Below are positions 1-64,000 of a stretch of 64,000 bases of DNA, one piece after another. This DNA is from Pseudidiomarina homiensis (GTDB lineage: Bacteria > Pseudomonadota > Gammaproteobacteria > Enterobacterales > Alteromonadaceae): assembly GCF_003987225.1 (NCBI RefSeq), contig NZ_PIPX01000001.1:1736001-1800000 (forward strand). Direction: 5' to 3'. Both the position numbers and the translations under genes were made by a program. The notes under the pieces were generated by a model. That model made no database searches. It had not been told where the DNA came from and saw nothing but the letters and a program-made list of their open reading frames with translations. Positions within the stretch are counted from its first letter, which is position 1, and every line of letters begins with the position of its first letter.

Positions 1-1
1 T

Positions 2-52
2 GTTTGGATCGCGAATAAACGCAAGCGCCAACCTTTCAATGCGCAACGCTAG
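2..52 (+). CDS. Possible C-terminal tail of a gene entering from the left
   Basis: Reading frame 2 is open from the window edge to a TAG at 50-52 and encodes a basic tail ending KRKRQPFNAQR. It would converge on polA and on the small-RNA terminator. In many gammaproteobacteria the gene converging on polA here is the GTPase gene engB (yihA), and a Trp followed by a basic tail would suit it, but 16 residues cannot identify a family. It could be chance open sequence. Confidence 0.3.
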   Translation, partial: VWIANKRKRQPFNAQR

Positions 53-82
53 AAAAGAAAAAGCCCGGCTCATGGCCGGGCA
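53..82 (-). terminator. Rho-independent terminator of the small RNA / polA region
   Basis: A 7-bp all-GC stem (GCCCGGC 63-69 with GCCGGGC 75-81, 5-base loop) is followed on the minus strand by an interrupted T-run (A-rich 52-62 on plus). The plus strand has only A residues after the hairpin, so it works mainly for minus-strand transcripts. Confidence 0.75.
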
Positions 83-163
83 AAAAACTTACAATCCAGG
101 GAGAGAACATCTCTGAAAGGACTTCGCAAACGGAACAAATAAACTCGTTTAATGCGCCTTTCA
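53..163 (-). ncRNA. Candidate small RNA downstream of polA (ErsA / Spot 42 position)
   Basis: On the minus strand, 80-190 bases past the polA stop, a sigma-E-like promoter is followed by about 110 non-coding bases ending in a GC-rich hairpin and a T-run. The transcript would start near 161-163. It contains a small AGAGA/TCTCT hairpin around 100-112 and a pyrimidine-rich CTCTCCCTGG stretch that could pair with Shine-Dalgarno sequences. Known context: Spot 42 in enterics and vibrios, and the AlgU-dependent ErsA in Pseudomonas, lie at this same locus. I see no convincing primary-sequence match to Spot 42. Promoter type plus position make an ErsA-like envelope-stress RNA the better inference. Confidence 0.5.
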
Positions 164-167
164 CTAA

Positions 168-195
168 TTCTGACTGGTTGTTTTTTGATTAGTTC
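168..195 (-). promoter_or_regulatory. Sigma-E (RpoE/AlgU)-type promoter of the small RNA
   Basis: On the minus strand GAACTA (195-190) is followed by a 16-base spacer and TCAGA (173-169). The extracytoplasmic sigma-E consensus is GAACTT, 16-17 bases, TCTGA/TCAAA. A/T-rich runs lie upstream, as at many RpoE promoters. Predicted start is about six bases downstream, near 162. Confidence 0.5.
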
Positions 196-245
196 AAAAA
201 AAATCCAAATTTCCCAAAAAAAGTTTTTATCCCAACAAAACCGCC

Positions 246-3020
246 TTAGTGAGCCTCATCCCAATTAGCACCAACGCCAGCTTCGGCAATTAATGGCACG
301 TCAAGTTTGACCGCGGCTTCCATGATATCGACTAATTGCTTCTGCAACGATTCTACATGCTCTTCTTTTACTTCAAAAACCAATTCATCGTGAACTTGCA
401 TGATCAGCCACGCCTGTTCTTCGGTCACCTCTTTACGCATAAATTCGGCTACTTTGATCATCGCGTACTTTATGATGTCGGCAGCAGTACCTTGCATTGG
501 GGCATTGATTGCTGCGCGCTCCGCAGCTTTGCGGCGAGCGCCGTTTTGAGCGCGAATTTCGGGTAGATGCAGACGTCGTCCGAATAACGTTTCAACAAAT
601 CCGTCGCGCTTAGCTTGTTGTCGCGTCCGTTCCATGTAGTCCTGTACGCCTGGGAAGCGCTCAAAATATTTGTCCATATAGAGCTGTGCTTCATTGCGCG
701 GTATATCGAGTTGACGAGCTAAACCAAACGCTGACATGCCGTAGATCAGCCCAAAGTTGACCGCTTTAGCGCGGCGACGTTGCTCACTTGTAACCTCGTC
801 TAACCCGACACCGAAAACCTCTGAAGCGGTTGCCTTGTGGATATCACGCCCTTTCGAGAACGCCTCAAGCAAATTCTTGTCTTGCGACAAGTGCGCCATA
901 ATACGCAGCTCAATCTGACTGTAGTCAATAGCCATGATGCGGTAACCCGCAGGGGCAGTAAACGCCTTACGAACGCGACGCCCAGCTTCCGTTCGAATTG
1001 GAATATTCTGCAGGTTTGGATCGCTCGACGACAATCGCCCAGTGGCAGTAACGGCTTGGTGATAAGAAGTATGAATGCGACTGGTACGCGGGTTAACCAT
1101 CTTTGGTAATTTATCCGTGTAGGTCGATTTCAGCTTGCTTAAGCCTCGATGCTTCATGATGACGTCGGGAAGCGGGTAGTCAAGCGCCAATTCTTGCAGC
1201 ACATCTTCGGCGGTCGACGGAGCGCCTTTGGGCGTCTTCTTACGAATCGGTAACTCAAGCTTTTCGAAAAGAATAGCTTGCAACTGTTTCGGTGAACCTA
1301 GGTTAAATTCTTCGCCAGCGATGGTGTATGCCTGCTCTTCCAGTTGCGCCAGTTCTAGTGCTATTTCATTGCTCTGCTTTGCCAGTAAGTGAGCGTCAAT
1401 TTGCACACCCCGCTGCTCCATATCCACTAAAATAGGTAATAAGGGCAGCTCAATTTCAGTCAGTACACTCAAGAGCGATTTTTCTTTGCTCACCGCAGCC
1501 CATAATTTTTCGTGCAGACGCAGCGTTACATCCGCGTCCTCCGCCGCATAAGGTGCCGCTTCGTCGAGACCGATCTGATTAAACGTTAACTGTTTAGCAC
1601 CTTTGCCTGCGATGTCTTCAAAGGAAACTGGCCGATGTCCTAAGTGTTGTAAGCTTAGACTGTCCATATCATGCCGTGATGCAACACTATTAAACACATA
1701 AGAGGCCAGCATGGTGTCGTTTTTGATTCCCGCCAACTTAATTCCATAGCGACGCAGAATGTGGCTATCGTATTTTAAGTTTTGGCCGACTTTTGTGGCT
1801 TTATCATTTTCCAACAGTGGTTTGAGTTTTTGCAGCACCAAGTCCCGTGATAATTGCTCCGGCGCTCCCGGGTAATCGTGCGCAACGGGCACATAAGCGG
1901 CTTTTCCGGGTTCACACGCAAACGATAAGCCAACTAAATCAGCTTCCATGTAGTTCAAACTCGTCGTCTCAGTGTCGAAAGCAAACACCTCTGCGCTCTC
2001 AAGTTTCGCCAACCAACCGTCAAGAGCTTCTTCGTCAAGCACAACGTCGTAATCATCGTGGCTGACCGTCGCTGCACTCGAGTTATCTTGATTGTCGCTC
2101 GACTGCTCAGTCACAGGCCCTTCTTGCATCAGCTCATCTAACCAGCGCTTAAACTCTAACTCAGTATAGAGTTCCCTAAGTTTATCGCGGTCGGCAGGCT
2201 GAATTTGCAGCGCCTCTGGCGTTATCCCATCAAGGTCAACATCGAGCTTGATAGTGGCGAGCTCACGTGACAACAGCAAGATATCTTTGTGCTCTCGCAG
2301 CTTCTCCGGCATCGTTTTAGCACCGCGAAAACCGAGTTCAGCGACCTTCTCTGGCGCATCATACATCGCATCAATCGACTGCATGCCTTGTAGCATAGCT
2401 AGTGCTGTTTTTTCACCGACCTTTCGCAAACCAGGAATATTGTCTGAACTATCGCCCATAAGAGCCAAGTAATCGATGATCTGGCCTGGTTCCACACCAA
2501 ACTTATCTTTGACGCCTGCATCATCCAATAAAGTATTCGTCATGGTATTAATAAGCATAACGTGCTCATTCACCAACTGCGCCATATCTTTGTCGCCAGT
2601 ACTGATCAAGGTAAAGCGACCTTGGTCTCCGGCTTGCCGCGCTAATGTACCGATGACATCGTCGGCCTCAACCTCATCGATGCAAAGTAGCGGTAAGCCC
2701 AGCGCTTTAACTATCGCGTGCAACGGCGCAATTTGCGAACGTAGATCGTCGGGCATCGGCGGGCGGTTTGCCTTGTATTCTTCATACATGTCATTGCGAA
2801 AGGTTTTACCCTTAGCATCGAACACCACAGCCATGTGCGACGGGTGATACTTCTTAATCAAACTGCGTAGCATGTTGACCACACCGAAGATGGCTCCGGT
2901 AGGCTCGCCAGCGCTTGTCGTGATGTGTGGAGGGGCGTAAAACGCACGAAATAAGTACGACGACCCATCAACGAGAATAAAAGGATTTTCGGGAACCTGA
3001 GGCGATTCTTTTGCGGCCAT
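246..3020 (-). CDS. polA: DNA polymerase I
   Basis: DNA polymerase I fills gaps, removes RNA primers and does repair synthesis. The 924 residues match the usual length (E. coli 928). The N-terminal 5'-3' exonuclease covers about residues 1-290. The 3'-5' proofreading domain is intact, with [13 protein letters not shown] and a YAAEDADVT motif near residues 345-500. The polymerase domain has motif A ([14 protein letters not shown]), motif B ([15 protein letters not shown]) and motif C ([10 protein letters not shown]). The start is an ATG at 3018-3020. It is the last gene of its strand before the small RNA, and two DnaA boxes lie about 100 bases upstream. Confidence 0.99.
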
Positions 3021-3595
3021 AGTTTACATGCTTTTTAGCTGTTTAATTGATGCCGCTAAGCATGCCACAGTCCCTAAGTTCTCGCCAGTTCCGATAGAAC
3101 TTCAGACCTCGCGAAAAATGTGGATAGCATGTGGATAAGTCTGTTGACAATAAGATATCCCATCGTGATAAACGGCGAGGCCGTACGATGTCTTTGAGCT
3201 ATAACCTATTGGTATATATGGGAATTTTTAGACTTCACATTCCCTGACAGCTTTATTTTTTTATAGTGTGTCAGTTGTGGAAACTGATCTTTCGCTTCAC
3301 GAATCGCATACCTATTAAGAATAACGAATCTCATGAAGCTGAGGTTGATGTGTTATCCAACCGAACAGTAAGACTACCACATGTGGTCGGTTTTGCTAGC
3401 TCGCCAGTAAAGATTTTTAGAATGTTTTTCGCATATAGAAGTGCGTCATTAGATGATTTTGTAATCAGAATTAAGGGTTGAACTTTTCTATGATCATCGT
3501 CATATTAGAGTTCTCATAGGCAAAGCGACAAAGCATAAATTGGTCCGTCGCCGTCGTCGAAAGATAAGGTGTGACGTTACACGAGTAATCTTGTT
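3021..3595. other. 575-base region without a recognisable gene
   Basis: This is the divergent gap between polA and the small gene at 3611. It holds two DnaA boxes (3119-3138), a plus-strand sigma-70-like promoter (TTGACA 3144-3149, 17-base spacer, GATAAA 3167-3172), a perfect 12-bp palindrome ACCACATGTGGT (3376-3387), and a second weaker promoter near the small gene (TTGAAC 3478-3483, 17-base spacer, CATATT 3501-3506). The only open frame (3266-3481, 71 codons) has no ribosome site or recognisable product. Confidence 0.5.
3119..3138 (-). promoter_or_regulatory. Two DnaA boxes upstream of polA
   Basis: Plus-strand TGTGGATAA at 3130-3138 is the exact complement of the consensus box TTATCCACA. 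TGTGGATAG at 3119-3127 has one mismatch. They are 11 bases apart in the same orientation, one helical turn, which favours cooperative DnaA binding. They may control polA or titrate DnaA. There is no cluster of GATC sites or an AT-rich unwinding region that would make this an origin. Confidence 0.5.
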
Positions 3596-3610
3596 ATGGA
3601 GTTAGATTCA

Positions 3611-3874
3611 ATGAGTCCTGCGCTAACTGACGCGATAGAGACTACGCCACAAGAACGTCGGCGCGGCGATTTTGACACTAAAGAATGGTGGCAACGTTTA
3701 TCGATGGATCAAAAGTTTGGCGTTTATCAACTCAGTAAGTTCGGCTTCGAACTAGCGTTCATTCGTAACATGGCGAATGGCCCGATAGCGGTTGTTCGAC
3801 GCAGCCGCGAATATGCAACCGTTGATCAAAGCGGTGAAGTGAATCTTAACCCTACGCTGCAAATCCGTGATTAA
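3611..3874 (+). CDS. Small conserved-looking protein of unknown function
   Basis: This is an 87-residue soluble protein with no signal peptide or membrane segment. The core WWQRLSMDQKFGVYQLSKFG, then ELAFIRN, IAVVRR and ATVDQSGEVN looks like a small mixed alpha/beta domain I have seen as a hypothetical protein in related marine bacteria; I cannot name a function. I start at ATG 3611 because GGAG (3598-3601) sits nine bases upstream. An in-frame ATG at 3596 would add five residues but has no ribosome site. Its stop overlaps the aroE stop by four bases (convergent). Confidence 0.75.
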   Translation: MSPALTDAIETTPQERRRGDFDTKEWWQRLSMDQKFGVYQLSKFGFELAFIRNMANGPIAVVRRSREYATVDQSGEVNLNPTLQIRD

Positions 3875-4707
3875 CGAGGTTCGAGCGCCGCACGTATAGT
3901 CGGTAAGACGACTTCCGTGTTCGGCAGCTGCCCATCATGCCATAAGGCAAAAGCTAAGGCCGCTTGCTCAACTAACATCCCTAAACCGTCCGCACTCTGC
4001 TCGACGCCAGCTTGTTGCGCCTGTCGCAAAAACGGCGTCGGCACCCTTCCATACATCATGTCATAAGCTAAAGCGCTGTCTGCAAACCAATTAGGATGGA
4101 TTGGTAACTCGGTGCCTGTTAACGAAGCCGAGGTGGCGTTGATGATAATACGGGGCCGACTGTTCGAGCCTGTCGGCGGTGGCGCTGACAGCTCCGCAAA
4201 CGACATGGCTTGCAAGTCACCAAAGTCTTGTTGTAGCGCGGTAACCTTTGCACTACTTCGGTTTGCCATGACAATGGTTGCGCCGACCTGCTGCAGCGGT
4301 TCAATCACGCTGCTCGCCGCCCCACCTGCGCCAATAATCAGTACCTCACAACAGACATCAGCGCTTTTCAACAAGCGTTGCAGATCACGTACCAATCCTT
4401 CGCCGTCGGTCGTGTCGCCGGCAAGCTGCCCGCGGCCCAACGGGATCAGCGTATTAACAGCGCCGGCTCGCGCTGCACGGGGGGTTAGGTGGGTCACCAA
4501 TTTTGCTGCCGTAGCTTTAAAAGGGACAGTCACGTTAGCACCAGCACCGCCAGTACGGAAAAACTTCGCCACCGCCTCTGCGAAACCTAATTTCGATGCT
4601 AAACTGCGCGTGTATTCAAGCTCGATACGCAGTTGTTTAGCAAACTGTTGATGTATTATCGGCGATAAACTATGTGCAATCGGATTACCAAAGACTGTAA
4701 ATTTCAT
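3871..4707 (-). CDS. aroE: Shikimate dehydrogenase (NADP+)
   Basis: AroE reduces 3-dehydroshikimate to shikimate in aromatic amino acid synthesis. The 278-residue protein begins MKFTVFGNPIAHSLSP, the substrate-binding SxS motif of the family. It has NVTVPFK with the catalytic Lys, GDTTDGEG with the catalytic Asp, and the NADP-binding GAGGAASSV. The frame stays open another 29 codons upstream, but that part runs into the divergent globin gene and is not AroE-like, so ATG 4705-4707 is the start. Start codons of aroE and the globin gene are separated by a single base. Confidence 0.97.
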   Translation of the reverse strand: MKFTVFGNPIAHSLSPIIHQQFAKQLRIELEYTRSLASKLGFAEAVAKFFRTGGAGANVTVPFKATAAKLVTHLTPRAARAGAVNTLIPLGRGQLAGDTTDGEGLVRDLQRLLKSADVCCEVLIIGAGGAASSVIEPLQQVGATIVMANRSSAKVTALQQDFGDLQAMSFAELSAPPPTGSNSRPRIIINATSASLTGTELPIHPNWFADSALAYDMMYGRVPTPFLRQAQQAGVEQSADGLGMLVEQAALAFALWHDGQLPNTEVVLPTIRAALEPR

Positions 4708-4708
4708 T

Positions 4709-6590
<1,882 letters not shown>

Positions 6591-6603
6591 TTCATTCTCC
6601 TAC

Positions 6604-6999
6604 TCAACGCATCTCTGATTTGTAATCGCAATCATCGTTACCGCAAATAAGACGTTCGCCAGCGGCGGTTTTCTTGCGCAGTAACAACGGATAGTTACAG
6701 GTAGGGCATGATTCTGCCACAGGTGGCAGCGGAACGGAAAACTTACATGCTGGATACGCATCACAAGCATAAAAAGAGTGACCGAAGCGACTGGTTTTCT
6801 GTACCAGTTTGCCTTTTTCGCAATTCGGACAAGGGACATCTGTACCTGGGTCAAAATCAGCGGAGGTCATGTAGTCGCAGTCTGGATAGCCACTGCAACC
6901 AACAAAAAGGCCATAACGGCCTTTTTTGAGTTGCAGTTCGCGCTGGCACCGGGGGCAAGGAACGCCCAGTGGTTGAGGTTCAAGAAAGTTGTCGGTCAT
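6604..6999 (-). CDS. Topoisomerase I-type zinc-ribbon protein (YrdD-like)
   Basis: This 131-residue protein is made of three successive C4 zinc ribbons like those at the C-terminus of topoisomerase I, without any topoisomerase core. The Cys pairs are CPRC with CSGYPDC, CPNC with CDAYPAC, and CPTC with CGNDDC. Related stand-alone proteins (E. coli YrdD) lie in the same smg-yrdD-tsaC neighbourhood. A nucleic-acid-binding role is inferred from the domain; the actual function is unknown. The start ATG abuts the smg stop. Confidence 0.9.
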   Translation of the reverse strand: MTDNFLEPQPLGVPCPRCQRELQLKKGRYGLFVGCSGYPDCDYMTSADFDPGTDVPCPNCEKGKLVQKTSRFGHSFYACDAYPACKFSVPLPPVAESCPTCNYPLLLRKKTAAGERLICGNDDCDYKSEMR

Positions 7000-7473
7000 T
7001 TAATGCAAGAGACCTTCCGGTTCCTCAAACAAAAGTCCTTCCATCTGATTGTAGGCATCTTCACAGCCTGGCACATTGAATAGCACCATCAACACCACCC
7101 ACTTCAGATCGTCTAGTGTCACTTCTGGCATATCGAGTTCCATAACGCGATCCATGACCATCTCGCGGGTCGCAAAGTCAAGGACACCTAGATTCTCGAG
7201 GTACATTAAGAAGCCGCGGCTTGCACAATCCAAGCGCGCTGTTTCTTCAGCCGTAAACACTCGTGTCGCACTGCTTTGAGAACGATTAAGATAGGGTTTG
7301 GTTTGACTGTCCTGAAGGTCGGCCAAACGCTCTAACCACGCAAGCGCCTTGTGAATCTCTTGCTGACGGAAGCCCGCCCGCGTGAGTTCGTCGGTGAGCT
7401 CATCATGGTTCACCACCACCTCAACATCCGAGTGGATGAAGTTCTCGAACAGATACATGAGGATATCAAACAT
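7000..7473 (-). CDS. smg: Smg family protein (DUF494)
   Basis: The 157-residue cytosolic protein matches Smg in length and in its start [16 protein letters not shown]. The central part VDHDEL-like [17 protein letters not shown] and the [17 protein letters not shown] end are family features. It is conserved next to dprA, and its biochemical role is not established. It is three bases downstream of dprA on the same strand, so it is probably in the same transcript. Confidence 0.95.
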
Positions 7474-7475
7474 CT

Positions 7476-8540
7476 TTAGCGCCTCCCCACTCTAATATAA
7501 CCACCGGCGACTGAAGCTACTCGGCCTTCTAATTCTAATAACACTAACTGCTCTGAAACCACAGCGACCGGTAGTCCGCTGCGCGCTACGATAGTGTCTA
7601 TCGATGTAGCCTCATAGCCCACATTAGCCAACAATTGTGGGTTTGCCAAGCTTCGGTCGCAATTATTTTCACCCGCGCTAGCACTGCCCTCATCACTATA
7701 TGGGGTCAGACGTTTCAAATTCAATTCGTTGAACACGTCATCAACTTTTACCACCAATGCAGCACCTTGCTGTAATAGCTGCAAATTCCCTGTCCGATGC
7801 GGGTTCCAAATACTACCTGGTAACACTAACAATGAGCGGTCATGTTCTAACGCCAAGCGCGCAGTAACCAATGAGCCGCTTTGCAACTTCGCTTCGATAA
7901 TAAGAACGCCGAGTGCTAGGCCACTTAAAATACGATTACGTCGTGAAAAATGATCACGTTGTGCCGACATGCCGGGGGCGAACTCGGAAACCAACAAGCC
8001 GCTCTGCTCAATTTGTTGTTGCAACTGCCGATGTTGAGTCGGGGCTGCAATATCTGGCCCCGTGGCTAAAACAGCCAGCGTCGGCCCAGCCTTTAACGCG
8101 CCTTTATGGGCGTAGTGATCAACTCCTTTCGCCAACCCGCTACTCACAAGTAGCCCTGCTCGGGTGAGTTGCTCCGCGAAATAGGCCGCCTCAACTAGTC
8201 CTTCATGGCTAGCGGCACGGCTTCCCACTAGAGCAATTTGAGGTGCAGCTAAATAGTCGATATTTCCAGCGACAAAGAGCACTAATGGTGGATTATGTAT
8301 GTTGCGTAAACGTTCTGGGTACATGGACGAAAACCAATGCACAACAAAGCGCGTGGGGCTTGCTCTACCGCCCTCCGCTAACCAGCGCTGAAGATGGTCG
8401 AGGTAGCGCTCCGGTAAGCTATCCAGATAGGGAGCGAGTAATGCTCGGCACTTTGCGAAACTCGCTAATTTACGGACACGATTGCGATCAGCGGCAGTCA
8501 GACGTGATAACGCCAAAAGCTCTGCGAGAGAGGGTTCCAT
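7476..8540 (-). CDS. dprA: DNA-processing protein DprA
   Basis: DprA binds incoming single-stranded DNA and loads RecA during natural transformation. The 354-residue protein has an N-terminal helical region (about 1-75), the Rossmann-like core with ALVGSRAAS (about 123-131), [28 protein letters not shown] and [12 protein letters not shown], and a C-terminal winged-helix domain (about 295-354). The start ATG is at 8538-8540. The short gap to the LysM gene contains a TTAGTCG tandem repeat. DprA alone does not prove competence, as it is kept in many non-competent species. Confidence 0.97.
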
Positions 8541-8565
8541 AGCACTTCCTTGTGCGTGTGATTCA

Positions 8566-8597
8566 TTAGTCGTTAGTCGTTAGTCGTTAGTCGTTAG
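8566..8597. repeat. Tandem TTAGTCG repeat across the LysM-gene stop codon
   Basis: TTAGTCG is repeated four times exactly (8566-8593) plus TTAG. On the minus strand it supplies the last codons and the TAA of the LysM gene and part of the 39-base gap before dprA. Because each 7-base unit contains TAA, loss of one unit would leave the protein end unchanged while shortening the spacing to dprA. Confidence 0.9.
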
Positions 8598-9692
8598 AAT
8601 TTTCGGGACAAAATAAGTGCCGACCTCAAACCATTCGTGGGCTTCAACGACCATTGCCATACTCATATTCGGGAAAGTTTTCACTATCAACAGCTCTGCA
8701 CCCGCTTGATCGGGTAGACGAAGCGTGTCTCGCCACTTTCTCGATATATCGTCGTAAGGCTTATACAAATTCACAAACTCTGGCTTTTCGCCATCCATAA
8801 ACACCCGAACTCCAGGGCGAATCGCTTGGAACATTTGACCAATCTCTACACCGTCGGCCGCGCCTTTATCGAGTACGACCATATCGTACTTGCCGTGCTT
8901 ATTACGCGCATTCAATGAACCTACGACATGGCCATCGACCGGCGCACCGTTGGTCGGCACAATGATGTCAGGGAGATCGGTGTTTTGCGGCTGCAAAATA
9001 ACGTCACCGCGACGAATTTCACGCTCCGGACTAATGAGCTCACCTTCAATTAAATCCACGTGATGAAGATTTACACGTACGCCAGCGACGTCACGTAACA
9101 GCACTTGGTCACCGAAACTATCCACTTGCGTAAACACGCGATACTTGCGGTCAAGTTCAACATTTCCCTTGATGAAAACCGGCGCCATACCGTTAATTCG
9201 TGGTGCCCCACGGTTATCGCCAACAATTTGTGGCATCCGCGAAATTTCACCACGCAACGCAATATGATGACCATCTAAAAATGGCTCTAATGCGGCGCGG
9301 TCGAACGTTGGGATTGGATTCCCTTTCGGCTCTAACTTGCCTTCGGGGTCAAGTGTTTTGGTAACCTTGCGACTGAGCTGCGGACGTCCATTTACCCAAC
9401 TAAGAAGCAAACGATCACCGGGATAAATTAAGTGCGGATTAGCGATATCACTATTGACCCGCCATAATTCGGGCCAATGCCATGGGTCGTTAAGATACAT
9501 TGCGGAGATATCCCATAGGGTATCGCCTTTTTTTACCACATATTCCTGCGGCGCATCTTCACGTAAACGGATGACGTCACCACGCGTTGTTGTGGTAGCC
9601 GAGGTCTCTTGTTGTTGGGTTGCGAGGGCCGTTGCTGGAGCAACCAGCAAAAAACCGATGACCGCAATCGCTTGGAATCGCCACGTAGTCAT
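8580..9692 (-). CDS. Periplasmic LysM-domain protein
   Basis: The 370-residue protein starts with a signal peptide (hydrophobic IAVIGFLLVAPATALA, residues about 8-24). One LysM peptidoglycan-binding domain follows at about residues 50-100 (YVVKKGDTLWDISAMYLND, then WPELWRVNSDIANPHLIYPGD). The remaining 260 residues are beta-rich with no catalytic motif that I recognise. A protein of this type is conserved next to dprA/def in related genomes. Binding to cell wall is inferred from the domain. It is the first gene of the minus-strand run and is divergent from def. Confidence 0.92.
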   Translation of the reverse strand: MTTWRFQAIAVIGFLLVAPATALATQQQETSATTTTRGDVIRLREDAPQEYVVKKGDTLWDISAMYLNDPWHWPELWRVNSDIANPHLIYPGDRLLLSWVNGRPQLSRKVTKTLDPEGKLEPKGNPIPTFDRAALEPFLDGHHIALRGEISRMPQIVGDNRGAPRINGMAPVFIKGNVELDRKYRVFTQVDSFGDQVLLRDVAGVRVNLHHVDLIEGELISPEREIRRGDVILQPQNTDLPDIIVPTNGAPVDGHVVGSLNARNKHGKYDMVVLDKGAADGVEIGQMFQAIRPGVRVFMDGEKPEFVNLYKPYDDISRKWRDTLRLPDQAGAELLIVKTFPNMSMAMVVEAHEWFEVGTYFVPKILTTND

Positions 9693-9773
9693 GTTGAGCT
9701 CCGTTGTAAACTCGTGTTTTCATCCCCAAATTACGTTAAAATTAGGCAAGATGAAACTAGCGAATGACGAGTT

Positions 9774-10280
9774 ATGACTAAATTAACTATTTTAAAATAC
9801 CCTGACGAACGTTTACGCACCGTCGCAGAACCAGTTACTAGTGTAGATGATAGTCTACGCGATACAATCGATGCGATGTTCGAAACTATGTACGACTCTA
9901 ATGGTGTAGGCCTTGCGGCAACACAAGTCAATGTGCATAAACGCCTTTTTCTAGCTGATTGTAGTGAAGATCAGAGCGAACCGTTAGTTTTTATTAATCC
10001 AGAGATTACTGAAAAAGACGGATTATTTGCTAACGAAGAAGGGTGTTTATCGTTTCCTGGCGTTTATGCCAAAGTGGAACGCGCCAGCAAAGTGACGGTG
10101 AAAGCCCTTGATCGAAACGGTGAAGCGTTTTCCTTAACTGCCGAAGGATTGCTCGCAATTTGCATTCAACATGAACTCGATCATTTGAATGGCAAGTTAT
10201 TTGTCGATTACTTATCGCCTTTAAAACGCGACCGTATTCGTAAAAAGCTCGAAAAAGAAGCCCGACTTCATGCGGTATAA
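9774..10280 (+). CDS. def: Peptide deformylase
   Basis: Def removes the formyl group from nascent N-terminal methionine. The 168-residue metalloenzyme has all three family motifs: GVGLAATQ (about 44-51), EGCLS with the metal-ligand Cys91, and HELDH with metal-ligand His133 and His137 and the catalytic Glu134. It is the first gene of a def-fmt-rsmB-trkA operon; fmt begins six bases after its stop. Fmt adds the same formyl group to initiator tRNA that Def later removes. Confidence 0.98.
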
Positions 10281-10286
10281 CCACTG

Positions 10287-11243
10287 ATGCGCATCGTTTT
10301 TGCCGGAACCCCTGAGTTTGCTGCGGGCCACTTAGAAGCGCTATTTGCTGCGAAAGAGCACGAAGTTGTAGCGGTTTATACTCAGCCCGATCGTCCTGCT
10401 GGGCGTGGCAAAAAGCTACAAGCAAGTGCGGTTAAGCAGCTTGCTTTGGCGCATGATGTTGCGGTTGAGCAACCGGTATCGCTTAAAGACCCTGACGTTC
10501 AGGCGCAGTTAGCTAACTATCACGCCGATGTAATGGTTGTCGTGGCGTATGGCCTCATTTTGCCCGAAGCAGTGTTACGGATACCGACCTATGGGTGTAT
10601 TAACGTGCACGGCTCACTGTTGCCGCGCTGGCGTGGTGCTGCACCAATTCAACGTGCGATTTGGGCAGGTGACACGCATGCAGGTGTCGCCATCATGCAA
10701 ATGGAAGCCGGCTTAGATACAGGCCCGGTATTACTCGAAAAAGCACTCCCTATTGCCGCAGAAGAGACTTCGGCGAGTTTGTACGAAAAGCTAGCTAAGT
10801 TGGGCCCAGCTGCGCTGCTCGAATGTTTACACGAGTTACCGCAAAAACTAAGTACAGCGCAGCAACAAGACGAGACTTGTGTTACTTATGCCCACAAACT
10901 CAGTAAAGAAGAAGCGCAACTGAATTGGCAACAACCTGCTGTTGTTTTAGAGCGTTGGGTGCGCGCATTTAATCCGTGGCCAGTGGCTTGGCTGCGCAGC
11001 GCGACCGGCGAAACACTGAAAATCTGGCGCGCCGAAGTTCTTCCTGATACTTCTAAGGCTCTACCGGGAACGGTGTTATCCGCAGACAAAACAGGCATCG
11101 TCGTGAAAACTCAAGAAAACGCCTTACGCATTCTTGAATTGCAGCCAGCGGGGAAGAAGCCAATGCCTGCGGCAGACTTTCTCAACGGTCGCGCCGAACA
11201 TTTTCCAGTCGGTCGCCAACTCGCTGGAGCTAACCATGAGTAA
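10287..11243 (+). CDS. fmt: Methionyl-tRNA formyltransferase
   Basis: Fmt transfers a formyl group from 10-formyl-tetrahydrofolate to initiator Met-tRNA. The 318-residue length is typical (E. coli 315). The N-terminal catalytic domain has [22 protein letters not shown] and the active-site stretch [17 protein letters not shown]. The C-terminal tRNA-binding domain covers about residues 205-318. The rsmB start lies inside its last codons (8-base overlap). Confidence 0.98.
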
Positions 11244-12534
11244 TGGCGCCGCTTCACGAGCCGCAGCAGCACGTATCGTATTCGATGTTCTAGAACACGG
11301 ACGCTCACTAAGCCAAACGCTCCCGCAACATACTGAGCAGTTTGACGGCCGCGATCGAGCTATGGTGCAGTCGTTGTGTTACGGCGTACTTCGTCATTTG
11401 CCCTTACTTAATGCCGCAATAGCATCTTTTGTTAGTAAGCCATTGAAGAAAGACCTTTTAATATTGCACCACTTGTTGTTAGTGGGCGCTTACCAACTCC
11501 TTTTTATGCGAACTTCGGACCATGCTGCTGTATCCGCCACGGTCGATGCCACAGAGCTGCTCAAAAAACGTCGACAGAAAGGCTTAGTCAACGCTATTTT
11601 ACGTAATTTACAGCGCCAACGAGATACACTGCTAAGCAAGTTGCAAGCCGATCAAGATTTGAACCATGGCCACCCACGCTGGCTAGCGGAACAAATTCAA
11701 TACGCCTACCCCGCTCAAGCGCCAGCCATTTTTGCTGCCAATAATGAGCAGGCGCCAATGTGGCTGCGCGTCAATATACAACAGGTTAGTGTTACCGATT
11801 TTATTACCGCTCTCGACGCCTATGACCCTGAACTAAGAGCCGAGCGGTCAAACGAAAGTGCAAGTATTCCGCTCACGCACGCGGTAGACGTCCGTCAACT
11901 CCCAGGATTCGCGGAAGGCTGGTTTTCAGTGCAGGACATCGCCGCGCAACAAGCTGCTCGACTACTCGAAGCTCAAGACGGCGAACGCATACTAGACTGT
12001 TGCGCCGCACCAGGTGGCAAGACTGCGCATATTCTTGAATTGGCACCGCAGGCCACGGTACATGCGTTAGATATTGATGAACAACGTTTGCAACGCGTCC
12101 GCGAGAACCTTGATCGACTGCAACTCCATGCACACGTGTTGTGTGGCGACGCAGCCAAGCATGAGCAATGGTGGGATGGCGAACTTTATGATCGCATTTT
12201 ACTCGATGCACCCTGCTCTGCCACTGGCGTCATCCGCCGTCATCCAGATATCAAATGGCTGCGGAGACCAAGCGATATTGCGCAACTCGAACAAACACAA
12301 TGCGAGTTACTCGATGCACTCTGGCCAATGCTGCGTCCGGGTGGTAGGTTAGTTTACGCCACATGTTCAATTTTACCGGCAGAGAATAAACAACAAATAG
12401 AAGCGTTTATGCAACGCCATGCCGACGCATCTGCGTTACCAACCGCGCCCGATGGCGCGACGTGTTGGCAGCGCTTACCGGGTGAACAAGGTGGTGATGG
12501 CTTCTTCTACGCAATAGTGGAAAAACAACTATGA
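11236..12534 (+). CDS. rsmB: 16S rRNA m5C967 methyltransferase
   Basis: RsmB (Sun/Fmu) methylates C967 of 16S rRNA. The protein is 432 residues, with an N-terminal NusB-like RNA-binding domain (about 1-140) and a SAM-dependent methyltransferase domain. Motifs seen are [15 protein letters not shown] for [18 protein letters not shown] with one Cys, and [11 protein letters not shown] with the catalytic Cys. I start at ATG 11236 ([15 protein letters not shown]); the open extension upstream is fmt coding in another frame. The trkA start overlaps its stop by four bases (ATGA). Confidence 0.97.
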
Positions 12535-13907
12535 AAATCGTCATCTTAGGTGGTGGACAAGTTGGGGGTACCCTCGCGGAGAACCTCGTTGGCGAAGACA
12601 ACGATATTACCGTTGTGGATACTGACTTAGCGCGCTTAACTGAGCTGTCCGAAACCAATGATATTCGTACGGTTCAAGGATATGCATCGCACCCGCGGGT
12701 ACTCCGCAATGCCGGCGTCGAAGATGCCGATATGCTGATTGCTGTCACCCCGAGTGACGAAACCAATATGCTTGCTTGTCAGATTGCATACACGCTATTT
12801 AAAACGCCACAACGCATTGCACGAATTCGCTCAGAAGCTTATATCGACTTCAAAGATCGCCTGTTCCATAAAGATGATGTTCCCGTCGATCACATTATCT
12901 CGCCTGAACAGCAAGTCACACATTACATAAAGCGACTAGTGGATTACCCAGGAGCCCTGCAGGTTATGGAGTTTGCTGGTGGGCGCGCGAGCCTAGTTGC
13001 GGTAAAAGCCTATTACGGCGGCAAATTGGTTGGCCATGCGATTTCGTCGTTGAAGGAACACATGCCCAATGTCGAGACGCGCGTCGCTGCAATATTTCGG
13101 CAAGGTAAAGCCATAAAACCTATGGGTACGACCATCATCGAAGCTGGTGATGAGGTGTTTTTCATTACGGATACGCGTTACGTGCGTATGGTAATGGAGG
13201 AAATGCAAAAGCTTGAGCATCAGTATCGACGGGTCATGATCGCGGGCGGTGGTAACGTGGGCGCGGGCTTGGCTCGTATGCTCGAAGAAAATCATCATGT
13301 TAAATTGGTCGAGCATAATAGTGAGCGTGCGGAAGTTCTTAATGAACAGTTACGCCACACTACGATTTTACAAGGTGACGCTTCAGATTCACGGTTGTTG
13401 AGTGACGAACATATTGAAGATGTCGATGTCTTCATTGCCGTAACCAACGATGATGAAGCCAATATCATGTCGGCCATGCTTGCCAAGAAAATGGGCGCCA
13501 AAAAGACCATGGTGCTCATTCAACGCCAAGCCTACGTCGATTTAGTCCAAGATAATGTGATTGATATTGCCATATCGCCACAGCGGGCAACGGTATCTGC
13601 CCTGCTCTCACTCATTCGTAAAGGTGACATCGTTAACGCTTATTCATTGCGTAAAGGTGCTGCCGAGGCAATTGAAGCGATTGCCCATGGTGACGAGAAG
13701 ACTTCGAAGGTGGTTGGTCGCGTGATTAGTGAAATCAAGCTCCCTCCAGGTACCACCATTGGCGCGATTGTTCGTGGCCATGAAGTTATGATTGCGCATG
13801 ACGATACGATGTTACAGCCTGACGACCACGTGATTTTGTTCTTGGTCGACAAAAAGTATATTCGTGAAGTTGAACGCCTGTTCCAGCCAAGCGCTCTGTT
13901 CTTCTAA
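12531..13907 (+). CDS. trkA: Trk potassium uptake regulator TrkA
   Basis: TrkA is the cytosolic NAD(H)-binding RCK subunit that gates the TrkH channel. It is 458 residues, the same as in E. coli, with two repeats of an RCK-N Rossmann fold and an RCK-C domain. The first begins [18 protein letters not shown] and the second [18 protein letters not shown] near residue 233. Its partner trkH is immediately downstream on the other strand, the two stops overlapping by four bases. Confidence 0.98.
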
Positions 13908-15355
13908 GAGCGCCAGAACGTTGGTGTCAACAATACCAAAATCGTAAACACTTCAAGGCGACCAAACAGCATCGCGGCCACAAGTAACCACTTCGCCGTA
14001 TCGGGAATCGTTGCATAATTCGCCGCAACGTCACCTAAACCTGGGCCCAAATTATTTAAGCACGCGGCGGTTGCAGAAAACGCAGTAATATCATCCAACC
14101 CGGTCGCCAACAGGCCCACCATGATGACGACAAACACCAACGCATAGGCTGCAAAAAAGCCCCACACCGCTTCAACCACCCGTTGTGGTAACACCCGATT
14201 GCCAAGCTTGACCGAGTAAACTCCCGCAGGGTGCACGAGCCGATTGAGTTCGCGTACGCCTTGGCGGAACAATAATACGACCCGCACAACCTTTAAACCA
14301 CCTGCGGTTGAACTCGCGCAGCCACCAATGAAGCTGGCGAAAATCAACATTATTGGCAAAAACAGCGGCCACGCAGAAAAGTCTGTGGTCGCAAAGCCCG
14401 CGGTGGTACTAATTGAAACCGCCTGGAACATCGCTTGATTAAAAGCCGTTCCGGTATCCGCAAATTCTTTATGCACCAAGACAGTTGCGAACACTAAAAA
14501 TACGAGAACGGCTTGAATCCCAAGAAAAGCGCGCACTTCTGGGTCGCGCAAGTAGTTCATTATGGAATGGTTCGTGGCTGCCGCATAATGCAGTGCGAAG
14601 TTGATTGATGACAACAGTAAGAACACCACGCAAATCGTGTTAATTGTACTGCTATCAAAGTACCCCATACTTGCATCGTAAGTACTGAAACCACCTACGG
14701 CTATGGTTGAAAAAGCATGCCCGATGGCATCGAACCAATTCATGCCAGCCAAGTAGTAAGCAAACGCGCAGGTGGCAGTTAGCGCTACATAAATGTACCA
14801 AAGGTGCTTCGCAGTATCGGCAATCCTTGGGGTCATTTTGGTATCTTTTTGTGGCCCCGGGATTTCCGCCCGATAAAGCTGCATACCGCCGATACCGAGC
14901 ATCGGCATGATAGCCACGGCAAGAACGATGATCCCCATACCGCCAAGCCATTGCAGTTGTTGGCGGTAGAACAAGAGACTATGAGGGAGCGTTTCAATGC
15001 CTTGAATAACAGTGGCGCCAGTCGTCGTCAACCCGGAAAACGACTCAAACACCGCATCGGTAAATGACAGAGGAAGTTCTTCTGCAAACCACAGTGGCAT
15101 AACCCCGACCATACCAAGAACCGTCCAAAAAAGTACCGTCAACAGAAAACCATCGCGAACTTTTAGGTCGGTGTGGATGCTACGGTTTGGGTACCAAACA
15201 AAGAAGCCGATCACCAAGCTAATTGCAAACGCCAGCATGAACGCCGTTCCGCCACCGTCACCGAAATACAATGCAACCGCCGCCGGAGGCAGCAAGGTCA
15301 CACTAAACACACAAATCAATAATCCCAGTACTCGTAAAATACCTCGAAAGCGCAC
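13904..15355 (-). CDS. trkH: Trk potassium transporter TrkH
   Basis: TrkH is the membrane channel for K+ uptake. It is 483 residues, equal to E. coli TrkH, with many hydrophobic segments. The four selectivity-filter loops are [24 protein letters not shown] and NNLGPGLGD, with the filter Gly in each. The start is a GTG at 15353-15355 ([13 protein letters not shown]), which aligns with the E. coli start. It converges on trkA, so the two subunits are not in one operon. Confidence 0.97.
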
Positions 15356-15364
15356 GGCGGTTCC

Positions 15365-15997
15365 TCAAGATTCTTTTAGTTCGACACGCCCTTGTGTCGC
15401 ATTTTTTAAGGCTTCGGCTAAGTCTTCGAAGTCACTTTCAGCTACCGCAAGGTCGTGCTCGATAGCCGCAGCAAAGTCCTGATGTTGCGTCACAGCATCA
15501 TAGTGGGCAAGCCAATGCGATACTATTTTTTGATCAGCATAATCGTAGTGTATATAAGCTGCTTTGCGTACCTTTTTTTCAATAAATTCTGCCGCTTGTA
15601 AAACATCGACCGTAGCTTGTGAATAAGCCCGCTGCAGTCCGCCGGTACCCAATTTGATACCGCCAAAATAGCGTGTCACGACCACAGAGAGTTCGCCTAC
15701 CTCCTGCTTCAGAAGAACATTGAGCATCGGCCGCCCGGCGGTACCGCTTGGCTCACCATCATCACTCATTGCATACTGCTGACTCGCGTTAGGTGCACCA
15801 GCTACCGCAGCACTGCAATAATGACTGGCACCCGGCCAGCGGTGTTGACACTCAGCAATGTGCGCTTGATGCTCGGTAAGTGATACCACTGGCTTTAGTG
15901 AGGTGATAAAACGACTTTGCTTAACTTCAAGCTCGACGACAACCGCAGTTTTTGGAATTAGATAATGTTGCACAGCACTATAAACCAACGCTTTCAC
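15365..15997 (-). CDS. yigZ: YigZ/IMPACT family protein
   Basis: This is a 210-residue protein of the IMPACT/UPF0029 family. Family features are KQSRFITSL near the start, SDDGEPSGTAGRPML in the middle and VVVTRYFGGIKLGTGGLQRAY, then a C-terminal ferredoxin-like domain. Its function is not settled; the eukaryotic relative modulates Gcn2. The GTG at 15997 overlaps slt by 20 bases. A second GTG at 15973 (reading MQHYLIP), just after the slt stop, aligns better with E. coli YigZ, so the start is uncertain by eight codons. Confidence 0.92.
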   Translation of the reverse strand: MKALVYSAVQHYLIPKTAVVVELEVKQSRFITSLKPVVSLTEHQAHIAECQHRWPGASHYCSAAVAGAPNASQQYAMSDDGEPSGTAGRPMLNVLLKQEVGELSVVVTRYFGGIKLGTGGLQRAYSQATVDVLQAAEFIEKKVRKAAYIHYDYADQKIVSHWLAHYDAVTQHQDFAAAIEHDLAVAESDFEDLAEALKNATQGRVELKES

Positions 15998-17972
15998 GGC
16001 TTATCTTCATAGTCGCAACATCAGCAAATCGATTCGCTGGAGCTTGCTCCGAAAGTAACAAGTAAATTTGCTGATACGCTAGAACATTCTTTACGTAGTC
16101 TCGTGTTTCTTTGTAGGGGATAGTTTCGATCCAACGATCCATCGCCATATTCTCTTGTGGTATCCACTCAGTCACGCGATAAATACCACCGTTATAGGCT
16201 GCCGTCGCCAGTACCCAATTGTCGCCTAGGCGACGCTTTAGATCGGCCAAGTACCGTGTTCCCAGCAGAATGTTGGTGTTTACGTTATACAAGTCGAACC
16301 GACTGTAATCACGGCGTCCAATATATTTAGCTGTACTCGGTAACAACTGCATTAAACCATGCGCTCCGGCATGGGAATAAGCATCGAAACGAAACGAGCT
16401 TTCGCGCCGCGAAATCGCCAAAGCCCATTCCAAATCGATTCCCGCAGACTGTGCATATTCGCGATGTTCATTTGCATAAGCGAAAGGAAAACGTTGTTCA
16501 ATAGCCCCAAATTCGCCAAGTTGCCCTAGGGTATAAATGACCTGATCATGCCATCCCCACTGCGATGCCAAGACCGCCATCAACTCTTGCTCACGCGCAC
16601 TGGTGTGCTGCAACAATTCATACCACTCGCGGCGTGCGTCCAGGTAACGTTGCAACTGCAAAAATTCATACGTGCGCTGCACTCCTGGAAGCTGTCTTAC
16701 CGTATCCAGATCACTGGCCGAATAATTAATTTGTTCACGTGCTAGCTGCAATGGTGTGCCCAGCTTGGTCGCGGCAAGAAACCCGTAATAATTACGCTGA
16801 TCTGCTATTTCTTCGAACTGCGCAAGAGCTTGTTGCGTTTGGCCCAGCTCTTCATATGCCCGGCCCCGCCAATAACGCCATTGTGCACTGCCACTTGCGG
16901 TTGCCATTTCGGCAACTGGGTCGTCAATAAAGGAGCGCCAAGCGCCCTCTCGAACCCACTCGGCCAGCTGCCACTGTAATGTTTGACTGTCATGTTCGGT
17001 CGGTTCGAGACGCGTTAGCCAGTTATGTGCTTGTTCATGATTCTTTGCGCTCAATGCCACCGAAAATTTTTGCTCTAATTCCGTCCACTGGGCGGATGAA
17101 AGTTTGATCCCTGCAGGTAAGTTACTGACGGTCTTGAGGGCGACATCAGGGTCACGCCAAATGAGACGACCGAGCCCATAAGCGACAATTTGTGCCGCGC
17201 GTTCTTGTGCCTTGCCTTTCTGCTCAGCCAAAGCGTCGAGCTCGCGCACTAAGTTAGCGGGATTTCGGCGTACCTGTCGATAACTCAAAATCAGCGACCG
17301 TGTAGGCTCCTCAACGAGACCAGCTAGATAAGGTAACAGGGTGTGCTTGCCATCTTCGGCTGCCAATCTGGCCCGCCGCCAAACAAGTTCTTCCGTACGA
17401 TTACCAGCTTTGTTCCATGTCGCCAACAACGGATCGCATTCCTTGGGTAAGGATTCCCCCGTCTGCCAAAGCTGATCAACTGCGCGCATTACTGCGGCAC
17501 GTGGCTGCGTTTTTTGGGTAAGTGTAAAGCGCCAAAAATAACAACGATGGTCGAGTCGACCGGGGTGGCGAAAATCCCGAAGAAAGCGCTGTTGCTCATT
17601 ATTACGGGCTAAGTAATCTAACCACGGCGTACGCAGCTGCCAATCGAGTGGCGTTTTCTGCATGGCATTAAAGAAGCGTAATACGCGGTCTTCATTTGCG
17701 AGATAGCCCACTTGCTGCAGGCGTTCAAGTTCTAGATAGGGTGTCAGCGGATAATCCGTGAGTTGCTCAAGAAGTTGTTGATATTCAATTAAGCGTCCTC
17801 GTTTAGCAGCATACTCAGCTTTCACAAACAGCTCACGTTGCTCGCTCCGTTGTTCGATATTCGCCAACACAGGATCGTGAATTTTCGGCTCAGACCAGCC
17901 GCTCGAGCTCCACAGCAAACTTGCGAAGGCTGTAAACAGAAGCGCACAACTTGTACCACTTAATGTCCGCAT
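15978..17972 (-). CDS. slt: Soluble lytic murein transglycosylase
   Basis: Slt70 cleaves peptidoglycan glycan strands with formation of 1,6-anhydro ends, in the periplasm. The 664 residues begin with a signal peptide (about 1-27, cleavage near SGWSEP). A long alpha-helical superhelix (about 30-480) precedes the C-terminal lysozyme-like domain. That domain has the catalytic Glu in ISRRESSFRFDAYS, followed by GAHGLMQLLPSTAKYIG, NILLGTRYL and ATAAYNGG. It is divergent from fadB with a PsrA-like operator in between. Confidence 0.97.
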   Translation of the reverse strand: MRTLSGTSCALLFTAFASLLWSSSGWSEPKIHDPVLANIEQRSEQRELFVKAEYAAKRGRLIEYQQLLEQLTDYPLTPYLELERLQQVGYLANEDRVLRFFNAMQKTPLDWQLRTPWLDYLARNNEQQRFLRDFRHPGRLDHRCYFWRFTLTQKTQPRAAVMRAVDQLWQTGESLPKECDPLLATWNKAGNRTEELVWRRARLAAEDGKHTLLPYLAGLVEEPTRSLILSYRQVRRNPANLVRELDALAEQKGKAQERAAQIVAYGLGRLIWRDPDVALKTVSNLPAGIKLSSAQWTELEQKFSVALSAKNHEQAHNWLTRLEPTEHDSQTLQWQLAEWVREGAWRSFIDDPVAEMATASGSAQWRYWRGRAYEELGQTQQALAQFEEIADQRNYYGFLAATKLGTPLQLAREQINYSASDLDTVRQLPGVQRTYEFLQLQRYLDARREWYELLQHTSAREQELMAVLASQWGWHDQVIYTLGQLGEFGAIEQRFPFAYANEHREYAQSAGIDLEWALAISRRESSFRFDAYSHAGAHGLMQLLPSTAKYIGRRDYSRFDLYNVNTNILLGTRYLADLKRRLGDNWVLATAAYNGGIYRVTEWIPQENMAMDRWIETIPYKETRDYVKNVLAYQQIYLLLSEQAPANRFADVATMKISRESVGL

Positions 17973-17975
17973 AAT

Positions 17976-17993
17976 TTCAAACGCTCGTTTAAA
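17976..17993. promoter_or_regulatory. PsrA-like palindromic operator between slt and fadB
   Basis: TTCAAAC (17976-17982), GCTC, GTTTAAA (17987-17993) is a near-perfect dyad. It resembles the CAAAC-N4-GTTTG operators of PsrA, the TetR-family repressor of fatty-acid degradation genes in Shewanella and Pseudomonas relatives. It lies 90-110 bases before the fadB start and 4 bases before the slt start. The regulator itself is not in the window. Confidence 0.45.
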
Positions 17994-18085
17994 TAATCAT
18001 TGAAAAATGAGCCTATTCGAGCCAAACTCTCGTAACGACTAATCATACGCTAACCGAAAGCAATCTGAAAATCAGGAGACCTTTT

Positions 18086-21405
<3,320 letters not shown>

Positions 21406-21442
21406 GCCGCGCTTTTGCACAACACGGATTTACCGTAAAATA

Positions 21443-21479
21443 AACGCCGTATCCCGTTGGGATGCGGCGTTTTTGTTTT
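21443..21479 (+). terminator. Rho-independent terminator of fadBA
   Basis: AACGCCG then ATCCC (21443-21455) pairs with GGGAT then CGGCGTT (21459-21471) around a small GTT loop, followed by TTTTGTTTT. It ends the fadBA transcript. An in-frame ATG of the tusA frame (21457) falls inside this stem, which argues against it as a start. Confidence 0.85.
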
Positions 21480-21504
21480 ATCAGCGGACTCAAAAGGAAA
21501 AATC

Positions 21505-21738
21505 GTGTCAGAAACCAGCACCGAAACCCTCGACACCCTCGGCCTACGTTGCCCCGAGCCAGTGATGCTGATCCGCGCCGCCATCCGCAAACTCGAGTCG
21601 GGTGCCCTACTCGAAGTCATCGCCGACGATCCAGCCACCACCCGCGACATCCCCAGCTTCTGCCGTTTTATGGATCATGAGTTGGTGCTCGCCGAAACTG
21701 CAGCTACGCCGTATCGCTACGTGATCCGTAAGGGGTGA
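21505..21738 (+). CDS. tusA: TusA family sulfur-relay protein
   Basis: TusA accepts persulfide sulfur from IscS and passes it on for 2-thiouridine formation in tRNA. The 77-residue protein has the defining [10 protein letters not shown] with the active Cys near residue 15, then [24 protein letters not shown] split over the fold. The start is GTG 21505 ([13 protein letters not shown]), with AAAGGAAA about six bases upstream. The upstream ATG lies within the fadA terminator. It sits downstream of fadBA but behind a terminator. Confidence 0.93.
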
Positions 21739-21811
21739 GGCGAAGAGCGATGTTTGCTATTTGCTGTTCGCTGTTTGTTTAGGGCGAAAAGCGTTATTCG
21801 TTATTCGAAAA

Positions 21812-22035
21812 GCGAAGGCCGGATGTGAGGTTCTAACTCGAGTAGCAAGGGTGTCTGCCGCAGGGATGCGGCAGGCAAGCCCCCAAGGATGGGTTCACGG
21901 CGTCCGTTGCTACTTGAGTTAGAACCTCGCAGGGAGGCCTTCGCACTGCCGCAGGGATGCGGCACACAAGCCCCCAGGGAAGGGTTCACGGCGTCCCTTG
22001 GTACTTGGGCTGCAACCTCACACAAAGGCCTTCGC
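21812..22035. repeat. Palindromic intergenic repeat element, one full and one degenerate unit
   Basis: GCGAAGGCC at 21812-21820 pairs with GGCCTTCGC at 21936-21944. Inside, GAGGTTCTAACTC (from 21827) pairs with GAGTTAGAACCTC (to 21928), and a CTGCCGCA/TGCGGCAG hairpin sits at 21855-21874. A second copy follows to 22035. It repeats the GCCGCAGGGATGCGGCA hairpin, AAGCCCCCA, GGGTTCACGGCGTCC and ends again with GGCCTTCGC. The block fills the gap between tusA and the GNAT stop. It carries no open frame, so it is a REP- or MITE-like element, possibly a transcription stop. Before it (21739-21811) are short imperfect repeats of GTTCGCTGTT and TTATTCG type. Confidence 0.75.
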
Positions 22036-22038
22036 CGC

Positions 22039-22518
22039 TTAGATGTACTTTTGCCAGAACTCGGCTTTGCCGTTGGCTTCGTCGAGTTGGTAGGGCTTGA
22101 AGCCGAATTTGTCGTAGGCGATTTTTGCTGGCTCGTTGCCTTGCAGCACCTCGAGCGTGAGCTTCACGCAGCCACGGAATTGCGCTAGGGTTTCTACTTC
22201 TTGTAGCAGACGCTTAGCAATGCCTTTGCCGCGGAAGTCCTTGATAACAGCAATATCGTGGATGTTCATCACTGGCTTAGCCGCAAAAGTCGAAAAACCT
22301 TCCACACAGTTAGCCAAACCTACCGGCTCATCGTCGACAAAGGCCAATAGCGAAAAAACATAATCGCGCTTCGCCATTTCATCGACCAAGTTTTCCTTGG
22401 TTTCTTCCGGCAATGCCTCGCCGCCGCCCATTGGGTCTTGCGCATAATCATTTAACATCGCAACTACCGCTTGGCGGTGCTTCGGATTTTGGTAATCCGC
22501 TAAAATAATTTCAACCAT
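22039..22518 (-). CDS. GNAT family N-acetyltransferase
   Basis: The 159-residue protein is a GNAT acetyltransferase. FSLLAFVDDEPVGLANCVEGF is split across beta strands 3-4, IHDIAVIKDFRGKGIAKRLL is the acetyl-CoA-binding motif A with R/Q-x-x-G-x-G/A, and LEVLQGNEPAKIAYDKFGF is motif B. The substrate is unknown. Its start lies within the end of tag (8-base overlap), so the two are co-translated. Confidence 0.92.
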   Translation of the reverse strand: MVEIILADYQNPKHRQAVVAMLNDYAQDPMGGGEALPEETKENLVDEMAKRDYVFSLLAFVDDEPVGLANCVEGFSTFAAKPVMNIHDIAVIKDFRGKGIAKRLLQEVETLAQFRGCVKLTLEVLQGNEPAKIAYDKFGFKPYQLDEANGKAEFWQKYI

Positions 22519-23125
22519 GATGCTCTCGTGCTGTTAGAGAAAAATCACGCATTTCACGACATACTTCGTCGTAGCAATGACAGTGCACCACATGGTCGTT
22601 GACCATGCCCACCGCTTGCATAAATGCGTAACAGATTGTCGTGCCCACAAAGCTAAAACCCGCTTTCTTTAAGGCTTTGGCCATCCTATCAGAAACCTCG
22701 TCAGAAGTCGGTATGTCGCCCCCCTGCCGAGCGAAAATTCGTGGCGTTCCATCGCTGAATTGCCACAGAAAGTCATTAAACGCGATACCTTGCTCACGTA
22801 ATTGCAGATAGGCCCGCGCATTCTTAAAAATAGACTCGATTTTAAGCCGATTACGAATAATACCCGCATTCTGCATCAAATCTTCTTTGTAACTTTCTGG
22901 AAGTTGTACGATTTGCTCGGGATCGAAATCACAATACGCCTGTTCGTAATTGTCTTGCTTGCGCAAAATCGTTATCCAACTCAAACCAGCTTGCTGACCA
23001 TCTAAACAGAGCTTGGCGAACAACTCTTGGCTGTCGGCCACTGGCCGTCCCCATACCTTATCGTGGTAACGCATATATTGCGGGTCATCACCGCACCAAC
23101 TGCACCGCTTCAAGTTGTCTGGCAT
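22511..23125 (-). CDS. tag: DNA-3-methyladenine glycosylase I
   Basis: Tag removes 3-methyladenine from alkylated DNA by base excision. The 204-residue protein begins with the zinc-site Cys and family signature RCSWCGDDPQYMRYHDKVWG. It continues with ELFAKLCLDGQQAGLSWITIL and GIIRNRLKIESI, and ends with GFSFVGTTICYAFMQAVGMVNDH (shown only in part of its extent), a CHCYDE zinc end. It is divergent from glyQ, as in related genomes. Confidence 0.97.
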   Translation of the reverse strand: MPDNLKRCSWCGDDPQYMRYHDKVWGRPVADSQELFAKLCLDGQQAGLSWITILRKQDNYEQAYCDFDPEQIVQLPESYKEDLMQNAGIIRNRLKIESIFKNARAYLQLREQGIAFNDFLWQFSDGTPRIFARQGGDIPTSDEVSDRMAKALKKAGFSFVGTTICYAFMQAVGMVNDHVVHCHCYDEVCREMRDFSLTAREHHG

Positions 23126-23152
23126 TTTTCACTTGGCTCCTGTAGCCATGCC

Positions 23153-23182
23153 CTGTCACCAAGGCTGAATAAAGGTTATAAT
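23153..23182 (+). promoter_or_regulatory. Sigma-70 promoter of glyQS
   Basis: CTGTCA (23153-23158) and a perfect TATAAT (23177-23182) are separated by 18 bases. The predicted start is near 23189, about 35 bases before the glyQ ATG. Confidence 0.65.
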
Positions 23183-23224
23183 TTACGCCAATTTTCCGTA
23201 AAGATCTAAGTACGAGACCAACCC

Positions 23225-24130
23225 ATGGCTAGCTATGATGTAAAAACCTTTCAGGCGCTTATCCTCGCGCTGCAAGATTACTGGGCGCAGCAAGGTTGCG
23301 CAATTGTGCAGCCCCTCGACATGGAAGTAGGTGCAGGCACCTTCCATCCAATGACCTTTATCCGTGCGGTCGGCCCAGAACCAGCCAACTATGCCTACGT
23401 GCAACCGTGCCGCCGCCCAACGGATGGCCGTTACGGCGAAAACCCTAACCGTTTGCAACACTACTATCAGTTCCAAGTGATTTTGAAGCCATCACCAAAA
23501 GATATCCAGGAGCTTTACTTAGGCTCACTGCAGATGCTCGGCTTTGACCCCTTGGTCCACGACATTCGCTTTGTGGAAGACAACTGGGAGTCACCAACGC
23601 TAGGCGCATGGGGGCTTGGTTGGGAAGTTTGGCTGAACGGCATGGAAGTGACGCAGTTCACTTATTTCCAGCAAGTTGGTGGGCTTGAGTGTAAGCCAGT
23701 GGCCGGCGAAATTACTTATGGCCTTGAGCGTTTGGCAATGTACATTCAAGGTGTCGATAGTATTTACGATCTGGTTTGGACCGATGGCCCACGCGGTAAG
23801 ATTTTATACGGCGACGTGTTCCACCAAAACGAAGTTGAGCAATCAACCTACAACTTTGAACACGCCGACGTGGACGTTTTGTTTGCTCGTTTTGATGCTT
23901 GCGAGAAAGAATGTGAGCACTTACTAGCTGCGAACCTTCCGCTACCCGCATACGAACAAGTAATGCGTGCTTCACATGCCTTCAATTTGTTGGACGCCCG
24001 TCATGCGATTTCAGTGACCGAACGCCAGCGCTATATCTTGCGCGTTCGCACCATGGCCAAGGGTTGTGCCGAAGCCTACTACGCTGCGCGAGAAGCGCTT
24101 GGATTTCCACTGGCAGAGCAAGGAGCCTAA
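23225..24130 (+). CDS. glyQ: Glycyl-tRNA synthetase alpha subunit
   Basis: GlyQ is the catalytic (class II) subunit of the alpha2beta2 glycyl-tRNA synthetase. It has 301 residues (E. coli 303). Typical stretches are [54 protein letters not shown] and [19 protein letters not shown]. The beta-subunit gene starts three bases after its stop. Confidence 0.99.
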
Positions 24131-24133
24131 GTC

Positions 24134-26203
24134 GTGCAAACAGCTACCCTACTCGTAGAAATCGGTACTGAAGAATTACCACCGAAAGCACTGCAACGCT
24201 TAAGTGAAGCTTTTGGTGAAGCGCTGCATCGCCAATTGCAGGAGCACAACATTGCCACAGGTGCCATGCACTTGTTTGCAAGCCCACGCCGTTTAGCCGT
24301 ACAGATTAAAGACGTGGCGGCACAGCAAGCCGACCAGGTGGTCGAAAAGCGCGGCCCATCCGTTGATGTGGCTTTTGATGGCGAGGGTAATCCTACCAAA
24401 GCCGCCGAAGGCTGGGCACGGTCCAATGGTATTAGTGTTGCGGAAGCCGAACGCCTAGTGACCGACAAAGGTGAATGGCTGTTATACAAGGCCGAGGTCA
24501 AGGGCCAGCCGCTGGCAGATTTGCTACCCGACTTCGTGCAAAAAGCTTTAGCGCAGTTGCCTATTCCGAAGCCAATGCGCTGGGGCGCAAGCGCAGTGCA
24601 GTTTATTCGCCCAGTGCATACCGTAACCATGCTGCACGGTGATGAGCTTATTCCTGGCACGGTGCTTGGCGTTGCCGCTTCAAACCATGTACTGGGGCAT
24701 CGCTTCCATTGCCCGCAGGGTGCCACCTTGAAGCACGCGGACGACTACGAGGCGACACTTGAAGAAGCCTACGTCATTGCTGACTTCGCCAAACGTAGGC
24801 AACGCATTGTGGAGGGTATCAGTGCCGCAGCTAAAGCCGCGCATGGCACGATTCGCGACGATGCTGAGTTACTCGACGAGGTCACTGCTTTGGTTGAATG
24901 GCCAGCGGCGCTGACCGCGAGTTTCGACGAAGGTTTTTTGAACGTTCCCAAAGAGCCGCTTATTGTCACCATGAAAGACGACCAACGGTATTTCCCTCTG
25001 GAGGATAGTGAAGGCAACCTGCTGTCAAAATTCGTCTTCGTGACCAATATCGACAGCAAAGACCCTGCACAAGTCATTGCCGGTAACGAACGTGTGGTTC
25101 GCCCTCGCCTAGCTGACGCACAGTTTTTCTTTGAAACCGATAAGAAAACGAAGCTTGCTGACCGTGTTCCAGCCCTTGGCAATGTGTTGTTTCAAAAGCA
25201 GTTGGGTAGCATCAAAGATAAGTCAGATCGTATTTCCCGAGTCGCCGCAGGTATTGCCGAAAAGCTTGGGCAAGCCGGTGACGTTGCCGCGCGCGCAGGC
25301 TACTTATGTAAAGCCGACTTGGTGTCGCAAATGGTGTCTGAGTTCCCAGAAACGCAAGGTGTTATGGGCATGCATTACGCCCGCAACGACGGTGAAGCTG
25401 AAGGTGTTGCAGAAGCGATTTATGAGCATTACTTGCCACGCTTCAGCGGCGATACGCTGCCACAAAGCGTGGCTGGTTGCGCTGTTGCTCTTGCTGATAA
25501 ACTTGACTCGTTGGTTGGTATCTTTGGTATCGGACAAACACCAAAAGGCGATCGTGACCCGTTTGCCTTGCGTCGAGCGGCCATTGGTTTGTTGCGCATT
25601 GTTGTTGAAAAGGACCTACCTTTAGACTTAGTCGAGCTTATTAGCCTTTCGCGTGACAGCTTTCACGGCTTGCTCAGCAATGAGAATGCCGCCGAGGAAG
25701 TCCTTGAATTCCTGCTTGGCCGCTACCGCCCGATGTATCAAGAACAAGGCATTAGCGTTGACGTGATTCAAGCTGTTTTGGCACGCCGACCTACTGCTCC
25801 GGTCGACTTCGATCAGCGCGTCCGCGCTGTCGCCAGCTTCCGCGAGTTACCTGAAGCCGAGGCGCTGGCTGCCGCGAACAAGCGTGTTGCCAATATTTTG
25901 GCAAAGGTCGATAGTCCTATCGCCGATAAAGTCGATAGCGGTCTGTTGACGGCACAAGAAGAGATAGCGCTGGTAAAAGCCCTAGAGGAGGCTGAAATGA
26001 GTTCTGGCCATGCCCTAGAGCAAGGTGATTACACCGGCGCATTGAAGGCGCTAGCGGCGCTACAGAAGCCTGTAGACGCATTCTTCGATAGCGTTATGGT
26101 CAATGCCGATGATGATGCAGTCCGTGCCAATCGCCAAGCCCTGCTGCAACGCTTACGCAACTTGTTCTTGCAGATTGCAGATATCTCAGTGCTTAATCAA
26201 TAA
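24134..26203 (+). CDS. glyS: Glycyl-tRNA synthetase beta subunit
   Basis: GlyS binds tRNA-Gly as the beta subunit; it has 689 residues, as in E. coli. It begins [15 protein letters not shown], the family start. It contains HD-like and anticodon-binding domains in the second half, including [18 protein letters not shown]. The start is GTG 24134 with AGGAGCC eight bases upstream, inside the end of glyQ. A hairpin terminator shared with gyrB follows. Confidence 0.98.
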
Positions 26204-26218
26204 GCTATTGATAAGTAA

Positions 26219-26250
26219 TAAAAAAGGAGCCGTTTGGCTCCTTTTTTTTG
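26219..26250. terminator. Bidirectional terminator between glyS and gyrB
   Basis: AAAAAAGGAGCC (26220-26231), loop GTTT, GGCTCC then TTTTTTTT (26236-26249). The A-run and T-run on either side let it stop glyS (plus) and gyrB (minus) transcripts. Confidence 0.9.
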
Positions 26251-26271
26251 GTCTTGCTAGCAAACGCTAGA

Positions 26272-29786
<3,515 letters not shown>

Positions 29787-29808
29787 AAAGCCCGTTAATC
29801 ACTAGCTG

Positions 29809-30909
29809 CTACAGGCGCATTGGCATAACGACATACAACGAAGCATCATCTTCATTATCTTCGATCAATCCACTTGCGTCAGGGCCCGATAACGTCATCT
29901 TGATCTTTTCACCGTGAATCGTATTTAGAACATCAATCAGATAGCTAACATTGAAACCAATCTCTAGGCTATCCCCTTGATAGTCGACTTCGATGACTTC
30001 CTCAGCTGTTTCTTGTTCAGGGTTATTAGCGGTAAGGCACATCTCCCCTGAACTCAGGTTTACACGTACACCTCGGTATTTTTCATTCGACAAAATCGCT
30101 GCGCGAGAGCACGCTTGTTTGAGCACATCACGGTCAGCAACCACGACTTTATCACCACCTTGCGGTAACACCCGACGATAGTCAGGAAAGCGGCCATCCA
30201 CCAACTTACTGGTAAATGACATGCCATTGGTCTCAACACGAATGTGGTTAGCACCAATCGCTACTTTCACCTCGTTATCACCATCATCCAGCAAGCGCAT
30301 CAACTCCATGATACCTTTGCGCGGAACAATAACTTGCCGGCCTGGTAAGTTAGGTTGCGGGATCTCAACTGAACTCATCGCCAACCGATGCCCATCGGTG
30401 GCAACAGTGCGTAAAGTGTTTGTGTCAGTTTCAAACAACATTCCGTTTAGGTAGTAACGCACATCCTGATTCGCCATCGAAAAGTGAGTTCGCTCCATTA
30501 AGTCGCGTAACACACCTTGCGAAGTAACAAGTTGGATGTCGCTATCCCAGTCATCAATATTCGGAAAGTCTTCGGCTGGCAACGTCGCTAACGTGAACTT
30601 ACTACGGCCCGAACGAATGGTCGCCTTTTCTCCGCTCGCGCTAACTTCAACCTCAGCGTGATCCGGAAGACTTCGGACAATATCCACCAACTTCTTCGCG
30701 GGAACCGTGAGCTGCCCTTCTTCGCCACCTTCGATTGAGCACACCGATACCAACTCAACCTCTAAGTCAGTACCTGTAAGACGAATATGATCCGAAGCAA
30801 CTTGAATCAGTACATTCGATAAAATTGGAATTGTATGACGACGTTCAACTGCTCCACTAACCACTTGGAGAGGCTTTAAAAACGCATCACGATTGATGGT
30901 AAATTTCAT
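29809..30909 (-). CDS. dnaN: DNA polymerase III beta sliding clamp
   Basis: DnaN is the ring-shaped clamp that tethers DNA polymerase III. It has 366 residues, the same as E. coli, in three repeated clamp domains. It begins MKFTINRDAFLKPLQVVSG and ends SGLIEDNEDDASLYVVMPMRL split as the family end (VMPMRL). DGRFPDYRRVLP is a further signature. It lies 58 bases after dnaA and 22 bases before recF on the same strand. Confidence 0.99.
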   Translation of the reverse strand: MKFTINRDAFLKPLQVVSGAVERRHTIPILSNVLIQVASDHIRLTGTDLEVELVSVCSIEGGEEGQLTVPAKKLVDIVRSLPDHAEVEVSASGEKATIRSGRSKFTLATLPAEDFPNIDDWDSDIQLVTSQGVLRDLMERTHFSMANQDVRYYLNGMLFETDTNTLRTVATDGHRLAMSSVEIPQPNLPGRQVIVPRKGIMELMRLLDDGDNEVKVAIGANHIRVETNGMSFTSKLVDGRFPDYRRVLPQGGDKVVVADRDVLKQACSRAAILSNEKYRGVRVNLSSGEMCLTANNPEQETAEEVIEVDYQGDSLEIGFNVSYLIDVLNTIHGEKIKMTLSGPDASGLIEDNEDDASLYVVMPMRL

Positions 30910-30967
30910 CCCGTCATTCCCCTGTGTTTCGTATCCCTGCGCACCGGCCTTACACTCACAGCTTGGT

Positions 30968-32359
30968 TTAGGCTGATAACGTTCGGATCAAGTTTCTATA
31001 ATCTTCTTTAATATCATGCTGCGCGTCTTTTAGGTTTTGTATTTTACGACACGCATGCAGAACTGTTGTATGGTCGCGTCCACCGAAAGCATCACCAATT
31101 TCAGGAAGGCTATGATTGGTAAGCTCCTTCGCTAACGCCATAGCCAATTGTCGCGGACGCGCTATTGACCGTGTACGGCGCTTCGACAGTAAATCTGCCA
31201 TTTTGATGTTGTAATACTCGGCGACCGTTTTTTGAATATTCTCTATAGTAACTAACTTCTCTTGCGCTGCAATCAAATCTCTTAGTGCTTCACGCACGAA
31301 ATCAATCGTAATCTGTCGGCCAGTCAAATTGACGTTAGCCGCTAAACGATTCAATGCACCCTCTAATTCGCGAACGTTAGAGCGCAACCGCTTGGCAATG
31401 AAGAACGCCACCTCGTGTGGCAACGTAATGCCTCGTTCTTGCGCCTTACGAATCAAAATCGCAACGCGTGTCTCCAATTCAGGCGGCTCAATCGCAATGG
31501 TTAAACCCCAACCAAACCGCGAGCGCAAACGATCCTCTACCCCTTCAATCTCTTTCGGATAGAGGTCACTGGTCATAATGATTTGTTGGTTGCCTTCAAG
31601 TAACGCATTGAAAGTATGGAAGAATTCTTCTTGAGAGCCTTTTTTGTTAGCAAAGAAATGAATATCATCTATCAACAATGCGTCAACCGAACGGTAATAG
31701 CGCTTAAACTCATTGATCGAGTTATTCTTAAGCGCGTTCACCATATCTTGGACGAACCGCTCAGCACGCATATAGAAAACCTTGGCGCCCTTTTTGTTGG
31801 CCATAATGGCATTACCAACCGCATGAAGCAGGTGTGTCTTACCTAGACCTGTACCACCGTAGACAAACAGCGGGTTATAAACACCGCCTGGATTTTCGGC
31901 CACTTGCGATGCTGCTGCACGAGCGAGTTGATTCGATTTACCTTCAACAAAGTTATCAAAGGTGTACTCTGGATGGATATTACTTTCAAAGGCAGGAGCT
32001 GGAGTCGCTTCATCCCAAGGGCTTTGTCGACGGGACGGTCGCTCAACTGCTGTGCGGCGAGGTTCAACTTTATTCTTGTTATCAACAGCGCCATTCGTTT
32101 TGCGTTCCACGCCACCAACGGCAAAGGATACACTCGGGGCGTCGCCACCTTTATCCTTTGCAGCTTCGCCTAAATAGTCGTTGATAAGACTTAGGTATTT
32201 ATCCTTAACCCAATCGACAACGTACATATTTGGAGCATAAAGCGTCAAGATATCATTACTCAGATCCGCCTGTAATGGCCGGATCCAAGTATTATAATGT
32301 TGCGTCGACAGCTCGCTTTGTAGGCGCTCAGTACAATGTTCCCAAAGCGATTTACTCAC
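30968..32359 (-). CDS. dnaA: Chromosomal replication initiator DnaA
   Basis: DnaA opens the origin. It has 463 residues: domain I (about 1-85, [17 protein letters not shown]), a variable linker to about 125, the AAA+ domain with [19 protein letters not shown] (Walker A) and [13 protein letters not shown] (Walker B), and domain IV with the DnaA-box-binding [15 protein letters not shown] near the end. The start is a GTG at 32357-32359. Two DnaA boxes lie upstream, in the gap to rpmH, which fits autoregulation. Confidence 0.99.
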
Positions 32360-32683
32360 TCTCTACTCCCTGCATTTCTGCCCTGCAATTCTGTAGCGAT
32401 AGCGATCCTCTCCAGTGCTCCCACTTTTGCACCAGTTCTTCACGAAAAAGACGAGAATCGATCACGATTTTTTGTATAATTTATTGCTATTGATTGTACT
32501 GAACTCGAGCGTCATTCGCTAGTCTGAACGGCAAATTATGCGACCAATTGCGGGAAGGTTATCCACAATAAGAATCATTCTTCTTTTCTAATTGTGGATA
32601 GCTTTTTGCGTTGACTTTGATCCTTTTTACCGATAGAATTCGCGCTCTAAATTTTTAGGTAACCCGATTACGGAAGTAACGTT
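32360..32683. promoter_or_regulatory. dnaA-rpmH divergent regulatory region with DnaA boxes
   Basis: The 324-base gap holds a perfect DnaA box TTATCCACA (32559-32567) and an inverted one-mismatch box TGTGGATAG (32593-32601), three GATC sites and A/T-rich stretches (for example around 32466-32490). It must contain the dnaA promoter, which I cannot place firmly, and the rpmH promoter. In pseudomonads this gap is the origin. Two boxes are few for a full oriC, so dnaA autoregulation is the safer call. Confidence 0.55.
32611..32639 (+). promoter_or_regulatory. Strong sigma-70 promoter of rpmH
   Basis: TTGACT (32611-32616), a 17-base spacer and TAGAAT (32634-32639) differ from consensus by one base in each box. 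The predicted start is near 32646, about 38 bases before the rpmH ATG. It is ten bases from a DnaA box. Confidence 0.85.
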
Positions 32684-32818
32684 ATGAAAAGAACATTTCA
32701 ACCAAGCGTATTGAAGCGCAAGCGCACTCACGGTTTCCGTGCTCGTATGGCAACGAAGAACGGCCGCCAAGTTTTGGCACGTCGTCGTGCCAAGGGCCGC
32801 AAAGTCCTGTCTGCGTAA
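32684..32818 (+). CDS. rpmH: 50S ribosomal protein L34
   Basis: This is a 44-residue, very basic ribosomal protein. It begins [19 protein letters not shown] and ends with the [11 protein letters not shown] typical of L34. GGAAG is the ribosome site nine bases upstream of ATG 32684. It heads the rpmH-rnpA-yidD-yidC-mnmE operon behind a strong promoter. Codon use is strongly biased, as expected. Confidence 0.98.
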
Positions 32819-33214
32819 TTGAAGCAGTTTTCCTATGGTCGGGAGTTACGTCTGCTAACTCCCGCTCAATTTCAGCAAGTCTTCAATAGCCCCCCGGTGA
32901 AAGCTGTCACAGCTGAACTCACCATGCTCGCAACTCCAAATCAATTCAGCCATCCTCGACTCGGCGTGACGATTTCAAAGAAACGCGCAAAGCGTGCAGT
33001 TGATCGAAATCGAATAAAACGCAAGATTCGCGAGAATTTTAGGCTGAAACAGCATAAAATACCGCCATTCGACATTATCGTTATCGCAAAAAGCGGTATT
33101 GCCGATCTGGAAAATGATGCTTTGCAACAACGGCTCGATTATTTATGGCGAACATTAAGCAAGCGGTGCGTGCAGTACCTATCGGCTGCATCCGATTCTA
33201 CCAGTGGTTCATAA
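32819..33214 (+). CDS. rnpA: Ribonuclease P protein component
   Basis: RnpA binds the RNase P RNA, which matures tRNA 5' ends. The 131-residue protein has [11 protein letters not shown] near the start, [20 protein letters not shown] and the signature [13 protein letters not shown]. The start must be a TTG at 32819, directly after the rpmH TAA, since no ATG or GTG lies before the conserved part. Its end overlaps yidD by 70 bases in another frame. Confidence 0.95.
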
Positions 33215-33429
33215 GCCCACTGATAGGTCCGCGCTGTAGGTTTCAACCCACCTGCTCGCAATACGCCATCGAAGCGATACAAAAGCATGGTATGATGCGG
33301 GGCTTCTGGCTTGCCAGTAAACGCATTAGTAAATGTCATCCCGGTCATCCGGGCGGCTTCGACCCGGTGCCCGAAACAAACGCATCGGACTCAAAGAACG
33401 AAAGTAAAACAGAGACGAAGGACTTATGA
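33145..33429 (+). CDS. yidD: Membrane protein insertion efficiency factor YidD
   Basis: YidD is a small inner-membrane-associated protein that aids YidC-dependent insertion. The 94 residues include [18 protein letters not shown], the Cys motif [11 protein letters not shown], and [13 protein letters not shown]; the last 15 residues are a polar tail. It starts inside rnpA (70-base overlap) and ends four bases into yidC, so expression is tightly coupled. Confidence 0.96.
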
Positions 33430-35114
33430 ATTCGCCACGTTCCATATTGTTTATTGCTTTTTTGGTAGTGAGCTTTTTCCTCTATCAGAACTGGGTCATT
33501 GATACCGCTCCTGGTACACAAAAAGCGGCCCAACAAGCTTCTCAAACAGCGAATACTGCTAACTCCTCTGCCACTACAGAAAGTGCAGTACCGAGCGCAG
33601 ATCCAAGCCTACGCGATGACAGCGTACCCAATTCGACTGGTAGCGATACTCCTACAGTAGCTGAGGCTGTTTCTGGTGGTCGGGTACAAGTTACCACTGA
33701 CGTGCTTGATGTTGCTATTGCCTTACGCGGCGGTGATATCGTCAACGCACAACTTCTAGAGTTTGCCCGCACGCAAGATTCAAAGGCTCGTTTTGAACTC
33801 CTTCATGATGACCCAACGCAGCTCTACATTGCTCAGTCAGGCCTCGTCGGCAAAGACGGTACCGATTCGTCCGATGGTCGCCCATTGTTCTACGTGGAAC
33901 GTGACAGCTATGAAATGACTGGCGATACGCTCCGCGTACCAATGACGTACACCATGGACGATGGCTCAAAAATTACCAAAACCTTCGTTTTCAATAAGGG
34001 CTCTTATGCCATTGACGTCGTTTATTCAGTGCAAAACGCCGGTACTGCGCATAAAGAAGTACAGTTTTATGCTCAGTTAAAGCAAATCATCACTGAAGCT
34101 GGCGGTAGCATGATGATGCCTACCTATAAAGGTGGCGCCTATTCATGGGACGAAGACCGTTACGAAAAATACGACTTTGATGACATGCGCGACAAACCTC
34201 TGCGTATTTCAACCGAAGCCGGTTGGGTAGGCATGTTAGAGCACTACTTCGTTAGTGCTTGGATTCCACGCGCTAACGGTACAAAGCAGCTCTCGTCGAG
34301 CGTGATTGGTGGTAACCAAGCGCTGATGCGAGTGATTTACCCTACCGCGACCATCGCGCCAAATAGTGAAGCCGAAATTCGCTCTACCTTATTCGTTGGA
34401 CCGAAAGACCAAGACGCCATGGCCGCGGTTGCGGAAAACCTCGATTTAACCGTCGATTATGGCTTCTTATGGTGGCTCGCTCAGCCCATCTTTAAGCTGT
34501 TGCAGTTCTTACAAAGCTTCTTGATCAACTGGGGTCTGTCGATCATCGCAGTAACCGTTATCATTAAAGCTGTGCTCTACCCATTGACCAAAGCCCAATA
34601 CGTGTCGATGGCAAAAATGCGCATGATTCAGCCGAAGATGCAGGCGCTAAAAGAGCGTCATGGCGACGACCGTCAGAAGATGTCGCAAGCTATGATGAAG
34701 CTCTACAAAGAAGAAAAAGTGAACCCGCTGGGTGGTTGTTTGCCAATGTTGCTGCAATTACCGATCTTCTTGTCGCTCTACTGGGTACTCCTCGAAAGTG
34801 TCGAGCTGCGCCATGCGCCACTGTTCCTCTGGATTGAAGATTTGTCAGCGAAAGACCCGTACTACATCCTGCCATTATTAATGGGTGTGTCGATGTGGTT
34901 CATGCAGAAGCTACAGCCTACGCCGGCAACCGACCCAATGCAGCAGAAACTGATGCAGTACATGCCGGTAATCTTCACGGTGTTCTTCTTATGGTTCCCA
35001 TCAGGTCTAGTGTTGTACTGGTTGAGTAACAACCTGATCACCATCGGTCAGATGCAGTGGATTTACCGCGGCCTTGAGAAAAAAGGCATGATGGAGCGTC
35101 GTAAGAAGAAATGA
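33426..35114 (+). CDS. yidC: Membrane protein insertase YidC
   Basis: YidC inserts and folds inner-membrane proteins, alone or with SecYEG. The 562-residue protein has an N-terminal membrane anchor (about 5-21), a large periplasmic domain (about 60-340), and a C-terminal five-helix core. The core has the conserved Arg region ([21 protein letters not shown]), [20 protein letters not shown] and [17 protein letters not shown]. It overlaps mnmE by four bases. Confidence 0.99.
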
Positions 35115-36484
35115 GCCTCGAGCTAAGTAACGATACCATTGTTGCCCAAGCCACCCCGCCTGGACGCGGCGGGGTTGGTATCGTACGTGTTAGTGGCCCT
35201 GCAGCGCGCGCTATTGCCGAAACGTTGCTAGGCCACTGCCCACCACCGCGAAAAGCCGAATACCTCCCCTTTCGTGATGCCCAAGGCGACTTGCTCGACG
35301 AAGGTATAGCATTGTTCTTTGCTGGTCCGAACTCGTTTACCGGTGAAGATGTGCTTGAGTTGCAAGGCCATGGCGGTCCAGTACTCATTGATATGATCAT
35401 CAAAGCGATTCTAGATTTACCCGATGTGCGTCCTGCGCGTCCCGGTGAATTTAGTGAACGCGCTTTCATGAATGACAAACTCGATTTAACGCAAGCTGAA
35501 GCGATAGCCGACCTCATCGATACCACTTCAGAGCAAGCGGCAAAAGCGGCCTTACAGAGCTTACAAGGTAGCTTCTCGCACGAAATTGATCAGCTTGTCG
35601 ACGCAGTCATTCGTTTACGTATGTATGTCGAAGCCGCTATCGACTTTCCCGACGAAGAAATCGACTTTCTTAGTGACGGCAAAGTCACAACTGACCTTGA
35701 AGCCATTTTAGATCACATGCAGCAGGTCATGGTGCAAGCGAAGCAAGGTTCGCTGCTACGTGAGGGCATGAAAGTGGTTATTGCAGGACGCCCGAATGCC
35801 GGTAAGTCGAGCTTGTTAAATGCTCTCGCTGGCCGCGAATCAGCCATCGTAACCTCGATCGCTGGTACCACACGTGACGTACTGCGAGAACATATTCAGA
35901 TTGATGGCATGCCATTGCACATCATCGATACCGCAGGTCTACGCGAGAGTCCCGACGAAGTTGAGCAAATCGGTATTCAACGCGCATGGGACGAAATTCG
36001 CGGCGCAGATCGTGTGCTCTTTATGGTCGATGCGACTGAAACGCAAGCCGTACACCCTGCCGATATTTGGCCCGAGTTTTTCGAGCAGCTGCCAGCGGAA
36101 CTACCCTATACCGTTATCCGTAATAAAGTCGATTTAAACGAAGAGCCGGTACAACTCGAAGACATTGGTGGCGTACCAGTACTACACCTTTCTGCCAAGA
36201 CTGGCCATGGCGTCGAACTGTTGCGTGAGCACCTTAAACATTGTGTCGGTTATCAAGCGACCAGCGAAGGCAGCTTTATGGCACGGCGTCGTCACCTCGC
36301 TGCGTTAGAAAAAGCACGTGAGCACTTACTTACTGGTCAAGACGCTCTAGAGCAGCAGGTTGCAGGTGAGATTCTTGCTGAAGAACTGCGTTTAGCGCAG
36401 CAACACTTAAACGAAATCACCGGCGAATTTACCTCCGACGACTTGCTTGGCAAAATTTTCAGTTCGTTCTGTATCGGTAAATAA
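35111..36484 (+). CDS. mnmE: tRNA U34 modification GTPase MnmE
   Basis: With MnmG, MnmE makes the 5-carboxymethylaminomethyl group at U34 of some tRNAs. The 457-residue protein has an N-terminal folate-binding domain with [16 protein letters not shown], a G domain inserted at about 215-375 ([26 protein letters not shown]) and the C-terminal CIGK whose Cys is essential. It ends the rpmH operon and converges on fliA, nine bases away. This is the junction between the housekeeping and flagellar regions. Confidence 0.99.
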
Positions 36485-36493
36485 CAGCGGCTC

Positions 36494-37198
36494 TTACTGC
36501 GCGCTCAACCGCCCTTGAATGCGCTTAATGGCCTGACTATGTAATTGCGATACGCGCGACTCCGTCACATCCAATACCGCACCAATTTCTTTCAAATTAA
36601 GCTCTTCTTGGTAATACAGCGTCATGACCAGCTTTTCGCGCTCAGGCAAAGCATCGATGGCATGAATAACCAGTCCGCGCAGCTCGGCAGCGCCGAGTTG
36701 TTGCTCAGGTTGGTCGTCGACAGCTCCATCGCCTACTTCCATATGGCTGCCGGCGGAGGTCAGTTCGTCAAGAGAAAGCACAAGGCCATTGTTAGTGTCG
36801 CTCAACAAGCTACGATAGGCGTCGATGTCGAGCCCCATCGCTTCAGCAATTTCGCGTTCTTCTGGCGGTCGCCCTAACGTTTGCTCTAAACGCCGCATGC
36901 ACGCTTCGAGTTCGCGTCCGCTGCGCCGCACGCTACGTGGTAACCAATCTCGGCTACGTAGCTCATCGATCATTGCACCTTTGATGCGTTGATGCGCAAA
37001 CGTTGAAAATGCCACACCAGACTCAGGGTCGAAACGATCGACGCTTACCAACAAGCCTTCGAGCCCTGATTGAATAAGATCGTCGACATCTACGCTCTCC
37101 GGCAATTTCACTTTAAGTGAAAACGCAATGCGGCGCACGAGCGGGTAATACTGCTCCACTAAATGATGCTTATTTAATTTACCTTCCGCTGTATACAT
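36494..37198 (-). CDS. fliA: Flagellar sigma factor 28
   Basis: FliA directs RNA polymerase to late (class III) flagellar genes. The 234-residue protein has sigma region 2 (HLVEQYYPLVRRIAFSLK, DLIQSGLEGLL, FSTFAHQRIKGAMIDELR), region 3 and region 4 (ALPEREKLVMTLYYQEELN, then LDVTESRVSQLHSQAI). It is the last gene of the minus-strand flhB-flhA-flhF-flhG-like-fliA run. Six matching FliA promoters are present in this window. Confidence 0.98.
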   Translation of the reverse strand: MYTAEGKLNKHHLVEQYYPLVRRIAFSLKVKLPESVDVDDLIQSGLEGLLVSVDRFDPESGVAFSTFAHQRIKGAMIDELRSRDWLPRSVRRSGRELEACMRRLEQTLGRPPEEREIAEAMGLDIDAYRSLLSDTNNGLVLSLDELTSAGSHMEVGDGAVDDQPEQQLGAAELRGLVIHAIDALPEREKLVMTLYYQEELNLKEIGAVLDVTESRVSQLHSQAIKRIQGRLSAQ

Positions 37199-37214
37199 AG
37201 GCTTTTATCCGGCT

Positions 37215-37700
37215 TTAATCCGAGAAGACCAACAACTGGAGATCAAAATAGTTCTGTGCGACCTGCTGCAGATTACTAAGTAGGCCGCGCCGTGAGCGTA
37301 TTGGCTCATGTAACGCTAACACCTGCTTAACCTGTCCCGTTGCTGCTAGGGCTTTCAAACAGGTATAAGCACGTTTAAATCCGTCCAAGTCATTATCAAT
37401 CCAAATCGCCCAATACCGACATTGTTGCGCTATATCCGTTAGTTCAGGATGATTCGGCCCAACCTGTACGAATTGCCATTGCGCTGGGGACCCGACCCAC
37501 TTGCGACCTTGGTCAGCCCAACGGGTAAACACGTTAGTATAATTTTCAGTCGCCTTAACGCTCCCTGCGGGAGTGTTATCAAGTACCATTACCGTGCGTT
37601 TGGCCGCATCGGCATTTGTTGCTGGTACAGTGTCCTGTATTTCGTTTGGCCGCTCTTGTTTTGCCGCCCACGCTCTTAAACTTGCTGCCTGATCGGTCAT
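37215..37700 (-). CDS. Reduced FlhG-like protein without a working P-loop
   Basis: This 161-residue gene occupies the flhG (MinD-like ATPase) slot between flhF and fliA. Residues 3-9 read DQAASLR, the DQAxxLR motif by which FlhG stimulates the FlhF GTPase. Residues 44-67 (PAGSVKAT, then NVFTRWADQGRKW) line up with the FlhG P-loop and following helix (GGVGKT...N..LA..GRKV), but the glycines and the order of K and T are lost. The second half (DGFKRAYTCLKAL, then LLSNLQQVAQNYFDLQLL) resembles the C-terminal helices of FlhG. The middle, about 100 residues including Walker B, is missing. The frame is intact, spaced 5 bases from flhF, with no internal stop, so it looks used. Homology is by eye. Confidence 0.65.
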   Translation of the reverse strand: MTDQAASLRAWAAKQERPNEIQDTVPATNADAAKRTVMVLDNTPAGSVKATENYTNVFTRWADQGRKWVGSPAQWQFVQVGPNHPELTDIAQQCRYWAIWIDNDLDGFKRAYTCLKALAATGQVKQVLALHEPIRSRRGLLSNLQQVAQNYFDLQLLVFSD

Positions 37701-37705
37701 AGGGG

Positions 37706-39802
37706 TTACTGCTCTTGTTGATACACGACGCGGAACGCCTCATGGGCCTGAATAACTTGCCACATCGCCGACATTAGCTTACTGGCCTCGATTCTACCTG
37801 AACGCTGTGTCAGCGCCATTAATTGCGCACGAACTTGACTGCCGCCTTGATGCTGCGTGTGCTCCACACGGCTCGCCAAAGCGGCTAAGACGCCACTAAG
37901 ATAGAGCCGTTTGTTATTGGCCTCAACCGAATTTTCCGTAATGGCGGCGTTACTTTCCAACTGCTGCCAAGCGAGACGCGTCAATCGAGGAAGCTCATCA
38001 TTCAGTAGCATGTAATCTACGAGACAGCGCGTTTGCTCCGCTGTGCACGCTGAATGAACAAGAAAAAACCGCTCAAACTGACTGCCTTTCGCTTTCCCGG
38101 CACTCACCTTCACGCCAAGTAACTGTAATGTTTCCTCGCTATCACGCTGCAAACTCACTGCGGCAATGCGTAATTTTACTTTGCGTTGCTCACCGCGGTA
38201 CGTCATCGTCCACTGATCAAGATCAATACCATTGCGAGCAATGACCTTAACACAAGAATTTTTCTCACCTTGACTCACCACATGGTGATTGCGACTTGGC
38301 TTTGCCAGCCACGCAACTTGTTCCTGCTCAAGAGCCATCAACTGCGTCACATTCGGCAAATAGTCAAACAAGTGCCCTTGGTTGGGTTGCAAAACCTCAG
38401 CGTCATCACATAAATGCTGGAGCACAGCATCCACTAACGGCAATCCCGCTGAGTCTAACGCAATATGAGGCGTAAGCTGCCCCCAACCTTGAAACGGACG
38501 CGGCGCCGACCACAAAGCCCACGCCGTAGCTTGCGGCAACTGGCGAGGAAGTTCTCCAATCGTCGAGGCATCGCCGATCCGCGCAGATACTTCAGCAAAG
38601 TCTGGCACGACAGCAGCAAGCCCTTCGACGCACTGGCGAATCACCTGCGCGTGACTCACTAAAGCATAACTGTCGGGCGACAGCCCAGAGGACAACTGAG
38701 CACCTTCTGACTCTGCGAACGCATGGGTTTCTGCGGTTACCGTGAGCGACGCTGCAACCAAGGCATTAAAATCAGGCGCCTGTATATCCTCTGGTACCTG
38801 CTGGCCGCCCGAAACAGCTTGCAAGCACAGTCCAAAATGCATCGCCGTATCCAGCGCCCCACCAAGACATGATGCCTCATCTGTTTTGGTCAATATACAA
38901 TCGCGCAACGGCAGCTCTAGTTGTTCTGCGATCGTTTGATAAACGCTGGCGACTTCGTGCAACGTCGCCTGTTGTGATGCCGCATTGAGGAGCAGTGCAA
39001 GACGCGGTTTACTACCTAACTCGGGCACCGAAAACGAGGCGATCCGCTGGGTCAATCGGTGATCACGTTGGCTCATACCCACCGTGTCCACCAGCACCAA
39101 ACGCTTGTTCTTAATTTTTTCGGCCAACACTTCTAAATCACTGTCATCGGTCATCGCAAACAACTCAACATTGAGTAACTCTGCGTAAGTTGCTAACTGC
39201 TGTTGTGCTCCAACACGATAACTATCTGTGGTCACCAAGAGTAAACTCTCGCTGCCCATTTGCATCACATAGTGCGCAGCAAGTTTCGCTGTGGTCGTGG
39301 TTTTCCCAACACCTGTAGGGCCGACTAACGCAATTACACCTTGATGTTGCAGTAAATCCCAATCCTGCTGCGGATGCTGTAACCGCGCTGCAAGTTGTTG
39401 CGTAAGCCACGCTTCGATGGCCTCACTACGGGTCTCTGAACGTGATAAGTGCTGCGGCATTAAGGTGATTAATTCACGCGCGAGTGCTTCTGAGTAACCG
39501 GACGAACGGAGCTTTAAATAGCTCCACTTGCGTTTATCTTCTGGAGGATTCTGATTCATTTGCTGTTGCAGCAAACTGCGCATTTCTTGCACATCATGCA
39601 ACAACTGACGGGTTATGTCCGATGCAGCTTCGGCGGGGGCTTCACCGACCACGTTATCAAGGTCTTCCTCGCGTAACGCGAAAACCTCGAACCCCTGCGC
39701 TGTTTTACGCGAGGTCACAATAATCGCGTCAGCGCCCATGGCTGCCCGCACAAGACGCATTGCTTCTTTATGACTCTGAGCCTCAAACCGCTTCAAGCTC
39801 AT
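37706..39802 (-). CDS. flhF: Flagellar GTPase FlhF with a long C-terminal extension
   Basis: FlhF is an SRP-type GTPase that recruits early flagellar parts to the membrane. It begins MSLKRFEAQSHKEAMRLVR, followed by a linker to about 90 and the NG GTPase: GPTGVGKT at 161-168, TTDSYRVGAQQQL, DTVGMSQRD at 239-247 (usually DTAGMSQRD) and TKTDE at 305-309. A normal FlhF would end near residue 355-400, but this protein continues to 698. The extra ~340 residues are soluble, with no motif I recognise. It overlaps flhA by four bases. Confidence 0.93.
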   Translation of the reverse strand: MSLKRFEAQSHKEAMRLVRAAMGADAIIVTSRKTAQGFEVFALREEDLDNVVGEAPAEAASDITRQLLHDVQEMRSLLQQQMNQNPPEDKRKWSYLKLRSSGYSEALARELITLMPQHLSRSETRSEAIEAWLTQQLAARLQHPQQDWDLLQHQGVIALVGPTGVGKTTTTAKLAAHYVMQMGSESLLLVTTDSYRVGAQQQLATYAELLNVELFAMTDDSDLEVLAEKIKNKRLVLVDTVGMSQRDHRLTQRIASFSVPELGSKPRLALLLNAASQQATLHEVASVYQTIAEQLELPLRDCILTKTDEASCLGGALDTAMHFGLCLQAVSGGQQVPEDIQAPDFNALVAASLTVTAETHAFAESEGAQLSSGLSPDSYALVSHAQVIRQCVEGLAAVVPDFAEVSARIGDASTIGELPRQLPQATAWALWSAPRPFQGWGQLTPHIALDSAGLPLVDAVLQHLCDDAEVLQPNQGHLFDYLPNVTQLMALEQEQVAWLAKPSRNHHVVSQGEKNSCVKVIARNGIDLDQWTMTYRGEQRKVKLRIAAVSLQRDSEETLQLLGVKVSAGKAKGSQFERFFLVHSACTAEQTRCLVDYMLLNDELPRLTRLAWQQLESNAAITENSVEANNKRLYLSGVLAALASRVEHTQHQGGSQVRAQLMALTQRSGRIEASKLMSAMWQVIQAHEAFRVVYQQEQ

Positions 39803-41886
39803 TGACGCTCTCCAATTATTTGTACCACTTTGATGCCTCGATCATGCGGAATTTCCGCTTGAGAAACAACAACAATATCGCTCACTTGGCGTCTCAAGAA
39901 ATGCGCCATCAACTCACGTAATGCATGGGGTACCACCAGAACTGGTGGTTGTCCCATAGCCTGTGCGCGTTGTATTGCCTGTTGTGCCTGTTGCTGCAAT
40001 GTCGCGGCAAGCCCCGGCTCGAGTGCACTATTTTGCTGCAATGCCTGCATGAGCATTTGCTCAAGGTTCGCATCTAGTCCAATCACTTCAAGTTCAGCCG
40101 CACCACCGAACCATTTTTGGGTAATCATGCGGCCTAACGCGATACGTACTTCCGCCGTGAGTTGCTGGACATCGAGCTGTTGCCCTTCAAATTCCGCCAA
40201 CTTATCAAAAATCGTGCGTAAATCACGAATCGAAACATCTTCGTCAAGCAAACGCTGAAGTACCCGTTGTAAGTTGGTCACGGTCACGCACTTCGGAATG
40301 ACATCATCGACCAAGGTTTTATTTTCTTCGCCAAGCTTATCAACCAGTTTTTGAACTTCTTCGCGACCAAGCAGTTCTGCCGAATGAACTTGTAGCAAAT
40401 GATTAAGGTGAGTCGCCACCACAGTGCTTGAATCGACAACTGTATAACCGTAGATTTGTGCGTGCTCTCGTTGCTCACTTTCAATCCACAAGGCAGGCAA
40501 GCCAAAGGCTGGATCCGTGGTTTCGATGCCTTCAATTTCAGTGGTGACTTGTCCAGGATTAATCGCCAACCACATTTCTGGATAAATTTCGGCACGCCCT
40601 ACTTCACTGCCTTTGAGCGTGATGACATAAACATTTGGCTTGAGTTCGAGGTTGTCTCGGATGTGAACTACGGGTGGTAAAAAGCCAACTTCTTGTGCGA
40701 ATTTTTTTCGCACGCTCTTGATACGGGCCAACAGTTCACCCTGCTGATTATCGTCAACCAATGGTATCAAGCGATGACCAACCTCCATACCCAAAGTGTC
40801 GACCAAGTTGACGTCTTGCCAACTTGCTTCGGGTGCGCTGTAAGCAGCAGGCGGTTCGGCCGATATATTGTCTGCTGCGGCCTGCACGCGGTGTTGTTCT
40901 TGTTTGCGATAGAGAAACCAAGCAAAGCCACCTAACATCGCAGTAAACAACAAGAAAATAAAATTCGGCATGCCCGGCACTAAGCCTAACAAGCCAATTA
41001 CTCCAGCCGCCAACATGAGAACTTTTGGATTAACAAAAAGTTGTTTGATCAATTGTTGACCGACATCTTGCTCGGTATTTACCCGAGATACTGTTACACC
41101 GGCAGCAGTTGAAATAATGAGCGCTGGGATTTGTGCCACAAGACCATCGCCAATCGTCAACAGCACGTAGGTGTGTGCCGCGTCGCCCATCGACATATTA
41201 TGCTGCATGACGCCAATCAACAGGCCGCCAATAATATTGACGACCATGATCACCATACCCGCCACGGCGTCGCCGCGCACAAACTTGCTCGCACCGTCCA
41301 TGGAGCCATAAAATTCGGCTTCCTGAGCGACTTCTTGTCGACGGCTACGGGCTTCTTCTTCGCCGATCAGCCCAGCGTTAAGATCCGCATCAATCGCCAT
41401 CTGTTTGCCGGGCATGGCGTCAAGGGTAAACCGTGCACCTACTTCAGCGATACGTCCGGCGCCTTTGGTGATGACCATAAAGTTAATAATCACCAGGATC
41501 AAAAACACCACTAAGCCGACCGCGAAATTACCACCCACGAGGAATTGCCCAAACGCCTCTATCACCTTACCAGCCGCATCACCACCTTGGTGCCCTTCCA
41601 TCAACACCACTCGAGTACTCGCAACGTTAAGCGACAAACGCAACAAGGTTGAGAACAATAGCACCGCAGGAAACGCGGCAAATTCCAAAGGTTTTTCCGA
41701 AAACATGCTCACCAATAAGACCATCAGTGAGAGCGCGATATTGAAGGTGAACAAAAAGTCCAACAAGAAGGGCGGCAACGGTAATACCATCATCGCCAAA
41801 ATCATCAAGATAAGGACCGGGCCGACCAGCACTTGCAGTCGGTCATAACGAAGGCCGCGCATAACTTCTCTAAACGCTACACTCAT
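39799..41886 (-). CDS. flhA: Flagellar export apparatus protein FlhA
   Basis: FlhA is the ion-driven export gate subunit. The 695-residue protein has an N-terminal membrane half of eight helices (about 1-330). The FHIPEP-family signature region is visible as AGRIAEVGARFTLDAMPGKQ, then MAIDADLNAGLIGEEEARSR over two stretches. The C-terminal cytosolic half (about 350-695) forms the substrate-docking ring. Four-base overlaps with flhB and flhF show a tight operon. Confidence 0.98.
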   Translation of the reverse strand: MSVAFREVMRGLRYDRLQVLVGPVLILMILAMMVLPLPPFLLDFLFTFNIALSLMVLLVSMFSEKPLEFAAFPAVLLFSTLLRLSLNVASTRVVLMEGHQGGDAAGKVIEAFGQFLVGGNFAVGLVVFLILVIINFMVITKGAGRIAEVGARFTLDAMPGKQMAIDADLNAGLIGEEEARSRRQEVAQEAEFYGSMDGASKFVRGDAVAGMVIMVVNIIGGLLIGVMQHNMSMGDAAHTYVLLTIGDGLVAQIPALIISTAAGVTVSRVNTEQDVGQQLIKQLFVNPKVLMLAAGVIGLLGLVPGMPNFIFLLFTAMLGGFAWFLYRKQEQHRVQAAADNISAEPPAAYSAPEASWQDVNLVDTLGMEVGHRLIPLVDDNQQGELLARIKSVRKKFAQEVGFLPPVVHIRDNLELKPNVYVITLKGSEVGRAEIYPEMWLAINPGQVTTEIEGIETTDPAFGLPALWIESEQREHAQIYGYTVVDSSTVVATHLNHLLQVHSAELLGREEVQKLVDKLGEENKTLVDDVIPKCVTVTNLQRVLQRLLDEDVSIRDLRTIFDKLAEFEGQQLDVQQLTAEVRIALGRMITQKWFGGAAELEVIGLDANLEQMLMQALQQNSALEPGLAATLQQQAQQAIQRAQAMGQPPVLVVPHALRELMAHFLRRQVSDIVVVSQAEIPHDRGIKVVQIIGERQ

Positions 41887-43025
41887 TGTGCCGGTACCTC
41901 ATAATCTTCAGGAATCGAAATCGCTAAGGGTTCAGGTGGTGTCGCCGCCTGACCTACTTGCGCTTTTTTCACTTGAAACGCCCACGCCAATACCTCTGCT
42001 ACCGCACTATATAAGGCCACAGGGACCTCGCGACCGATATCAACATGCTTGGTCAGCGAGCGTGCCAACGGCGGCATCTCTAGCTGAGGAATGCGATGTT
42101 CATTGGCTAATTCACGAATACGCTGGGCCACTAAGTCAGTACCCTTAGCAACGACACGCGGAGCGCCCATGGTTGCTTCGTCATATTTAAGTGCCACAGC
42201 GAAATGGGTCGGGTTGGTAACAATAACATCTGCTTTTGGTACTTCGCTCATCATGCGCTGGCGTGCCATGGCTTGTTGCTGTTGGCGAATTTTGGCCTTG
42301 ATATGCGGGTCACCATCGGTTTCTTTATTCTCGCGCTTCACTTCTTCTTTGGTCATGCGTAACTTCTTGGTGTGACTCATGAGCTGATACGGCACATCAA
42401 AGAGGGCGACAACAATCAGCGTCAAGACCATATACAAACATGCCGTGGCCGCGAGCTCTAATGCTGATACCAGTGCTTGCTTGACCGGTAGGCGCAACAG
42501 TTCCATGAAACTAAAGCGCTCAACCCACAAAAATAACGCCAGTACACCACCAACCAACACTGTTTTCGCAATCGCTTTGCCTAATTCTGCCAGTGCCTGT
42601 CCGGAAAAAATCCGCTTAACCCCTTTTATCGGGTTGAGCTTGCTAAACTTCGGTTGCAACGCCTTCGCTGAGGCAACCCAACCGCCTAGAAGCGCTGGAG
42701 CGACAGCGGCGAGAACCAGCATCACTGCAAACAAAGGTAGAACCGCCCAAAGCGCCTGCTCGCCGAGCCGCAATACGCTCTGGAGCATGGGGCCAGGCTC
42801 CGTCACTTGCTGCCGATCAAACAAGAACGATTGTTCCATGACCACGCCCAAGTGATTAAAAAGCGGCGAACTCATGCTCCACAGCAGCAAAACGCCACCG
42901 AACAAGATCACAAAAGTGGTCAGCTCGCGCGAGCGAGCGACCTGACCTTCATCACGCGATTTTTGTAATCTTCGCGCGGAGGGTTCTTCTGTTTTTTCTT
43001 GGTCGTTAGATTCTTCTTGTGCCAT
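41883..43025 (-). CDS. flhB: Flagellar export switch protein FlhB
   Basis: FlhB switches export from rod/hook to filament substrates. The 380-residue protein has a charged N-terminus (EKTEEPSARRLQKSRDEGQV), four membrane helices (about 30-210) and the autocleavage motif NPTH in VTNPTHFAVAL near residue 267. The C-terminal export domain follows to 380. It is the first gene of the flhBAF-flhG-like-fliA block, after the motAB terminator. A partial second copy of its C-terminal domain (flhX) is at 45952. Confidence 0.98.
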   Translation of the reverse strand: MAQEESNDQEKTEEPSARRLQKSRDEGQVARSRELTTFVILFGGVLLLWSMSSPLFNHLGVVMEQSFLFDRQQVTEPGPMLQSVLRLGEQALWAVLPLFAVMLVLAAVAPALLGGWVASAKALQPKFSKLNPIKGVKRIFSGQALAELGKAIAKTVLVGGVLALFLWVERFSFMELLRLPVKQALVSALELAATACLYMVLTLIVVALFDVPYQLMSHTKKLRMTKEEVKRENKETDGDPHIKAKIRQQQQAMARQRMMSEVPKADVIVTNPTHFAVALKYDEATMGAPRVVAKGTDLVAQRIRELANEHRIPQLEMPPLARSLTKHVDIGREVPVALYSAVAEVLAWAFQVKKAQVGQAATPPEPLAISIPEDYEVPAQ

Positions 43026-43062
43026 GCAAGCATTATGGCGACTAAGAAGCGAATTGAAGAGC

Positions 43063-43088
43063 TAAAAAAGCGGGAAAAATCCCGCTTA
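43063..43088 (-). terminator. Terminator of motAB
   Basis: On the minus strand AAGCGGGA pairs with TCCCGCTT around a short T-rich loop, followed by TTTT. It lies eight bases past the motB stop and before flhB, so flhBAF probably has a promoter of its own or relies on readthrough. Confidence 0.75.
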
Positions 43089-43095
43089 TTTCAGT

Positions 43096-43995
43096 TTATG
43101 GCGCAGCACTATTACGCAGTTCACCTTTGCTTATTGCCGCCTCGGCAGTTTGATCCTGAGGGAAAAATCCTTGGCGACGAATAAAGTCGGCAGATTCTGG
43201 TGTGTGGATCACAATGGTAATGCGTCGATTACGCGGGTCATCGGCGCTCGTACCATCCAGCGGAATCCTGTCTGCCGCCCCCATGACCAGGAGTAGTTGC
43301 TCAGACTTAAAGCCACCTTCAAGTAGGGCCTTGCGCGAAGCATTGGCCCGATCAGCAGATAACTCCCAGTTGCTATAACCTTGCTCACCGCCAGCGTAAG
43401 GAAGCGAATCGGTGTGGCCACTAATGGTGATTTCATTTGGTATTTCATTAAGTAGCGGAGCCATGGTGCGTAACAGCCGCTCCATGTAAGGCGCGATTTT
43501 ATCACTTCCCAACTCAAACATCGGACGGGCTTCAGTATCGAGCATCATGATACGCAACCCTTCACGAGTGATATCAAAGCGCAACTGCGCCTTCAACGCG
43601 CGCAATACCGGATCAGCTTCGATTGCCGCTTCGACTTTTCGCTGAATTTCATTAAAGTGCCGACGGATATCGGCGGGACGAGTTTCACGGCGCAGGTCAA
43701 TGCGTGCTTCCTCACCCTTCATGTGCGTTGGATCATCACCACCACCCTTTATAGCACTGGTACTAGCGGAGGCTTTGTCGCCCCCGGCCATTGCAACAAC
43801 CAGCGGCGTTCGAAAGTATTCCGAGATACTTTGCCGTTCCTCTTCGCTCGACATCGACAAAATCCACATGACCAAAAACAACGCCATCAAAGCCGTCATG
43901 AAGTCGGCCAACGCGATTTTCCAACTGCCGCCATGATGCTTGTGTTTCTTCGCCTTTCGGCGACGAATGATGATGGGTTGTTTTTCATCAGCCAT
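43096..43995 (-). CDS. motB: Flagellar motor stator protein MotB
   Basis: MotB anchors the proton-driven stator to peptidoglycan. The 299-residue protein has a basic N-terminus and a single membrane helix (about 29-50) with the proton-binding Asp at residue 31 (LADFMTALMALFLVMW). A linker and plug follow, then an OmpA-like domain (about 180-290) with ISGHTDSLPYAGG and NWELSADRANASRKAL. Its start ATG overlaps the motA stop by one base. Confidence 0.98.
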   Translation of the reverse strand: MADEKQPIIIRRRKAKKHKHHGGSWKIALADFMTALMALFLVMWILSMSSEEERQSISEYFRTPLVVAMAGGDKASASTSAIKGGGDDPTHMKGEEARIDLRRETRPADIRRHFNEIQRKVEAAIEADPVLRALKAQLRFDITREGLRIMMLDTEARPMFELGSDKIAPYMERLLRTMAPLLNEIPNEITISGHTDSLPYAGGEQGYSNWELSADRANASRKALLEGGFKSEQLLLVMGAADRIPLDGTSADDPRNRRITIVIHTPESADFIRRQGFFPQDQTAEAAISKGELRNSAAP

Positions 43996-44861
43996 TAGGC
44001 AGACTCCGTTGCATTGCCTCGAACGTGGTCTTCCAATTCAGTAAAGCTTGGGCGTTCTTCTACATGCAAAGCTTTTCGACCAAATTCAATCGCTAACTGA
44101 GGTGCATAACCGTGCATGCTTGCTAGCAACGTGACGCGGATAACTTGTAAGGTTTTGATGACTTCTGCAACTTGCCGCTCAATCCGACTCGCTAGTGGAT
44201 TAATAAATCCATAACCCAGCAAAATACCTAAGAATGTACCCACCAAGGCGTGTGCAATCATCGTCCCCATAACATCGGGCGGAACATCGGCAGTACTAAG
44301 GGCGCGTACCACGCCGAGTACTGCTGCGACGATACCAAAGGCAGGCATGGCATCACCTACTTTGGTTAGCGCATCGGACGGAATTTCGCCCTCTTGCTCC
44401 ATGGTTTCAATCTCATGCAGCATCAATTCGTCTAACTCATGAGGATTCATATTACCGCTGATCATTAAGCGCAAATAATCGGTGATAAAATTAACCAACA
44501 TTGGATCTTCCAAAATATCCGGATGCTCGCCAAAAATTGCACTTTCTTGCGGATTTTCAACATCTTGCTCTGCCGCCAACATGCCATCACGACGCATTTT
44601 GTTGAGTAATTTGTAAATGACTGAAAGCAACGACAAGTAGGTTTCGTTGTTATAACGAGTTGAGGCCTTGAGTTTTTTTGAAGCATTTAAGGTTGCGCGA
44701 ATCGCCTTGCCATTATTGGCCGCAATAAAGGCGCCCACTGCCGCGCCGCCGATAATAACGAATTCGAGCGGTTGAAAAAGCGGGCCTAGTGCACCACCGG
44801 CAAGGGCAAAGCCGCCGAATACACAGGCAATAACAATGAAGAAACCTAATGGAATGAGCAC
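43995..44861 (-). CDS. motA: Flagellar motor stator protein MotA
   Basis: MotA surrounds MotB and couples proton flow to rotation. The 288-residue protein has four membrane helices: two near the N-terminus (about 1-50) and two at about 165-230, with GDAMPAFGIVAAVLGVVRAL between cytoplasmic loop and helix 3. It starts 57 bases after flhC, with its own FliA promoter overlapping the flhC end. Confidence 0.98.
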   Translation of the reverse strand: MLIPLGFFIVIACVFGGFALAGGALGPLFQPLEFVIIGGAAVGAFIAANNGKAIRATLNASKKLKASTRYNNETYLSLLSVIYKLLNKMRRDGMLAAEQDVENPQESAIFGEHPDILEDPMLVNFITDYLRLMISGNMNPHELDELMLHEIETMEQEGEIPSDALTKVGDAMPAFGIVAAVLGVVRALSTADVPPDVMGTMIAHALVGTFLGILLGYGFINPLASRIERQVAEVIKTLQVIRVTLLASMHGYAPQLAIEFGRKALHVEERPSFTELEDHVRGNATESA

Positions 44862-44894
44862 GACCGAATCCTTCTAGTATCTTATTTACTAAAC

Positions 44895-44921
44895 TTATCG
44901 GCCTTAGGCGCTGGAACTTAA
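44895..44921 (-). promoter_or_regulatory. FliA (sigma-28) promoter of motAB
   Basis: On the minus strand TTAAGTTC (44921-44914), an 11-base spacer and a perfect GCCGATAA (44902-44895). Consensus is TAAAGTTT, 11 bases, GCCGATAA. It overlaps the last codon of flhC. Confidence 0.85.
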
Positions 44922-45463
44922 ATTTGTTTTACCGATTTTGTGCGGTTTTTCTTAAGAGGCTTACCAGCTCTTGATGGCGGTTGGCAGACGCCACAAACAT
45001 AGTCGTCATCCGGTGTATGCGCATGATTAACAAAATTTAATTGGCACTGATTACACTTAGACAACTGGAACATGCCATTCTCGAAAAAGCGCACCAAAGT
45101 CCACGCTCGTGTCAATGCCAGCACCTCTTCGTCATCTTGTAGACGCATATGCTCTTGATACAAGCGATAGGCCTTGATAAACGCTTGCATACGTTCAAGA
45201 TCTTGCCCTTCACGCAGGCGTGAGTAGATCGTATAAAAGAACGAAGCATGAATGTTGGGCTGCCAAGTCATGAACCAATCTGTGGAAAACGGCAGCATTC
45301 CTTTCGGCGGCGACTTGCCTGAAACTTCTTTATACAAGCGAACTAAACGACCGCGATTTAGGCCAACCTCGGACTCGAGTACCTGCAGCCGCGCACCGAG
45401 CTCAATGAGCTCGATCGCCAGTTGAACTTGGCTGAGTTCTTCGAGTAGTTTGCGAGTCGCCAT
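44918..45463 (-). CDS. flhC: Flagellar master regulator FlhC
   Basis: FlhC with FlhD forms the FlhD4C2 activator of class II flagellar promoters. The 181-residue protein has the four zinc-ligand Cys at 137, 140, 157 and 160 (CNQC and CGVC), the same positions as in E. coli FlhC. It has the helix-rich DNA-binding part (GRLVRLYKEVSGKSPPKGM, LPFSTDWF). It starts ten bases after flhD. FlhDC as master regulator is usual in enterics, betaproteobacteria and halomonads, not in most Alteromonadales. Confidence 0.97.
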   Translation of the reverse strand: MATRKLLEELSQVQLAIELIELGARLQVLESEVGLNRGRLVRLYKEVSGKSPPKGMLPFSTDWFMTWQPNIHASFFYTIYSRLREGQDLERMQAFIKAYRLYQEHMRLQDDEEVLALTRAWTLVRFFENGMFQLSKCNQCQLNFVNHAHTPDDDYVCGVCQPPSRAGKPLKKNRTKSVKQI

Positions 45464-45473
45464 CGTTGTAACC

Positions 45474-45779
45474 TTACGCGCTAGCGGACGCCATCAGCAT
45501 CGCTAAATGGGTTTCGCGCATGCTTGGTGCACGCGAGTTTGAGAGAATCTCTTTCAATGTATTCGTTGCATCAACACAAGGGCGTAACCAACTTTGCGGC
45601 TGGCGTGCCAATAAAGTAAGGTCTTTCACCGACATTTCAGCAATCAAGTCCGCAAGATCTTCGTCGATCTTTAATCTAAAAATCGCCGCATCGCGATCTT
45701 CAGTGACAAGTTTTTGCACCAACAACAAGTAGTTCAAGTTCAACTCTTGTAGCTCTGCTAAAACTTTTGATTGCGTCAT
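45474..45779 (-). CDS. flhD: Flagellar master regulator FlhD
   Basis: FlhD is the partner of FlhC. The 101-residue helical protein begins MTQSKVLAELQELNLNYLLL, followed by RDAAIFRLKIDEDLADLI and WLRPCVDATNTLKEIL with a Cys at the position of the E. coli disulfide. I start at ATG 45777-45779 because AGAGGA is eight bases upstream. An upstream TTG would add seven residues and destroy that ribosome site. A strong dyad lies about 28 bases upstream. Confidence 0.95.
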   Translation of the reverse strand: MTQSKVLAELQELNLNYLLLVQKLVTEDRDAAIFRLKIDEDLADLIAEMSVKDLTLLARQPQSWLRPCVDATNTLKEILSNSRAPSMRETHLAMLMASASA

Positions 45780-45806
45780 AATGTCATTCCTCTTTAGCAA
45801 ACTTGC

Positions 45807-45831
45807 GATCGCGAGAACACGTTCTGCGATC
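45807..45831. promoter_or_regulatory. 25-base inverted repeat in the flhDC leader
   Basis: GATCGC (45807-45812) and AGAAC (45814-45818) are complementary to GTTCT (45821-45825) and GCGATC (45826-45831), around an AC centre with one unpaired G. It lies 28-52 bases upstream of the flhD start, either as an operator or as a leader RNA hairpin. FlhDC operons are typically controlled at both levels. Confidence 0.5.
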
Positions 45832-45951
45832 TTTTCACGATCTTTGTAAAACTTTTACATTAGAAAGATGCAAAGCGCAAGGACTTTTTCAGCGACTTGG
45901 ACTAGAGAAATGTTAACTTTGTGTATAAAAAGCAGACAGACGAGGAAAGTA

Positions 45952-46221
45952 TCAACGAGTTATTTCAATAGATCGGACCCAAACCAACAATTCTGCAACA
46001 ACTTCCCAAAGCGTTTGCGGTACATAATCGTTAAGTTCAATTTGCGATAAAAGGTTCACCAATTCGGGTGAATCGTGCACAAAGATACCATGCTCTTGGG
46101 CACGACGGATGATCTCTTCAGCGATCAAACCGTCGCCCTTAGCGACAACCTTCGGCGCCGGTTCAAAAGCTTGATACCGCAAAGCGATCGCTTTTTTGTC
46201 GTTGCCTTTAGGTTCGCTCAT
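45952..46221 (-). CDS. flhX: FlhX: stand-alone FlhB C-terminal domain
   Basis: The 89-residue protein matches only the cytosolic export domain of FlhB: AIALRY, PKVVAKGDGLIAEEIIRRA, HDSPELVNLLSQIELNDYVP and LWEVVAELLVWV. It has no membrane part, and the NPTH cleavage motif is absent because the homology starts just after it. Such FlhX proteins (also EscU/YscU/HrcU-like) can partly replace the FlhB fragment in some bacteria. It follows the FliK-like gene with a 14-base overlap. Confidence 0.9.
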   Translation of the reverse strand: MSEPKGNDKKAIALRYQAFEPAPKVVAKGDGLIAEEIIRRAQEHGIFVHDSPELVNLLSQIELNDYVPQTLWEVVAELLVWVRSIEITR

Positions 46222-47011
46222 TGGCCCCCCTAACGATCAGCGACGACACTTTGATGCCATGGGCGTTGATCAACCGTTCTCGAAACGCTTCACTCGCAGC
46301 TTTTAGTTTGTCGCGCCACTCTTCGTCGCACTGCAACTCAATGCTAAGTTGAGCGTCTTGCATGCGCAAACGCGCCCGCAAGGTGCCAAGAATTGGGAAA
46401 GTGATGCGCAACTCTGTTGTCCAGTCATTCGTTTCATCATGCTCTTGGGGCTGCGCTTGCTCTTGCTGCCAGCGCTTTAACAAGGGATGAACGTCCGGTT
46501 GGATAACGCCAAACAACTGAATGTCCGGACTCACATCAAACTCGAAGCGAACCACGCCAGAGCTTATCATCTCAAGCTGCTGCGAAGCGATCTTTATTTG
46601 TTGATTTTGCGCAAGATTTTGAGGTTGTTGACGAACCACCTCGAAAGGCACTTTATTTTTAACCCACTGGCTTAAAAAAGCTTCGTAAAATAATCCAGAA
46701 TTACGCGTCAATGATGCTAATCGGTCAGCTAGCGATGCAACACTTAAAACATGGCTGCTAGGAAAGATAGGCTGATTTGCCGTTGGCCGAATGGCTCGGC
46801 CAGGGGTTTGCGATGGCAGTTTTTGTTGTAAACCTTCAATAATCTGTAATAACCGAGAAAACTGCTGTCCAGCTTGACTAAATTCTGTCGTACTCGCGGT
46901 AGCTTGCGCTGGCACCACCGGAGGTGCACCACGAGGTAGAAGGTCCATTGTCGCTTTTTGCTTGGCGACTTGATGGACCAATGTATCCAATAAAGGCGTT
47001 ATGCTGCTCAA
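46208..47011 (-). CDS. FliK-like (Flg_hook domain) protein
   Basis: The 267-residue protein has a Gln/Ala-rich N-terminal half and a C-terminal region (about 190-267: TELRITFPILGTLRARLRMQ, LSIELQCDEEW, LINAHGIKVSSLIV) that resembles the Flg_hook substrate-switch domain of FliK. A full FliK lies at 60385. Pairing of this gene with flhX suggests a second hook-length/export-switch pair. It overlaps fliT by four bases and flhX by 14. The FliK assignment is a judgement from the pattern. Confidence 0.6.
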   Translation of the reverse strand: MSSITPLLDTLVHQVAKQKATMDLLPRGAPPVVPAQATASTTEFSQAGQQFSRLLQIIEGLQQKLPSQTPGRAIRPTANQPIFPSSHVLSVASLADRLASLTRNSGLFYEAFLSQWVKNKVPFEVVRQQPQNLAQNQQIKIASQQLEMISSGVVRFEFDVSPDIQLFGVIQPDVHPLLKRWQQEQAQPQEHDETNDWTTELRITFPILGTLRARLRMQDAQLSIELQCDEEWRDKLKAASEAFRERLINAHGIKVSSLIVRGANERT

Positions 47012-47310
47012 TTGCGATAACTATGCTCAAGTTGCTGCTTTTTTTGCATACTTAACAAAGTCTCTTCTAACTTGGCACGCCGTTCAATCAGACGCTCACG
47101 GATCTCGCGATCCTGGTCCATGATGGTATGCAACAAGGTCATTTTTTGCAGCTTTTGTTCATCGGAAAGTTCAACGCCGCTCTCAGCGTAGCTTAAACGT
47201 TCCACTTCACGCACGTATTCGACTTCCGTTTCAATCAGCGTATCCCAGTCGCCGTTACGAACACTATCGAGCATTTTGTTCGAGTGTTCCAATAGGGCTT
47301 GATAGGACAT
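47008..47310 (-). CDS. fliT: Flagellar export chaperone FliT
   Basis: FliT escorts the filament cap FliD and in enterics also inhibits FlhDC. The 100-residue helical protein (MSYQALLEHSNKMLDSVRNG, then DWDTLIETEVEYVREVERL) has the FliT helix pattern. I start at ATG 47308-47310, which has a strong GGAGGT five bases upstream. The frame is open a further 19 codons to a GTG without a ribosome site. Confidence 0.85.
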   Translation of the reverse strand: MSYQALLEHSNKMLDSVRNGDWDTLIETEVEYVREVERLSYAESGVELSDEQKLQKMTLLHTIMDQDREIRERLIERRAKLEETLLSMQKKQQLEHSYRN

Positions 47311-47373
47311 AAGCACCTCCGTTGGAGTTATCGATTCCTTTGGTTTAAGTTTTGGTTGCGTAACCACAATAAT

Positions 47374-47772
47374 CTAGGCCTCTGCAGCCTCAGTAGCGAT
47401 TTCCTTCCAGGCGCCCGCTAACTGCGACAAAATCGTCTCAGCGGTGTCGAGCTTACTCGCATCATTACGCAAGTTCGCTTGCACTAACAGCTCGCCAACA
47501 TACAAATAAAGTGACTCGAGTCGCTCGGCAACCTCACCACCTTTATCCTTATCGACCGCCGCTAACAAACCCTGATTGACGATATCGAGAGCCTTGCCTA
47601 TCGCTTCACCTTTAGCCGAAATTTGCTTTTGCTCAAGATGAACACGCGCCGTCTTAATCTGGCGCAAACAGTTTTCAAATAGCAACTCAATCAGCTTATG
47701 TGGACTCGCACTCAATACATGGCTTTCCACATTAACCCGTCCGTAAGCTGCTGCTCCTCGCATTCCGTACAT
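47374..47772 (-). CDS. fliS: Flagellin export chaperone FliS
   Basis: FliS binds the C-terminus of flagellin and keeps it unfolded until export. The 132-residue four-helix protein has AAAYGRVNVESHVLSASPHK, LIELLFENCLRQIKTA and SLYLYVGELLVQANL, all typical. It lies 15 bases after fliD and is expressed from the fliD FliA promoter. Two flagellins in this window are the likely clients. Confidence 0.96.
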   Translation of the reverse strand: MYGMRGAAAYGRVNVESHVLSASPHKLIELLFENCLRQIKTARVHLEQKQISAKGEAIGKALDIVNQGLLAAVDKDKGGEVAERLESLYLYVGELLVQANLRNDASKLDTAETILSQLAGAWKEIATEAAEA

Positions 47773-47787
47773 CTCTATTCTCCCTTA

Positions 47788-49146
47788 CTATTTACGGCCT
47801 AACTGCGCGTTCATGACATCAAATTGCTGCGTCAGATAAGCGCTGGTGGAGTTCATGTTGGCGATCATGCTATCGAGCTTGGCAAACTGCGTACGATAAC
47901 GTTCGACCGTTCGGGCAATCGCAACCTCTTCACGTTCAATGCGTTCATCAATTCGCGTAATCGCACTTTTCATGCCTTCAGTGCTTGTTGCAATCAAGCC
48001 ATTTTCGTCCAGCAATCGATCAATAACGCCCTTTGACTGTGCACTAAAGCCTTCGTTAACGTCGCTCCCGGCGAAGAAGCTCTGGAGGTCTTGTAACTGA
48101 TCTGAAGTGACTGTTTTCAACTGCTCGCTGTCGACTTTTAACGAGCCGTCAAGCTCACGCGAAATACCTAAGTCAGACAAAAACGTGAATGCCGAACCTT
48201 CAACGACCGTTTCACTGAACATTGAGCGCAATTCCGATTGCACCATGCGTAAACTGCTATCCCCTAGCAAACGACCGCCGACTTGTGTCTCAGGGTTGTA
48301 ATCCCCTAAATCACGCACAGTGCTATTTAAACTGTTATAAGCCTTAACGAAATCGTTGACTGACTTTTCAATCGCGGCGTTGTCACGAGTAACCGTAATC
48401 ACCGCAGTCTCGTTTTCTTTCGCAAGATTAAGCGTTAAACCTGCGATCGCTTCGTCAACTTGGTTCGACGCACTTTGCATGGTCAAACCGTTAACGCTGA
48501 ACTGAGCATTTGCGGCAAGTTGTTCAGTGGCTGCATCTTTACTGAGTTCACCACCCATGCCGATAAAGGTTAAACTCTGTACACCAGCGTCGACGCCGGT
48601 CTTTGCTGAATTCAACACCAAACGATAAGGGTTCGCTGCGTCACCATCGTTTACAATACTGGCAACCACATCTGTTTGTGCGCTGTTGATGGCATCCCGA
48701 ACATCTTCTAACGATGAGGCATCAGCGCCAATAGCAACCGAGTGAGCAGTACCATCGGCGAGGGTAAAATCGACACTGCCAGCACCTAAATCACGAGCTT
48801 TATCGTCCAAGCCTAACGTTGCCACGCTGTAAGACTTGGCAAGACTGGTAACGGACACGTTATAACTACCAGGTACCGCCGACGAGTTGGCCGCAGCCGT
48901 TACAGCATCGCCTGTGACGTTACTTTTCACTGCCGCAAAGGTCTCAGCTTTGCCTAACGAACCCAGCGCCGTCTGAAACTGCGCCAACGCACCCTCAAGT
49001 TTGCCATACGCAGAGATGCGCGCTTGGTAGCTCGCTTTTTGTTGCGCCAACGGTTGCAGTCGCTGCCGCTCCGCCGATTCGAGTTGGCTGAGCAAGCCAT
49101 TTAAGTCAAGGCCGGAGCCTACACCTAACGCTGCTATTGATGCCAT
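47788..49146 (-). CDS. fliD: Flagellar filament cap protein FliD
   Basis: FliD forms the cap under which flagellin assembles. The 452-residue protein has the FliD_N part (GVGSGLDLNGLLSQLESAE) and FliD_C part, with C-terminal heptads ending SAYLTQQFDVMNAQLGRK. I start at ATG 49144-49146 with GAGGTG seven bases upstream; the TTG two codons earlier is less likely. A 9-bp inverted repeat and a FliA promoter lie upstream. Confidence 0.96.
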   Translation of the reverse strand: MASIAALGVGSGLDLNGLLSQLESAERQRLQPLAQQKASYQARISAYGKLEGALAQFQTALGSLGKAETFAAVKSNVTGDAVTAAANSSAVPGSYNVSVTSLAKSYSVATLGLDDKARDLGAGSVDFTLADGTAHSVAIGADASSLEDVRDAINSAQTDVVASIVNDGDAANPYRLVLNSAKTGVDAGVQSLTFIGMGGELSKDAATEQLAANAQFSVNGLTMQSASNQVDEAIAGLTLNLAKENETAVITVTRDNAAIEKSVNDFVKAYNSLNSTVRDLGDYNPETQVGGRLLGDSSLRMVQSELRSMFSETVVEGSAFTFLSDLGISRELDGSLKVDSEQLKTVTSDQLQDLQSFFAGSDVNEGFSAQSKGVIDRLLDENGLIATSTEGMKSAITRIDERIEREEVAIARTVERYRTQFAKLDSMIANMNSTSAYLTQQFDVMNAQLGRK

Positions 49147-49204
49147 AATCAAACACCTCTTCTATCGTGTCAGGCCAGTGTGCCTGAAACTTTGCCACCC
49201 AAAG

Positions 49205-49227
49205 CTTATAAAAAAGCCTTTTATAAG
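49205..49227. repeat. Perfect 9-bp inverted repeat in the fliD leader
   Basis: CTTATAAAA (49205-49213), AAGCC, TTTTATAAG (49219-49227). It lies between the FliA promoter and the fliD ATG, within the 5' untranslated RNA. The stem is A/T-rich, so a weak RNA hairpin or a protein-binding dyad are both possible. A T-run is present on the minus strand but inside the hairpin, not after it, so it is not a standard terminator. Confidence 0.7.
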
Positions 49228-49241
49228 GGCCATTTTCACTT

Positions 49242-49268
49242 TTATCGACACCTTAAAGAAAAACTTTA
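49242..49268 (-). promoter_or_regulatory. FliA (sigma-28) promoter of fliDST
   Basis: On the minus strand a perfect TAAAGTTT (49268-49261), an 11-base spacer and GTCGATAA (49249-49242), one mismatch from consensus. It overlaps the last codon of the upstream PilZ/HD-GYP gene. Confidence 0.9.
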
Positions 49269-50969
49269 GTCATCGACGACTAAGACATCTCGAATACTGC
49301 CCAGCTCTCTTAATTTACTGCCTTGAATCAATTCGCCAAGTTTATGATCGGGATGATTCTTGTGTGGTGTTAAGCGCAAACGTTCGACACGGTTGTGCCG
49401 ATCAAGCCCAACGACCCAAGCCAGGACGCCACCTTCAAACTTCAATAAGCTCCCTATCGGTAGCCGCCCAAATCGATTTAAGTAACGCTCTATCCATATA
49501 GGGTCATAACGCCCACTCACCGCTTGGAGCTGAGCAAGCGCACTAATGGCATGTACCGCAGCCCGATCGGGGCGACTGCGCTGCATCGCATCCATAGCGT
49601 CAACAACCATCGCCGCCCGCGCCAACTGGCCTATCGCCTCACCCTTAAGATGCTGTGGATAGCCACTGCCATCCAAGCGCTCGTTCACCTGCCCTATCAC
49701 ATTGTCGCGAATCGCCGGCGCCAACCATTTGATCTTCTTCGCTGCATCGAGCACCTGCGGCACATGGTCTTGCATATCAAGGTACATCGGCCTGCTCAAC
49801 GTCGTTGCACGCCAGATGTCTTGATTGATGACCCCCTTACCTAAGTCATGTACCATCGCTGCCGCAGTAGCAGCTTTGAGCACCGTATGCGGAACCTTCA
49901 TGCTGTACAGTAAATCACCTAAACGTGCCGCTACCGCGATACCGTGTTGCACCCAGCGCGATTCGCGGTACAAACAATGCAAGGCGAACAATACGCCCTC
50001 TCGGTCTTCTTTTAATAAATCTAATAGATGATCGGTTTGTACCGATAACTGATAGGGGTCAAACACACCTTCTTGTTTGAGCAAAATCATCTGACTATCA
50101 AGATAGCCGGCAATGGTCGCCAAACGCTTTGCGGTGGGCGTGGGGTAATCGTGACTACGTCGCCGACCCAACTTCGTTGTTTCCGGATCTTTGACACGAA
50201 ATAACTCTGATGGCGTGCGATTATCGCCACCACCAGCACTGCGGCTCGACTCCCGCTCAATTTCTTTAACGAAATTCCATAGCTCTTTGTGCAGTTCTTG
50301 ATCGACGTTTTGAAATTCGAAGCCGACCGCCAGTACTTTCCGATCATTATCAGTGCGCACATGGCGCACACCTGCCATCAGCTCAAGCGTTCGTCCATTT
50401 GGAAAATACAACTCAATAACCGTCGACTGATTCGGCAACACCTTGGAGGCGCCATCATAAATACTAAATTCAGCGAGACAGCCATCGGCAGATAAATCAC
50501 GCAAGTCACCTTGTAATTCGACGGTTTCATCACCTTCGTGATCTGAGCTGCGCAGATAAACGCCAACTTCCATGCCAACGCGCAAAGTGGCACGAAAGCT
50601 CGCACGACGCTGCTTCACTTCAATTTGTTCCGGCCAGTCGACCGTGCCAAACAAGCGTCCGTCTTTGCTCTCAAACCCTTTCACCTTCATCGGTTCGGTA
50701 CGAACAAAGCCACCAGAAGTATAACCAAACACGGTGAACTTTGCGCCAGCACGCAGGGCTGGTACTACATCTCTAATAGCCGTGAACTCAAACACTAAGT
50801 GCACATCAGTTTCTTCATCTGCGACGACCAGCGGATGCTCTTCCGTATTGCCACTCTCCAATCGCAACGCCGCCACACCAGGTTGCCCTAGCGCCTCAAG
50901 GTAGGTTGCCATCTGTAGTCCGTTGCTTATGGTTGTAAACTCGTCAGAGCCTTTTACCGCATTGTTCAC
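49266..50969 (-). CDS. PilZ / HD-GYP fusion protein (c-di-GMP receptor and degenerate phosphodiesterase)
   Basis: The 567-residue soluble protein joins three parts. Residues about 20-115 look like a YcgR-type N-terminal domain. Residues about 118-235 are a PilZ domain with both c-di-GMP motifs: RxxxR (R122-R126) and DLSADG (158-163). Residues about 280-500 are HD-GYP-like, with VHDLGK (H374, D375), H402 and NERLDGSGYP (429-438). In HD-GYP enzymes this last motif begins HHE; here the two His are Val428 and Asn429, so hydrolysis may be lost. The start is a GTG at 50967-50969 with AAGGA about seven bases upstream. A FliA promoter drives it, back to back with flagellin. A role in c-di-GMP control of motility is inferred. 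Confidence 0.85.
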   Translation of the reverse strand: MNNAVKGSDEFTTISNGLQMATYLEALGQPGVAALRLESGNTEEHPLVVADEETDVHLVFEFTAIRDVVPALRAGAKFTVFGYTSGGFVRTEPMKVKGFESKDGRLFGTVDWPEQIEVKQRRASFRATLRVGMEVGVYLRSSDHEGDETVELQGDLRDLSADGCLAEFSIYDGASKVLPNQSTVIELYFPNGRTLELMAGVRHVRTDNDRKVLAVGFEFQNVDQELHKELWNFVKEIERESSRSAGGGDNRTPSELFRVKDPETTKLGRRRSHDYPTPTAKRLATIAGYLDSQMILLKQEGVFDPYQLSVQTDHLLDLLKEDREGVLFALHCLYRESRWVQHGIAVAARLGDLLYSMKVPHTVLKAATAAAMVHDLGKGVINQDIWRATTLSRPMYLDMQDHVPQVLDAAKKIKWLAPAIRDNVIGQVNERLDGSGYPQHLKGEAIGQLARAAMVVDAMDAMQRSRPDRAAVHAISALAQLQAVSGRYDPIWIERYLNRFGRLPIGSLLKFEGGVLAWVVGLDRHNRVERLRLTPHKNHPDHKLGELIQGSKLRELGSIRDVLVVDD

Positions 50970-51020
50970 CCAAGAGTCCTTATTCGCACATTGTTTATCC
51001 GAAGGGTTGTTTAGCTTTAG

Positions 51021-51047
51021 TTATCGTCAACTCTTCGCAGTTCTTTA
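51021..51047 (-). promoter_or_regulatory. FliA (sigma-28) promoter of the PilZ/HD-GYP gene
   Basis: On the minus strand TAAAGAAC (51047-51040), an 11-base spacer and GACGATAA (51028-51021). The predicted start is near 51014, about 45 bases before the GTG start. It is divergent from the flagellin promoter 46 bases away. Confidence 0.75.
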
Positions 51048-51092
51048 GCACCATTGTGCAACACGCCGCAAAAATTTTTTTGTAAATTGTTC

Positions 51093-51119
51093 TAAAGGTT
51101 TTTTTCCAGCCACCGATAA
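51093..51119 (+). promoter_or_regulatory. FliA (sigma-28) promoter of fliC1
   Basis: TAAAGGTT (51093-51100), an 11-base spacer and ACCGATAA (51112-51119), with T-rich sequence around the -35. The predicted start is near 51126, about 50 bases before the flagellin ATG. Confidence 0.9.
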
Positions 51120-51177
51120 CCCCTGTGACGGCAGGCCAAACTTGGCGGCCAAATTTGGAAACAGAAGGAATAAGACT

Positions 51178-52290
51178 ATGTCAGTAATCAATACCAACAT
51201 CACCTCGCTGATTGGTCAGCAAAACCTGATGAAGTCGCAATCTGCATTGCAAACTTCTATGGAACGTCTGTCTTCAGGCCTGCGTATCAACAGCGCTAAA
51301 GACGACGCAGCTGGTCAAGCTATCGCGAACCGTATGTCAGCTCAAATCACCGGCTTGTCACAAGCACAGCGTAACGCTAACGACGGTATCTCTGTCGCGC
51401 AAACCGCTGAAGGTGCTTTGAACCAGGTCAACGACAACTTACAGCGTATCCGTGAGCTGAGCGTTCAGGCCGAAAACGGCACTAACTCACAAGACGACTT
51501 AGATTCAATCCAAGCTGAAATCACTCAGCGTCTTGGTGAAATCGACCGTATCTCTAAAGAAACCAGCTTTAACGGCGTGAAAGTTCTTGCGACCGATCAA
51601 GCGCTTTCGATTCAAGTAGGTGCCAACGACGGTGAGAAAATCGACGTAAACCTTAAAGAAATCAGTGCACAAACGTTAAACATGGACACCTTTAACGTGA
51701 ATGGCGTTGATGCAACAGGCCTTACCGCTCTTGCAACCGGCGATTTTGTCGACGGTGATGGTGACGATGTCCCTGCTGGTAACTTAACTTTAACAGACGG
51801 CGGCGCAGGTACGGCTTTCACAGCAACAGGTCTATCTCAAGATGAGAGTGGTAACTGGTATGTTTCAGGTACCGATGTCGACGGCAACAATGCGTACATT
51901 GCTGTAGATTCATCAACATTTACGATTGGTGATGGAACCGCCGGCGCCGGAACTAACGACGGTACACTCACCGTAAACTTCGACTCAGATACTGCTACTA
52001 TCCTTGCTGAGCGCACAGCTTCTCCACTTGCGGCGACCGATTCAGCATTAAGCGAAGTTGATACTTTACGTTCAGACCTTGGTGCTATCCAAAACCGTTT
52101 CGAATCTGCTATCACTAACTTAGCAACCAACGAAACTAACTTGGCAGCAGCGCGTTCACGTATCGAAGACGCTGACTACGCGGTAGAAGTTGCGAACATG
52201 ACGCGTGCGCAGATTCTACAACAGGCGGGTACTTCGGTTCTTGCGCAAGCGAACCAGGTTCCACAATCAGTACTATCATTATTGGGTTAA
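51178..52290 (+). CDS. fliC: Flagellin (first copy)
   Basis: This is the filament subunit, 370 residues. The D0/D1 N-terminus (SVINTNITSLIGQQNLMKSQ, ERLSSGLRINSAKDDAAGQA) and C-terminus (RSRIEDADYAVEVANMTRAQ, VLAQANQVPQSVLSLLG) are canonical. The middle (about 175-285) is variable, Asp/Gly/Thr-rich. I start at ATG 51178 with AGAAGGA upstream; the open frame goes 12 codons further but is not flagellin. Codon use is strongly biased toward preferred codons, suggesting it is the major flagellin. A terminator follows. Confidence 0.97.
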   Translation: MSVINTNITSLIGQQNLMKSQSALQTSMERLSSGLRINSAKDDAAGQAIANRMSAQITGLSQAQRNANDGISVAQTAEGALNQVNDNLQRIRELSVQAENGTNSQDDLDSIQAEITQRLGEIDRISKETSFNGVKVLATDQALSIQVGANDGEKIDVNLKEISAQTLNMDTFNVNGVDATGLTALATGDFVDGDGDDVPAGNLTLTDGGAGTAFTATGLSQDESGNWYVSGTDVDGNNAYIAVDSSTFTIGDGTAGAGTNDGTLTVNFDSDTATILAERTASPLAATDSALSEVDTLRSDLGAIQNRFESAITNLATNETNLAAARSRIEDADYAVEVANMTRAQILQQAGTSVLAQANQVPQSVLSLLG

Positions 52291-52309
52291 CATCCTAATG
52301 ATATTTATA

Positions 52310-52338
52310 AAGGCGCTTCTACATGAAGCGCCTTTTTG
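52310..52338 (+). terminator. Terminator of fliC1
   Basis: AGGCGCTTC (52311-52319) pairs with GAAGCGCCT (52325-52333) around TACAT, followed by a TTTT run. It separates the two flagellin genes into independent transcripts. Confidence 0.92.
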
Positions 52339-52340
52339 CT

Positions 52341-52367
52341 TAAGTTATTACGGTCGGGAAGCGATAA
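52341..52367 (+). promoter_or_regulatory. FliA (sigma-28) promoter of fliC2
   Basis: TAAGTTAT (52341-52348), an 11-base spacer and AGCGATAA (52360-52367). It is a weaker match than that of fliC1 and begins three bases after the fliC1 terminator. The leader would be about 70 bases. Confidence 0.7.
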
Positions 52368-52444
52368 CTTAGGAATACGAATTTAAGAGTCCAGACTTTT
52401 ATAACAGCCGGCAGTAGCTAAGCCCATTTCTTAAGGAAACCCAA

Positions 52445-53638
52445 ATGTCCGTAATCAATACCAATATTACGTCGCTGATTGGGCAACAGAATTTACATAA
52501 ATCGCAGTCATCATTAACAACAGCTATGGAGCGTCTATCCTCGGGTTTACGTATAAATAGCGCAAAAGATGATGCTGCAGGCCAAGCAATTGCCAACCGC
52601 ATGTCAGCTCAAATAAGTGGACTCGCCCAAGCACAACGTAATGCCAACGACGGTATTTCAGCGGCACAAACCGCTGAAGGTGCGCTTAATCAGGTCAATG
52701 ACAATTTACAACGTATTCGCGAATTGAGTGTGCAATCCTTGAACGGCACTAACTCATCGGCGGACTTAGCCTCCATCCGTGCTGAAATAGATCAACGTTT
52801 AGACGAAATCAATCGCATTTCTAAACAAACCGAATTTAACGGTGTAAGAGTCTTGGCAAGCGATCAGCAGCTCAACATTCAAGTAGGAGCCAACGACGGT
52901 GAAGCCATTGCCATTGGCTTGAAGCAAGTCGACTCGCAAACGCTAAACCTTGACCGCATCGTCTTTAACGGCCCACAACTCGGTGATGATGGCGTAGGCA
53001 TGAACATTACAGATGCGCTAAAAGCAAAGTTTGGTAACGATACAACGTTATCATCTACTAGCGTTTCCTCCACCCCAACAGGCGCCGAATGGGCTACTTT
53101 GCTAGACCTAGAAAACACCGTGGTCGTTAACGACATCTATGCTATAGCCGACGACAAGGGTGACTTCTACATCGAAGACAATATTACGGTAACCGGTAAC
53201 GATATTGCGAAACTTGAGTCGATGGGATACGTCGACGAAGGAGGCGGTAACTTTAAAGTCTATACGCCGGCAAATTTTGACCGGACCACAGAGTCGGCAA
53301 CCAATTTAAATTTTATCTGGGAAGTTGGCGATTACACCAGTGCTGACGTAACGCCGGCGGCATCGGTAAATAGATTAAGTACAATTGACGAAGCGATCGC
53401 AAATGTCGATACGCTGCGTTCTGACTTAGGCGCTATACAGAACCGGTTTGAATCTGCAATCTCAAACCTACAAACCAATGAAACTAATTTATCCGCCGCC
53501 CGCTCGCGAATTGAAGACGCTGATTACGCGGTTGAAGTTGCCAATATGACACGCGCCCAGATTCTGCAACAAGCGGGCACATCGGTATTAGCTCAGGCCA
53601 ACCAGGTACCGCAATCAGTGCTATCTTTATTAGGGTAA
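52445..53638 (+). CDS. fliC: Flagellin (second copy)
   Basis: The second flagellin has 397 residues. Both ends are almost identical to fliC1 in protein (SVINTNITSLIGQQNL; ending VLAQANQVPQSVLSLLG) but differ widely in codon choice, using many less-preferred codons. The middle (about 175-320) is unrelated to that of fliC1. AAGGAAA is the ribosome site. Old duplication with divergence, or arrival of a second flagellin, would both explain this. It is probably a minor or conditional filament subunit. Confidence 0.96.
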   Translation: MSVINTNITSLIGQQNLHKSQSSLTTAMERLSSGLRINSAKDDAAGQAIANRMSAQISGLAQAQRNANDGISAAQTAEGALNQVNDNLQRIRELSVQSLNGTNSSADLASIRAEIDQRLDEINRISKQTEFNGVRVLASDQQLNIQVGANDGEAIAIGLKQVDSQTLNLDRIVFNGPQLGDDGVGMNITDALKAKFGNDTTLSSTSVSSTPTGAEWATLLDLENTVVVNDIYAIADDKGDFYIEDNITVTGNDIAKLESMGYVDEGGGNFKVYTPANFDRTTESATNLNFIWEVGDYTSADVTPAASVNRLSTIDEAIANVDTLRSDLGAIQNRFESAISNLQTNETNLSAARSRIEDADYAVEVANMTRAQILQQAGTSVLAQANQVPQSVLSLLG

Positions 53639-53707
53639 AGCCGCCCACCTAAGTCGTCTAGTTAACTCCCAGCGGAGTTTGATGTTAAAAACAATTAAGG
53701 TTGTATC

Positions 53708-54067
53708 ATGCCAGAACACACGACCATTACAGTTCGTAGCTTAGTAACCGAGCTTATGCCAAAGTTACGGACCATCGAACATGTCATTGAAAAGCGACTC
53801 GACGACTTAATTTGGAAAGCACCAACGCCGACGCGTAAGTTTCAGCTCGAAACCTTGAAAAATGAGTTTGAGCTTGAGTTGATGATGATCAAGATGAATA
53901 TGAAGCACTTACTAAAGCGCCATCAAAACGTCATTAATGTCGCTGATTTAGAACATGACGAAACTGTACTCGAGCTCGATGAGCGGGAACAAACAGCGGT
54001 AACTGCGGCTTGGAAACTCTACCAACGTGTCGACAAAATTGCTGCGCACTTCAATATTTCGCTTTAG
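53708..54067 (+). CDS. Unknown helical protein between fliC2 and flaG
   Basis: I do not recognise this 119-residue protein. It is predicted helical and charged, with no signal or membrane segment; likely helices include VRSLVTELMPKLRTIEHVIE, LETLKNEFELELMMIKMNMK and EQTAVTAAWKLYQRVDKI. It starts 70 bases after fliC2, without a FliA promoter of its own and with only a weak hairpin (AACTCC/GGAGTT, 53663-53678) between, so it probably shares the fliC2 transcript. Size and place suggest an export chaperone or filament-associated protein; that is inference. Confidence 0.75.
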   Translation: MPEHTTITVRSLVTELMPKLRTIEHVIEKRLDDLIWKAPTPTRKFQLETLKNEFELELMMIKMNMKHLLKRHQNVINVADLEHDETVLELDEREQTAVTAAWKLYQRVDKIAAHFNISL

Positions 54068-54090
54068 CTAACTATCTACATAACCGCAGC

Positions 54091-54117
54091 TAAAGTTTTG
54101 TTCAAACTTGCCGATAG
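54091..54117 (+). promoter_or_regulatory. FliA (sigma-28) promoter of flaG
   Basis: A perfect TAAAGTTT (54091-54098), an 11-base spacer and GCCGATAG (54110-54117), one mismatch in total. The start would be about 40 bases before the flaG ATG. Confidence 0.92.
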
Positions 54118-54163
54118 TCATCGTTAGAGACCCCAAACGAGGGGACAATTGCGGAGACAAATC

Positions 54164-54514
54164 ATGGCAAATCCCATTAATGACGCTACCACCCAAAATT
54201 GGCCTGCAACGCATGCGGCTGCAGAGCGCCAACGCTTGGATCGGGTATTACAACAACTCCCCGCTGTGCGCCAAAGTGAAGTTCAACGCGAGCTCAAGCG
54301 CGATGAGCTGGTGAAACCGGTACAACAAATCAATGAAGTAATGAACAATTACGGGATTCATTTTGAAATGAATGACGCCGTTGACCGCATAATCATTCAA
54401 GTGGTCAGCCGTGATTCAGGCGAAGTGATTCGGCAAATTCCATCAGAAGAGGTGCTACGCATTTCGCAGCACTTGTCAGAAATGTCTGGCTTACTGGTGC
54501 GCGAACAAGCTTAG
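54164..54514 (+). CDS. flaG: FlaG family protein
   Basis: The 116-residue protein has the FlaG domain in its second half: VKPVQQINEVMNNYGIHFEM, DRIIIQVV, SGEVIRQIPSEEVLRI. FlaG influences filament length and adhesion in several bacteria. I start at ATG 54164 with GGAGA six bases upstream; a TTG five codons earlier lies over that site. It is expressed from its own FliA promoter and is the last plus-strand gene before fliE on the other strand. Confidence 0.93.
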   Translation: MANPINDATTQNWPATHAAAERQRLDRVLQQLPAVRQSEVQRELKRDELVKPVQQINEVMNNYGIHFEMNDAVDRIIIQVVSRDSGEVIRQIPSEEVLRISQHLSEMSGLLVREQA

Positions 54515-54545
54515 TTCGCGCAGCTTATTTCTAGGATGAACAGAA

Positions 54546-54866
54546 TTAAACCTGCATATTCATGATTTCTTTGTAGGCGCTGACCAGCTTGTTGCGCACT
54601 TGCACGCCCATATCAAAGGCCAAACCAGCTTTTTGTTTCGCCACCATCACTTCGTTGAGCGACACATTAGGGTCGCCTAACTGAAATGCTGTGGTTTTTG
54701 CGCCCGCTGTTTGTTGCAACTCGTTAATACGTTCAATGGACTGTTTTAACTCGCCAGCAAAACCATTTTTAGCCGGCTCTTGCGCAGCTGTTTGAGGCTG
54801 CGTCGTCGCTTGGCTTTGCAGGGCTTGCATTTTATTTAGTGCCGTTTGAATCGCTGGTACACTCAT
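54546..54866 (-). CDS. fliE: Flagellar hook-basal body protein FliE
   Basis: FliE joins the MS ring to the rod. The 106-residue protein has the conserved C-terminus PNVSLNEVMVAKQKAGLAFD followed by VQVRNKLVSAYKEIMNMQV, including the YKEIMNMQV ending typical of FliE. It is divergent from fliF, with 194 bases between them, as in enterics. No FliA-type site is seen in that gap, consistent with class II control by FlhDC. Confidence 0.96.
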   Translation of the reverse strand: MSVPAIQTALNKMQALQSQATTQPQTAAQEPAKNGFAGELKQSIERINELQQTAGAKTTAFQLGDPNVSLNEVMVAKQKAGLAFDMGVQVRNKLVSAYKEIMNMQV

Positions 54867-55060
54867 TTTTTACTACCTTCCACGCCGGTTCTGTAACTTT
54901 TTACAGCTGCTAAGGTAACAGCTTGCTTCATGGTCGAAAGAAGTAAAAGGCCGTAAAAAAGTACGCTTTTCTTTTCTTTGCCTTGCCTTCACATCCGCAT
55001 AATGTGCTCTAGATAAATCCGTTTTTCATTTGTGTTACAACCCAAGAGTCAATCAGCGAT

Positions 55061-56851
55061 ATGGAAGCAACCCAAGCAACAGCGACTGCCGCCGGAGCCA
55101 CCAAGCCGCAGCCAAACGACAGCAACAACAGCGCAGCCACAAATGGCTCGATTGCTTGGTTGATGGCGATCAAAGAAAACGGTCTTGTACCGCTACTGCT
55201 TGGTGGGGCCGCATTCATTGGCTTGATTTTTGTACTGCTCTTGTGGGTCTCAGCACCGGAATACCGAGTCCTTTATAGTAATTTAAGCGAGGCCGATGGT
55301 GGTCGTATTATCACTGAACTTGATAGTCGCCAGGTCCCCTATCAAATTGATGCCAATGGCACTATCTCCGTTCCTAGTGATCAAGTACACCGCTTGCGTT
55401 TGCAACTCGCTGAACAGGGGCTTCCCAACGCTGGCAACGTTGGTTTTTCATTACTCGACAACCAAGCCTTCGGTATTAGTCAATTCGCTGAAAAAGTAAA
55501 CTTTCAGCGGGCGCTTGAGGGCGAACTTGCCAGCTCGATGGAAGCATTAGGCCCAGTATTGCGCGCCCGCGTCCATCTGGCCATGGCGAAAGACTCGGTG
55601 TTTGTGCGCGACCGTCAGCCGGCAAAAGCGTCTGTGGTGCTAACCTTGCACCCAGGGCGAAAGCTTGGTGACGGGCAGATTCAGGCCATCGTGCACATGG
55701 TATCGAGCAGTGTTGCCGACCTTGCTCCTGATCAGGTCACTGTTGTCGATCAGCACGGCGCCCTGCTTTCGCAAAAGGCGGACAATGATGCCTTAAGCGG
55801 AACAAAGCTCGATTATGTGCGTGAAATTGAACGTACGTATCAACAGCGCATTGAGGCTATCCTGACACCTATTCTCGGCGTCGATAATCTGCAAGCGCAA
55901 GTTGTTGCCGAAGTAGACTTTTCCAAGCGGGAAGCTACTGAGGAACGTTATACCCCGAATCCGACCGCAGAAACCGCGGCAATTCGTAGTATTCAGCGCA
56001 ATCTGAACGTCAACGGCAATGGCAACGGAGCACAAGGCGTTCCCGGCGCATTGACCAACACGCCACCTGGTGTAGAGCCATCCCCTGTAAGCAACGCAGC
56101 GAATGCGGAAAACAACGAGCAAGCGGTCGCCAATAACGACGCTGACGGCAACTACCGTCTACAGCAAGATCAGGTCGTGAATTACGAGCTCGACCGCACC
56201 ATTTCACATATTCAGCACCAACAAGGTGTATTACAGCGCCTATCGGTTGCCGTCGTCGTCAACCATCGCACCAGCACCGATGAAGAAGGTCAGCCAGTTC
56301 TGGTGCCACGCAGCGACGAAGAAATCGAATACATTCAACGCCTCATCCGTCAAGCCATGGGCTTCTCGGCCGAACGTGGTGACCAACTTGAGGTGGTGAA
56401 CACGGCGTTTGTTCCAGAACAAGAAGATCCTGTCGTGCGCGCTTGGTACGAACAACAAGCATTACTCGACTTGATTAAACAAATCATCAAATACGTTGCC
56501 GCTGGCGTCGCAGCATTACTCTTCTACTTACTGGTGTTGCGACCTCTGCTGCGCCGCCGCCAAGCCGCTGTCGAAGCTAGCGCAAGCCCTGCTCAACGCG
56601 GTCAACTCCGTGCTGTAGTTGGCGATGACGACGAGCCCACTGGAGCAAGCAACGCGACAGTCCGTGAACGAGCAACAAGTACTGAAGCAGCTCGCCAAGA
56701 GCCAGTCAAAGACGACTTTAACTGGCCTGAAAAGAACTCGAATCAAAGCTACAACGAAGCACTAACGAAGGCTAAAGAGGCCGCAGAGACGAATCCGCGC
56801 CAAGTCGCGCGAATCTTGCAGAATTGGATTGACGAGGATGACCATGTCTAA
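55061..56851 (+). CDS. fliF: Flagellar MS-ring protein FliF
   Basis: FliF forms the membrane MS ring. It has 596 residues: two membrane helices (about 45-63, LLGGAAFIGLIFVLLLWV, and about 468-490, YVAAGVAALLFYLLVLRPL), a periplasmic region with ring-building motifs (APEYRVLYSNLSEADGG, VPSDQVHRLRLQLAEQGLP) and a C-terminal tail (about 550-596) that binds FliG. It heads fliFGHIJKLMNO. The fliG start lies in its last codons. Confidence 0.98.
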   Translation: MEATQATATAAGATKPQPNDSNNSAATNGSIAWLMAIKENGLVPLLLGGAAFIGLIFVLLLWVSAPEYRVLYSNLSEADGGRIITELDSRQVPYQIDANGTISVPSDQVHRLRLQLAEQGLPNAGNVGFSLLDNQAFGISQFAEKVNFQRALEGELASSMEALGPVLRARVHLAMAKDSVFVRDRQPAKASVVLTLHPGRKLGDGQIQAIVHMVSSSVADLAPDQVTVVDQHGALLSQKADNDALSGTKLDYVREIERTYQQRIEAILTPILGVDNLQAQVVAEVDFSKREATEERYTPNPTAETAAIRSIQRNLNVNGNGNGAQGVPGALTNTPPGVEPSPVSNAANAENNEQAVANNDADGNYRLQQDQVVNYELDRTISHIQHQQGVLQRLSVAVVVNHRTSTDEEGQPVLVPRSDEEIEYIQRLIRQAMGFSAERGDQLEVVNTAFVPEQEDPVVRAWYEQQALLDLIKQIIKYVAAGVAALLFYLLVLRPLLRRRQAAVEASASPAQRGQLRAVVGDDDEPTGASNATVRERATSTEAARQEPVKDDFNWPEKNSNQSYNEALTKAKEAAETNPRQVARILQNWIDEDDHV

Positions 56852-57863
56852 CGCCACGAACGACACCCAACGCCAAGAAATGTCGGGCATTCGCCGTGCC
56901 GCCTTGATGCTGCTCATGCTCGAAGAAGAGTCTGCGGCGGAAGTATTCAAGCACTTCCCGCCAAATATGATTCAAAAAATCAGTAAAGAAATGACCAAGC
57001 TCAATGACGTCTCGCATGCCGAGATAAAACGCGTCCTTGAAGCTTTCCATCAAGACTTGTCGAACACACCGGCGTTAGACAAATACGACGACTATGTTCG
57101 CTCGGTACTTACCAAAGCATTAGGTGCCGATCGCGCCAACACGCTGATCGAAGATGTCTTGGAGCATAAGGTGGGCGGCGTTGGCATTGACGCTCTTAAT
57201 TTGATGGACGTTCCGGAAGTTGCCGAAATGATCAAGGACGAACATCCGCAAATCATTGCAACCATTTTGATTCATCTTGACCGAGCGCAAGCCGCTGGGG
57301 TTTTGGAACTCTTCGAAGAACGTTTACGTAATGACGTAGTTCTCCGTATTGCATCTTTCACAGGTGTGCAGCCTGCAGCCTTGCAAGAACTTACCGAAGT
57401 ACTTGGCGGTATGCTTGACGGCCAGTCGCTGAAACGCAGTAAAATGGGCGGCGTCCGTACTGCCGCTGAAATCCTCAACTTGCTCAGCACCGGCCAAGAA
57501 GACACTGCCTTGGAAAACATTCGTGCCTACAACGACGAATTGGCACAAAAAATCATCGACGAAATGTTCCTATTCGAAAACCTACTCGATTTGGACGACC
57601 GCAGTATTCAAGTATTGCTACGCCAAGTCGAAACATCTTCGTTGGTGGTTGCACTCAAAGGTGCGCCTAATGAATTGGTTGATAAGTTCTTGCGCAACAT
57701 GTCGCAGCGCGCAGGCCAAATCATCCGTGAAGAAATGGAAACCCGCGGTCCTATTCGCGTCTCGCAAGTCGAAACCGAGCAGAAAGCAATTTTGCAAATT
57801 GTTCGACGCTTGGCCGATAGCGGTGAAATTGTCCTAAGCAGTGGTGACGATGCCTACGTTTAA
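56844..57863 (+). CDS. fliG: Flagellar motor switch protein FliG
   Basis: FliG transmits torque between the stator and the rotor. The 339-residue protein has the N-terminal FliF-binding domain (GIRRAALMLLMLEEESAAEV), the EHPQ motif (DEHPQIIATILIHLD) and the C-terminal charged torque helix (LDLDDRSIQVLLRQVETSSL). I start at ATG 56844 with GAGG nine bases upstream and an eight-base overlap with fliF; the frame is open five codons further to a TTG. Confidence 0.97.
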   Translation: MSNATNDTQRQEMSGIRRAALMLLMLEEESAAEVFKHFPPNMIQKISKEMTKLNDVSHAEIKRVLEAFHQDLSNTPALDKYDDYVRSVLTKALGADRANTLIEDVLEHKVGGVGIDALNLMDVPEVAEMIKDEHPQIIATILIHLDRAQAAGVLELFEERLRNDVVLRIASFTGVQPAALQELTEVLGGMLDGQSLKRSKMGGVRTAAEILNLLSTGQEDTALENIRAYNDELAQKIIDEMFLFENLLDLDDRSIQVLLRQVETSSLVVALKGAPNELVDKFLRNMSQRAGQIIREEMETRGPIRVSQVETEQKAILQIVRRLADSGEIVLSSGDDAYV

Positions 57864-58587
57864 GCCTTTTACCAAAGCGGCACAGCCGTTAGAGCAAAAG
57901 CCAGCAGCGCAGCCAGAAGGCGAGTGGCAAGCATGGTCGTTTAAAACATTGCAAGCAGAAAGCGCATCTCCTGCGGTTACAAAAACGCCGCAAAAAGGTT
58001 CGTTTAAGGCACAAGAAGAGCTCAAGCAGCTGCGTGAACAAGCGCGCACCGAGGCTTACGAAAAAGGTTACCAAGAAGGCTTTGAAAAAGGCTCCGCAGA
58101 AGGTTATAGCGCAGGCAAAGAAACTGCCGAAAAAGAAGTCGCACAGGCTTTTGAGGAGCGTTGCCAAACGACCTTGAGCCCGCTAAATACCATGCTCTCA
58201 GAGCTTGAGGGTGCATTGCAAAGCATTGACGAACAGCTCGCCGAAAGCCTCGTGCAGTTGGCTGTGACTGTCGGTCGCCAACTTGCCGGCGAGGCATTGC
58301 AAACGCACCCCGAAGAAATTCTAACGCTGGTGCGCGAAATCATTCACGAAGACCCATTTATTAAAGACCGTCCAACCTTGTTGTTGCACCCAGAGGACGC
58401 ACCGATAGTACAAGAGCATCTCAATGACGAGCTGAAAACGCACGGTTGGCGCGTCCGACAAGACGAAAAGCTTGAGCGTGGCGGCTGTCGCTTGGTCAGC
58501 TCTCAGGGCGAAATCGACGCCACCATTGAAGCGCGTTGGGAACGTATCATCAGTCAATTGCGGGGGCGTAGTGAACAGCACAGCTAA
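57850..58587 (+). CDS. fliH: Flagellar export ATPase regulator FliH
   Basis: FliH binds FliI and docks it at the export gate. The 245-residue protein has the GxxxG-repeat helix typical of FliH ([17 protein letters not shown], about 78-94), then the coiled region and a C-terminal domain ([30 protein letters not shown]). ATG 57850 is taken as start; GTG at 57841 or 57844 is possible. It overlaps fliG by 14 bases and fliI by 17. Confidence 0.94.
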
Positions 58588-59932
58588 CTCCATAAGCCAT
58601 TGGCAAAGTACTCTTGCAAGTGTTTCTCAGCGGGTGGCCGACCACCAACGCTGGTTTGCTTGCGGGCGTCTGGTCCGCGCTACTGGCATGGTCCTCGAAG
58701 CCGTCGGCTTGAAACTTCCGGTTGGCAGTGCCTGTGAAATTGTTGGCGAGCACATCACTCTTGAAGCAGAAGTTGTTGGCTTCGCGGATGACATTACGTT
58801 TTTAATGCCGCTTGAATCGGTCCAAAACCTCACCCCTGGAGCGCGCGTCATCCCGATGGGCGGTACCACGACAAAGCGCCGCTTTCCGCTTGGTGAAGCA
58901 CTTCTCGGACGGGTCGTTGACGGTTCCGGTCGCCCGTTGGACGGGCAAAAGTTAGCAAAAGGAACACGTTACGGCGAATTAGCCTCGGCACAAATCAATC
59001 CCATGCAACGGGCGCCCATTAAACAGCCCATTGACGTTGGTATCCGCGCCATCAATGCGTTACTTAGCGTGGGCCGCGGCCAACGTATCGGTCTTTTTGC
59101 TGGTTCTGGGGTAGGTAAGTCGGTCCTGCTCGGTATGATGGCGCGTTACACCAAAGCTGATGTCATTGTCGTCGGCCTAATCGGTGAACGGGGCCGCGAA
59201 GTTCAAGAATTTATTGAGAGTATCTTAGGTGAGCAAGGGCGCCAACGCTCGGTGGTGGTGGCAGCCCCAGCTGATGCCTCGCCGCTGCAACGATTGCAAG
59301 GCGCATCCTATGCCACACGGCTGGCGGAAGACTTTCGTGATCAGGGTAAGAACGTCCTGTTGATTATGGATTCCCTTACGCGCTATGCCATGGCACAACG
59401 TGAAATTGCGCTAGCAATTGGCGAACCACCAGTCACCAAAGGCTATCCGCCCAGCGTTTTTGCCAAGCTACCAGCTTTGGTTGAGCGCGCAGGTAATGGC
59501 CGCCGAGGGAGTGGCTCGATTACCGCTTTTTACACCGTGCTCACCGAGGGCGATGATCAACAAGATCCTATTGCGGATGCAACCCGCGCCATACTCGACG
59601 GTCACATCGTGTTGTCACGAGAACTCGCCGACAGCGGTCATTATCCAGCGATCGACATCGAAGCTTCGATTAGCCGTGTGATGCCGGCAGTCGTGCAACA
59701 ACAACAAGTCATCGCCGCGCAAAAAATCAAAAAGCTATTCTCGGTCTACCAACGCAACCGAGACCTTGTCAGTGTTGGGGCTTACAGTCCCGGACACGAT
59801 CCATTGCTTGACCAAGCGGTGCAAAAATTCCCCCGCATCGAGTCGTTTTTGCAGCAGCAAATGGATGAACAAGCCACTTTTGAGGCCGCTATTAAAAGCT
59901 TAGATTTGCTTTTAGGAGGGCATAATGAATAG
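58571..59932 (+). CDS. fliI: Flagellum-specific export ATPase FliI
   Basis: FliI is the F1-beta-like ATPase of the flagellar type III export system. The 453-residue protein has Walker A ([19 protein letters not shown]), the [10 protein letters not shown] motif, Walker B ([18 protein letters not shown]) and [20 protein letters not shown]. The start is GTG 58571, inside the fliH end, preceded by GGGGGC; the frame is open 33 codons more but that part is fliH coding and would be too long for FliI. Confidence 0.96.
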
Positions 59933-60374
59933 TGTCGCATTAGCTCATTTGACTGAACAAGCTGAGAAAGCACGCACGCAAGCGGCGCAATTGCTTGCTG
60001 AGGACCGCAATAACAAAGAAAAGATTGCGCAACAGTTACAAATGCTTCAGCAGTATCGTCACGAGTACGCTCTGCAGCTACAGCAGCAAATGCGGATTGG
60101 TATTCAGTCGACCATGCTTGGTACCTATCGCGCCTTCTTGGCCAGTCTTGACCGAGCTATCGCGCAGGCCCAAGAAGCACTAACACAAAATGAAGAACGC
60201 GTTGCGAAAAGTAAGCAAAAGTGGTTAGAAAAACAGCGTCGCTGGCAATCGTTTGACCTTTTGCAAGAGCGTCAACACGCAAGCATAAAACAGCAACGTG
60301 AACGTGCCGAACAACGGCAGAACGACGAATTATCACTGACGATGTATTTGCGCCATCGACGCAAAACAACTTGA
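59925..60374 (+). CDS. fliJ: Flagellar export protein FliJ
   Basis: FliJ is a coiled-coil protein, like the gamma subunit of F1-ATPase, that links FliI to FlhA. The 149-residue, Gln/Arg-rich helical protein ([37 protein letters not shown]) fits the family in size, composition and place. It overlaps fliI by eight bases. Sequence conservation in FliJ is low, so position carries much of the call. Confidence 0.92.
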
Positions 60375-60384
60375 GGATACACAC

Positions 60385-61818
60385 ATGGTTCAACTCGCTT
60401 TACTGAAAGCTCTGACGCACGCCTTTAGTGCGCGTCAAGATGCGAACCAAGACTCCCACACGCGAGGCGAAGGTGCGTTCGCTGATGTTTTTCAGGCGCT
60501 TTCATCCCAGCCAACCGAACAAACAGCTGGCCAGAACGCTATGCAACTCGCCTCGCGTGATTTTTCCTCGGTTGAAGACATCGAAGCAATGGTATCGCCC
60601 GACGCAGCACAGTGGTTAGCAATGCAAAATGCGCAATTGCAACTGGTAGCCCAGCGTGCGCAAGAGCCTTCTAAAGGCGACGTTCAGCAACTGCCAAAAC
60701 CAGAGCTTACCGCAACAGTGCGGGCGAATAACGCAGCTCTCGACCCTTTACCGATCGGCCAACGTGACATTGCTACTGCTGCCCTGACCAATTCGGGGAA
60801 TCCTAAAGCACATTCTCACGGAACGAACCCGGCTCCTGCCGACGGTGTGCAAGCATCGGCCGAGGCCACCCCACAAAATAAAACGAATGCCGCCCAGCAA
60901 GTTACCGAACAGGCTGCATTAGCCCGTAAAGAAATGGCAGGCACTCTTGTAACGACCAATGCAACGGCAACTGCGAGCCCAGCCAACGGTCAGGCCTCCA
61001 TGATGAGCCAAGAGCTGGCACAACATGAGCGTATGCAGCAGCGCGTAGAAGTAGCTCGCGCAGCCGAACAGCAAAGCGCTAGTGGCAATGCTGCCGCGCG
61101 CGATTCATCTCGTGCGGCGACAGAAAGCTTAAAAGCAGCGCAAATGACTGCGACCAATGCGAACCGTTCTGCCGAACAGCAAGTTCCAACATTAACAAGT
61201 ACATCATCGTCGGCCGCATTTGCAGCTGAAAATTTAACCGGCGTAAGTACTTCGGCAACGTTATCGGCGTCGGAGTCAGCGCAAACAAGCCAACCGCACG
61301 CACTACAAACTATTCAAGTCGTCACCACTGAGCGAGCGCAAATGCCTGCTGCGGTGAACCAAGCATCGGTATTACAACCGTCGGTCGGAACTCAAGCGTG
61401 GCAAGCACAACTTAATGACTCGGTCGTGCAAATGGTGATGCGCAATCAGAATGAAATGACATTGCATTTACGGCCAGCGGATCTAGGCCCACTGCAGATT
61501 CAATTGATTCAAGATGACAAAGCAACACAGTTGCACATTTTGACGCATAGCCAACACGTTCGTGGCGCTCTAGAAAACGCCTTACCAATGTTACGTGAAG
61601 CGTTGCAAGCCCAAGGCTTACAGTTGGCTGACAGTACCGTCAGTCAGCAACAAAGCTCTTGGCAGCAGTCTGGCCAGCAGGAGCAACAACAATCGACTCG
61701 ACAATCGCCAAACAACCCTTTAGATTTGCGCGAATCCGCCGAAAATAATAGTGAAGAAATGGCGGCTAACCAAAGTTCCCGTGTTCCAGATGATGGTCGC
61801 GTGGATCTTTATGCATAG
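60385..61818 (+). CDS. fliK: Flagellar hook-length control protein FliK
   Basis: FliK measures hook length and triggers the FlhB switch. The 477-residue protein has a long, low-complexity Ala/Gln/Thr-rich N-terminal ruler region (about 1-335). The C-terminal Flg_hook domain (about 340-430) has NEMTLHLRPADLGPLQIQL and NALPMLREALQAQGLQLAD. The tail is Gln/Ser-rich. It starts ten bases after fliJ. Confidence 0.95.
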   Translation: MVQLALLKALTHAFSARQDANQDSHTRGEGAFADVFQALSSQPTEQTAGQNAMQLASRDFSSVEDIEAMVSPDAAQWLAMQNAQLQLVAQRAQEPSKGDVQQLPKPELTATVRANNAALDPLPIGQRDIATAALTNSGNPKAHSHGTNPAPADGVQASAEATPQNKTNAAQQVTEQAALARKEMAGTLVTTNATATASPANGQASMMSQELAQHERMQQRVEVARAAEQQSASGNAAARDSSRAATESLKAAQMTATNANRSAEQQVPTLTSTSSSAAFAAENLTGVSTSATLSASESAQTSQPHALQTIQVVTTERAQMPAAVNQASVLQPSVGTQAWQAQLNDSVVQMVMRNQNEMTLHLRPADLGPLQIQLIQDDKATQLHILTHSQHVRGALENALPMLREALQAQGLQLADSTVSQQQSSWQQSGQQEQQQSTRQSPNNPLDLRESAENNSEEMAANQSSRVPDDGRVDLYA

Positions 61819-61850
61819 ATAGGAATGCGTAGAAATAAAGGAGCGCAGTA

Positions 61851-62345
61851 ATGGCAACAAAGAAAGAGCAAGCAGCACAACAAGCAAAATCGAGTTCAAA
61901 ACTGCTTTATGTGCTCGTGTTTTTTATGATGATCCTAGTAGCTTTAAATACTTGGCTGCTATGGGACACACGCTCGATTGCAGCGCAAGCTGCAGCCGGG
62001 AATGGACAACCTGTCGAGCAGGAAAGTGCTGATCCAGTCTTTCTTTCGATTTCACCGTTTACCGTGAACCTAGCGAGTGATCAATTTGGTCCGCGGCTAC
62101 TTTATGCTGGGCTAACCCTTGAATTACCGAGCGACAAGGTTAAAGAAACCCTGAACAAAAATATGCCACAGGTGCGCAACCGCTTGCTGGTTTTATTGTC
62201 AGGTCAACGTGCAGAGAAGATTGCCCAATCGGAAGGCAAGAAGACGCTCGCACAATCGATTGCTAGCACGTTAAGCCAACCGTACAACGGCGATGAACCC
62301 ATTGAAATCAATGATGTGCTCTTTACCGAATTTATTGTGCAGTAA
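61851..62345 (+). CDS. fliL: Flagellar basal-body protein FliL
   Basis: FliL surrounds and stabilises the stator. The 164-residue protein has one N-terminal membrane helix (about 18-40, LLYVLVFFMMILVALNTWLL) and a periplasmic SPFH-like domain with the start FLSISPFTVNLAS. AAGGAG is the ribosome site. It is followed ten bases later by fliM. Confidence 0.96.
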   Translation: MATKKEQAAQQAKSSSKLLYVLVFFMMILVALNTWLLWDTRSIAAQAAAGNGQPVEQESADPVFLSISPFTVNLASDQFGPRLLYAGLTLELPSDKVKETLNKNMPQVRNRLLVLLSGQRAEKIAQSEGKKTLAQSIASTLSQPYNGDEPIEINDVLFTEFIVQ

Positions 62346-62354
62346 AGGAAGAAC

Positions 62355-63440
62355 ATGAGTAACGGCCACCAACTTTCGCAAGACGAACTTGACGCTATGC
62401 TTGCTACGTCCGATGTCGGACGTGGCGAAGCTGCGCCTGATCCGTCGCAAAAGTTGTCCAGCAAAACCAAAAAAAAGGTCTCTCAACAGCCCTTTGACCC
62501 AGCCTCTCAGGCACGCATTGTACGTGAGCGCTTACATACTCTAGAAGTCATTAATGAAAGGTTTGCGCGCCAGTTTCGCATGAATTTGTTTAACCTATTG
62601 CGACGCAACGCCGACATCACTGTAGAGTCTGTACGTTACCAACGGTTTAGTGATTTTGCTGAGGCCACACCGTCACCATCGAATATCAATATGATTTCGA
62701 TGAAACCTCTGCGTGGCAGCGCATTGATTGTCTTTCCGCATGCACTCGTGTCATTGATTGTCGAAAACCTATTTGGTGGTGATGGCCGTTTTATGACGCG
62801 TAACGAAGCGCGTGAATTCACTGGCACGGAGCAGCGCATCATTACTCGCGTCCTGAATTTAGCAATGGACGCCTATCAAGAATCTTGGCGTGCAGTACAC
62901 CCGCTCGACATAAGTTTTATCCGTTCCGAAATACAGTCAAAGTTTGCGACGATTACCAGCTCACCGAGCGAAATAGTGGTCACGACGACATTTCATTTAG
63001 AGGTGGGGCAGCTCGAGAGTAATTTCTCGATTTGCATGCCATACGCAATGGTTGAGCCGTTGCGGGAAAAACTCACAAATTTGCGCGCGGATCTTGGCGG
63101 TAATCGCAATGACCAGGCTTGGCGGGAACGCATCAGTCATGAGGTGCAACAGTCACATGTCGAGCTTATTGCCGACTTTGTCGAACTGCCACTACGGTTA
63201 CCTCAGGTGATGTCGCTCAAACCCGGTGATGTGCTTCCTATCGATCTTCCGGAAACAGTCCTAGCGACCGTTAATGGCTTGCCCATGCTGGAATGCGAGT
63301 TCGGTAGCACCGATGAAAACCGTGCGCTAAAAGTGAAGCGCGTACTGAATAATCATCGTTTCCCTGATTCAATTTTTAAGGAGCGCAAGAACAGCGTGTT
63401 CTCGCCAATGCGCGCCAAGGAGTATGATCATGACGAATAA
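62355..63440 (+). CDS. fliM: Flagellar motor switch protein FliM
   Basis: FliM binds CheY-P and sits in the C ring. The 361-residue protein starts with the CheY-binding LSQDELDAMLA, then a CheC-like middle domain (ISMKPLRGSALIVF, VENLFGGDGRF with the GGxG motif) and a C-terminal SpoA domain (LKPGDVLPIDLPE). It overlaps fliN by 11 bases. Confidence 0.98.
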   Translation: MSNGHQLSQDELDAMLATSDVGRGEAAPDPSQKLSSKTKKKVSQQPFDPASQARIVRERLHTLEVINERFARQFRMNLFNLLRRNADITVESVRYQRFSDFAEATPSPSNINMISMKPLRGSALIVFPHALVSLIVENLFGGDGRFMTRNEAREFTGTEQRIITRVLNLAMDAYQESWRAVHPLDISFIRSEIQSKFATITSSPSEIVVTTTFHLEVGQLESNFSICMPYAMVEPLREKLTNLRADLGGNRNDQAWRERISHEVQQSHVELIADFVELPLRLPQVMSLKPGDVLPIDLPETVLATVNGLPMLECEFGSTDENRALKVKRVLNNHRFPDSIFKERKNSVFSPMRAKEYDHDE

Positions 63441-63834
63441 AGACAAAAGCCAAGAGACGGCTCAAGCAACGGAACAAACCGAGGATCAAGAGCAACCTTG
63501 GGATGAAGCATTAGCGGAAGCGGAAACCACGCATAGCGAAACCGTCGCGAATAGCGCTACCAAGCCAGCAATGAATGATCTTGATCTGATTATGGACATT
63601 CCGGTGAAGCTTAGCGTTGAGCTTGGACGTACCAAAATCACGATCAAACAACTCTTAGAGCTAGCACAAGGTTCCGTCGTCGAACTCGACGGCTTAGCCG
63701 GCGAGCCCATGGATATTCTTATCAACGGTTATTTGATTGCCCAAGGTGAAGTTGTCGTCTTAGATGATAAATATGGCATCCGCATCACCGAAATTGTCAC
63801 GCCATCAGAACGTGTACAAAAGTTGAACCGATAA
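63430..63834 (+). CDS. fliN: Flagellar motor switch protein FliN
   Basis: FliN forms the base of the C ring. The 134-residue protein has an acidic N-terminal region (about 1-50) and the SpoA domain (DLIMDIPVKLSVELGRTKIT, then VVELDGLAGEPMDILINGYL, GIRITEIV). I start at ATG 63430, seven bases after AAGGAG; an ATG two codons earlier is too close to that site. Confidence 0.97.
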   Translation: MTNKDKSQETAQATEQTEDQEQPWDEALAEAETTHSETVANSATKPAMNDLDLIMDIPVKLSVELGRTKITIKQLLELAQGSVVELDGLAGEPMDILINGYLIAQGEVVVLDDKYGIRITEIVTPSERVQKLNR

Positions 63835-64000
63835 TGACTGCGACTACCTCGCCACAACCTTTAGAAATGACCAGCAGTCTTGCCTTATTTGGGCAAGTTG
63901 TCGGTATCCTCTTGCTGATTATTCTACTGATTTTATTTTGTGGCTGGGTCTTTAAGCGCGTTGCTTTAAACGGCAACAATGCACAAAAATGGACAAAAAT
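63834..64000 (+). CDS. fliO: Flagellar export protein FliO, cut by the window edge
   Basis: The first 55 codons are present. The start ATG overlaps the fliN stop by one base (TAATG). There is a short polar N-terminus, then a hydrophobic helix (FGQVVGILLLIILLILFCGW) and FKRV, as expected for FliO, the small single-pass assembly factor of the FliPQR gate that follows fliN. The identity rests on position and topology. Confidence 0.85.
   Translation, partial: MTATTSPQPLEMTSSLALFGQVVGILLLIILLILFCGWVFKRVALNGNNAQKWTK

Follow-up and report, generated by a model that had tools for sequence, protein, structure and literature searches.

Results

Gene order at the locus

In the window, by which we mean the whole stretch of 64,000 nucleotides analysed, flagellar genes lie in a row on the reverse strand, in which flhF, a short flhG and fliA follow one another tightly (Table 1). 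The short flhG begins 5 bp after flhF and ends 16 bp before fliA, and its product starts with MTDQAASLR. An earlier note on this DNA had described a 161-residue in-frame gene in the flhG slot of a tight operon, with DQAASLR at residues 3-9, and the open reading frame and its translation bear this out. The closest named relative of the protein is that of Pseudidiomarina sp. CB1, at 91% identity. A second, canonical FlhG in the genome of the window was sought by similarity search with the short protein as query. Upstream of flhD, an 89-aa gene (45952-46221, reverse strand) matches the C-terminal part of FlhB alone (PF01312).

Table 1. Features of the flagellar gene row, in positions of the window.
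Feature	Position	Strand	Basis or remark
short flhG	37215..37700	-	161 aa, ATG start, intact ORF
DQAASLR enhancer-helix motif	37674..37694	-	residues 3-9 of short FlhG; D, Q, A, L, R invariant in 63/63
variable linker of short FlhG	37593..37664	-	about residues 13-36; alignment
beta-1/P-loop place in short FlhG	37545..37592	-	residues 37-52, assigned by position; Walker A absent
FlhG-homologous segment	37218..37424	-	residues 93-161, TDAYALIK helix to strand after RFLDV; hhalign
flhF	37706..39802	-	698 aa; TIGR03499 above cut-off
SRP-type GTPase domain of FlhF	38750..39337	-	PF00448, residues 156-351; GTPase motifs by alignment
FlhF C-terminal tail	37709..38677	-	about 320 residues; no convincing Pfam/PDB relative
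fliA (sigma-70 family)	36494..37198	-	Pfam
flhA	39799..41886	-	Pfam
flhB	41883..43025	-	Pfam
motB	43096..43995	-	Pfam
motA	43995..44861	-	Pfam
flhC	44918..45463	-	Pfam
flhD	45474..45800	-	Pfam

Motif, P-loop and size of the short FlhG

A total of 63 short FlhG were collected, 15 from the genus and 48 from a second gammaproteobacterial family, f194, which is represented by 81 genomes and inferred to be Halomonadaceae-like. Similarity searches found 53 of them, namely the 15 of the genus with a single-sequence query and 38 of f194 with a profile that included the motif columns, and the other 10, all from f194, were chosen by position and motif. The exact DQAxxLR stands at the N-terminus of all 63. 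Since every homologue found by similarity carries the exact motif, in frame beside flhF, its presence is more than chance. When the 63 are aligned, six columns alone never vary, D3, Q4, A5, L8, R9 and W75, at a mean column identity of 24%, and G65, W75, W97, W100, A148 and L156 are near-invariant. The distance from the motif to the end of the protein ranges from 133 to 292 residues, and the frame is open in each case. Over 70 close pairs, which are not independent of each other, motif residues 3-9 show 6 non-synonymous versus 184 synonymous differences (pN/pS 0.012), and the protein from residue 13 on has a pN/pS of 0.378 in the same pairs, which indicates extreme constraint on the motif and ordinary purifying selection on the remainder. 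The open frames and this selection agree with the earlier view that the gene is not obviously a relic. The further claim that it keeps only the FlhF-activating motif is right as to the extreme retention of the motif, and too strong as to the rest, a remnant with conserved Trp and Gly residues that is still under selection.

The P-loop pattern G.GK[TS] occurs in none of the 63, and is present in the controls (13/13 P-loop outgroup FlhG, as well as those of G306 and G414). The stretch PAGSVKAT, taken in the earlier note as a degraded P-loop, reads TPTNGVRAT in the 91%-identical sister and is replaced by GLP-type loops in most others. As it is not conserved, the P-loop is better described as absent than as recognisably degraded; the lack of a Walker A itself stands. 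With the P-loop missing, ATP dependence was probably lost.

About 100 central residues had been thought missing, and measurement replaces this figure with two separate losses. Between the motif and the conserved Tyr of the TDAYALIK-like helix lies a median of 165 residues for 13 P-loop FlhG and of 109 for the 15 proteins of the genus, or about 55 net fewer central residues, the variable linker forming part of the 109. From this Tyr to the C-terminus the values are 122 and 50, so that some 72 residues are lost there. Judged by the position of the membrane-targeting sequence, taken from the available portion of PMC12826062, the C-terminal region with the membrane-targeting helix of FlhG is lost from the short form.

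No Pfam or NCBIfam model matches the short FlhG of the window, and at E 0.01 no FlhG, MinD or ParA model matched any of the 63, the few matches being to unrelated families, each of which was hit by no more than 4 of the 63. Genomes that carry the short form may for this reason be counted as having no flhG. An AlphaFold model of the window protein, from a two-sequence input, had a mean pLDDT of 39.4 and was unusable. A tblastn search of plasmids with the short FlhG of the window, that of L048 and a beta-like FlhG gave no match.

Descent from FlhG

A third family (f132), beta-like by inference, provided the connection to P-loop FlhG. From 41 of its 58 FlhF loci, which were taken in, we read 34 FlhG without a P-loop and 3 with one; 3 loci had no room for flhG and 1 ended with its contig, and flhG is thus missing beside flhF in 3/40 usable loci (L129, L139 and L159). 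The profile of the short form matches that of the 34 P-loop-less beta-like FlhG at a probability of 97.2% (hhalign, E 4.5e-11, 69 columns), and the beta-like profile in turn matches 13 P-loop FlhG at 99.1% (E 1.3e-18, 204 columns). Against the PDB, the beta-like profile finds FleN at 4.8e-16, and FleN chains are also the best matches of the short-form profile (E 0.016). The direct match of the short form to the P-loop FlhG profile is weak, at 44.7%, or 3.4% with the genus alone; the stretch from the motif to residue 93 aligns only loosely, and a forced global hhalign reaches the motif through a middle part that is untrustworthy. On profile comparison, then, it is the beta-like P-loop-less FlhG that tie the short form to genuine FlhG, and the descent proposed in the earlier note is upheld by this chain.

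Distribution and the link with FlhC

In the genus, the short flhG is present in 15 of 26 genomes, which are the same 15 that have FlhC, and every copy is flanked by a long flhF frame of 678-725 aa on one side and fliA on the other. One FlhC-negative genome (G020) encodes an FlhF of 454 aa and, after it, an FlhG of 292 aa that contains both GGKGGVGKT and DQASGLR. The remaining 10 lack FlhC and have no FlhF above the family cut-off; 3 of these 10 are less than 90% complete. When a sample of 369 genomes from the class was searched with the profile, two matched, that of the window and one more, and the second led to family f194. There FlhF is found in 65 and FlhC in 61 of the 81 genomes (in G498 the FlhC match is split over two frames), and all 65 FlhF loci were read. 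The short FlhG is present in 48 of 51 genomes with both FlhC and FlhF. The other three, which belong to one genus (3/3 sampled), have FlhC and a long-tailed FlhF with no flhG adjoining; a genome-wide search of this genus with the profile found none, though the same profile failed to pick up the short FlhG in two further genera. In all 14 FlhC-negative genomes with FlhF, the FlhF is short and fliA follows directly, with no room for flhG between (L106-L112, L162-L168), and 10 more FlhC-positive genomes have no FlhF at E 1e-30. The gene lies directly downstream of flhF in 15/15 loci of the genus and in 47/48 measured in f194, the 48th (G496) being placed from search coordinates. The short form next to flhF in FlhDC-type gammaproteobacteria is found in two lineages.

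The loss of the P-loop, which is linked with FlhC, reaches wider than had been thought, into both beta-like and gammaproteobacterial genomes. Among 110 FlhG, G.GK[TS] is lost in 96/97 FlhC-positive loci and intact in 12/13 FlhC-negative loci, the exceptions being G379 and G539; as the genomes are related, independent events are far fewer than 110. In the beta-like family alone, 33 FlhC-positive loci are without and none with a P-loop, and of the FlhC-negative loci 1 is without and 3 are with it. Eleven outgroup genomes were hand-picked from 187 FlhF-positive ones. Two of these, G306 and G414, have a P-loop, yet were not recognised by the motif pattern and so remain outside alignment A5 and the 110; G180 and G304, with weak FlhC-like matches, were scored as FlhC-negative. 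FlhG was read in 5 of the 7 genomes with a strong match in the same FlhC search; in G281 the flhF region was not located, and in G228 no FlhF was found.

The FlhF partner

GTPase motifs are present in the FlhF of the window and in 8 FlhF of f194 from loci with short FlhG that were aligned with it. Counted from the P-loop to the C-terminus, FlhF has 206-225 residues in 15 loci with P-loop FlhG, 215-227 in 34 beta-like loci and 194-203 in the 14 FlhC-negative loci of f194. By contrast, the same stretch is 502-544 residues long in the 15 loci of the genus, 548-585 in the short-FlhG loci of f194, 19 of which were measured out of 48, and 560-561 in the three genomes of f194 that have no flhG beside flhF. 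The short-FlhG clade thus has an FlhF tail of about 330 residues, alignable across both lineages (28 sequences), for which searches of Pfam and the PDB gave no convincing relative. A move of the MinD-like part into this tail was ruled out (hhalign of the tail versus FlhG, 0.3%). Three named Cupriavidus records combine a tailed FlhF (627-640 residues) with a full-length FlhG that carries DQAESLR and a Walker A without Lys (GAGATT, GVGTTT, GAGTTT), and a single-sequence comparison of one such tail, that of Cupriavidus CH34, with the gamma tail gives a match across 319 columns (87%, E 3.9e-6).

In quick trees of the FlhF GTPase domain, made without bootstrap, 34 short-FlhG rows (of the 63) form one clade across two families, with an SH-aLRT of 99, or 98 once Cupriavidus is added. 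Cupriavidus joins this clade at SH-aLRT 88, below the starred level, and the AU test does not reject a topology in which all 40 tailed FlhF group together (p-AU 0.636). The likely order of events is that the P-loop was lost and the FlhF tail was present while FlhG still had its full length, after which FlhG shrank and in places vanished.

The FlhF residue after G3 (DTxGxxQRD) is Q in 15/15 loci of the genus, in 31/31 of f194 (16 more being uncovered), in 24/34 beta-like loci, in 8/13 systems with P-loop FlhG and in 4/21 without FlhG, these four being one contig end and the three loci of the f194 genus without flhG. One beta-like clade within L121-L145 shows an eroded motif (HQGAGLR, TQGAGLQ and others) together with PRD in place of QRD in FlhF, and the three beta-like loci without flhG fall in this part of the FlhF tree. 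An intact motif goes with FlhF Q at 22:0 in the beta-like sample, and an eroded one at 2:10 (p = 5e-7). As the 10 belong to one clade and P-loop systems do not all have Q, this association is a lead and not independent evidence. The pattern used to choose the beta-like FlhG frames demands Q/R and L/M within the motif, which partly builds in the invariance of the motif Q in this sample.

Discussion

We consider that an ATPase-free FlhG, kept as an activator of the FlhF GTPase, is the best reading of these sequences, with a probability of roughly 0.8. The gene itself encodes an FlhG that retains the enhancer helix and has lost the MinD-like ATPase, with its P-loop, a portion of its centre and the membrane-targeting region at the C-terminus. 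The Cupriavidus proteins support this reading as a transitional form, in which a full-length FlhG without the Walker A Lys accompanies a long-tailed FlhF. The enhancer helix of FlhG activates FlhF, and its Gln is reported as a co-catalytic element in the available portion of PMC12826062. In the proposed mechanism, the Gln of DQAxxLR would enter the composite active site of the FlhF homodimer, and once inserted would speed GTP hydrolysis, returning FlhF to the monomer. The setting is an FlhDC-type flagellar system whose FlhF has a C-terminal tail of about 330 residues. Without P-loop and membrane-targeting region, the short protein would be expected to have no ATP-driven dimer, membrane shuttling or FleQ/FlrA contact, and number control may have been lost or passed elsewhere, perhaps to the FlhF tail. 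The activator does appear to be dispensable, given that one f194 genus has a long-tailed FlhF with no flhG beside it.

The short form shares with the MinD-like ATPases FlhG, FleN and YlxH the order flhF-flhG-fliA, the N-terminal DQAxxLR helix and a homologous segment near the C-terminus, and differs from them in being FlhC-linked and about half as long, with neither P-loop nor C-terminal membrane-targeting region. With the P-loop-less beta-like FlhG it has in common the FlhC link (33/34), the missing Walker A and the enhancer helix; those proteins, in contrast, have 202-271 residues, match P-loop FlhG over 204 columns, and include a clade in which the helix motif is eroded. Cupriavidus FlhG, with a dead, Lys-less Walker A, likewise keeps the enhancer helix. 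SulA is a RecA-like protein without ATPase. In both SulA and the short FlhG an ATPase fold would have been cut to a binding module, while family and target are unrelated.

Could the remnant domain instead be the working part, as an adaptor of a new kind for the C-ring, FliF or the FlhF tail, with the helix serving mainly as a peptide for docking on FlhF? The purifying selection on the rest of the protein (pN/pS 0.378), the near-invariant G65, W75, W97, W100, A148 and L156, and the conserved FlhF tail in the same clade are all in keeping with this. However, a length of 133-292 residues after the motif and a column identity of 24%, set against five motif residues that never vary, make it unlikely. 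We hold it very improbable that the gene is a decaying relic, retained only through the recency of its loss: the P-loop is gone in 96/97 FlhC-positive loci, and flhG is absent beside flhF in 3/51 f194 genomes with FlhC and FlhF and in 3/40 beta-like loci, but the 63 open frames under purifying selection, and one old clade across two families in the FlhF tree (34/63, SH-aLRT 99), speak against decay. That an unrelated small protein in the flhG slot acquired a DQAxxLR-like N-terminus, as the silence of the FlhG, MinD and ParA models and the weak direct match to P-loop FlhG might suggest, is hardly credible in view of the profile link to beta-like FlhG, FleN as best match in the PDB, the identical gene order and the Cupriavidus intermediates.

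The reading as a retained FlhF activator can be extended, tentatively, to a FlhF-FlhG switch rebuilt without its ATPase, in which FlhG would stand in for the SRP RNA and the spatial or number input would have moved to the C-terminal domain of FlhF. Four stages might then form one path from a polar switch to enteric-type flagellation, although we put the odds of this below even: a long-tailed FlhF with a Lys-less FlhG of full length (Cupriavidus), the same with a shrunken FlhG (as in the window), the same without FlhG, and FlhC without either.

The suggestion of a possibly peritrichous flagellum is compatible with the genus description of Pseudidiomarina, which in the part available gives a single polar flagellum, peritrichous flagella or non-motility (PMC6193092); P. 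piscicola, though, is described as polar (available part of PMC8055624). Burkholderia cenocepacia is FlhDC-driven. According to the available text of PMC4905959, which names a flhBAFG operon, flhF deletion in this species leaves no flagella. A survey, as far as its text was available, takes the presence of FlhF to mark polar flagellates, an exception being Bordetella bronchiseptica, which is peritrichous, and finds FlhG directly downstream of FlhF in 20/21 cases (PMC7064773). The available part of a study on Halomonas bluephagenesis reports flhF, and has flhG in its reference list only (PMC10185862). Among the matches listed from the open-access literature, which mostly leaves subscription papers outside, no title or abstract opening describes a P-loop-less or shortened FlhG.

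What the short FlhG would offer is a natural separation of function: FlhG normally controls flagellar number, and in this group of marine and halophilic bacteria the helix that activates FlhF has been retained in evolution while the ATPase was shed. It would also serve as nature's own test of the part of the FlhF-FlhG switch that still matters. The finding touches two questions left open in the available portion of PMC12826062: contacts of FlhG and FlhF with the transcriptional machinery beyond FlrA/FleQ, on which 'virtually nothing is known', and how flhF and flhG come to be absent from gammaproteobacteria that have a beta-type flagellum. The conserved tail of FlhF is a second, uncharacterised part.

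Two minor observations concern other genomes of the sample. At G014:C1:326779-327255 (L051), a second, weak FlhC-like match of 56 bits lies outside the flagellar row. The FlhG at L179 (G414) has an intact GKGGVGKT, with no DQAxxLR seen in the preceding stretch, and is possibly a mirror image of the short form.
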